Source of the DNA: Candidatus Omnitrophota bacterium | GTDB lineage: Bacteria; Omnitrophota; Gorgyraeia; 1-14-0-20-64-10 | Direction of reading: 5' to 3' | Length of the DNA: 35,136 nucleotides | Assembly (NCBI GenBank): GCA_016201735.1 | Contig: JACQCH010000018.1 | Coordinates: 1-35,136, forward strand | Part shown: piece after piece, positions 1-35,136 of the stretch | Position numbering within the stretch: the first letter of the stretch is position 1 | How the letters are laid out: every line of letters begins with the position of its first letter | Program-made: the position numbers and the translations under genes | Notes under the pieces: model-generated | Databases searched by the model: none | Seen by the model: only the letters and a program-made list of their open reading frames with translations | What the model was told of the DNA's origin: nothing

Positions 1-5
1 GTATT

Positions 6-44
6 CATTGGGCTTGCCTCCTTGAAAATGGCTGTTGCCCAATG
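6..44. repeat. small inverted repeat at the left edge
   Basis: An 8-bp perfect inverted repeat (CATTGGGC at 6-13, GCCCAATG at 37-44) flanks a 23-nt spacer and can be extended outward by GTAT/ATAC with one bulge. No T-run follows on either strand, so a terminator is not supported. It may be the edge of a palindromic element. The rest of 1-180 holds no gene that I can defend. Confidence 0.35.
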
Positions 45-129
45 ATACCGAGTTCAAATCGATCACAGAATCTTCACGTGTTAACATGTTGAATGTCGTC
101 AAGTTACGTTCGTGTGTTCATCAAACAAC

Positions 130-157
130 CGGACAGCAGTGTCCTGATATATATAAT
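130..157 (+). promoter_or_regulatory. possible sigma-70 promoter upstream of the first small gene
   Basis: A perfect TATAAT sits at 152-157. A weak -35 (CGGACA, 4 of 6 matches to TTGACA) lies at 130-135 with a 16-nt spacer. Transcription would begin near 164, just before an AGGGAG stretch and the candidate start codons at 181 and 191. The good -10 box is the main support. Confidence 0.35.
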
Positions 158-190
158 TCTTGTAGGGAGAAAAGTGTCCAATGGCAAAAA

Positions 191-400
191 ATGGTCAAGC
201 GGTTGCTTTTGCGAGCGTATCGGAATCCCCGATATCGAGGGAAAGAGGTAATGATCATCGGAGGGAAAATCTTCGCCGCTGCGACGGAGAGGCAAGCCGT
301 GAAACTGTTTGAGCGTCTGATCAAGGCCTATCCTCGGCAGACTCCTCTGATCACTTACATTCCCCAGGCGGATTCTCTCGCCTGCCCTGTGTTATACTAG
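191..400 (+). CDS. small DUF5678-like protein
   Basis: A reading frame of about 70 residues contains NPRYRGKEVMIIGGKIF followed by a helix and a conserved-looking LITYIP strand. This resembles DUF5678, a small domain of unknown function that often opens with a Y-R-G-K/E-W-type motif; the match is by eye. The start is uncertain. The same frame stays open back to 35, but those extra residues look random. ATG 191 is in frame. ATG 181 lies one frame over, reads MAKNGQAVAFASVSES and has the better-placed AGGGAG, so a frameshift joining the two frames is possible. The gene ends 4 nt before hicB, so it may be co-transcribed with the toxin-antitoxin pair. No enzymatic role can be inferred. Confidence 0.5.
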   Translation: MVKRLLLRAYRNPRYRGKEVMIIGGKIFAAATERQAVKLFERLIKAYPRQTPLITYIPQADSLACPVLY

Positions 401-404
401 TCCT

Positions 405-617
405 ATGAGACTTGAAGTGATTCTTCAAAAAGGGGAAGACGGTTACTTCGTTGCTTCCTGTCCCGCCATCAAGGGTTGCCATTCGCAGGGGCGGACCAAA
501 CGAGAAGCGCTGGAAAACGTTCGGGAAGCTGTTTTGGGTTGCCTTGAGGTCCTGAACGACCGAGCAAAACGTTTTGGCCGCCGTCATCACGCAGAGCTCG
601 CCCAAGTCGCCGTCTAG
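405..617 (+). CDS. hicB: HicB-family antitoxin
   Basis: A protein of 70 residues with the short HicB core: an N-terminal strand (RLEVILQKGEDGYFVASCPAI), a Gly-Cys turn and the helix TKREALENVREAV. HicB antitoxins fold this partial RNase-H-like domain around the HicA toxin and usually repress their own operon. Here the C-terminal DNA-binding domain seen in longer HicB proteins is missing; the tail is only a basic stretch (AKRFGRRHH). The gene lies 6 nt upstream of a HicA-like gene, in the antitoxin-first order that is common for this pair. The family call rests on domain pattern and context. Confidence 0.8.
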   Translation: MRLEVILQKGEDGYFVASCPAIKGCHSQGRTKREALENVREAVLGCLEVLNDRAKRFGRRHHAELAQVAV

Positions 618-623
618 TTTCTA

Positions 624-845
624 ATGCCGCGGTTGCCTGTTATCTCGGGCCGTGAGGCAGCCAAGGCTTTTCAGCGCGCCGGTTGGGCCCTGACCCGTTG
701 GCGCGGCAGTCATATGATTTTCCTTAAGGAAGACGAGGAAGCGGCACTTTCCATACCGGATCATCGTGAGTTAGATCGAGGTTTACTCCGCAGTCTGATC
801 CGCGATGCCCGCATGACTGTTCAGGAGTTCACCGACCTTCTCTGA
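624..845 (+). CDS. hicA: HicA-family mRNA interferase toxin
   Basis: A protein of 73 residues of the HicA/YcfA type, a double-stranded-RNA-binding-like fold that cleaves mRNA. Family hallmarks are visible: ISGREAAKAFQRAGW at the start, the GSHMIF strand with the catalytic-type His, IPDHRELDRGLLRSLIRDA, and a C-terminal helix ending in EFTDLL. Length is typical for a complete toxin. It follows the HicB-like antitoxin by 6 nt, so the two form an intact-looking module, probably in one transcript with the upstream DUF5678-like gene. Whether it is active cannot be read from sequence, but no key element looks broken. Confidence 0.85.
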   Translation: MPRLPVISGREAAKAFQRAGWALTRWRGSHMIFLKEDEEAALSIPDHRELDRGLLRSLIRDARMTVQEFTDLL

Positions 846-890
846 TTTTTGACTTTCCCATCTGACGGAGTTACAATCCTTTAATCCCCG

Positions 891-2438
891 ATGGCAAATC
901 CACAGGAAACTGTACTCATTCTCGATTTTGGCTCCCAGTATGCGCAGCTCATCGCCCGCCGGGTGCGGGAGCTGAAGGTTTTCTCGAAGATCGTCCCCCA
1001 CAACATCCCCGCGGCAGAAATCTCCAAGGAGTCCCCCAAAGGAGTCATCCTGTCCGGTGGGCCGGCTTCCGTCTGGGCGCCGGGCGCCCCCAAACCGGAC
1101 TCGCAGCTTTTCAATCTCACCGTCCCGACGCTTGGGATTTGCTACGGGATGCAGCTGATGGGGCAGATGTTGGGCGGCGAGGTTTCCAAGGCGGCCAACC
1201 GGGAATTCGGCAAGGCGGACTTGGAAGTGGACGAGCCGGACTCCCTGTTTGATGGGCTTCCCAAGACGCTGGTTTCCTGGATGAGTCACGGGGATTACGT
1301 GACCCGGCTTCCGGCCGGCTTTAAAAAGATCGCCCACACAGCCAACACGCCGATCGCCGCGATGGCTCACCCGGCCGCCAAGAAGTTCGGCGTCCAGTTC
1401 CATCCGGAGGTGATGCACACTCCCGAAGGGACGGAGGTCTTAAGGAATTTTCTGTTTAAGGTCTGCGGCTGCCGGGGGGACTGGTCGGCTCAATCCTTTA
1501 TTGAGACGACGGTCGAGGAGATCCGGAAGACCGTGGGTAAATCCAAGGTGGTGCTGGGTCTTTCCGGCGGAGTCGATTCTTCGGTCGCGGCCCTTCTGCT
1601 CCACCAGGCGATCGGCCGGCAGTTGGTTCCGATCTTTGTGGATACGGGGCTCCTCCGGAAAGGAGAGAAGTCCCAGGTGGTTGAGACCTTTCAGGGGCAT
1701 TTCCACCTGCCGCTGGTGGTGGTCGAGGCCGAGAGCCGATTCCTTAAAGCGTTGGAAGGGATTGTCGACCCGGAGGAGAAACGCCGCCGGATCGGCCGGG
1801 TCTTCGTGGAATGTTTCGACGAAGAGGCGGCGAAGCATCCGGACGTGCAGTTTCTCGCCCAGGGGACCCTTTACCCGGACGTCATCGAGTCCCGGTCTCC
1901 GTTTGGCGGCCCGTCGGCCACGATCAAGACGCATCACAACGTCGGCGGCCTGCCCAAAGAGATGAAGCTGAAGCTCATCGAGCCGCTCAAATTTCTGTTC
2001 AAGGATGAGGTGCGGGAAATCGGAAAACTATTGGGCCTGCCGGAGAAAATGCTGAACCGCCATCCGTTCCCCGGGCCGGGGCTGGCGATCCGGATTCTGG
2101 GGGAGGTGACGAGGGAGCGGTTGGACCTTTTAAGAGAGGCGGATCACCGTTTCATCGAAGAGTTGGAGAGAAGCGGCTGGTATTCCAAAGTCTGGCAGGC
2201 GTTCGCGGTGCTGCTCCCTCTAAAGACGGTCGGCGTCATGGGAGATGAGCGGACGTATGAGAATGTCGCGGCTCTCCGGGCGGTCGTGAGCACCGACGGG
2301 ATGACCGCCGATTGGGCCCGCCTTCCGGCGGAGCTGGTGGAGAAGGTATCGAACCGGATCGTCAACGAAGTTCGGGGAATCAACCGGGTGGTGCTCGACG
2401 TGACATCCAAGCCGCCCGGCACGATCGAGTGGGAATAA
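891..2438 (+). CDS. guaA: GMP synthase (glutamine-hydrolysing)
   Basis: This enzyme converts XMP, glutamine and ATP to GMP, the last step of de novo guanine nucleotide synthesis in the cytoplasm. It has 515 residues, the usual length. The N-terminal class I glutamine amidotransferase domain has nucleophile Cys84 (GICYGMQLMG) and His171/Glu173 (FHPEV). The ATP-pyrophosphatase domain follows with its P-loop SGGVDS at 225-230. The C-terminal dimerisation domain ends with the family's typical DVTSKPPGTIEWE. All catalytic residues are present. It stands 45 nt after hicA with no clear ribosome site (ACGGAG is too far). The next gene starts 15 nt after its stop with its own strong AAAGGAGG, so they probably share a transcript. 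Confidence 0.97.
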   Translation: MANPQETVLILDFGSQYAQLIARRVRELKVFSKIVPHNIPAAEISKESPKGVILSGGPASVWAPGAPKPDSQLFNLTVPTLGICYGMQLMGQMLGGEVSKAANREFGKADLEVDEPDSLFDGLPKTLVSWMSHGDYVTRLPAGFKKIAHTANTPIAAMAHPAAKKFGVQFHPEVMHTPEGTEVLRNFLFKVCGCRGDWSAQSFIETTVEEIRKTVGKSKVVLGLSGGVDSSVAALLLHQAIGRQLVPIFVDTGLLRKGEKSQVVETFQGHFHLPLVVVEAESRFLKALEGIVDPEEKRRRIGRVFVECFDEEAAKHPDVQFLAQGTLYPDVIESRSPFGGPSATIKTHHNVGGLPKEMKLKLIEPLKFLFKDEVREIGKLLGLPEKMLNRHPFPGPGLAIRILGEVTRERLDLLREADHRFIEELERSGWYSKVWQAFAVLLPLKTVGVMGDERTYENVAALRAVVSTDGMTADWARLPAELVEKVSNRIVNEVRGINRVVLDVTSKPPGTIEWE

Positions 2439-2453
2439 AAAGGAGGTGGCACC

Positions 2454-2684
2454 ATGGTTCCTGGAGTGAGTGTATTGTTGATTTCGGCCGCAGCCGGATA
2501 TTGGGTCTTAACGATTTCGGAGAAGGAACGAGGACGCGTCAAGACCTTGGGACAGTGGCTGGGCCTGCTCATTATCGTCGTCAGCGTGGTGGGAGCCGGC
2601 TGCAAGCTGTACTGTATGATGGGCTCCGGGGGAATGGGAATGCCGGGCGGCATGGCCTGCCCGTTTGTGAAAAAAGCGCCCTAG
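2454..2684 (+). CDS. small membrane protein with Met/Cys/Gly-rich tail
   Basis: A 76-residue protein not assigned to a family. It begins after an AAAGGAGGTGG ribosome site with good spacing, which strongly supports translation. Residues 4-20 (GVSVLLISAAAGYWVLT) form a first membrane segment, a charged loop EKERGRVKT follows, and residues 35-50 (LGLLIIVVSVVGAGCK) form a second. The tail CKLYCMMGSGGMGMPGGMACP is rich in Met, Cys and Gly, which may bind soft metals such as copper; that is only a guess from composition. It sits between guaA and dnaE on the same strand with short gaps, and neither neighbour explains it. Confidence 0.75.
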   Translation: MVPGVSVLLISAAAGYWVLTISEKERGRVKTLGQWLGLLIIVVSVVGAGCKLYCMMGSGGMGMPGGMACPFVKKAP

Positions 2685-2705
2685 GGTTATTCCTTAAGTT
2701 CAGTC

Positions 2706-5700
2706 GTGAATAAGCACGCTGATTTCGTCCACCTGCACGTCCACAGCCAGTATTCTCTGCTGGACGGGGCCTGCCGCATCCACGATCTGGTGGAGGCGGC
2801 CAAGAGGCATCAGATGCCGGCGCTGGCGATCACCGACCATGGGAACCTGTTCGGGGTGATCGACTTTTACGACGCCTGCATGAAGGGTGGAGTGAAGCCG
2901 ATTCTCGGGTTGGAGGCCTACATCGCTCCTGGATCCCGTCACGATAAGGAAGCCAAAGGGATCCAGGAGGCCTCCTTCCACCTGATTCTCCTGGCCAAGA
3001 ATGAGGCGGGTTACCGGAATCTCCTGAAGCTGGTCTCCGCCGCCCACCTGGAAGGGTTCTATTACCGGCCTCGGATCGACAAGGAGATTTTGAGAAAACA
3101 TTCAGAGGGGCTGATCTGTCTCTCCAGTTGTCTTCAAGGAGAGGTGAGCTACTGGTTGGCCCGGGAGGAGCCGGGCAAAGCGGCGAAGGCGGCCGGTGAA
3201 TTGGCGGAGCTGTTTCCCAAGGGGGATTTTTATCTGGAGATTCAGGATCACGGGATCCCGGACCAGCGAAAGGTGATCCCGGGGATGCTGGCCCTGGCGA
3301 AGGAGATGGACTTAGCCGTAGTCGCCACCAACGATCTCCATTATCTGGAGAAATCTCAGGCCCGCGCCCACGAGGCCCTCCTGTGCGTCCAGACGCAGAC
3401 CACCGTGTACGATCCGAAGCGGTTCCGTTTTGAGACGGACGAGTTTTACTTTAAATCCCCGCAGGAGATGCAGTCGATCTTCGCGGAGTTTCCCCAGGCC
3501 ATTTTGAATACCCGCCAGATCGCCGAGAAGGCCAATGTCGAGCTGGACTTCAGCCAGCTTCATCTGCCTCAATTTACTCCGCCGGAAGGAAAGACCCAGG
3601 AAGGTTACCTGGCGGAGCTGGTTGAAGAGGGGATGCGCCGCCGGTACCCGAATGCCGATCCAAAGGTCCGCCAGCGGATCGACCATGAGCTTTCGATCAT
3701 CCGGAAGACCGGATTCACCAGCTACTTCCTGATTACCTGGGACGTCGTCCACACCGCGAAATCCAAGAAGATTCCGGTGGGGCCGGGCCGGGGCTCGGCG
3801 GCCGGATCGGTGGTCAGTTTCTGCCTGGGGATCACCGACCTGGATCCGCTCGAGCACGACCTGATCTTTGAGCGGTTTTTAAACGCCGACCGGATTTCCA
3901 TGCCGGACATCGACATCGATTTCTGCTACGAGCGCCGGGGCGAGGTGATCGAGTATGTGACGAACAAATACGGCAAAGGAAACGTCGCCCAGGTGATCAC
4001 CTTCGGGACCCTGCAGGCGAAGGCGGTGGTGCGGGATGTGGCCCGGGCGCTGGGATTCTCTTATCCGGAGGCGGACCGGATCGCCAAGCTGATCCCCTTT
4101 GAGTTGAACATGAGCTTAAAGAGAGCGCTGGATCTGGTGCCGGAGCTGAAAGGTTTGACCCAGTCCGATCCGAAGATCGGGCAGCTCATCGAAACCTCGA
4201 TGGTGCTCGAGGGGTTGACCCGGCACGCCTCGACCCACGCCGCCGGGGTGGTGATCGCCGACGGGGATCTGACCAACTACGTCCCCCTTTACCGGACCTC
4301 CGAGGGCCAGGTCTCCACCGGCTACGCGATGGAGGCGCTGGAGAAGATCGGCCTGCTGAAGATGGATTTCTTAGGACTGCGCACCCTGACGGTGATTGAT
4401 GAGACGGCCAAGTTGATCCGGCAGAAACAGGGGACGGCCTTTGAGATTGAGCAGATTCCGCTGGATGATTCCAAGACTTACGCGATGTTGGCGAAGGCGG
4501 AAGCGGCCGGCATCTTCCAACTGGAGTCCAGCGGGATGCGGGACCTGCTCCGGAAGCTCAAGCCGGAGCGGTTTCAGGACCTGATCGCCCTGGTTGCCCT
4601 GTTCCGGCCGGGCCCGCTGGGGTCCGGAATGGTGGAGGATTTCATCCAGCGCAGGCACGGGCAAATCCAGGTGGCTTACGATCATCCGAAGCTGGAGCCG
4701 GTCCTTCAGGATACTTATGGGGTTTGTGTCAGTGGCGACACCATCATTGAAGACGTTAAGACAGGGACTAGGTATCGCATCAAGGAATTAGATCAATTTC
4801 CAAATATAACCGTTCAGGGCATCAATGCAGAAAATCGGACGATTTCTGCCCCAGTGCTGAGAGTGATTGATAATGGATTGAAGTCTGTTTACCGGGTGAG
4901 AGTGCGCAATGGTTTTGAAATCAAGATGACGCGAGATCATCGAATTTTAACCGAAACCGGCTGGAAACAACTGGGTGAGCTTGCGGTCGGAGATTACATT
5001 GCCACGCCGCGGAGTCTTATTCATCAAGCTGGAGATTACGATTTACGGCGTCTTCGAGTTCTCGCTTATCTGATTGCGGATGGGGATATTTCAAACAAGG
5101 GAGGCGTTAATTTTGTCTCTGTTGAGCCAGAGCTTCTAAGGGATTACGAGGAGTGCTTGGAGAGCTTTGAGCTTGTGAAATCCCATCGGATTCTTCAGGT
5201 GCGAGGTGTGACCCGGGTTGTCGTTTCTAAACCGAGCGACTCCAAGGTAACTTACCATACGCCGAACGGTCTCCTGGCTTTTTTGAGAGAGCACGGACTC
5301 AAAAGCATGTGGGGAGGTTGCCGCTCATGGGAGAAATTTATTCCTCCGTTTATTTTTACCTTGAGATCGGAATGTATCGCCACGTTTCTAGCGGCACTTT
5401 GGGATTGTGACGGTTTTGTCGGTTCCAATAGGTGTCATTATGTGACGACATCACATTCTCTGGCGCGCGACGTTCAGATTTTGCTCCTCAAGCTCGGAAT
5501 CACGAGTACTGTTTATACCTCTGGTTATTCCACCAAACGATCTGAGAGCAGGACAAGGTATCAAGTTACCGTTTATGACGGAATCACGTTTTCTAAAACG
5601 ATTCAGCCGCTGATGAAATCCCGAAAACGCTCTGTTTCCTGTCATGCCAGGGGCGATACGACAGTTTCAAGACGGCTGTTTCTTGATGAGTTAAGTTCAT

Positions 5701-7397
5701 CTCTCGGCGAAGAATCAAGACGAGCCTTTCAGCGTCGATCGGGTTTTGATCCAAAGCACTTTAATCCGAGCCGTCGTTTGTACCCTCGAATTGATGGTCG
5801 CGTTGTTCGGTCGATAGCGGAGCGAATGGAGCTTTTGGATAGCCTGCGGATGCTCCGCTTGCAATGGGAACCTATTACAGAAATTGAAAGAGCTGGCACC
5901 GAACACGTATACGACCTTGAGGTGGCCGAAGTCCACAATTTTGTTGCCAATGGCATTATTGTGCACAATTGCATCTATCAGGAGCAGGTGATGCGGATTG
6001 CCCACGAGCTGGCCGGCTTCACCCTCTCCGAAGGGGACATCCTCCGCAAGGCGATGGGAAAGAAAACCCCGGAGATCATGGAGGAGAATCGGGCCAAGTT
6101 CATCAGCGGGTGCATCAGGAACGGAATCGACCGGCGCACGGCGGAGAAGATCTTCGACAAGATTGAGTATTTCGCCGGGTACGCCTTCAACCGGTCGCAC
6201 AGCGCCGCCTACGCCCTGATCTCTTATCGGACGGCTTTCTTGAAGGCCAATTTCCCGGTGGAATTTATGACCGCCCTGTTGACGAGCGAGCGGGACAACA
6301 CGGAAAAAATCGCCCAGTACATCGAGGAATCCCGGCGGATGGGGATCCAGATCGGGCCGCCGGATGTGAACGCCAGTTTCGCCCGGTTCACGGTGGAGGG
6401 CGGGGCCATTCGGTACGGCCTCCTCGGGGTCAAGAACGTCGGGGAGAAGGCGATCGAATCGATCATCCAGACCCGGCAGGAGAAAGGGCCCTTCACCACC
6501 TTGCCGGATTTTTGCGAGCGGGTGGACGGCCGCCTGGTCAACCGGAAGGTCATCGATTCCTTGATCAAGTGTGGCGCTTTTGATTCCTTCAAGATTTACC
6601 GGTCCCGGCTGGCGGCCGGACTGGATAAGGCGATGGAGCTGGGGGCCCTCCGCCAGAAACAGCAGCAGGGAGGACAGCTCTCCTTCTTCGAGGTGTTCGG
6701 CCGTCCCGGAGGATCTCAAGGAAACCCCATCGAACTTCCCAACCTGGAGGAGTGGCTGGAGCCCCAGCTTCTGGCCTTTGAAAAAGGGCTCCTGGGTTTT
6801 TACCTGACCGGGCATCCGCTGGCCCGCTACAGAGAGCTTCTCCAGTTGTACGAGACGGTGACCACCGCCGGTTTAAGGAACGTTCAGGACTCGGCCGAGG
6901 TGACCGTGGGGGGAGTCATCACCAAGATGAAAATCACCACCACCAAGAGAGCCAACGAACGGATGGCGATTCTTTCCTTGGAGGATTTCGATGGATCGGT
7001 GGAGATCCTGGTCTTCCCGAAGGTTCTCCCCTCGGTCGAGCAGCATTTGAAGATCGATGAGGTGGTTCTGGTCAGGGGCCGCGCTTCCCTTCGGGAGGAA
7101 CGGCCGAAGCTGATGGCTCAGGATCTGATTCCCTTGGAGAAGGCCTGGGAGTCCCGGACCAAAAGCATCCGGATCCGTCTTAACCCATCGGTGGAACGCA
7201 CGATCCTCGAGGCCTTGAAGGAAGTTTTTCGCTCCCATCCGGGGGAGATTCCTGTCGAATTGACGATCGAGAATGGAGGAAACGGGGGGACCCGGATCGC
7301 GGTCGGGTCCACCCTGCGGGTCGCCCCTTCTCTGGAGCTGTTTCAAACGTTGATCGGCCTCGTGGGGGCCGGGTCAATCGCCGTCAAGAAGACCTAG
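2706..7397 (+). CDS. dnaE: DNA polymerase III alpha subunit, intein-containing precursor
   Basis: This is the replicative DNA polymerase catalytic subunit. The precursor has 1563 residues and the host part is about 1148 after removal of a 415-residue intein, normal for DnaE1. The N-terminal PHP domain opens with HLHVHSQYSLLDG. The catalytic aspartates are visible: PDIDIDF gives Asp401 and Asp403, and KMDFLGL gives Asp554, nearly the same numbering as E. coli. The fingers, a helix-hairpin-helix region and the OB domain (VTVGGVITKMKITTTKR) follow. The intein interrupts the conserved YG-x-YQEQVMRIA block between residues 673 and 1089. The start is GTG with no strong ribosome site; its residues MNKHADFVHLHVHS match family N-termini. 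Base composition of the host parts resembles the neighbours. Confidence 0.97.
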   Translation: MNKHADFVHLHVHSQYSLLDGACRIHDLVEAAKRHQMPALAITDHGNLFGVIDFYDACMKGGVKPILGLEAYIAPGSRHDKEAKGIQEASFHLILLAKNEAGYRNLLKLVSAAHLEGFYYRPRIDKEILRKHSEGLICLSSCLQGEVSYWLAREEPGKAAKAAGELAELFPKGDFYLEIQDHGIPDQRKVIPGMLALAKEMDLAVVATNDLHYLEKSQARAHEALLCVQTQTTVYDPKRFRFETDEFYFKSPQEMQSIFAEFPQAILNTRQIAEKANVELDFSQLHLPQFTPPEGKTQEGYLAELVEEGMRRRYPNADPKVRQRIDHELSIIRKTGFTSYFLITWDVVHTAKSKKIPVGPGRGSAAGSVVSFCLGITDLDPLEHDLIFERFLNADRISMPDIDIDFCYERRGEVIEYVTNKYGKGNVAQVITFGTLQAKAVVRDVARALGFSYPEADRIAKLIPFELNMSLKRALDLVPELKGLTQSDPKIGQLIETSMVLEGLTRHASTHAAGVVIADGDLTNYVPLYRTSEGQVSTGYAMEALEKIGLLKMDFLGLRTLTVIDETAKLIRQKQGTAFEIEQIPLDDSKTYAMLAKAEAAGIFQLESSGMRDLLRKLKPERFQDLIALVALFRPGPLGSGMVEDFIQRRHGQIQVAYDHPKLEPVLQDTYGVCVSGDTIIEDVKTGTRYRIKELDQFPNITVQGINAENRTISAPVLRVIDNGLKSVYRVRVRNGFEIKMTRDHRILTETGWKQLGELAVGDYIATPRSLIHQAGDYDLRRLRVLAYLIADGDISNKGGVNFVSVEPELLRDYEECLESFELVKSHRILQVRGVTRVVVSKPSDSKVTYHTPNGLLAFLREHGLKSMWGGCRSWEKFIPPFIFTLRSECIATFLAALWDCDGFVGSNRCHYVTTSHSLARDVQILLLKLGITSTVYTSGYSTKRSESRTRYQVTVYDGITFSKTIQPLMKSRKRSVSCHARGDTTVSRRLFLDELSSSLGEESRRAFQRRSGFDPKHFNPSRRLYPRIDGRVVRSIAERMELLDSLRMLRLQWEPITEIERAGTEHVYDLEVAEVHNFVANGIIVHNCIYQEQVMRIAHELAGFTLSEGDILRKAMGKKTPEIMEENRAKFISGCIRNGIDRRTAEKIFDKIEYFAGYAFNRSHSAAYALISYRTAFLKANFPVEFMTALLTSERDNTEKIAQYIEESRRMGIQIGPPDVNASFARFTVEGGAIRYGLLGVKNVGEKAIESIIQTRQEKGPFTTLPDFCERVDGRLVNRKVIDSLIKCGAFDSFKIYRSRLAAGLDKAMELGALRQKQQQGGQLSFFEVFGRPGGSQGNPIELPNLEEWLEPQLLAFEKGLLGFYLTGHPLARYRELLQLYETVTTAGLRNVQDSAEVTVGGVITKMKITTTKRANERMAILSLEDFDGSVEILVFPKVLPSVEQHLKIDEVVLVRGRASLREERPKLMAQDLIPLEKAWESRTKSIRIRLNPSVERTILEALKEVFRSHPGEIPVELTIENGGNGGTRIAVGSTLRVAPSLELFQTLIGLVGAGSIAVKKT
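4725..5969 (+). mobile_element. DnaE intein with LAGLIDADG homing endonuclease
   Basis: A 415-residue in-frame insertion (precursor residues 674-1088) that should remove itself by protein splicing. It starts with Cys (CVSGDTIIEDV, block A) and has TRDHRI (the TxxH of block B). It ends EHVYDLEVAEVHNFVANGIIVHN, carrying penultimate His and terminal Asn, with Cys as the +1 host residue. All standard splicing residues are therefore present. The middle holds two LAGLIDADG-type motifs, LAYLIADGDI near 5064 and LAALWDCDGFV near 5392, each with its acidic residue, so the homing endonuclease may be active. The DNA is visibly more AT-rich than the flanking dnaE (many A/T third positions), which fits lateral arrival. 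Confidence 0.95.
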
Positions 7398-7470
7398 CGA
7401 ATCAATTTCCATATCTTTCACTCTTTCCAAGTGTTACGATAAAACCGACAGGGGAGGAGGGCTAACTAAG

Positions 7471-7743
7471 ATGACCAAGAAAGAGATCGTCCTTAAAGTC
7501 GCGGCAGAGACAAATTTAAAGCAGTTGGATGTGAAGAAAGCGGTCCAGAAATCGCTGGAGGCGATTGTGGCTTCGTTGGCCAAGGGTGAGACGGTCGAGC
7601 TGAGGAATTTTGGCATCTTTAAGGTCAAGCAGCGCAAGGGCCGGACGGGGCGCAACCCCCGGACGGGAGAAAAGGTACCGGTCCCGCCGAAGCGGGTAGT
7701 AGTCTTCAAGCCGGGCCTGGTGATGAAACGGGAGATCCGCTGA
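7471..7743 (+). CDS. HU/IHF-family DNA-bending protein
   Basis: A 90-residue nucleoid protein of the HU/IHF family that binds and bends DNA as a dimer. The helical dimerisation half (KKEIVLKVAAETNLKQLDVKKAV) is followed by the saddle strands (ETVELRNFGIFKVKQRK) and the DNA-embracing arm GRNPRTGEKVPVPPKRVVVFKPG, including the Pro that intercalates. Arm wording is closer to IHF than to classical HU, but a subtype cannot be fixed. A strong GGGGAGGAGGG ribosome site precedes ATG. The 73 nt after dnaE may hold a promoter, but I found no convincing -35/-10 pair. Its stop codon overlaps the start of hisS. Confidence 0.93.
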   Translation: MTKKEIVLKVAAETNLKQLDVKKAVQKSLEAIVASLAKGETVELRNFGIFKVKQRKGRTGRNPRTGEKVPVPPKRVVVFKPGLVMKREIR

Positions 7744-9041
7744 ATCCACTCAAGGCCCTGAGCGGTACCTCGGACATTCTTCCCGGAGAGAGTGAGCGGT
7801 GGCAGCGGCTGGAGCAGACCGCCCGCCGTGTTCTGGGGCTTTACGGCTACCGGGAGATCCGGACGCCCCTCATTGAGGAGGCGGGAGTTTTTACCGGTTC
7901 TCTCGGAGAGACCGCGGAGATTGTCACGAAGCAGATGTACCTTTTCCAGGACCGGGGCGGCCGGTCCGTGGCGCTTCGGCCAGAAGGGACCGCCTCGGTC
8001 GTGCGGGCCTTTATCGAGCACGGGCTGGACAAGACCGGCGGGCTTTCCCGCTTCTACTACCTGGGTCCGATGTTCCGGGCGGAGCGGCCGCAGGCGGGAC
8101 GCCGGCGCCAGTTCCATCAGCTCGGTGTCGAGGTGTTCGGTTCGGCAAGTCCCTACCAGGATGCGGAGGTGGTGGCGCTTCTTACTCGTCTGCTGGAAGC
8201 GATGAATGTTTTGGTGGCGAAGAAGGCGGGTGAAAAGGGAGCGGTGTTGAAGCTCAACAGCTTGGGATGCCGAGAGGATCGCCCGAAACTGACGGCCAAG
8301 CTCAAGGAATATTTCACGGAACATCTGAAGGAGCTGTGTCCCGACTGCCGGCATCGTTTGGGAGTGAACCCCTTAAGGATCTTGGACTGTAAAGAGGAAG
8401 GATGCCGCAAGGCGGCGCAGGGCAGCGTCGTCCCTTCCGATTGGCTCTGCAAGGATTGTCTCAATCACGTGGAGCGGGTGAAGGAAACTCTTAAAGGTCT
8501 TGGAATTTACTTCGAGTGGGACAACCATCTGGTCCGGGGTCTGGATTATTACTCGAAGACTGCCTTCGAGGTGATTCACGCTGGATTGGGGGCGCAGAAC
8601 GCGATCGGCGGCGGGGGACGGTACGATTATCTCGTTGAGGTTCTCGGAGGAACAGCGACCCCGGCGGTCGGTTTCGCCGTTGGGCTGGAGCGGGTTCTGA
8701 TGGCTCAGGAGAAAGAGGCTCCGGCGGCTTCCTCGGTATGGGAGAATCTAAAAGTTTTTGTCGCGACGGTGACCCCCGCTGAAATTCCTGTCGCCTTGGG
8801 TTGGGCGGAAAAGCTTCGGTTAAGAGGAATCCCCTCCGGCGTGAATGTTGAAGATCGCCCTTTGAAGCGCCAAATGGAGCAGGCGTCGAAGCTGGGGGTG
8901 AAACTGACTCTCATCTTCGGGCCGGAGGAAGTGGAAAAGGGAGTCGCTCTCATCAAAGACATGAAGACCGGCCAGCAGGAACCCCACTCTTTGTCGGGCC
9001 TGGCGGCGGCGGTGGAATCCCGGTTGGGCAATGGGCTTTAA
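7740..9041 (+). CDS. hisS: histidyl-tRNA synthetase, apparent CTG start
   Basis: A class II synthetase charging tRNA-His, about 433 residues from the start chosen here. The N-terminus [17 protein letters not shown] is the family's usual opening. Motif 2 lies in [18 protein letters not shown], the histidine-specific motif is [15 protein letters not shown], and motif 3 is [13 protein letters not shown]. The C-terminal anticodon-binding domain follows. No ATG, GTG or TTG exists in frame before or near the conserved N-terminus. The first ATG in frame (7935) would remove motif 1. A CTG at 7740 overlaps the HU stop as CTGA and lies 5 nt after GGAG, so it is the likely start. The 3' end overlaps aspS by 11 nt. 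Confidence 0.93.
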
Positions 9042-10809
9042 GCGGACGCATACCTGCGGGGCCTTAGGGGTCGAGGCGGTGGGCCAGTCGGTCAAACTCT
9101 GCGGATGGGTCCACCGCCGGCGGGATCATGGGGGGCTGATCTTCATCGACTTGAGAGATCGCTGGGGATTGACCCAGGTGGTCTTTAATCCGAAGGCCGA
9201 TTCGCCGCTTCATGCCAAGGCGAAGGAACTGCGGCCCGAATTCTGCGTGGCGGTCGAGGGCAAGGTGAGCGTCCGCCCTCCAGGGACCGAGAATCCGAAG
9301 ATCGCGACCGGGAAGATCGAGGTGGCCGTGGACCGGTTGAAGATTCTTAATCCCAGCGCCACTCCCCCTTTTGAGATTTCGGAGGAAGCCCAGGTGTCGG
9401 AGGAGCTTCGGTACACCTACCGGTATCTGGACCTACGGCGGGAATCCCTGCGGGACCGGCTGATCCTTCGGCACAAGGTTCTCGAGGTGATCCGGCGGGT
9501 CCTCTCCGAGCATGAGTTCATCGAGGTGGAAACACCGATCCTCACCAAGTCGACGCCGGAAGGGGCCCGGGACTACCTGGTTCCCAGCCGCCTGAACCCG
9601 GGGAAGTTCTACGCCCTGCCTCAATCCCCGCAGTTGTTCAAGCAGCTTTTGATGGTGGCCGGATTCGACCGGTATTATCAGATCGCCCGCTGTTTTCGGG
9701 ACGAGGATCTGCGGGCTGAGCGGCAGCCGGAGTTCACCCAATTGGATCTGGAGATGTCCTTTGTCGACGAGGAGGCGATCTTCGCCTTGATCGAGAAGGT
9801 TTTCTCCGCCATCTGGAAGGAGGTGCTCCATCAGCGGCTCTCCACTCCCTTCCCCCGGCTGACCTACACCGAGTGCATGGAACGTTTCGGGTCCGACAAG
9901 CCGGATCTTCGGTTTGGAATGGAGCTGGTGGATTTAACGGGAGCGTTTGCCGCCACCGGCTTTCGCGCTTTTCGTGAAGTCGTGGAATCGGGCGGGAAGG
10001 TGAAGGGGCTGGTGGCGACGGGGGGCGCGGTTTTAAGCGGGAAGGCGGTGGATGCTCTGACCGACGCGGCGAAGGCGGCCGGCGGGCATGGGCTGGTGAC
10101 GGTCCGTGTCACCGAGAAGGAACTGATCTGTCCGGTGGCCAAACATCTTGGAGAGGAGGCTCTTCGCAAGGCGGCCGCCCAGGCGCAGGCGAAGAACGGG
10201 GATCTTCTTTTATTGGTGGCGGACAAACCGGAGGCGGCCGCTTCCGTTCTGGGGGCTTTGCGGACGCATCTGGCCTCCACCCTGAACCTGATTCCTCAAC
10301 AGAATTTTTCTTTCTCCTGGGTGACTGATTTTCCGCTGTTCCGATTCAACCCGGAGTTGAAACGGTGGGACTCGGAGCACCATCCCTTTACCGCCCCTCG
10401 GGAAGAGGATCTTCCTTTCCTGGAGAAGGATCCGGGGAAGGTCCGGTCCCGTTCGTACGATCTGATCTTGAATGGAGTGGAACTGGGATCCGGATCGATC
10501 CGGATCCATCAGCGCCTGGTGCAGGAGACGATCTTCCGGATCCTGGGCCTGCCGCCGTCCGAGGTGCAGGAGCGGTTCGGATTTCTTTTGGATGCCTTCC
10601 GCTACGGGGCTCCCCCGCACGGCGGGATCGCCCCCGGAATCGATCGGCTGATCTGTCTGCTCACCGATGCCCCCTCCATTCGGGAAGTGATCGCCTTCCC
10701 GAAAACCCAGAAAGCGGTCGATCTGATGACCGGCGCTCCTTCCGAGGTTCGGCAGGACCAACTCAAGGAAGCAGGGATTTCCGTGGTCAAACAAAACAGA
10801 GGAGTTTAA
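9031..10809 (+). CDS. aspS: aspartyl-tRNA synthetase, bacterial type
   Basis: A class IIb synthetase charging tRNA-Asp, 592 residues, the usual bacterial length. The N-terminal OB-fold anticodon-binding domain includes [32 protein letters not shown]. The catalytic core has motif 2 in [23 protein letters not shown] and motif 3 in [14 protein letters not shown]. The bacterial GAD insertion domain spans roughly residues 300-420. It overlaps the end of hisS, so the pair is probably translationally coupled, a common hisS-aspS arrangement. Whether it is discriminating or also charges tRNA-Asn cannot be decided here, since no gatCAB or asnS is in the window. Confidence 0.96.
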
Positions 10810-10810
10810 A

Positions 10811-11437
10811 TTGAAGATGAGAACCCGTGAATTTGGAATCGCAGTCTTACTGGTGTCTCTTGGAGCGGCGGGGTGCGCCCGGATCACCAGTCAGGTGGTC
10901 GAGAAGCCGCGCGTGGATCAGGAGTTAACCGGGAATCGGGGTTATCTGGCGGGATCCGCCCCGGCGGCCGCCCCTCGCAAATCGACCCGCCAGGTCCTCC
11001 AGACCAATGTCGAGCTGGCCACCTTAGACGAGATGACCCCCTGGCGAAAACAGAAGGGGTCGGCCCCGCTGGCGTCGCCGGCTCCGGAGTCGGCCGCCGG
11101 CGTCTCGTCCGTGCCGGTTTGGCCGGAAGAATCTCCCGCGGCTTCTTGGGAATCCGAACCCAGGGAGGAGCTTCCCGTTTCTCCGACAAGGCCGGTCCCA
11201 TCGGCGTCGTCATTGAGTTCCTCGGAGACACCGACGACCTACACGGTCAAGTCCGGAGACACCCTGGATAAGATCGCGGCGAAGGTGTACGGGGATTCGA
11301 ATGAGTGGCGCCGGATTTATCAAGCGAACAAGGATCGCTTAAGCACCCCCAACCGGATTTATCCGGGGCAGAAGCTGACCATTCCACCCGCCCGAGCCAA
11401 GAAGCGCCACACCGCGCCATCGAGCGACTTGAAATAA
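10811..11437 (+). CDS. LysM-domain lipoprotein
   Basis: A predicted outer-envelope lipoprotein of about 208 residues. The N-terminus has basic residues, a hydrophobic core (FGIAVLLVSLGAA) and a lipobox ending GC, giving lipidated Cys22. A long low-complexity linker rich in Pro, Ser, Ala and Glu follows. One LysM peptidoglycan-binding domain closes the protein near residues 143-192 (TYTVKSGDTLDKIAAKVYG ... IYPGQKLTIP). TTG at 10811 lies 7 nt after GGAG and is the better start; ATG at 10817 would lose two residues only. It starts 1 nt after aspS, so it is in the same transcript. LysM suggests attachment to cell wall; any enzymatic partner is unknown. Confidence 0.88.
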   Translation: MKMRTREFGIAVLLVSLGAAGCARITSQVVEKPRVDQELTGNRGYLAGSAPAAAPRKSTRQVLQTNVELATLDEMTPWRKQKGSAPLASPAPESAAGVSSVPVWPEESPAASWESEPREELPVSPTRPVPSASSLSSSETPTTYTVKSGDTLDKIAAKVYGDSNEWRRIYQANKDRLSTPNRIYPGQKLTIPPARAKKRHTAPSSDLK

Positions 11438-11468
11438 CAGCCAAAGAAAAGGAGGGAGTGCTCTGGCC

Positions 11469-12431
11469 ATGGAGCGAACATTCCACCTGCTGTCGGACCA
11501 TGAGGCGGCCACCCTCTACGGGCTTCACGACGAGCATCTGAAGCTTGTCGAGGCCGAGTTCGGAGTCAAGATCGCCGCGCGCGGCCAAGAGCTGAACATC
11601 TCGGGTCCGGAGGGGCCGGTTCAGAAAGTGGGCCGGCTGTTTGATCAGTTGCTGGAACTCATCCGGTCCGGCCGGTACCTGCGCCGGCACGAAGTGGTTT
11701 ACGCGATCCGGACGCTGGAGGCGGCCCCCTCCATGGATCTGCACACGATCTACATGGACAAGATCGAGGTGATCTCCAAGCGGCAGTTCGTCACCCCCAA
11801 GACCCTCGGACAGAAGGAGTATGTCGACGCGATCCGCCGCTACGACATCGTCTTCGCGATAGGTCCGGCTGGAACTGGAAAAACTTATTTGGGAATGGCG
11901 ATGGCGGTCAACGCGTTAAAGAACCAGGAGGTTTCCCGGATCATCCTGACCCGGCCGGCCGTGGAGGCGGGGGAGTCGTTGGGGTACCTGCCCGGAACCT
12001 ACGAGGAGAAGATTTCCCCGTATCTCCGGCCCCTCTACGATGCCTTGTACGAGATGATGGATGTGGACCGGATCCAGCGGTGTCTGGAGAAGGGGATCCT
12101 GGAGATAGCACCCCTTGCCTACATGCGGGGCCGGACGCTGAACGACTCCTTCGTCATTCTGGATGAGGCCCAGAACTGCACCCCGGAGCAGATGAAGATG
12201 TTCTTGACCCGGCTGGGGTTCGATTCCAAGACCGTCATCACCGGAGACGTAACACAGTCGGACCTGCCCCAGGGGAAACCTTCAGGGCTCATCCATGCCC
12301 GGGAGATCTTGAAAGGGATCGAGGGGATCCGGTTCATTGAATTCTCCGGATCCGATGTCGTGCGCCACGAACTAGTCCAGCAAATCGTTAAAGCGTATGA
12401 GCGAAACAACAACGGGAAAAAAGAAACTTAA
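11469..12431 (+). CDS. phoH: PhoH-family ATPase
   Basis: A 320-residue cytoplasmic P-loop ATPase of the PhoH/PhoL type, a family linked to RNA metabolism but with no settled activity. A KH-like N-terminal part (residues 1-60) precedes the ATPase core. Walker A is GPAGTGKTYL near residue 132, and Walker B is FVILDEAQNCTPEQMK near residue 227. GDVTQSDLP and a C-terminal RHELVQQIVKAYE motif complete the family pattern. AAAGGAGGGAG lies upstream of ATG. It overlaps the following HD-domain gene by 35 nt. The order phoH, HD protein, ybeY, dgkA is widely conserved in bacteria and supports the calls for all four. Confidence 0.94.
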   Translation: MERTFHLLSDHEAATLYGLHDEHLKLVEAEFGVKIAARGQELNISGPEGPVQKVGRLFDQLLELIRSGRYLRRHEVVYAIRTLEAAPSMDLHTIYMDKIEVISKRQFVTPKTLGQKEYVDAIRRYDIVFAIGPAGTGKTYLGMAMAVNALKNQEVSRIILTRPAVEAGESLGYLPGTYEEKISPYLRPLYDALYEMMDVDRIQRCLEKGILEIAPLAYMRGRTLNDSFVILDEAQNCTPEQMKMFLTRLGFDSKTVITGDVTQSDLPQGKPSGLIHAREILKGIEGIRFIEFSGSDVVRHELVQQIVKAYERNNNGKKET

Positions 12432-14031
12432 ATCCTGGCGGGTTTGGCCTCTCTTCGGCGTGAGGATCGGCTTGCTCGCTGGGTTGGTGGCCGGCTTGAC
12501 CTGGTTTATGGCCGGTTCTCTGGGGCATCCGGCGAGGGGCTGGCGGGAAGGGCAGGTGGCCCCCGAAACGATCTACGCTCCATGGGACTTTGTCCTGACG
12601 GATCCCGATCGCCCGATCCATGTCCAGCGTGGAGAATTGCTGGTGAGCCGGGGAGAACGGCTGACTCCCACCCATGTGGCCCGGCTGAATACGATGGAGC
12701 GGACCCAGGCCATTGGAAAAACGGAATTGCCTTGGTTGGGGGCTTTCCTCCTGGCTGCTCTTTTTGCGGCGGCGGGCGCGGTCTACCTGAAGCGGTTCGA
12801 AAAAAAGATCTGGGATTCCCAACGGCAGCTGGCGTTGATCGCCGTCGTGGTTGGATTGATCTTAGGGGTGAGCCGCCTGGTTCTGATCTCTCCTTTCCTT
12901 CCCCCCTGGGTTCCCGTGGCAAGCGTCGCGATGCTGCTTTCGATGCTCCTCAATCCCCGGCTGGGGATTCTGCTGGGTCTGCTGACGACCGGCCTGGTGG
13001 TCCTGATGGGTCGGGCCGATCTTCCGTTGGTGATCGGTTTGTCCGCCGGCTGCTTTGTAGGGGCGTACGGGGTCCAAGGGATTCGACGCCGGATTGATTT
13101 CTTCCGGGCAGGGTTGATCACCGGCCTTGCGCAGGGAGCGGCCCTCTTAGGGAGCCGTCTGCTCCTTTCCTCTGCCCTCCCCGAGGCCTTTACCGAAGGG
13201 GCGGCAGGGGTGGGGGGCGGGGTTCTTTCAAGCCTGATCACTTTTTGCCTGCTCCCTTTGTGCGAGTCTCTGTTCGGGTTGATCACCGATGTCTCCCTCG
13301 TCGAGCTGTCCGACCTGAACCACCCTCTGTTAAAGGAGTTGTCGGTCAAGGCCCCGGGGACCTATCACCACAGTCTCATTGTGGCCAACCTGGCGGAGGC
13401 CGCCTGCGAAGCAATCGGCGCGAATCCTCTTTTGGCGAGGGTGGGCTGCTACTTCCATGACATCGGAAAGATGCTCCATCCGGAATACTTCGTTGAGAAC
13501 CAGCCGGCGAAAAGCTCCCGGCACGACCGCCTAGCTCCCTCCATGTCGAGCCTCGTGATCTTGAATCACGTGAAGGAAGGGATTGAGCTCGCCCGGGAGG
13601 CGCGGCTCAACCAAGCGATCATTGATTTTATCCCCGGCCATCACGGAACGGGGATCATCTACTATTTCTACCGGCGGGCGATGGAGCAGGTGGAGGACCA
13701 GACCGCCTTAAAGGAGGAGCGGTTCCGGTATCCGGGACCCAAGCCCCACGCCCGGGAGACGGCGGTCGCCCTTCTGGCCGATTCGGCGGAGGCGGCTACC
13801 CGGGCCCTCTCTCAAAAAAGCCCCACCCGGATTCAGGATCTGGTCCGCCGGATCCTCAACAACAAATTTATCGACGGGCAGCTGGATGAGTGCGATCTGA
13901 CCTTAAGGGATCTGGAGCGGATCTCCGAGGCCTTTGGGCGGGTGCTGGCCGGAATCTATCACAGCCGGATCGAATATCCGAAGGCGCCGGGGGAAGAGGA
14001 TCTGCCGCCTCCGGCCGTTAATGCCGGTTGA
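12397..14031 (+). CDS. pgpH: PgpH-like 7TM-HD phosphodiesterase (predicted c-di-AMP)
   Basis: A 544-residue membrane protein of the 7TMR-HD family. Residues 20-40 form an anchor, then a short extracytoplasmic part (about 40-105, with VAPETIYAPWDF and VSRGERLTPTHVARL), then about seven membrane helices between 110 and 310. The cytoplasmic HD domain follows, with metal ligands in TYHHSLIVANLAE and CYFHDIGKMLHPEYF. Listeria PgpH hydrolyses c-di-AMP; the same role here is inferred from family. The extracellular part is shorter than in Firmicutes PgpH (total usually near 700). It overlaps phoH at the start and ybeY at the end (11 nt), in the standard cluster order. Confidence 0.88.
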   Translation: MSETTTGKKKLKSWRVWPLFGVRIGLLAGLVAGLTWFMAGSLGHPARGWREGQVAPETIYAPWDFVLTDPDRPIHVQRGELLVSRGERLTPTHVARLNTMERTQAIGKTELPWLGAFLLAALFAAAGAVYLKRFEKKIWDSQRQLALIAVVVGLILGVSRLVLISPFLPPWVPVASVAMLLSMLLNPRLGILLGLLTTGLVVLMGRADLPLVIGLSAGCFVGAYGVQGIRRRIDFFRAGLITGLAQGAALLGSRLLLSSALPEAFTEGAAGVGGGVLSSLITFCLLPLCESLFGLITDVSLVELSDLNHPLLKELSVKAPGTYHHSLIVANLAEAACEAIGANPLLARVGCYFHDIGKMLHPEYFVENQPAKSSRHDRLAPSMSSLVILNHVKEGIELAREARLNQAIIDFIPGHHGTGIIYYFYRRAMEQVEDQTALKEERFRYPGPKPHARETAVALLADSAEAATRALSQKSPTRIQDLVRRILNNKFIDGQLDECDLTLRDLERISEAFGRVLAGIYHSRIEYPKAPGEEDLPPPAVNAG

Positions 14032-14506
14032 ACTGCGCAATGCCCAGCGGAGATTTAAACTGGATGTCCGTCGGATCAAACGGGCGGTTCAGGCACTGCT
14101 GAAAGCGGTGGGGCGTTCGGAGGCCCAGGTGAGTGTTTTGTTCGTTGACGATCAGAAGATACGCCAGCTCCATCGGCAATGGATGGGAGAAGATACCCCG
14201 ACCGATGTGTTGTCCTTCCCGATGGATGAACGGGTTCTGGGAGATGTGGTGATTTCGGTGGAGACGGCGGCTCGACGGGCGCCGGAGAACGTTACCCGAG
14301 AGATCGTCCGTTATCTGATTCACGGGCTGCTCCATTTAATCGGGCACGATCATGTCAGGCAGGCCGACCGCCGACGGATGAACCAGGAATCCCGGCGCCT
14401 GATGAAGCTGTCATTTCGAGGCGAAGCCGAGAAATCTGACGCGAAGCGTCATCTCGAACGAAGTGAGAGATCTCGAGATCTCTCGCCACTTCGTGGCTCG
14501 AGATGA
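14021..14506 (+). CDS. ybeY: YbeY endoribonuclease with repeat-derived C-terminal tail
   Basis: A metal-dependent single-strand RNase acting in 16S rRNA 3' maturation and ribosome quality control, 161 residues. The zinc site HGLLHLIGHDH matches the family H-G-x-L-H-L-x-G-H/Y-D-H. Upstream, TPTDVLSFPMDERVLGDVVIS is also conserved. The start is ATG 14021, overlapping the HD gene; a longer frame exists but the family begins here. The conserved protein ends near QESRRLMK. The last 30 or so residues (FRGEAEKSDAKRHLERSERS...) are encoded by a palindromic repeat at 14411-14507 and are highly charged. That tail is unlikely to be part of the ancestral enzyme. Confidence 0.93.
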   Translation: MPVELRNAQRRFKLDVRRIKRAVQALLKAVGRSEAQVSVLFVDDQKIRQLHRQWMGEDTPTDVLSFPMDERVLGDVVISVETAARRAPENVTREIVRYLIHGLLHLIGHDHVRQADRRRMNQESRRLMKLSFRGEAEKSDAKRHLERSERSRDLSPLRGSR

Positions 14507-14507
14507 C
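14411..14507. repeat. palindromic repeat across the ybeY/dgkA junction
   Basis: A repeat built from TCATTTCGAGGCGAAGCCGAG-like units. Arms at 14448-14473 and 14476-14507 are inverted copies (GTCATCTCGAACGAAGTGAG against CTTCGTGGCTCGAGATGAC). A third, partial copy lies at 14411-14447. Similar CTCGAG/GAAG palindromes are dispersed in many bacterial genomes. The element lengthens ybeY in frame, and its terminal GAGATGAC supplies both the ybeY stop and the dgkA start. Confidence 0.8.
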
Positions 14508-14874
14508 ATTTATCCTCGGGATCATCCGCAGCTGTACCTACGCGGTCCACGGGATCCTTTTCGCGGCCCGTTCTCAGCGGAATTTCCGGATTCATCTCTT
14601 AGCGGCGGTGGTGGTGCCGGCGGCGGCGGTGGCCTTAGGGTTCAGCCGTCTGGAACTGGTCCTGGTGATTCTGACGGTGAGTCTCGTGATCTTAGGGGAG
14701 CTGCTCAACACGGGGCTCGAGTTTCTCTTGAACTTGCTGGAGGCCAGGGACCACCCGACGGTCCGGGCGGTCAAGGACATCGCGGCGGGGGCGGTCTTCA
14801 TGGCGGTGGTCGGGTCTGTCGGAATCGGCGTTCTGCTGTTCGGGCCCAGGATCTTGGCGGTTCTCCGGAGATAG
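14503..14874 (+). CDS. dgkA: DgkA-family lipid kinase (undecaprenol/diacylglycerol kinase)
   Basis: A 123-residue integral membrane kinase of the DgkA family, which phosphorylates undecaprenol or diacylglycerol. The amphipathic start (SCTYAVHGILFAARSQRNFRIHLLAAV), three membrane segments and the catalytic stretch ELLNTGLEFLLNLLEARDHPTVRAVKDIAAGAV are all present. The E-x(2)-N-T-x(2)-E and K-D-x-A-A-G-A-V residues are intact. Which lipid is used is unknown. The ATG arises from the end of a palindromic repeat and overlaps the ybeY stop as ATGA, so the genes may be translationally coupled. The family's own N-terminus fits this start. recO begins 2 nt after its stop. Confidence 0.9.
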   Translation: MTFILGIIRSCTYAVHGILFAARSQRNFRIHLLAAVVVPAAAVALGFSRLELVLVILTVSLVILGELLNTGLEFLLNLLEARDHPTVRAVKDIAAGAVFMAVVGSVGIGVLLFGPRILAVLRR

Positions 14875-14876
14875 CC

Positions 14877-15614
14877 ATGGCGATCCAGAAGACGGACGCG
14901 ATCATCTTGAGGCGGCAGGAGATCCGGGAAACGAGCCTGATCCTGACCGCCTTCACCCGAGATCTTGGGAAAATCCAGGGATTGGTCAAAGGGGTCCGGG
15001 GTGCCCGCAGCGCGGTGCCCTGGTACTTGGAACCGCTGACCCTTCAGACGATGATCCTGTACGAACGGCGCCGGTCCCCCTGGTCGCTGGTGAGCGCCTG
15101 CGATCTCGTTGACGCCTTCGACCCGATTCGCCGGGACCTGACCCGGATCTCCTACGCCAGTTTCTGTCTGGACGCGGTCGATTGTCTGACCGAGAACGGG
15201 GATCCTCATCCGGAGATCTTCCATCTGCTTTTAAACAGTCTGCGGGGGCTGGCGGAGGGAACCGACCCCCGCACGGTCGCCCGGTTCCTGGAAGCGCATC
15301 TTTTAAAGGCGATCGGGGTCCTGCCCGATCTGGAATCGCTGGCCCTGTCTCCGGGCGGCCGGCTCTCTCTTCAGCAGATCCTGCAGATTCCTTTGGGGCG
15401 TCTTCGGCTGTCGCATCCGATCGAGGAAGAGCTTCGGCGGATCCTGCAGGGGCTTCTTCACAATGTGGTCGAGAAGGAACTCCGGAGCCGCTCTTTTTTG
15501 CGGGCCCTAGGGTTGGAGAGAAATCCCGTGAGTCATTCCCGCGAAAGCGGGAATCTAGATCCTCGCTTTCGCGAGGATGACGGTTTAACCGTCACCCAGA
15601 ATGAAGCGAACTAA
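14877..15614 (+). CDS. recO: DNA repair protein RecO with repeat-derived tail
   Basis: RecO acts with RecR to load RecA at gaps in recombinational repair. The protein has 245 residues. The N-terminal OB fold is clear ([38 protein letters not shown]), followed by the helical domain ([16 protein letters not shown] ... [17 protein letters not shown]). The zinc-finger cysteines present in many RecO proteins are absent. The final 30 residues ([21 protein letters not shown]...) are the translation of a known kind of dispersed palindrome, so the natural C-terminus probably lay near LERN. ATG 14877 is taken as the start, matching the family; the frame remains open upstream through dgkA but that part is a shadow. 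It overlaps glyQ by 14 nt. Confidence 0.88.
15531..15593. repeat. palindromic repeat at the recO/glyQ junction
   Basis: Three consecutive hairpins: ATTCCCGC-GAAA-GCGGGAAT at 15535-15554, CCTCGC-TTTC-GCGAGG at 15561-15576, and GACGGTT-T-AACCGTC at 15579-15593. The first two form the common 'SRESGN...FREDD' repeat that is dispersed in many genomes. It is read in frame as the RecO tail and ends 7 nt before the glyQ start codon. Confidence 0.85.
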
Positions 15615-16470
15615 AACCGTCACGTTCCAGGAACTGATCATGCGCCTCGAAAGGTTCTGGGCGGACCAGGGGTGCCTGATCGCGCAGCCGTACGATATGG
15701 AGATGGGGGCCGGAACCTTTCATCCGATGACCTTCTTTAAGGCGTTGGGACCAGATCCTTGGAGGGTGGCCTTCGTCCAGCCCTCCCGCCGGCCCACCGA
15801 CGGCCGGTACGCCCAGAATCCGCTCCGGGCCCAGCGCTACTACCAGTATCAAGTGATTCTGAAACCGGCCCCCGCCGATGTGCAGGCGGTCTATTTGAGG
15901 AGTCTCGAGGTCCTTGGGATTGATCTGAAATCCCACGATGTCCGATTCGTGCAGGACGATTGGGAATCTCCCACCCTGGGGGCTTGGGGATTGGGCTGGG
16001 AGGTTTGGCTGGACGGATTGGAGGTCACCCAGTTCACCTATTTCCAGCAGGTGGGGGGGATTGACCTTCCGGTGATCTCGGCGGAGCTGACCTACGGGCT
16101 GGAACGGATCGCGATGTTCCTTCAGGGGAAGCTGGATCTGTACGCCCTCGAGTGGAACGACCGGCTGACCTACGGGGATCTCCACCGGCAGGAGGAGATT
16201 GAAGGATCGGCCTACAATTTTGAGCAAGCCGACACGGCCCTCCAGCGGCGGTATTTCGAGGAGGCGTTCGCTCAGGCAAAGAAACTGCTCGAGGCCGGTC
16301 TGATCCTGCCGGCCTACGAACAGCTTTTGAAGAGCTCGCACGCGTTCAACTTGATGGATGCCCGGGGAGCAGTGAGCGTCAATGAGCGGCCCACATTGAT
16401 CGCCGGGATCCGCAACTCCGCCAAGCGCTGCGCCGAGGCGTACCTCGAGCGCCTGAAGGAGAACGCATGA
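15601..16470 (+). CDS. glyQ: glycyl-tRNA synthetase alpha subunit
   Basis: The catalytic subunit of the heterotetrameric bacterial glycyl-tRNA synthetase, 289 residues, normal length. The N-terminus [17 protein letters not shown] is the family opening. The class II active-site segments are visible: [26 protein letters not shown] and [15 protein letters not shown]. It pairs with GlyS, whose gene overlaps its stop by ATGA. The start ATG 15601 lies inside the last codons of recO, just behind a palindromic repeat, with no obvious ribosome site, so coupling to recO translation is likely. No residue looks lost. Confidence 0.97.
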
Positions 16471-18902
16471 GCAGCAATCGGGCCGCCGGGCCGGCGGCGA
16501 GTTCTCAGACACGCTCGGCAGCCCCAGCGAGGCTGCCTCGCTCCTACTCCGGCCCTCGCTCTCTCCGCCGAAACTCAGCTCACAGGCGGAGAACCATGCC
16601 CGCTCGGGCCTCCGAGGGTCTTCGAACTCATCCGCCGGCCCGGCGCCCTGCCTCTGACGATTTTCTGCTCGAGATCGGCTGCGAGGAGCTTCCCGCCGAC
16701 TACCTGCCGCTCGCGCTCAACTGGGGTGAATCAGGAGGGGGGCTTCCATTTTCCGCAGCGTGCGCATTCTCTGGGAATAAAATCGGTTGGCAGGAAATCT
16801 GGACCTACGGGACTCCCCGGCGGCTGGTTCTCTGGGTTAAAGGAGTCGAGCCGGTCATCAACAAATCTGAAGAGGGACCTCCCGTTCAGATTGCCTTCGA
16901 TTCCCAGGGTAAGCCGACCCGAGCGGCAGAATCATTCGCTCAAAGGCATGGGCTGAAAATTTCTCAATTAAAAAGGAAGCAGACTGCGAAAGGGGAGCGG
17001 CTCTGCGCGGAGTACGACGTCCCGGTCACAAAAATCTTGACGGATCTGATCCCGGTGATCATTAAAGGGATCGGCTTCCCCAAGACGATGCGATGGGATG
17101 AATCCGGTGTCCGGTTCGCCCGCCCGATCCGGTGGCTGCTGGCTCTTTACGGATCCAAGCCAGTGTCGGTTCTGTTCGGGCGGATCAAAAGTGGGAAGAC
17201 AACCTATGGAACTCGACGGTGCGGGGGGAAAGCGGTGGTGATCTCAACCCCAGCTTCCTATTTCCCCACACTTACTCGGCTTAAGGTGCACCTGGAAGAG
17301 GGCCTGCATTATAAATCCAAAGGAGATTCTTTCGAACCGTTGCCGTCCCATCCTAGAAAGAGGGAAGAGCTGCTAAAACGTCTCGCGGCTGCGGCCAAAC
17401 GGTGCGCAGGACGACTGGCCGATGAGACGACGGAGGAGTTCGGCTGGCTGCTCAGCACCAGCACCTTCTTAGCGGAGGAGCCGGTGGTTGAAGCCGGCTC
17501 TTTCCGGAAAGAATATCTGGAGCTTCCTCCCGAGGTGTTGGCCACTTCAATGGCGAAACACTTGAAGCTGTTCAGCGTCCATTCTCCCAATGGAGAGAAA
17601 CTGTTGAACCGGTTTCTTGCGGTATTGGAAGGAAAACCGGCAAAGGCCGCCGCCGTTGTCGCCAACATCGAGCGGATCCTCGAGGCCCGGTTTGTGGATG
17701 CTCGGTTCTTCTACCAGGCGGACACCAAGGGTTCTCTCGAGGGAAAGGTTCCCCATCTGCAGAAAGTGGTGTTTCATGAAAAACTGGGAACGGTGGGGGA
17801 GCGAATTCCTCGCCTGGAGCGGCTCATGAAAAATCTTGCCGGGCAGCTGTCCATCGCGGACCCAACCCGATGGGAGTTGGAGCGGGTGGCCCGGGTAGCT
17901 AAGGCGGATCTGGTGACCCAGATGGTCCGAGAATTTCCCTCCTTGCAGGGGATCATCGGCGGGCATTACGCGAAGGTCGGCGGCGATCCGGTGGATGTGA
18001 CGGAGGCCATCGCCCAGCAGTATCAACCCAGGACGGCTAACGATCCGATTCCTTCCACCGCGCTGGGGACCTTGGTCAGCCTGGCCGACCGGCTGGACAC
18101 CTTAATCGGATATTTCGGTGTTGGCTTAAAGCCGACGGGTTCTGCGGATCCATACAGTCTGCGGCGCCAGGCGATGGGTCTGGTGCGGATCTTGATCGAT
18201 CCGCCGCCGGAGGGGATCTCATTTGTTGGCCTGTCAATTGACAGACTCTTCGACGAAGGGATACAATCATGGGGCTCCAGGATGACCATCGATCCCAAAA
18301 CCCTCAAAAAGGAACTCCATGTTTTCTTAGAGGAACGGTTCGAGTGGTTGGCTTTTGTCCGAGATGGGATTCCCAGGGAGTTGATCGCGGCGGTGCTTAC
18401 GGCCGGCAGCGACGACTCAGAGATTACAAGTGGTGCGGCCTCCTCTAGCCGCAGCCATGACCTTGCCGGAGCGTGGGAGCGGCTGAAGATCCTGCAGAAG
18501 TTTTGGACCGATCCCAAGAGGAAGCCGGTGCTCATCAAGGCGGCTAAGGTAGCGGAGCGGACCGGCCGGATTGTGAAAGCGGCGAAAGAAACCGATGGTT
18601 TCGGAAAAATAAATCCGGAGGCCTTCAAGGAATCTTCGGAGAAGAAACTTTGGGCCGTCTGGAACCAGGTGGCCCCCAAAGTTCAGGAGCAGGTGAAGCG
18701 TCGGCAGTACAGGGAAGCGATTACCAGCTACAGCGCTCTCTATCCGGAGGTTCACGAATTCTTTGAGACGGTCTTTGTGATGGATGAAAACCTGGAAGTT
18801 CGAAAGAATCGGCTTGCTTTCATGAAGGAGATATTTCAATCCTTGTCCAACGGATTCGCGGACCTGTCAAAACTTCCTTTGGCGGGGATCGAGCCCTCTT
18901 AA
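16467..18902 (+). CDS. glyS: glycyl-tRNA synthetase beta subunit, enlarged by insertions
   Basis: The tRNA-recognition subunit of glycyl-tRNA synthetase. Family blocks include [21 protein letters not shown] (residue 64 on), [61 protein letters not shown] and [11 protein letters not shown]. At 811 residues it is about 120 longer than E. coli GlyS. Residues 1-63 come from a palindromic element (16481-16647) and look random (Arg/Pro/Ser-rich). A second insertion, [18 protein letters not shown] near residue 650, is a dispersed 48-nt repeat. The usual G-H-R motif after the S-G-x-T-T segment reads GTRR here. ATG 16467 overlaps glyQ; ATG 16596 in frame is an alternative start. Confidence 0.93.
16481..16647. 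repeat. imperfect palindromic element inside the glyS 5' end
   Basis: A roughly 165-bp inverted repeat. Perfect 14-nt arms CGCCGGGCCGGCGG (16484-16497) and its complement (16632-16645) are followed inward by further imperfect pairing (GAGTTC near 16499 against GAACTC near 16624, and GCTCGG against CCGAGG). A perfect internal hairpin AGCGAGGC-T-GCCTCGCT sits at 16526-16542. It is translated as the N-terminal extension of GlyS. Confidence 0.75.
18414..18461 (+). repeat. 48-nt dispersed repeat in glyS (copy 1)
   Basis: The stretch beginning GACTCAGAGATTACAAG and continuing through TGCGGC-CTCCTCTA-GCCGCA to CATGAC matches the copy in rsmE (28407-28454) and, on the opposite strand, a segment of the GH57 gene (27392-27436). 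It contains a short inverted repeat (TGCGGC/GCCGCA). It is read in frame in GlyS. Confidence 0.8.
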
Positions 18903-18904
18903 TC

Positions 18905-21622
18905 ATGGCGAAAAAATACGTCTATTTCTTTGGAGCCGGCAAGGCGGACGGCTCCGCTCAGATGAAGGCCCTCTTGGGCGGCAAGGGGGCGAACCTGGCC
19001 GAGATGACCCGGATCGGACTGCCCGTTCCACCGGGTTTTACCGTCACGACCGAGGTCTGCACCTCTTATTACGAGCACAAGGAAACCTATCCCAAGGAAC
19101 TCTCCAGGCAGGTGGAGTCAGCGATCGCCCGGCTCGAGGCCTTGACCGGCAAGAAGTTCGGGGATACCCGGAATCCCCTCTTGGTGAGCGTCCGCTCGGG
19201 CGCCCGGGAGTCGATGCCCGGTATGATGGACACGATTTTGAACCTCGGCCTCAACGATAAGACGGTGGAGGTGCTGGGCCGCCGTTCCGGGAATCCCCGG
19301 TTTGCCTGGGACAGCTACCGGCGGTTTATCCAGATGTACGGAGGTGTGGTCATGGGCGTTCATGCCGAAGGAAGAGATGCCCACGAACCGTTCGAGGAGA
19401 TCTTGGCCACCCTCAAAAAGGAAGCGAAGGTTGAGAGGGATACCGACCTGACGGTGGGCAACTTGGCGGAGTTGGTCAACCGGTACAAACAACTGATCAA
19501 ACGCCGCAAGGGTAAGGAATTCCCTCAGGATCCGGAGAAACAGCTCTGGGGCGCCGTCGGAGCGGTGTTTGAATCCTGGAACAACGACCGGGCGATTGTC
19601 TATCGCCGCAAGTACAACATTCCGCACGAGTGGGGAACGGCGGTTAACGTGCAGACGATGGTCTTTGGAAATTTAGGGAACACCAGCGCGACTGGAGTGG
19701 CTTTCACCCGAGATCCGGCGACCGGGAAGAAAGAATTCTACGGCGAGTACCTGATCAACGCTCAAGGGGAGGACGTGGTTTCCGGTGTCCGGACGCCCCG
19801 CCCGATCGGTGATCTGGCCCGGGAGATGCCCAATGCCCATGCGGAACTGGAAAGGATCCGGCGGATCCTGGAACGGCATTTCAAGGATATGCAGGACTTC
19901 GAGTTCACCATTGAGGATAACAAAGTTTACATGCTCCAAACCCGCAGCGGCAAGCGGACCGGCCTGGCCGCGGTCCGGATCGCTGTGGAGATGGTGGAGG
20001 AGAAGCTGATCGACTGGAAGACCGCGGTCGGCAGGGTGCCGGCTGATTCCCTGGCTCATCTGTTGGCCCCCGTGTTCGATCGGAAGGACCGCCAGGAGGC
20101 GGAGCGCGGCGGCCGGCTCCTCTGCAAGGGGCTGGCGGCGGGGCCAGGAGCGGCCAGCGGGAAGATTGTTTTTAACGCGGAGGACGCGGCGGCCTTGGCC
20201 AACAAGGGAGAAAGGGTCCTGCTGACCCGGATCGAGACCACGCCGGAGGACCTGCGCGGCATGATCGCCGCGGAGGGGATCTTGACGGCGCGCGGCGGGG
20301 TCAGCTCCCACGCGGCGCTGGTTGCGCGCCAGATGGGGAAGGTGTGCATCTGCGGAGCGCAGGACCTCCATATTGACTACGCGACCCGGACGATGCGGGT
20401 CAAGGGCCGCGTGATTAAGGAAGGGGAGGATATCTCCATCGACGGCACCTCGGGTGAGGTGTTCTTAGGACAGGTCAAGACCGCTCCCAGCGAGGTGGTG
20501 CAGGTACTCGTCCACAAGAATTTGGATCCGAAGAAAAGCCCCACCTACCGGCAGTTCGCCACCCTGATGAAATGGGCGGATCAATTGCGCCGGCTTAAAA
20601 TCCGGACCAACGCCGACCAGCCGGACCAGGCGGCGAACGCGATTTCCTTTGGCGCCGAAGGGATCGGTTTGTGCCGGACGGAACATATGTTCTTCGGCGG
20701 CACCCGGATCGACGCCATCCGTGAGATGATCCTGGCCGAGACGGCTGAGGCCCGCCAGAGGGCGCTGGAGAAACTCCTTCCATATCAACGGGAGGACTTT
20801 GTGGGAATTTTCCGCCAGATGAAGGGGCTGCCGGTGACGATCCGGACCTTGGATCCGCCGCTCCATGAGTTCCTGCCCAACGATGGGGAGGTGATGCAGG
20901 AACTGGCGGAAAAGCTGAAGATCCCGTACCAGAAGATCGCCGCCCGGGTGGCGCAGCTGCATGAGACCAACCCGATGCTGGGCCACCGGGGCTGCCGGTT
21001 GGGAATCGCGTATCCGGAGATTACCCAGATGCAGGCCCGGGCCATCTTCGAAGCGGCCGCGGCCGTCCAGAAGGAAGGGGTCAAGGTTCATCCGGAGATC
21101 ATGATTCCGCTGGTCGGCTTCCCTAAAGAGCTTCAACTGCAGTTGGAGATCGTCCATGAGGCGGCGGCCCAAGTGCAGGCGAAGACCAAACAGAGAATCC
21201 AGTACATGGTGGGCACGATGATTGAAATCCCCCGCGCCGCTCTTGTGGCCGATCGGATTGCCGCTGACGCGGAGTTTTTCAGCTTCGGGACCAATGATCT
21301 GACCCAGATGGTTCTGGGGATGAGCCGGGACGACAGCGGCTCTTTTTTGCCGGCCTATCTGGAGCATGAGATCCTCCGGGTGAACCCCTTTGCCTCCATC
21401 GACCAGACCGGGGTGGGCAAGCTGATGGAGATGGCGATCCAGGCCAGCCGCCGGGTTCGCCCCCATATTAAGGTGGGGATCTGCGGTGAACATGGAGGAG
21501 ATCCATCCAGCATTGAATTCTGTCACCGGTTGGGGCTGGATTACGTGAGCTGTTCCCCTTTCCGGGTGCCGATCGCCCGGTTGGCCGCCGCGCAGGCGGC
21601 GCTGAAGGAGAAAGATGCCTGA
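18905..21622 (+). CDS. ppdK: pyruvate, phosphate dikinase
   Basis: This enzyme interconverts pyruvate, ATP and phosphate with phosphoenolpyruvate, AMP and pyrophosphate, working in glycolysis or gluconeogenesis. It has 905 residues, slightly above the usual 870-880. The N-terminal ATP-grasp domain starts [24 protein letters not shown]. The swivelling domain carries the phospho-histidine, His469, in [19 protein letters not shown]. The C-terminal PEP/pyruvate barrel ends with Cys860 in [15 protein letters not shown], the catalytic acid. [16 protein letters not shown] and [11 protein letters not shown] are also typical. It begins 2 nt after glyS and overlaps the sigma factor gene by 8 nt. No regulatory kinase gene is visible here. 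Confidence 0.97.
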
Positions 21623-22439
21623 CGCTTTGAAGCTGTACTTAAAAGACATCAAGGATATTCCTCTTCTCACCCCGCAGGAGGAAGTTGCGCTGGCCCGGCG
21701 GATCAAAAAGGGAGATGCCGAAGCCCGCCGGAAGATGATCCGGGCGAACTTGCGGCTCGTGATCAGCATCGCCAAGCGGTACAGCTACCTCGGCATGCCG
21801 ATCTCAGACCTGATTGAGGAAGGGAACTTAGGGCTCATGCGGGCGGTCACCAAATTTAATCCCGGGAAAGGATTCCGGTTCTCCACCTACGCGGCCTGGT
21901 GGATCAAGCAGTACGTCTTAAGGGCGATCGCCAACCAGGGGAAAACGATCCGGATCCCGGTCTACATGGTGGACATCATCTCCCGTTACCGGAAGGTGAC
22001 CGAGCGGCTCAACCAGCGGCTGGGGCGCAAGCCCTCCACCGCTGAGATGGCCCACGGCATGAAACTTCCGGTCAAGAAGATCCGGGAGATCGAGGAGATC
22101 CTCCTCCAGCCGGCCAGTCTGGACGCTCCATTAGGAGAAGAAGGGACTTCCCAGTTCATTGATCTGGTGGAGCAGGCCCAAGGGGGATCTTCGAAAGACG
22201 AGCTGGCGGAGTTTCTCACCCGGGAACAGGTCGAGGATCTGCTCGGCCGGCTGACCGAGAGGGAACAGCAGGTCTTGAAATTTCGATACGGCCTCGTGGA
22301 TGGAGTGACGTATACCTTGGGAGAAACGGCCAAGCGGCTGGGGATTACCCGGGAGCGGGTCCGCCAGATCCAGAATTCCGCTGAGAAGCGGCTGCATGCT
22401 TTCTTAGCGACCCAAGAGCAGCGTTCCTCCGCAACATGA
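21615..22439 (+). CDS. sigma-70 family factor, short primary-type (no region 1.1)
   Basis: An RNA polymerase sigma factor of 274 residues. Region 1.2 is short ([26 protein letters not shown]). Region 2 is nearly primary-type: [36 protein letters not shown], then [27 protein letters not shown]. Region 3 ([20 protein letters not shown]) and region 4 ([18 protein letters not shown] ... [27 protein letters not shown]) are complete. Region 1.1 and the non-conserved region of RpoD are absent. A second, full-size RpoD is encoded at 33021, so this one may be an RpoS/SigB-like group 2 factor. Its promoter set is unknown. It overlaps ppdK (8 nt) and apt (ATGA), implying one transcript. Confidence 0.93.
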
Positions 22440-22969
22440 GTATCAACCTGAAATCCTACGTTCGAGATATCCCGGGCTACCCCAAGCCGGGGATTGTCTT
22501 CAAGGATCTTACCCCTCTCTGGAAAGATCCCGCCGCGTTTCAGACGATGGTGGATCAGCTGGCCGGCCATTACCAATCTTCCCGGGTGGGAACTATTGCT
22601 GCCATTGAGGCTCGAGGGTTGATCTTGGGATCCGCGATGGCCTTTGTCTTAAAGAGCGGATTGGTTCCGGTCCGAAAGGCCGGGAAGCTTCCATGGAATA
22701 AGATCAAGGCCTCCTATTCCTTAGAGTACGGCTCAGCCACCTCAGAACTTCACACCGATGCCTTTGAGCCCGGAGCCCGGGTGCTGATCGTGGACGATCT
22801 GTTGGCCACGGGTGGAACCGCGGAGGCGGCCGTGAAGCTGGTCCAGGAGCTTAAGGGGAAGATTGTTGGGTTGGCTTTTCTCGTGGAGCTCTCTTTCCTA
22901 AAGGGGCGGGAACTGCTGAAGCCCTACGGGGTAGAGATATTTTCCCTCCTTCAATATGATCAGCCATGA
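22436..22969 (+). CDS. apt: adenine phosphoribosyltransferase
   Basis: A purine-salvage enzyme making AMP from adenine and PRPP, 177 residues, normal length. Family marks are the N-terminal LKSYVRDIPGYPKPGIVFKDLTPLW, the adenine-site loop AAIEARGLILGSAMA, LVPVRKAGKLPW, YSLEYGSATSELHTDAF, and the PRPP motif VLIVDDLLATGGTAEA near residue 116. The start ATG overlaps the preceding sigma-factor stop (ATGA), so the two are probably translated together. It is the last protein gene before a tRNA 22 nt downstream. No anomaly was seen. Confidence 0.96.
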   Translation: MSINLKSYVRDIPGYPKPGIVFKDLTPLWKDPAAFQTMVDQLAGHYQSSRVGTIAAIEARGLILGSAMAFVLKSGLVPVRKAGKLPWNKIKASYSLEYGSATSELHTDAFEPGARVLIVDDLLATGGTAEAAVKLVQELKGKIVGLAFLVELSFLKGRELLKPYGVEIFSLLQYDQP

Positions 22970-22991
22970 GCACAGATTTGAAGAATTCGTT

Positions 22992-23065
22992 GCGCCTGTA
23001 GCTCAGATGGATAGAGCATCTCACTCCTAAGGAGAGGGTCGGCCGTTCGAATCGGCCCAGGCGCA
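22992..23065 (+). tRNA. tRNA-Arg, anticodon CCU
   Basis: A 74-nt cloverleaf: acceptor GCGCCTG/CAGGCGC plus discriminator A, D arm GCTC...GAGC, anticodon loop CTCCTAA giving CCU (reads AGG), and T arm GGCCG-TTCGAAT-CGGCC. No CCA is encoded. The top of the anticodon stem has an A-G mismatch (positions 31/39); the other four pairs are good. It lies between apt and the PHP gene on the same strand. Confidence 0.93.
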
Positions 23066-23102
23066 CTTGACACATGACGCGTGATGCTGGAGACTGTTTG
23101 CC

Positions 23103-23765
23103 ATGATTGACCTTCACATGCACACCTTCTTGAGCGATGGGGAACTGATTCCATCGGAACTGGTTCAGCGGGCCAGGGCCAAGGGATACCGGGCGCTGGC
23201 GATCACCGATCACGTGGATGCCTCCAACGTGGAGATTCTGGTACCGCAGCTGGTCCAGGTTTGCGAGCGGCTGAATGAGTATACCTCTCTCGTCATTGTC
23301 CCGGGAGTGGAGGTGACCCATGTGCCGCCCCGGGATCTGGGATCGGTCGTAGCGGCCGCCCGGGCTGCGGGGGCCCAGTTGGTGGTGGTGCATGGAGAGA
23401 CGCTGGTGGAGCCGGTGGCCCGTGGGACCAACCGGCAGGCGTTGGAGCTGGAGATCGACATCCTGGCTCACCCGGGCCTGATCACCCGGGAGGAGGCGGC
23501 CCTGGCGGCCAAGCGGGGGATTACCCTGGAACTGTCGGCCCGGCGGGGGCACAGCTTGACCAATGGGCACGTGGCCCAGATTGCGCTGGAAACCGGGGCC
23601 TCGATCGTTCTAAATACCGATGCGCATGCCCCGGAGGACCTGCTGACTCTGAAGCAGGCCAAACAGATCGCCTTAGGGGCCGGCTTGAAGCCGCGGCAGG
23701 TGGAGCGGCTTTACGCTCAGGCCAGCCGCTTGGTGGAGCGGGCCTCGGGTAAAAAAATACCTTGA
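23103..23765 (+). CDS. PHP-domain metal-dependent phosphoesterase
   Basis: A 220-residue protein of the polymerase-and-histidinol-phosphatase (PHP) superfamily. The metal-binding motifs appear in order: DLHMHTFLSDGEL (residue 3 on), AITDHVDASN, PGVEVTHVPP, VVVHGETL, DILAHPGL and LNTDAHAPEDL. All expected His and Asp ligands are present, so it should be an active hydrolase. The substrate is not evident; histidinol phosphate, nucleotide or oligonucleotide esters are all known in the family, and no histidine genes are nearby. It starts 37 nt after tRNA-Arg. The TTGACA at 23068-23073 has no matching -10. Confidence 0.87.
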   Translation: MIDLHMHTFLSDGELIPSELVQRARAKGYRALAITDHVDASNVEILVPQLVQVCERLNEYTSLVIVPGVEVTHVPPRDLGSVVAAARAAGAQLVVVHGETLVEPVARGTNRQALELEIDILAHPGLITREEAALAAKRGITLELSARRGHSLTNGHVAQIALETGASIVLNTDAHAPEDLLTLKQAKQIALGAGLKPRQVERLYAQASRLVERASGKKIP

Positions 23766-23790
23766 CAACTTTAGCGTTACATAATAGACT
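23762..23790 (+). promoter_or_regulatory. sigma-70 promoter of the outer-membrane protein gene
   Basis: TTGACA at 23762-23767 and TAGACT at 23785-23790 with an optimal 17-nt spacer. The -35 box overlaps the stop codon of the PHP gene. Predicted transcription start is near 23797, leaving a leader of about 177 nt before ATG 23974. Confidence 0.7.
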
Positions 23791-23796
23791 CCTACA

Positions 23797-23973
23797 AATT
23801 AGGAACTCCTCAGGATCGTTCCGCAACACAAGGCAATGGAGGAGTGGGTTGTAATGGGGGGCCTGGAGCGATCCAGCGGACACCCAGCAAGAGCGACGGT
23901 GAATGTGGGAAGTCGTTAGCTCCCCCGACTGGTGGTTGATGATTCAATTATTTAAAGGGAGGGTTAAAACACG
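23797..23973 (+). promoter_or_regulatory. structured 5' leader of the outer-membrane protein mRNA
   Basis: No open reading frame of note. Nested pairing is possible: GGATCG (23813-23818) with CGATCC (23869-23874), enclosing CAAC (23824-23827) with GTTG (23848-23851). A local CTGGA/TCCAG hairpin competes for the CGATCC strand, and GGG...CCC pairing lies downstream near 23909-23928. The leader ends with AAAGGGAGGG upstream of ATG. I do not recognise a known riboswitch class. The alternative pairing could be regulatory, or the structure could simply stabilise an abundant porin message. Confidence 0.4.
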
Positions 23974-25437
23974 ATGGGTAGCCGAATACTCGTGGGACTT
24001 CTGGCGTTTGCCGTGGCCCTCGTTGGGACCGCGTACGCCGAGGTTCAGAACGTCAAGGTTAGTGGCGACATCAACATGAAGTGGATTTCTCAGGATAACT
24101 TCGACCTGAAGAACAAGCAGGGGAACCTCAACCCCAACCAAAGCGGGGCAGCTCCCGTTGTCACCAATGACGATGGAGCGAATTTTCTCCTGAGCAGCGT
24201 CCGGGTAAAGGTTGACGCGGATCTATCGGACAACGTTTCAACCCATGTCCGTCTGCTCAATCAGCGGGTTTGGGACGCCGAGGCGCATGCCGCTGGGCGC
24301 GATACGAACAGCATCAACATTGATACGGCTTATGTGGTCCTAAAGGAGTTTCTTTACTCTCCGCTGACCCTGATGATCGGTCGGCAGGACCTAAGTTACG
24401 GCACCGGGTTCATCGTTGGGCCAGGCCTGTTGGCGGATCCCAATGGGACCTTCTCCACCTTGTCGACCGGAGGGTCGCCTCACGGCTCCATCGGACAGCA
24501 ATACAGCGACTACAACACCTACGATGCGGTTCGAGCCATCTTCGACTTCGCGCCGATCACAGTGGAAGCACTGTACGCTAAGATCAACGAAACCGGCGTC
24601 ACCTCCAATGACCAGGACCTTTGGGGTGCTGTGTTCAACTACAAGGTCGGTCGGTGGGATGCTGAGGTGGAGCCGTACTTTTTCGCCAAGCTGGATGAGG
24701 GGGCTTCTGTTGTTGTCAGCGATCAGACCTACCGGACATTCACGAGCAACTATGTGTATACTCCGGGACTTCGGTTGGCCGGTTCGCCGATTGAGAACCT
24801 GAGAATCAACGCGGAAGGAGCGCATCAGTTCGGCAAGGTTAAGAGTACAGTTAATGTTGAAGAGCGAACCCGGAATGCCTGGGCTGCGACGGTGGATGCC
24901 CGATATACCTGGGCACATGTCCCCTGGACGCCGGTGACTGGGCTGGGCTGGGTTTTCTTCACGGGTCAAAAGCCGGTTTCCAGCGGCACGTCTCTGACCG
25001 AGGCGCAAGCCCTTGGCCGGAGCTTCACCGCCTGGGATCTGATGTATCGCGGATCGTTCACCACCTTTATTCAGGACTTCTTGGGTGGGAACGACCAGGC
25101 TGGCGGTCTGTACACCACGTTTGACACCAACGACACCTCGGCTGCCACCAACCGGCATCTGATCTACGGCGATGCGAGCGTCAAGCCGTTGCAGGATGTC
25201 ACGTTGTGGGGTCGGTTTACACACGCCCAGTTTGCTCGGGCGCCTCGCACCGGACGCAGCACCTACGCCGGCGATGAGATCGATTTCAAGGCGATGTACG
25301 ACTACACGGAGGATGTCCAGCTGACGCTCTTTGGCGGCTGGTTCTTCCCGGGCCGGTACTACAAGCAAGCGGATCCAAACGTCGCAGGCCACGACACCGC
25401 CTGGACGGTTGGGACTGCAGCAGCGGTAAAGTTTTAA
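23974..25437 (+). CDS. outer-membrane beta-barrel protein, alginate-export-like
   Basis: A 487-residue exported protein. The signal peptide (basic GSR, hydrophobic LVGLLAFAVALVGTA) probably ends at AYA-E. The mature part alternates short amphipathic strands with Asp/Asn/Gly turns throughout and ends in Phe (AAVKF), the usual outer-membrane barrel insertion signal. Strand pairs such as VSTHVRLLNQRVWD, TAYVVLKEFLYSPLTLMIGRQDLSYGTGFIVGP and FGGWFFPGRYY resemble the alginate-export (AlgE-like) porin family. That family also transports other solutes, so the substrate is open. It is a single-gene unit with its own promoter, a long structured leader, a good ribosome site and a strong terminator, which suggests high expression. 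Confidence 0.85.
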   Translation: MGSRILVGLLAFAVALVGTAYAEVQNVKVSGDINMKWISQDNFDLKNKQGNLNPNQSGAAPVVTNDDGANFLLSSVRVKVDADLSDNVSTHVRLLNQRVWDAEAHAAGRDTNSINIDTAYVVLKEFLYSPLTLMIGRQDLSYGTGFIVGPGLLADPNGTFSTLSTGGSPHGSIGQQYSDYNTYDAVRAIFDFAPITVEALYAKINETGVTSNDQDLWGAVFNYKVGRWDAEVEPYFFAKLDEGASVVVSDQTYRTFTSNYVYTPGLRLAGSPIENLRINAEGAHQFGKVKSTVNVEERTRNAWAATVDARYTWAHVPWTPVTGLGWVFFTGQKPVSSGTSLTEAQALGRSFTAWDLMYRGSFTTFIQDFLGGNDQAGGLYTTFDTNDTSAATNRHLIYGDASVKPLQDVTLWGRFTHAQFARAPRTGRSTYAGDEIDFKAMYDYTEDVQLTLFGGWFFPGRYYKQADPNVAGHDTAWTVGTAAAVKF

Positions 25438-25479
25438 CTTAATCCCTCGCGTCGTTCTGACGCGTTGTGACTGACACGG

Positions 25480-25514
25480 CCCCCGGGAGCGACCCTCCCG
25501 GGGGTTTGTGTTTC
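25480..25514 (+). terminator. rho-independent terminator after the barrel gene
   Basis: A perfect 10-bp GC-rich stem (CCCCCGGGAG at 25480-25489, CTCCCGGGGG at 25495-25504) with a 5-nt loop is followed by TTTGTGTTT. It ends just before the GH57 gene and separates the two units. Confidence 0.88.
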
Positions 25515-25522
25515 TAGGACCC

Positions 25523-27628
25523 ATGCTGTTCGTCATTTTCCTCTGGCACATGCATCAGCCCTGGACTCTGGATCCCGATGGAGAAGGATTTCTCCTTCCC
25601 TGGGTCCGGCTCCACGGGACGAAGGATTACCTGGACATGGCCCACCTTCTCAAGGAATTTCCAAGAATCCATGGGGTGATCAACACAACCCCCTGCCTTT
25701 TGGAGCAGGTCCAGTTGTACGGCCAGGGGGTTCAGACCGGCAAGCCGGTTCAGGATCGGCACCAAATTCTTTCCCGCAAGCCGGCTGAGGATCTGGCCCC
25801 GTCCGAAGTGGCCGAGCTGCTCCAGATCAGCTTTCTTGGATCTCCTGAAAGGATGATCCATCCCTATCCCCCCTATTACACCTTGATGGCCAAGGCCCAG
25901 AGGAAGCAGGTTTTCTCCGCTCAGGAGTTGAGAGATCTGCAGGTCTGGTCGAACCTGGTCTGGATGGATCCCCGGTGGGGCAGGGATTTTCCCTGGGTCG
26001 CCGAGCTTGCGGCCAAGGGTTCTTCCTTTACGGAAGGGGAGAAAGAGGAGCTCTTAAAGCTTCAGATGGAGCTGTTGGCCAAGATCATTCCGGCTTACCG
26101 GGCCCTTCAGGAGTCGGGTCAAGTGGAGTTAAGCACATCTCCCTGGGCTCATCCGATCCTTCCGTTATTGGCCGACACCGACGTGATTCGCCAGACGAAT
26201 CCAGGAATGTTGCCGCCTGCCGAGCGATTTCAATTCCTGGAGGACGTGGCTTGGCACTTAAAGGCCGCAGCGGAGCAGTACGCGAATTGGTTTGGTCGGT
26301 CCCCGAAGGGCCTTTGGCCGTCGGAGGGATCCTTAAGCCAAACCGTCTTGCCGGAGGTAGCCAAGGCGGGCTTTCACTGGGCGGCGACCGATGAGGAGCT
26401 TCTCTGGAAATCGCTGGACTCCTCTTCCCACGATCTTCCGTCGAGGGCTGCCCTTTACCAGCCTTACCGAGTTCCGCTGGGGGATCGGAGCCTGACCCTT
26501 CTCTTTCGGGACCATCTGCTCTCCGATCTGATCGGTTTCGTCTACAGCGGATGGCCCGCGCAGAAAGCAGTGGATGATTTCACCGCTCGTCTGCGCGGTA
26601 TTGAGAGATCCATTCCATCCCAAGCTCCGGGCCTCGTCCTGGTGGCTCTGGATGGAGAGAATCCCTGGGAATTTTATCCGGAAGATGGGGAGCCGTTCTT
26701 GAGGGCCCTCTATCAGGGCTTAAGTCAAGAGGAGTCGATCCGGTGCGTCACGGCATCTGAGTTCCTGGAAAAATACCCGGCGCAAAATGAGCTGAAGGGT
26801 CTAAGTCCCGGCTCCTGGATTCGGGGAGAGTTTTCTACCTGGATCGGGCACGAACCTCAAAATCGGGCTTGGGAGGAACTTGCCAAGGTAAGGCGGCTGA
26901 TCGGCCCACAAGCATCCAAAGCGATCGCCGTTGCAGAAGGGAGCGACTGGTTCTGGTGGCTTGGTCCCGAGCACAGCTCTCCCCAAGATCCGATTTTTGA
27001 GGTGATCTTTCGGTCCTATTTAAAGAACGCCTACCGAACGGCGGGAGAAACAGCTCCTCCCTCTCTGGAGGAGCCGCTCAAGCCTTTTTCTTTCCCCGTG
27101 ACGGCTCCGGGGGGCTTGATCACGCCCGCCGTGGATGGAGAGATCAGTTCTTATTTTGAATGGCTCCAGGCGGGAGAGGTGGAGTTGACTCACACCGGAT
27201 CCGCCATGGCCCGGGCCAAACCAGTCTTCTCTAAGTTTTGGTGGGGGTGGGATGCTTCTTGTTTGTATTTCCGGCTGGATCCGACGGGATCATTGCGGGA
27301 GCTGAATGTCGAAGTGACTCTCCACGACCCTCATTTTCAGGTGAAGTTTGCGTTGAATCGGGGTATTGTAAAAGGGCCGCTCGGGCCAATCCTGGCTGCG
27401 GCTAAAGGAGGCCGCACCATTTCTAATCTCCAGGTCATGGCGGCGGCTGGAAAGATCCTGGAGATTGGCATCCCTCTTCATTTGACAGGGGTTTCGCGGG
27501 AGGAGAAGTTGAAACTTACGATTCTTGTTGAACAAGAAGGAGGAATTCTTGAACGATATCCGGAACATGGTCAATTATCGCTCACCCTGCCGGATCCACT
27601 GGCGGGCGCTGAGTTATGGAGTGCGTAA
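25523..27628 (+). CDS. glycoside hydrolase family 57 protein
   Basis: A GH57 enzyme, about 701 residues from ATG 25523. The family opening FLWHMHQPW is at the N-terminus. The expected catalytic nucleophile is Glu268 in GLWPSEGSLS, and the acid is Asp290 in WAATDEELL. VALDGENPWEFYPEDGEPFLRALY and GEFSTWIGHEPQNRAWEEL are also typical of the amylopullulanase-like branch. A C-terminal beta domain (from about residue 530) contains ISSYFEWLQAGEVEL and KFWWGWDASCLYFRLDPTG. It probably acts on alpha-glucans, but substrate is inferred. GTG 25508 would add five residues overlapping the terminator, so ATG is preferred. No signal peptide is present, so it is probably cytoplasmic. The segment ILAAAKGGRTISNLQV matches an antisense copy of the repeat found in glyS and rsmE. 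Confidence 0.9.
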   Translation: MLFVIFLWHMHQPWTLDPDGEGFLLPWVRLHGTKDYLDMAHLLKEFPRIHGVINTTPCLLEQVQLYGQGVQTGKPVQDRHQILSRKPAEDLAPSEVAELLQISFLGSPERMIHPYPPYYTLMAKAQRKQVFSAQELRDLQVWSNLVWMDPRWGRDFPWVAELAAKGSSFTEGEKEELLKLQMELLAKIIPAYRALQESGQVELSTSPWAHPILPLLADTDVIRQTNPGMLPPAERFQFLEDVAWHLKAAAEQYANWFGRSPKGLWPSEGSLSQTVLPEVAKAGFHWAATDEELLWKSLDSSSHDLPSRAALYQPYRVPLGDRSLTLLFRDHLLSDLIGFVYSGWPAQKAVDDFTARLRGIERSIPSQAPGLVLVALDGENPWEFYPEDGEPFLRALYQGLSQEESIRCVTASEFLEKYPAQNELKGLSPGSWIRGEFSTWIGHEPQNRAWEELAKVRRLIGPQASKAIAVAEGSDWFWWLGPEHSSPQDPIFEVIFRSYLKNAYRTAGETAPPSLEEPLKPFSFPVTAPGGLITPAVDGEISSYFEWLQAGEVELTHTGSAMARAKPVFSKFWWGWDASCLYFRLDPTGSLRELNVEVTLHDPHFQVKFALNRGIVKGPLGPILAAAKGGRTISNLQVMAAAGKILEIGIPLHLTGVSREEKLKLTILVEQEGGILERYPEHGQLSLTLPDPLAGAELWSA
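27392..27436 (-). repeat. dispersed repeat in the GH57 gene (copy 2, inverted)
   Basis: On the minus strand this 45-nt stretch matches the glyS copy at about 38 of 45 positions, including the core GGAGGCCGCACCA read on the plus strand. It stays in frame, read on the strand opposite to the copies in glyS and rsmE. Confidence 0.7.
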
Positions 27629-28004
27629 GATAGGGAGTTGCTTCGTCGCAATGGCGGCAGCATCCTCAAGTTTGTTCCTTTCCGGCTGCAGCGAGGTCAA
27701 GACCCCGACGATCCAAGAGGCACTGACCCATCCGTTCGGGACCGGGGCTCCGTTCTCTCTGGGAACAAAGAAGGCCGAGATCCGAGAAGCATGGGGAGAG
27801 CCATCCAGCATGATCCCGCATGGGATCGATGAATTGGGCAATGTCCGGGAGGAATGGATCTACCACGGATGGCTGCCCGGTCTGCCGATCGATCACGAGT
27901 ATATCGCCAGGACAAAACATCTTTTCTTTGAAGGAGATAACCTCGTCAACTGGAAGACAGAGGCCCCTCCGGCGCCGCAGTCCCCAGGCACTGAGTCGAA
28001 GTAA
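27621..28004 (+). CDS. small SmpA/BamE-like lipoprotein
   Basis: A protein of about 127 residues. From GTG 27621 it reads MRKIGSCFVAMAAASSSLFLSGC, a complete lipoprotein signal with lipidated Cys23. The later ATG 27651 would give a signal too short and without positive charge. The mature part has FSLGTKKAEIREAWGEPSSMI and VREEWIYHGW, similar to the SmpA/OmlA (BamE) pattern of a helix, G-x-P and a W-x-Y strand. BamE helps assemble outer-membrane barrels, but this match is by eye only. It overlaps the GH57 stop by 8 nt and lies 12 nt before rsmE, so it belongs to that transcript. Confidence 0.68.
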   Translation: MRKIGSCFVAMAAASSSLFLSGCSEVKTPTIQEALTHPFGTGAPFSLGTKKAEIREAWGEPSSMIPHGIDELGNVREEWIYHGWLPGLPIDHEYIARTKHLFFEGDNLVNWKTEAPPAPQSPGTESK

Positions 28005-28016
28005 GAGCTGGCTCTG

Positions 28017-28823
28017 ATGCTCGTGATTCGCTGCTACCTGCCGTCAGAGGCCTGGGATCAGCCGTCCGTCCGTATTGACGGCCCCCAAGCCCATCATCTT
28101 CTTCACGTTCTCCGAGTCAAGTCCGGGTCGGTCCTAGTCTGTTTCGACGGGCAGGGTCATGAGGCGGCCGCCACAGTCCAGGAGGTCTCCCGGAAGGATC
28201 TCCGGATCAAGCTGGGGGAGCGTTCCGCCCTTCCCTCGCCGCCCTGGACGATTACCCTGGCGGTTGGGATTCCTAAGAAAGGAAAGTTTGATCAGATTGT
28301 CAATGAAGCGACTCAACTGGGGGTGGACCGGATCGTCCCACTCCTGACGGCCCGGGGGGTCGTCAAGGTTCCAGACCGCTCTGCGGTTTCCTCTAACCGC
28401 AGCCACGACTCAGAGCTTACAAGTGGTGCGGTTTCCTCTAACCGCAGCCACGCCCGCTGGGTCCAGATCTCGATCGAAGCCGGAAAGCAGTCCGGGGTTG
28501 GCCGTCTGCCGGCGATCCAACCGGCCACCTCCTGGGAGACGATGATGGGCTCCATAGGCAGCTACGATGCGGCGCTGATTGCGACTCTTCAAGGGCCCCA
28601 TGAGTCGTTCGGATCTCTTCTCTCGGGTAGAACTCCGCACAGGGTACTGCTTCTTATCGGGCCGGAAGGGGATTTTACCGAGGAGGAGATCCGGCAGGCC
28701 CTGCGGGCCGGAGCCCACCGGATCTCTCTCGGTGCTGGTGTGCTTCGGTGCGAGACCGCGGCCGTGGCTGCGGTCAGCGTCGTCTCCTTCCTCCTTCGGG
28801 AGGGAAAGAAGGGCCAGGGATGA
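28017..28823 (+). CDS. rsmE: 16S rRNA m3U1498 methyltransferase RsmE
   Basis: An SPOUT-fold methyltransferase that modifies U1498 of 16S rRNA using S-adenosylmethionine, 268 residues. The N-terminal PUA-like part includes GPQAHHLLHVLRVKSGSVLVCFDGQG. The knot region has AVGIPKKGKFDQIVNEATQLGVDRIVPLLTARGVV, LLIGPEGDFTEEEI and ISLGAGVLRCETAAVAAVSVV, all family marks. Between VPDR and ARWVQISIEAGKQSG lies an extra stretch of about 25 residues (SAVSSNRSHDSELTSG...), encoded by one full and one partial copy of a dispersed repeat. Without it, length returns to the usual 240-245. Whether the loop is tolerated cannot be judged, but the frame is intact. Confidence 0.92.
   Translation: MLVIRCYLPSEAWDQPSVRIDGPQAHHLLHVLRVKSGSVLVCFDGQGHEAAATVQEVSRKDLRIKLGERSALPSPPWTITLAVGIPKKGKFDQIVNEATQLGVDRIVPLLTARGVVKVPDRSAVSSNRSHDSELTSGAVSSNRSHARWVQISIEAGKQSGVGRLPAIQPATSWETMMGSIGSYDAALIATLQGPHESFGSLLSGRTPHRVLLLIGPEGDFTEEEIRQALRAGAHRISLGAGVLRCETAAVAAVSVVSFLLREGKKGQG
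28382..28454 (+). repeat. dispersed repeat in rsmE (copies 3a partial, 3b full)
   Basis: A 26-nt perfect direct repeat beginning TGCGGTTTCCTCTAACC occurs at 28382-28407 and again at 28427-28452, 45 nt apart (15 codons). The full copy 28407-28454 matches glyS 18414-18461. Each unit contains the TGCGG/CCGCA mini-hairpin. Confidence 0.85.
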
Positions 28824-28877
28824 GCTCGGAGTGCCTGATGGGGAAGTTATAAATTTTTCCGGTGGCACCCTTGACAT

Positions 28878-28907
28878 TTGACACATCCGTGTGCCATCCT
28901 TTGTTAT
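28878..28907 (+). promoter_or_regulatory. probable promoter of the c-di-GMP riboswitch operon
   Basis: TTGACA at 28878-28883 with TGTTAT at 28902-28907, spacer 18; the -10 matches 4 of 6. A second TTGACA overlaps 7 nt upstream (28871-28876). The predicted start near 28914 lies just before the aptamer. The stretch 28824-28877 holds no gene. Confidence 0.5.
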
Positions 28908-28928
28908 GGAAGGGACAATCGAGAGTCG

Positions 28929-29037
28929 GCACCACTGACAAAGGCTAACCACCGGTAACGGTGGGGCGCAAAGCCACAGGCCCTGTGAGAGAAAACAAGG
29001 CGCTTGTCTCATGGGACGGCTGGGCTGCCAAAGGTGC
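28929..29037 (+). promoter_or_regulatory. c-di-GMP-I (GEMM) riboswitch aptamer
   Basis: The outer helix pairs GCACC (28929-28933) with GGTGC (29033-29037). The P2 hairpin CCACCG-GTAA-CGGTGG has a GNRA tetraloop. It is followed by the GEMM-type string GGGGCGCAAAGCCACAGG, and the P3 arm ends in GGCTGGGCTGCC, the usual tetraloop-receptor side. These elements in this order are diagnostic of the cyclic di-GMP class I riboswitch. The call is from recalled consensus, not a covariance search. Confidence 0.88.
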
Positions 29038-29042
29038 AAGAG

Positions 29043-29090
29043 ACGCCTGAGGGTGTCATGGTGGGAAGCCCCCTTCAGGCGTTTCTTTTA
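29043..29090 (+). terminator. intrinsic terminator, riboswitch expression platform
   Basis: The stem ACGCCTGAGGG (29043-29053) pairs with CCCTTCAGGCGT (29071-29082), followed by TTTCTTTTA. It lies 6 nt after the aptamer's closing helix and just before the first gene, so ligand binding probably decides read-through. Direction (on or off) is not clear because no explicit antiterminator could be drawn by eye. Confidence 0.82.
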
Positions 29091-29097
29091 GGGGCTA

Positions 29098-29463
29098 ATG
29101 ACAGAGATAAGAAAAGGGACGGAGGTCCGTTCTAAAATGAAAAGTCATGAGATGAAGGAGCAGGGCAAGCAGGTTCATCGGGTCGTTACCTTCTTGGATC
29201 GCCAGCAGGTGGATTTTCTGGACAAGCTGGGCAAGGATGCCCTTTTTTCGACGGGGGTAAAATTCCCTCGGACGCGGGTCATCTCAGCCCTGATTGATCT
29301 GCTGCGCAAGGCCGGCTTAAGCGGGGAGGGGTTAAGGTCCGAGCAGGATCTGGAGGAGCATTTGGTCAAGAAGCTGGCGGGCGGACTGCCGGAGGCCAAG
29401 CGCCTTGCGGGCGAACTGATGGAGGAGAACCGTGCGTCGAATTCCCCTCGAGTACGGGGATAA
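29098..29463 (+). CDS. putative ribbon-helix-helix DNA-binding protein
   Basis: The first gene behind the riboswitch, 121 residues from ATG 29098, or 108 from ATG 29137, which has GGAGG 11 nt upstream. The central part reads HRVVTFLDRQQVDFLDKLGKDALFSTGVKFPRTRVISALIDLLRKAGL. This fits a ribbon-helix-helix pattern: a short strand, a helix, a Gly turn, and a second helix beginning R-T-x-V-I-S-A-L-I. The C-terminal part is charged (SEQDLEEHLVKKL). It may be a transcription regulator or plasmid-addiction-like repressor; no named family is assigned. It overlaps the next gene by 32 nt, so the two are probably coupled. Confidence 0.7.
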   Translation: MTEIRKGTEVRSKMKSHEMKEQGKQVHRVVTFLDRQQVDFLDKLGKDALFSTGVKFPRTRVISALIDLLRKAGLSGEGLRSEQDLEEHLVKKLAGGLPEAKRLAGELMEENRASNSPRVRG

Positions 29464-29770
29464 TTTCCCTGTTCCCGCCGCAGGATCCTGGAATCCCACG
29501 GTCCCGTGGCGGTTTCCAAGGCATCAGGTCCGTTCGTCATCGCTGAAAGGTCGGTTGCTTCCCTGGGTGATGTTGGGATTGGGCGTGACATTGGGGGTGC
29601 TTTGGATGTGCTGCTGGAGAGTGGTCCCATCGGCGGGTGAGGTGGGTTCGTTGAAGGGGTTGTCGGTCGAAAAGCCGGGGGCGGCGATTGTGCCGTGGGC
29701 TCCTTCCGGGCAGCCGTCGGAGGGGATCCGTCGAACCCATCCGAAAAAGTTGAGGAGCCGGTTCGTCTGA
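29432..29770 (+). CDS. uncharacterised single-pass membrane protein
   Basis: A 112-residue protein starting at GTG 29432, preceded by GGAGGAG at ideal spacing. The first 40 residues are polar and basic with several aromatic and proline residues. One membrane helix follows (LLPWVMLGLGVTLGVLWMCCW), and the rest is Pro/Ser/Gly-rich with a basic end (HPKKLRSRF). The likely topology is N-terminus inside, but this is weakly based. It lies inside the riboswitch operon between the ribbon-helix-helix-like gene and the 245-residue protein gene. No similarity is recognised. The good ribosome site and the overlap with neighbours are the main support. Confidence 0.6.
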   Translation: MRRIPLEYGDNFPVPAAGSWNPTVPWRFPRHQVRSSSLKGRLLPWVMLGLGVTLGVLWMCCWRVVPSAGEVGSLKGLSVEKPGAAIVPWAPSGQPSEGIRRTHPKKLRSRFV

Positions 29771-29775
29771 AGGCG

Positions 29776-30513
29776 ATGTCATTTGACCTGGATACTCCTT
29801 ACTATCAAATTCCCGGTTCGCACCCGGAGGCCACTTTCGGAGCGATCATGGAGATCCTGTTGAAGACCCGGCTTAAACTGCATCTGGAGACCAACCGGGA
29901 ATTGTACGATGAGGATGTCAATGCCTATTTGGCCGGGTTGCTCGTTTCCTACATCGACCCCCAGTATCTTCATGCAATCTCCGAAGTCCTTTCCGCGTAT
30001 GACATCGATATCTTCCAGGCGGTCGCCCGCACGGAGGATCGATATCAGGCGTATTGGATTTACAAGGTGAATGCCGATGACCTCCTAATTTCCGTGGGGC
30101 TCTTCCGGAAATTTGAACAGCAGCCGAAGGGACAATTGGTCCGGATGAAGCGGTATTATTCTTCCGCTTCCGGGTATCAGAGAAAGATCTACGGCAAGAC
30201 CACGGCGGTGGGAGAGATTCAGACGAAACTGGCCGAATGGACGGAACGGTACCTGGCGATTCTGGCCGGGGCCCGGCAGGATTACATGCATTTTGTCGGG
30301 CATCGAATCACCTCGGAGGAGCTGGCCTCCCTTGAGAAAAGGCTTCCCCTTTCGAAGATGCAGGATGAATTCCTGGATCTTTACTCCACCTGGCTTAAAG
30401 GGGCCCGGGATCCGGCCTTGCGTCAGCGCCTCCTTGAGCTTCTTGAAAGGATTAAAATTCAAGACCCGACTTTCCCAGCCGACCGGCTGAAGATTTTTTT
30501 GACCTCACCTTGA
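29776..30513 (+). CDS. uncharacterised protein of the c-di-GMP riboswitch operon
   Basis: A soluble, mainly helical protein of 245 residues from ATG 29776; the frame is open back to 29695, but MSFDLDTPYYQIPGSHPEATFG looks like a natural N-terminus and AAGG precedes it. Visible features are an N-terminal helix pair (FGAIMEILLKTRLKLHLETNRELYDEDVNAYLAGLLVSYI), a mixed middle part with QAYWIYKVNADDLLISVGLFRKF, and a long helical C-terminal half with LAEWTERYLAILAGARQDYMHFVGHR. There is no signal peptide or membrane segment. No family was recognised. Its stop overlaps the next promoter, so the riboswitch operon probably ends here, although no terminator is seen. Confidence 0.8.
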   Translation: MSFDLDTPYYQIPGSHPEATFGAIMEILLKTRLKLHLETNRELYDEDVNAYLAGLLVSYIDPQYLHAISEVLSAYDIDIFQAVARTEDRYQAYWIYKVNADDLLISVGLFRKFEQQPKGQLVRMKRYYSSASGYQRKIYGKTTAVGEIQTKLAEWTERYLAILAGARQDYMHFVGHRITSEELASLEKRLPLSKMQDEFLDLYSTWLKGARDPALRQRLLELLERIKIQDPTFPADRLKIFLTSP

Positions 30514-30539
30514 CAGTTTGAGCAAAGATCAGGTATACT
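30510..30539 (+). promoter_or_regulatory. strong sigma-70 promoter upstream of cvpA-dnaG-rpoD
   Basis: TTGACA at 30510-30515 and TATACT at 30534-30539 with an 18-nt spacer, a near-consensus pair. The predicted start near 30546 gives a leader of about 36 nt to the conserved CvpA N-terminus. It probably drives cvpA, dnaG and rpoD. Confidence 0.8.
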
Positions 30540-30581
30540 TCCTTTGAAAGCGTTCCCACAAAAAATTAGCGGTGAACTCCT

Positions 30582-31106
30582 ATCAATCGATTTAACTGGG
30601 TCGACGTTCTCTCCATAATCCTTTTGTTTAGAATGGGTTACATCGGTTTCCAGCTTGGGCTTTGGATGGAACTGGTGAAGCTGGGAAGTCTGCTGGCGGG
30701 GTTCTTTGTGAGCTTTCGATATTATCAGGAGTTGGGGGATTGGCTGGCCCAGCGGACGTTCCTGGGGATTGAGTGGGCGGCGGCTTTGGCGATGGCGGTC
30801 CTCTTAGGGGCGGTTAGTTTTGGATGCATCTTGGTGGGTAAGTTTCTGGAGCGGTTTGTTCAGGTCTCCTTTCAGCAGAAATTGAATAAAGCGGGAGGAT
30901 TGTTCGTGGGGTTTTTGAGGGGGGTCCTGATCACGAGCGTGATCCTGGTCGTCTGCCAGCAGCTCCCGTCGGCTTCTTTGAACGCGTCGATTCAGGAACA
31001 TTCCTTCAGCGGCCATCTGATTTCCAGGGTGGCGCCGGTGGTCTACGACGCGTTGACTCCACTGGCCTCGCGTCTGATGGGAATCTTTCGGGGGCATACG
31101 CCGTGA
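30582..31106 (+). CDS. cvpA: CvpA-family membrane protein, start codon unclear
   Basis: A four-helix inner-membrane protein of the CvpA (colicin V production) family, linked to envelope stress and virulence but without known activity. The family N-terminus FNWVDVLSIILL lies at 30591 onward, followed by MGYIGFQLGLWMELVKLGSLLAGFFVSF and GFLRGVLITSVILVV. No ATG, GTG or TTG precedes this block in frame after the stop at 30573. The only option in place is ATC at 30582, with GGTGA 6 nt upstream. The first standard start is TTG 30624, which would delete most of the first helix. I chose 30582 (174 residues); a sequencing error is an alternative. The stop borders a palindromic element leading into dnaG. 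Confidence 0.82.
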   Translation: MNRFNWVDVLSIILLFRMGYIGFQLGLWMELVKLGSLLAGFFVSFRYYQELGDWLAQRTFLGIEWAAALAMAVLLGAVSFGCILVGKFLERFVQVSFQQKLNKAGGLFVGFLRGVLITSVILVVCQQLPSASLNASIQEHSFSGHLISRVAPVVYDALTPLASRLMGIFRGHTP

Positions 31107-31244
31107 CCCCGCCCCTCCGGAGTATGCCCTCGGCAGAGGGGGTGAATTCTTTAAGATTTCGGGAAAGAGCCGAGGGCATCTGTGCCTTCGGCACAGCGGT
31201 TCCATCCCTGCAGGGATGGAACCGGAACTCCGGAGGGGCGGGGT
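31106..31244. repeat. cruciform-like palindromic element between cvpA and dnaG
   Basis: Perfect 18-bp outer arms (ACCCCGCCCCTCCGGAGT at 31106-31123, its complement at 31227-31244). Inside lie a 10-bp pair ATGCCCTCGG (31124-31133) with CCGAGGGCAT (31170-31179), the hairpin CTGTGCC-TTC-GGCACAG (31180-31196), and a 26-nt perfect palindrome centred on CTGCAG (31198-31223). Together they make a branched fold. The right arm supplies GGAGGGG upstream of the dnaG GTG start. Confidence 0.9.
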
Positions 31245-33024
31245 GATTCCTGAACGGACACTTCAGGAGATTCAGGAACGTCTTGATATCGTCGAGGTGA
31301 TCGGCGGGTACGTTCCCTTGAAGAAGGTGGGGCGGAACTTCAAGGCCCTCTGTCCGTTTCATCCGGAGAAGACCCCTTCCTTCATCATCTATACGCAGAA
31401 ACAGATCTACATCTGTTTCGGCTGCCACGCGGGAGGGGATCTGATCTCCTTCGTCATGAAGCATGAGCAGATGGAGTTCATGGAGGCGGTTCGCCTGCTG
31501 GCCGAAAAGGCGGGGGTCTCTCTCCCCTCATCGGGCGGCGGCCGTTCCTCTTCGGTGCATCCGGAGCTGTACCGGGCCCACGAGGTGGCGGCCCGTTATT
31601 ACAGCGATTTGCTGCTGACGGCTCCGGAGGCGGAGCCGGCCCGCGCCTACTTGGCGAAAAGGGGGCTCGAGAGGGCGACATGGGAAACCTTCTCCATCGG
31701 GTATGCTCCTAATCGCTGGGATGGATTCCTGACGCGGGCGCAGGAAGAAGGATTGACGCCCGAGCACCTCGAACGGGCGGGGCTGGTGGTTCCCCGCGAA
31801 GGAAAAGGAGCCGGGTTTTACGACCGGTTTCGGGATCGGGTGATCTTTCCGATCGGGGACAGCCGGGGCAGGGTGATCGCTTTCGGCGGCCGGGTCCTGC
31901 ACGATGAGGCAGGCCCCAAATACATGAATTCGCCGGAGACGCCTCTGTACACCAAGGGGCGGGTTCTTTACGGGCTTCACCTGGCGGCGGGTCAAATTCG
32001 GGAGCAGGATTTCTGCATGGTGGTGGAGGGCTACATGGATTTGGTGACCCTCCACCAGCATGGGATCCGAAATGTGGTGGCATCGATGGGGACGAACCTC
32101 ACCGAGTCCCAGGTGCAGCTGATCCGCAAGATGACGCGCCACGTGGTGATGGTTTACGATGGAGATTACGCGGGGCAGATGGCCACCCTGCGGGGCCTGG
32201 ACCTGTTCCTCGAGGCGGAGATGCGGGTCAAGGTGGCGGATCTGCCCAGCGGGTTCGATCCTGACTCCTTGATCAAGGCCAAGGGAGTTCAGGCGATGAT
32301 CGAGGCGATCCAGAAATCCCAGGACCTCTTTGACTACAAGCTGGGGCTCTTGAAGCGCCGGTTTGATCCGAGAGAGAGTGAAGGCCGCGTCCGGATCTGC
32401 GAGGAGATGCTCCCGACGATCAAGCGGGTTCCGAATACGATCCAGCGGGGGGAATACGTCAAGCGGTTAAGCGGCCTGCTGGAGGTGGAGGAATCGCTGC
32501 TGTGGACGGAGATGAATCGGATCAAGCCCAATTCTTCCTGGAAGCCGGCGGCGGTGGCCGGTGCGCAGGCCGAGGTCGTTATGACGGCTGAAGAGTTGAT
32601 GGTCGGTCTGCTGCTGGAAGACCCTCGTCGGGTTGCCCAGCTGACGGGGCGTTTAAAGAGCGAGCTTTTTCAAGATCCTCAGGTCCAGCAGTTGGTCGCC
32701 TGGATGATCAAGCGTTATGAAGAGGGGAATCTTCCGAGCGATCATCAGGGGATTCTCAACAGCTTGCCCCGCGAGTCTTCCGGAGAATGGGAGAGCCGCA
32801 TGATCCGGTGGCTTGCCTGGGCGGACACAGTGGAAGACAAACAGCGGGCCTTGGAGGAAGTTCTCCTGCGGATTCAGAACCAGAGACGCCGGAACTCGTT
32901 GGAGAACCTCCAGGCATCCATCCGCCAGGCGGAGGCGGCGCGGGATGATTCCGCGGCGGCCCGGTTGATCTTGGAGTACAGCCGCTTGGTCAAAGCGGAC
33001 GCCACGGAATACGTCGAATCGTGA
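31243..33024 (+). CDS. dnaG: DNA primase
   Basis: Makes RNA primers for replication; 593 residues from GTG 31243, normal length. The zinc-binding domain shows the CHC2 ligands in [18 protein letters not shown]...CFGC. The RNA polymerase core has [23 protein letters not shown], and the Toprim motifs are [16 protein letters not shown] and [11 protein letters not shown]. The C-terminal helicase-binding part is helical. [26 protein letters not shown] matches family N-termini, so GTG 31243 is preferred over ATG 31216, which lies inside the palindrome. The ribosome site GGAGGGG is part of that palindrome. It overlaps rpoD by GTGA, the classic dnaG-rpoD pair of the macromolecular synthesis operon; rpsU is not present. 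Confidence 0.96.
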
Positions 33025-34667
33025 ACAAGAACGAACCGAAAGGAAAGGGACAGGGTGGAATGCGAAGATTGGATGAACTGAAAAAACTGATTGCCCTCGG
33101 CAAAGAGAAGGGGCGCTTGACCTACGAGGAGGTGAACAACCTTCTTCCGGAGGAGGTGACTTCTTCCGAGGAGATCGATGAGATCCTGACGATCCTCGGG
33201 AATGAGAACATTGAAATCGTCGACTCGGAGGAGTCCACCAAGGAAGGCGCTTCTAAGGAAGAGAAGGAGGAGAAGGAAGAAGAGAAAGAGCAGGAGTCTG
33301 CCGAGGAACCGCAGGAGGAAAAGGTCGAGGAGGAGGTAGAAGTAAGCCGGACCGCCCCGGTGGACGACCCGGTTCGCATGTACCTGCGGCAGATGGGGCG
33401 GATCTCCCTCTTGTCCCGGGAAGAGGAATTGCGGCTTGCCAAAGAGATCAAAGAGGCGGAGATCCACTACCGGGAGATCGCTTTCTCTGCGGCACTGGTC
33501 CGGCGGGAGATCCTGGAGTTGGTGGGGAGGATCGAGGAGAAGGATTCCAATCCGGAAGAGTATGTGACGGAGGACTTCCGGCGCAAAGAGCGGCTCCTGC
33601 CGAAGCTCACCCGCCTGGCCGTCAAGATCCGTTCCACCCGTTCTGAAGCCAAGAGGGCCCAGCACATGCTGGCGATGCGGCTGACCAGTCCCGTGGTCGA
33701 GGAAATCGTCAAGAGATGGAAGGCCACCTTCGCGGAGGTCACCCGCTTGAAGAGAGAGATGGCCCGGATGAAAGCTCAGCGGCCTTCCAAGTGGAAGAGC
33801 CGACTTCAGACTCTCAATAAGGAGATGCTGGTCAAGCAGCGGTTTCTGGGGCAGCCCTATCGAGAATGCGAGGAACTGCTGGCGAATTTGAAGAAGAAGG
33901 AAGTGATCTACACCAAGGCCAAGCGGGCTTTGGTAGAGGCGAACCTGCGCTTGGTGGTTTCCATCGCGAAGAAATACACCAACCGGGGGCTTTCCTTCTT
34001 GGATCTGATTCAGGAAGGGAACATCGGCCTGATGAAGGCGGTGGATAAATTTGAGTATGAGCGGGGCTACAAGTTCTCCACCTATGCTACCTGGTGGATC
34101 CGGCAGGCGATCACCCGGGCCATCGCCGACCAGGCCCGCACCATCCGGATTCCGGTCCACATGACCGAGACGATCAACAAGCTGATCCGTGTTTCGCGGC
34201 AGCTGGTCCAGGAGAACGGCAAGGAGCCGACCCCCGAAGAGATCGGCCACGAGATGCGGATGGGGGTGGATAAGGTCCGCGGGATCTTAAAGATCGCGCA
34301 GGAGCCCATTTCCCTGCAGACCCCGATCGGGGACGACGGGGACACTCATTTCGGAGACTTCATCGAGGATAAGCGGGCCGTCTCTCCGGCGAATGCCACC
34401 GCTTACGCCATGCTGAAAGAGCAGATGGAGGATGTCCTGGACACCTTGACGGATCGGGAGGCCCAGGTCTTGCGGCTTCGTTTCGGGATTGGGGACGGCT
34501 ATCCTCGGACCTTGGAAGAGGTGGGTTCTATCTTCAATGTGACCCGCGAGAGGGTCCGCCAGATCGAGGCCAAGGCGATCCGGAAGCTCCGGCACCCCAC
34601 CCGTTCCCGCCGCCTGCGAACCTTCCTGGAGATGGGCGCTTTGAACGAGGAGCGAAGCTGGATCTAG
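33021..34667 (+). CDS. rpoD: primary sigma factor RpoD
   Basis: The housekeeping sigma-70 factor, 548 residues. Region 1.1 is present ([33 protein letters not shown]), followed by a Glu/Lys-rich linker. Region 1.2 is [21 protein letters not shown], then a non-conserved region of about 150 residues. Region 2 ([66 protein letters not shown]), region 3 and region 4 ([14 protein letters not shown] ... [17 protein letters not shown]) are complete. GTG 33021 overlaps the dnaG stop. ATG 33060 (MRRLDELKK), with AGGGACAGGG upstream, matches family N-termini better and may be the true start. Its stop codon lies on the first base of a palindromic element. Confidence 0.97.
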
Positions 34668-34835
34668 AGCCGGCTTCAAAACCCTTGTTTCTGCTGCGAG
34701 GCACGAAGCGGGGTGCATTCCGTCGTTGTCGCTCCTCGGCGTATCGCCCGTTGGGATACGCCGTCGTCGCTCCGCCTCGGCCTGCACCACCGCTTCGTGC
34801 CTCTCGCGACGAAACCGGGTTCTGAAACCGGCTCT
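34666..34835. repeat. palindromic element between rpoD and the minus-strand tRNA
   Basis: Outer arms 34666-34684 and 34817-34835 pair at 17 of 19 positions (AGAGCCGGCTTCAAAACCC). Inner arms GAGGCACGAAGCG (34698-34710) and CGCTTCGTGCCTC (34791-34803) pair perfectly. An apical hairpin GGCGTATC...GATACGCC is near 34738-34761. The element begins on the last bases of the rpoD stop and ends 4 nt from the tRNA 3' end. It may end both transcripts, but has no T-tract. No gene is seen in it. Confidence 0.85.
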
Positions 34836-34839
34836 TAGT

Positions 34840-34912
34840 TGGGCCGACCTGGATTCGAACCAGGGACCAAGTCATTATGAGTGACCTGCTCTGACCGCTG
34901 AGCTATCGGCCC
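34840..34912 (-). tRNA. tRNA with CAU anticodon, probably Ile2 (lysidine type)
   Basis: A 73-nt cloverleaf on the minus strand: acceptor GGGCCGA/TCGGCCC, discriminator A, D arm GCTC-AGCGGTCA-GAGC, anticodon loop CTCATAA giving CAU, and T arm CCTGG-TTCGAAT-CCAGG. No CCA is encoded. CAU serves tRNA-Met and tRNA-Ile2. The short D loop, AGCAGGTCACTCATAATGAC and the TTGGTC variable region resemble E. coli tRNA-Ile2 more than elongator Met, so after TilS modification it would read AUA. Met remains possible. Confidence 0.8.
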
Positions 34913-35032
34913 CAAAAATCCAACGATCTAGGAAAGTCATCTTACCAAGAAGTTCACACAAAATTACAGCTTGCAGAAGGTCGAGGAGGTTGATCTTACA
35001 CGACTCATGCAAATTGATGGATGGCCATGAGA

Positions 35033-35136
35033 TTATCCGCTTTCTGCAACCTGGAGTTTGGGATGCCCGTACAAGGTAGACAGCAGGATCTCTGTGGAGA
35101 TTCCCGACTGAGCCACTCGGATCACCCAGAGAATCA
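35033..35136 (-). CDS. possible 3' end of a minus-strand gene, cut by the window
   Basis: Reading in from the right edge, one minus-strand frame gives about 33 residues (ILWVIRVAQSGISTEILL then STLYGHPKLQVAESG) before a stop at 35033-35035. The amino-acid mix looks protein-like, but the fragment is too short to assign and could be chance. The interval 34913-35032 shows no gene, and no clear promoter for the tRNA could be drawn. Confidence 0.3.
   Translation of the reverse strand, partial: ILWVIRVAQSGISTEILLSTLYGHPKLQVAESG

Follow-up and report, generated by a model that had tools for sequence, protein, structure and literature searches.

A stretch of 35,136 nucleotides of Omnitrophota DNA (the window) was found to carry a c-di-GMP-I riboswitch between rsmE, which ends at 28823, and the gene for an uncharacterised 108-residue protein. 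Computation identified an aptamer, an intrinsic terminator, a conserved association of the switch with this gene and tandem repeats at the promoter. Taken together, these features make it fairly probable that the element works as a transcription-attenuation OFF switch, which would respond to c-di-GMP and control a small protein that probably binds DNA and probably regulates its own operon. Judged by covariance models and folding, the riboswitch is real and its aptamer class is already known. As far as we have searched, there is no earlier description of the target family, of its pairing with the switch throughout the phylum, of the OFF wiring predicted here or of the repeat element, and the regulatory claims are computational. 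A search for literature on Omnitrophota with c-di-GMP or riboswitches found nothing.

An ordinary c-di-GMP-I aptamer

The aptamer, including P1, spans positions 28929–29037 on the forward strand, as delimited by Rfam matches, its fold and its contact residues. The initial annotation had read a full GEMM-type aptamer followed by a strong intrinsic terminator and a gene, and this layout was borne out. The Infernal comparison with RF01051 (c-di-GMP-I) that it had proposed gave 57.7 bits against a cut-off of 35 (cmscan), and the expected parts were all present: a P2 loop of the GNRA type (GUAA, in CCACCG-GUAA-CGGUGG at 28949–28964), the GCGCAAAGCC core, an extended P3 and the P1 closing helix (28929–28933/29033–29037). 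The fold of the switch region was more stable than those of shuffled sequences (z −2.9).

At the same place, RF03167 (c-di-GMP-I-GGC) matched positions 28934–29033 of the forward strand with 59.3 bits, a marginal result only 0.3 bit above its cut-off of 59. AAAGGC and a compact P2 are common to RF03167 and the window aptamer, but the two differ at the A47 equivalent, which is G in the RF03167 consensus and A (28970) in the window aptamer; the listed relatives read CAAA there. We therefore did not take the RF03167 assignment at face value. If 'GGC' denotes positions 20, 47 and 92, as we infer, the window aptamer would be an ordinary GAC; the name is probably not apt here, because ordinary c-di-GMP-I aptamers have the same A that the window has at 28970. 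The ligand contacts of Vc2 are G20, A47 and C92 (PMC4744006). They are kept in the window as G20 at 28943, A47 at 28970 and, by alignment, C92 at 29028 or 29029, with the 27-nt spacing between G20 and A47 matching that of Vc2. By these residues the window aptamer is an ordinary c-di-GMP-I aptamer despite its slightly higher RF03167 score, and it is predicted to bind c-di-GMP.

GEMM-I relatives with an altered position 20 bind cGAMP, and one aptamer in our set has A at that position, so 3',3'-cGAMP was weighed as the ligand. We regard it as very improbable, given the G at position 20 in the window and in nearly all relatives and the c-di-GMP proteins of the genome. The latter, a 1.8 Mb metagenome-assembled genome (MAG) with 14 c-di-GMP-I aptamers, encodes eight GGDEF domains (four with the canonical motifs GGDEF/GGEEF) and nine PilZ domains, and c-di-GMP signalling is thus present. 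The aptamer with the altered position (L023:3923–4002) lies before a gene of the same family as the first gene of the window and reads AAGAGC at the G20 equivalent, a change associated with cGAMP recognition.

A terminator compatible with the aptamer and a predicted antiterminator

The intrinsic terminator hairpin (29038–29087, forward strand) has a predicted energy of about −27 kcal/mol and runs into a T-rich tract that extends to about 29091. It begins after P1 with no overlap with the window aptamer, and the minimum-energy fold holds both structures together. Terminator and aptamer were likewise separate in 38 of the 40 classified leaders of the first-gene family; L029 and L030, which were classed otherwise, are apparently errors of the classifier.

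Folding the leader with its terminator, which the initial annotation had suggested as a way to find an antiterminator, revealed a candidate. Its 5' strand CACCACUGAC (28930–28939, forward strand) consists of the P1 5' strand and J1/2, and is predicted to pair with GUCAUGGUG (29055–29063, forward strand) inside the terminator loop, giving CACCA(C)UGAC:GUCAUGGUG. For RNAs ending before the terminator 3' arm, the loop was paired to the 5' strand of P1 in the minimum-energy structure at five of six loci of the window's clade, and the summed energy of the antiterminator duplexes in the clade was lower than in all 2000 shuffles. Compensatory changes were seen at three loci: the duplex had co-changed to CACCAGUGAAAA:UUUUCACGUGGUG in L016 and to CGCUGAC:GUCAGUG in L017, and it read CGUGACAA:UUGUCACG in L165, an out-of-sample locus fetched later (p = 0.016). 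Pairing at L116 was weak (p = 0.10). When loops were exchanged between members of the clade, the pairing was not significantly weaker, with 100 of 720 permutations being as good, so the support for the antiterminator consists of the pairing and the individual compensatory changes rather than of a full covariation test.

In the predicted ensemble of nascent RNAs from the window, P1 was dominant early. The antiterminator reached a pairing probability of 0.95 in transcripts ending at 29065–29068 and stayed near 0.45–0.5 up to 29080, and P1 with the terminator prevailed from 29083. As a point against the OFF reading, the complete leader RNA is predicted to fold into P1 and the terminator irrespective of ligand. 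Because the antiterminator pairs with the loop of the terminator and not with its arm, the exclusion is kinetic. Predicted in this way, aptamer and terminator are compatible and the antiterminator is exclusive with P1, which is the arrangement of an OFF riboswitch. The conserved pairing favours OFF, a direction that had earlier been left to inference. A different pairing was found in another clade, in which UAGGG of the P1 3' strand, after the aptamer, pairs with CCCUA of the terminator 5' arm; it is also of the OFF type.

According to the proposed mechanism, RNA polymerase would make the aptamer first. If c-di-GMP is bound, P1 would be locked, the independent terminator hairpin would form and transcription would stop. 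If c-di-GMP is absent, positions 28930–28939 would pair with 29055–29063, P1 would unfold and hairpin closure would be delayed, allowing the operon to be read.

This layout resembles that of Cd1 of Clostridioides difficile rather than that of pilM. Cd1 is an OFF switch of the same aptamer class, whose terminator is able to form alongside the aptamer, both of them competing with an antiterminator (PMC9262584). The regulated gene and the phylum differ, and so does the wiring: the Cd1 antiterminator is formed by the 3' aptamer strand (A) with the T and H strands, while that of the window would be formed by the 5' P1 strand and J1/2 with the terminator loop. The latter would represent a distinct wiring of the well-studied GEMM aptamer.

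The great stability of the terminator and its dominance at full length are also what would be expected of a locked attenuator, in which the terminator is indifferent to c-di-GMP or the element mainly senses something else. Bc1 of Bacillus thuringiensis has been reported as such a case and provides a precedent (PMC11218506). We nevertheless consider this unlikely for the window, since the aptamer, the separate terminator and the complementary alternative pairing are retained together across the phylum.

Sister switches in the same genome

Gene readings from the sequence placed the other aptamers of the genome before surface-related genes. The L003 aptamer precedes a Tad pilus operon, the L005 aptamer precedes a large adhesin-like protein beside a two-partner-secretion transporter, and others precede large signal-peptide proteins. 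Several of these switches should be of the ON type, as the terminators of L001, L002, L003, L006, L008 and L013 are built from the aptamer 3' strand. The L005 switch looks translational and lies over the start codon.

These other copies speak for the rival reading that the window switch is also ON, in which case bound c-di-GMP would prevent termination in the manner of the Geobacter pilM type. Such a direction is improbable in our view: the window terminator lies after P1 and re-uses no part of the aptamer, and the two are compatible in the minimum-energy fold. With the OFF direction preferred here, high c-di-GMP would turn the regulator off while the ON-type switches would raise the Tad pilus and secreted proteins. 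Automatic terminator classes were also obtained for riboswitches in other genomes, and were set aside as too mixed because the gene context was mixed and many hairpins were distant.

The switch and the first gene are paired across Omnitrophota

In named genomes, we collected 47 relatives of the first gene, all labelled Omnitrophota except one from an unclassified bin. A c-di-GMP-I aptamer above the Rfam threshold was located upstream on the same strand in 40 of them, and by inspection in 45, as five more (L016, L020, L039, L046 and L055) have a core interrupted by hairpin insertions. It was absent only from L037 and from L061, a fusion with a receiver domain. A phylum-wide draw, which partly overlaps the first 47, showed the aptamer at 26 of 28 testable loci. 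The core of the first gene was present in 39 of 193 genomes of the phylum and in eight of nine genomes of the window's own family. The genes further downstream vary by clade, which leaves the switch and the first gene as the pair that stays constant.

The operon had initially been described as uncharacterised and as pointing to a new c-di-GMP output. Its output is indeed uncharacterised, but the arrangement is no local oddity, for in many families of Omnitrophota the first gene is tied to riboswitches of this class; a one-off local switch was rejected because the relatives carry the same pair.

Aptamers at L014, L016, L020, L029, L039, L046, L053 and L055 contain long inserted hairpins, located between P2 and the GCAAAG core or close to there. 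These aptamers often fall below the Rfam threshold and are otherwise intact, and the insertions are possibly repeat elements in a tolerant site. Closely spaced pairs of c-di-GMP-I aptamers, which may be tandem riboswitches, were found at G004:C27:38640–38899 and G019:C45:15051–15413.

A small, probably DNA-binding protein with a candidate operator

The first gene encodes a 108-residue protein of an uncharacterised Omnitrophota family (29137–29463, forward strand). Its open reading frame had been started at 29098, which does not agree with the homologues; these begin at the ATG at 29137, the most likely start, which follows a Shine–Dalgarno sequence GGAGG at 29121–29125. The core HRVITFLxRxEVDFLDKLGKDALFSTGxKLSR is strongly conserved across the phylum. 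Profile searches with the protein against Pfam, NCBIfam and PDB sequences gave no match, and none to a Pfam ribbon-helix-helix (RHH) family in particular.

A strand-like segment at the N-terminus is followed by two helices, in the order of an RHH fold. Comparison with Omnitrophota RHH_1 proteins in hhalign had the expected register, though its probability of 0.3% was not significant. AF2 monomers (pLDDT 65–72) showed the two helices in the right order with no strand formed, and Foldseek found no fold match for the two models. The protein is thus possibly RHH-like, an assignment that is statistically unsupported. A comparable case is found in the c-di-GMP-binding RHH proteins CdbA and CdbB of Myxococcus xanthus, which are likewise small, c-di-GMP-linked and lineage-restricted (PMC7156744). 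With CdbA it is the protein itself that binds c-di-GMP, and its action extends over the nucleoid, whereas the link of the 108-residue protein is an RNA switch in its leader, and the PDB-sequence profile search returned no relative.

The promoter of the operon is predicted at 28871–28900 on the forward strand, with the −35 element TTGACA (28871–28876), an 18-nt spacer and the −10-like CATCCT (28895–28900); transcription would start near 28908. A consensus promoter scan did not list this site, whose −10 is weak, while its position is conserved in the clade (L015–L019: TTGACA-N18-CATACT/CATAGT etc.). Overlapping the −35 element, a tandem TGACA direct repeat, TGACATTTGACAC, lies at about 28872–28884 on the forward strand and forms the candidate operator; the promoter with this repeat carries TGACATTTGACA. 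Tandem TGRCA repeats were enriched, occurring in 17 of 41 first-gene leaders versus 1 of 38 other riboswitch leaders (dinucleotide shuffles: mean 0.09, maximum 2). Their spacing is mostly 8 bp and is 7 bp in the window. Exact TGACANNNTGACAA in 12 other genomes gave five matches, all at the first-gene family and in the right orientation. The window's own genome has three exact matches, one of them here, and the other two are at control level, so no regulon was drawn. Some of the repeat signal is also accounted for by the −35 TTGACA, at the same place. In other clades, the repeats lie between the promoter and P1, within the transcribed leader, where they may act as RNA.

Tetramers bound to direct or inverted repeats are typical of RHH proteins (PMC7156744), and in the case of omega the repeats are contiguous heptads (PMC9499535). 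This RHH protein, Omega/ParB of pSM19035, is a parallel in repeat use: its contiguous 7-bp repeats resemble the short contiguous repeats proposed here, but its role is in plasmid partition and not in an operon with a riboswitch. From the tandem repeats and the habit of RHH proteins of binding repeats, we propose that the first-gene product autoregulates its operon through the TGACA-repeat candidate operator, a proposal to be read alongside the failed RHH profile test and the weak models. The product may instead be a c-di-GMP effector or a protein partner that does not bind DNA, with the repeats being features of the promoter or the RNA leader. The lack of a significant RHH match and the different partner genes between clades fit such a role, and we regard it as possible but on balance doubtful, because the family is fused to a receiver domain in one relative, has the strand-like segment and two helices in RHH order and has tandem repeats specific to its leaders. 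A DNA-binding protein therefore remains our preferred, probable reading. The fused relative (L061:4608–5207) joins a receiver domain (PF00072) to the conserved domain without a riboswitch, and would be controlled by phosphorylation.

A possible c-di-GMP branch in Omnitrophota

Omnitrophota are common and uncultured, and some are believed to be predators or parasites whose attachment relies on Tad pili and giant adhesins (PMC10066038, which makes no mention of c-di-GMP riboswitches). The switch described here would give a c-di-GMP circuit to such a phylum, naming an undescribed protein family as a dedicated target and pointing to a new branch of a signal that is important for attachment in bacteria. 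The logic predicted under c-di-GMP is opposite for the regulator (OFF) and the surface genes (ON). Only tentatively do we extend this to a phylum-wide branch, in which an OFF riboswitch would govern new small DNA-binding regulators that control their own operons through contiguous 7–8-bp TGACAnTT repeats, opposed by ON riboswitches for Tad pili and secreted or adhesin proteins, so that c-di-GMP might flip the cell between two programmes.

Downstream genes

The second gene of the window (29432–29770, forward strand, start approximate) overlaps the end of the first and encodes a small protein with a single transmembrane segment and the motif YGDNFPVP..SWNP..PWRFP. Both motif and hydrophobic segment were visible in clade members, although L019 is partly masked by N. 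The third gene (29776–30513, forward strand) encodes a 245-residue protein starting with MSFDLDTPYYQIPG and is conserved in the clade. Neither the second gene nor the longer third-gene reading frame from 29695 had a Pfam or NCBIfam match. A near-consensus sigma-70-like promoter, TTGACA-18-TATACT with 11 of 12 matches, was observed at 30510–30539 before cvpA-dnaG-rpoD. These three genes need not be under the switch because of this promoter-like site, and we do not claim control of replication or of the sigma factor.

While the window's clade has the small transmembrane protein and the protein lacking a family match after the first gene, a second clade (L020, L032, L034 and L038) has a degenerate-GGDEF HAMP protein and pilB/pilT-type ATPases, and its locus lies downstream of or adjoins genes that look like mreB-to-rodA. 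TIGR04073-like and beta-propeller proteins follow the first gene in a third clade. In one clade, a highly basic small open reading frame of about 34–40 residues (e.g. MKKILHRALAKAKKQHKKHMNFLKALRLFEGMPLFGIRR) was conserved between the terminator and the first gene (L044, L045, L046, L047, L048, L050, L056, L058 and L060), apparently a missed small protein.
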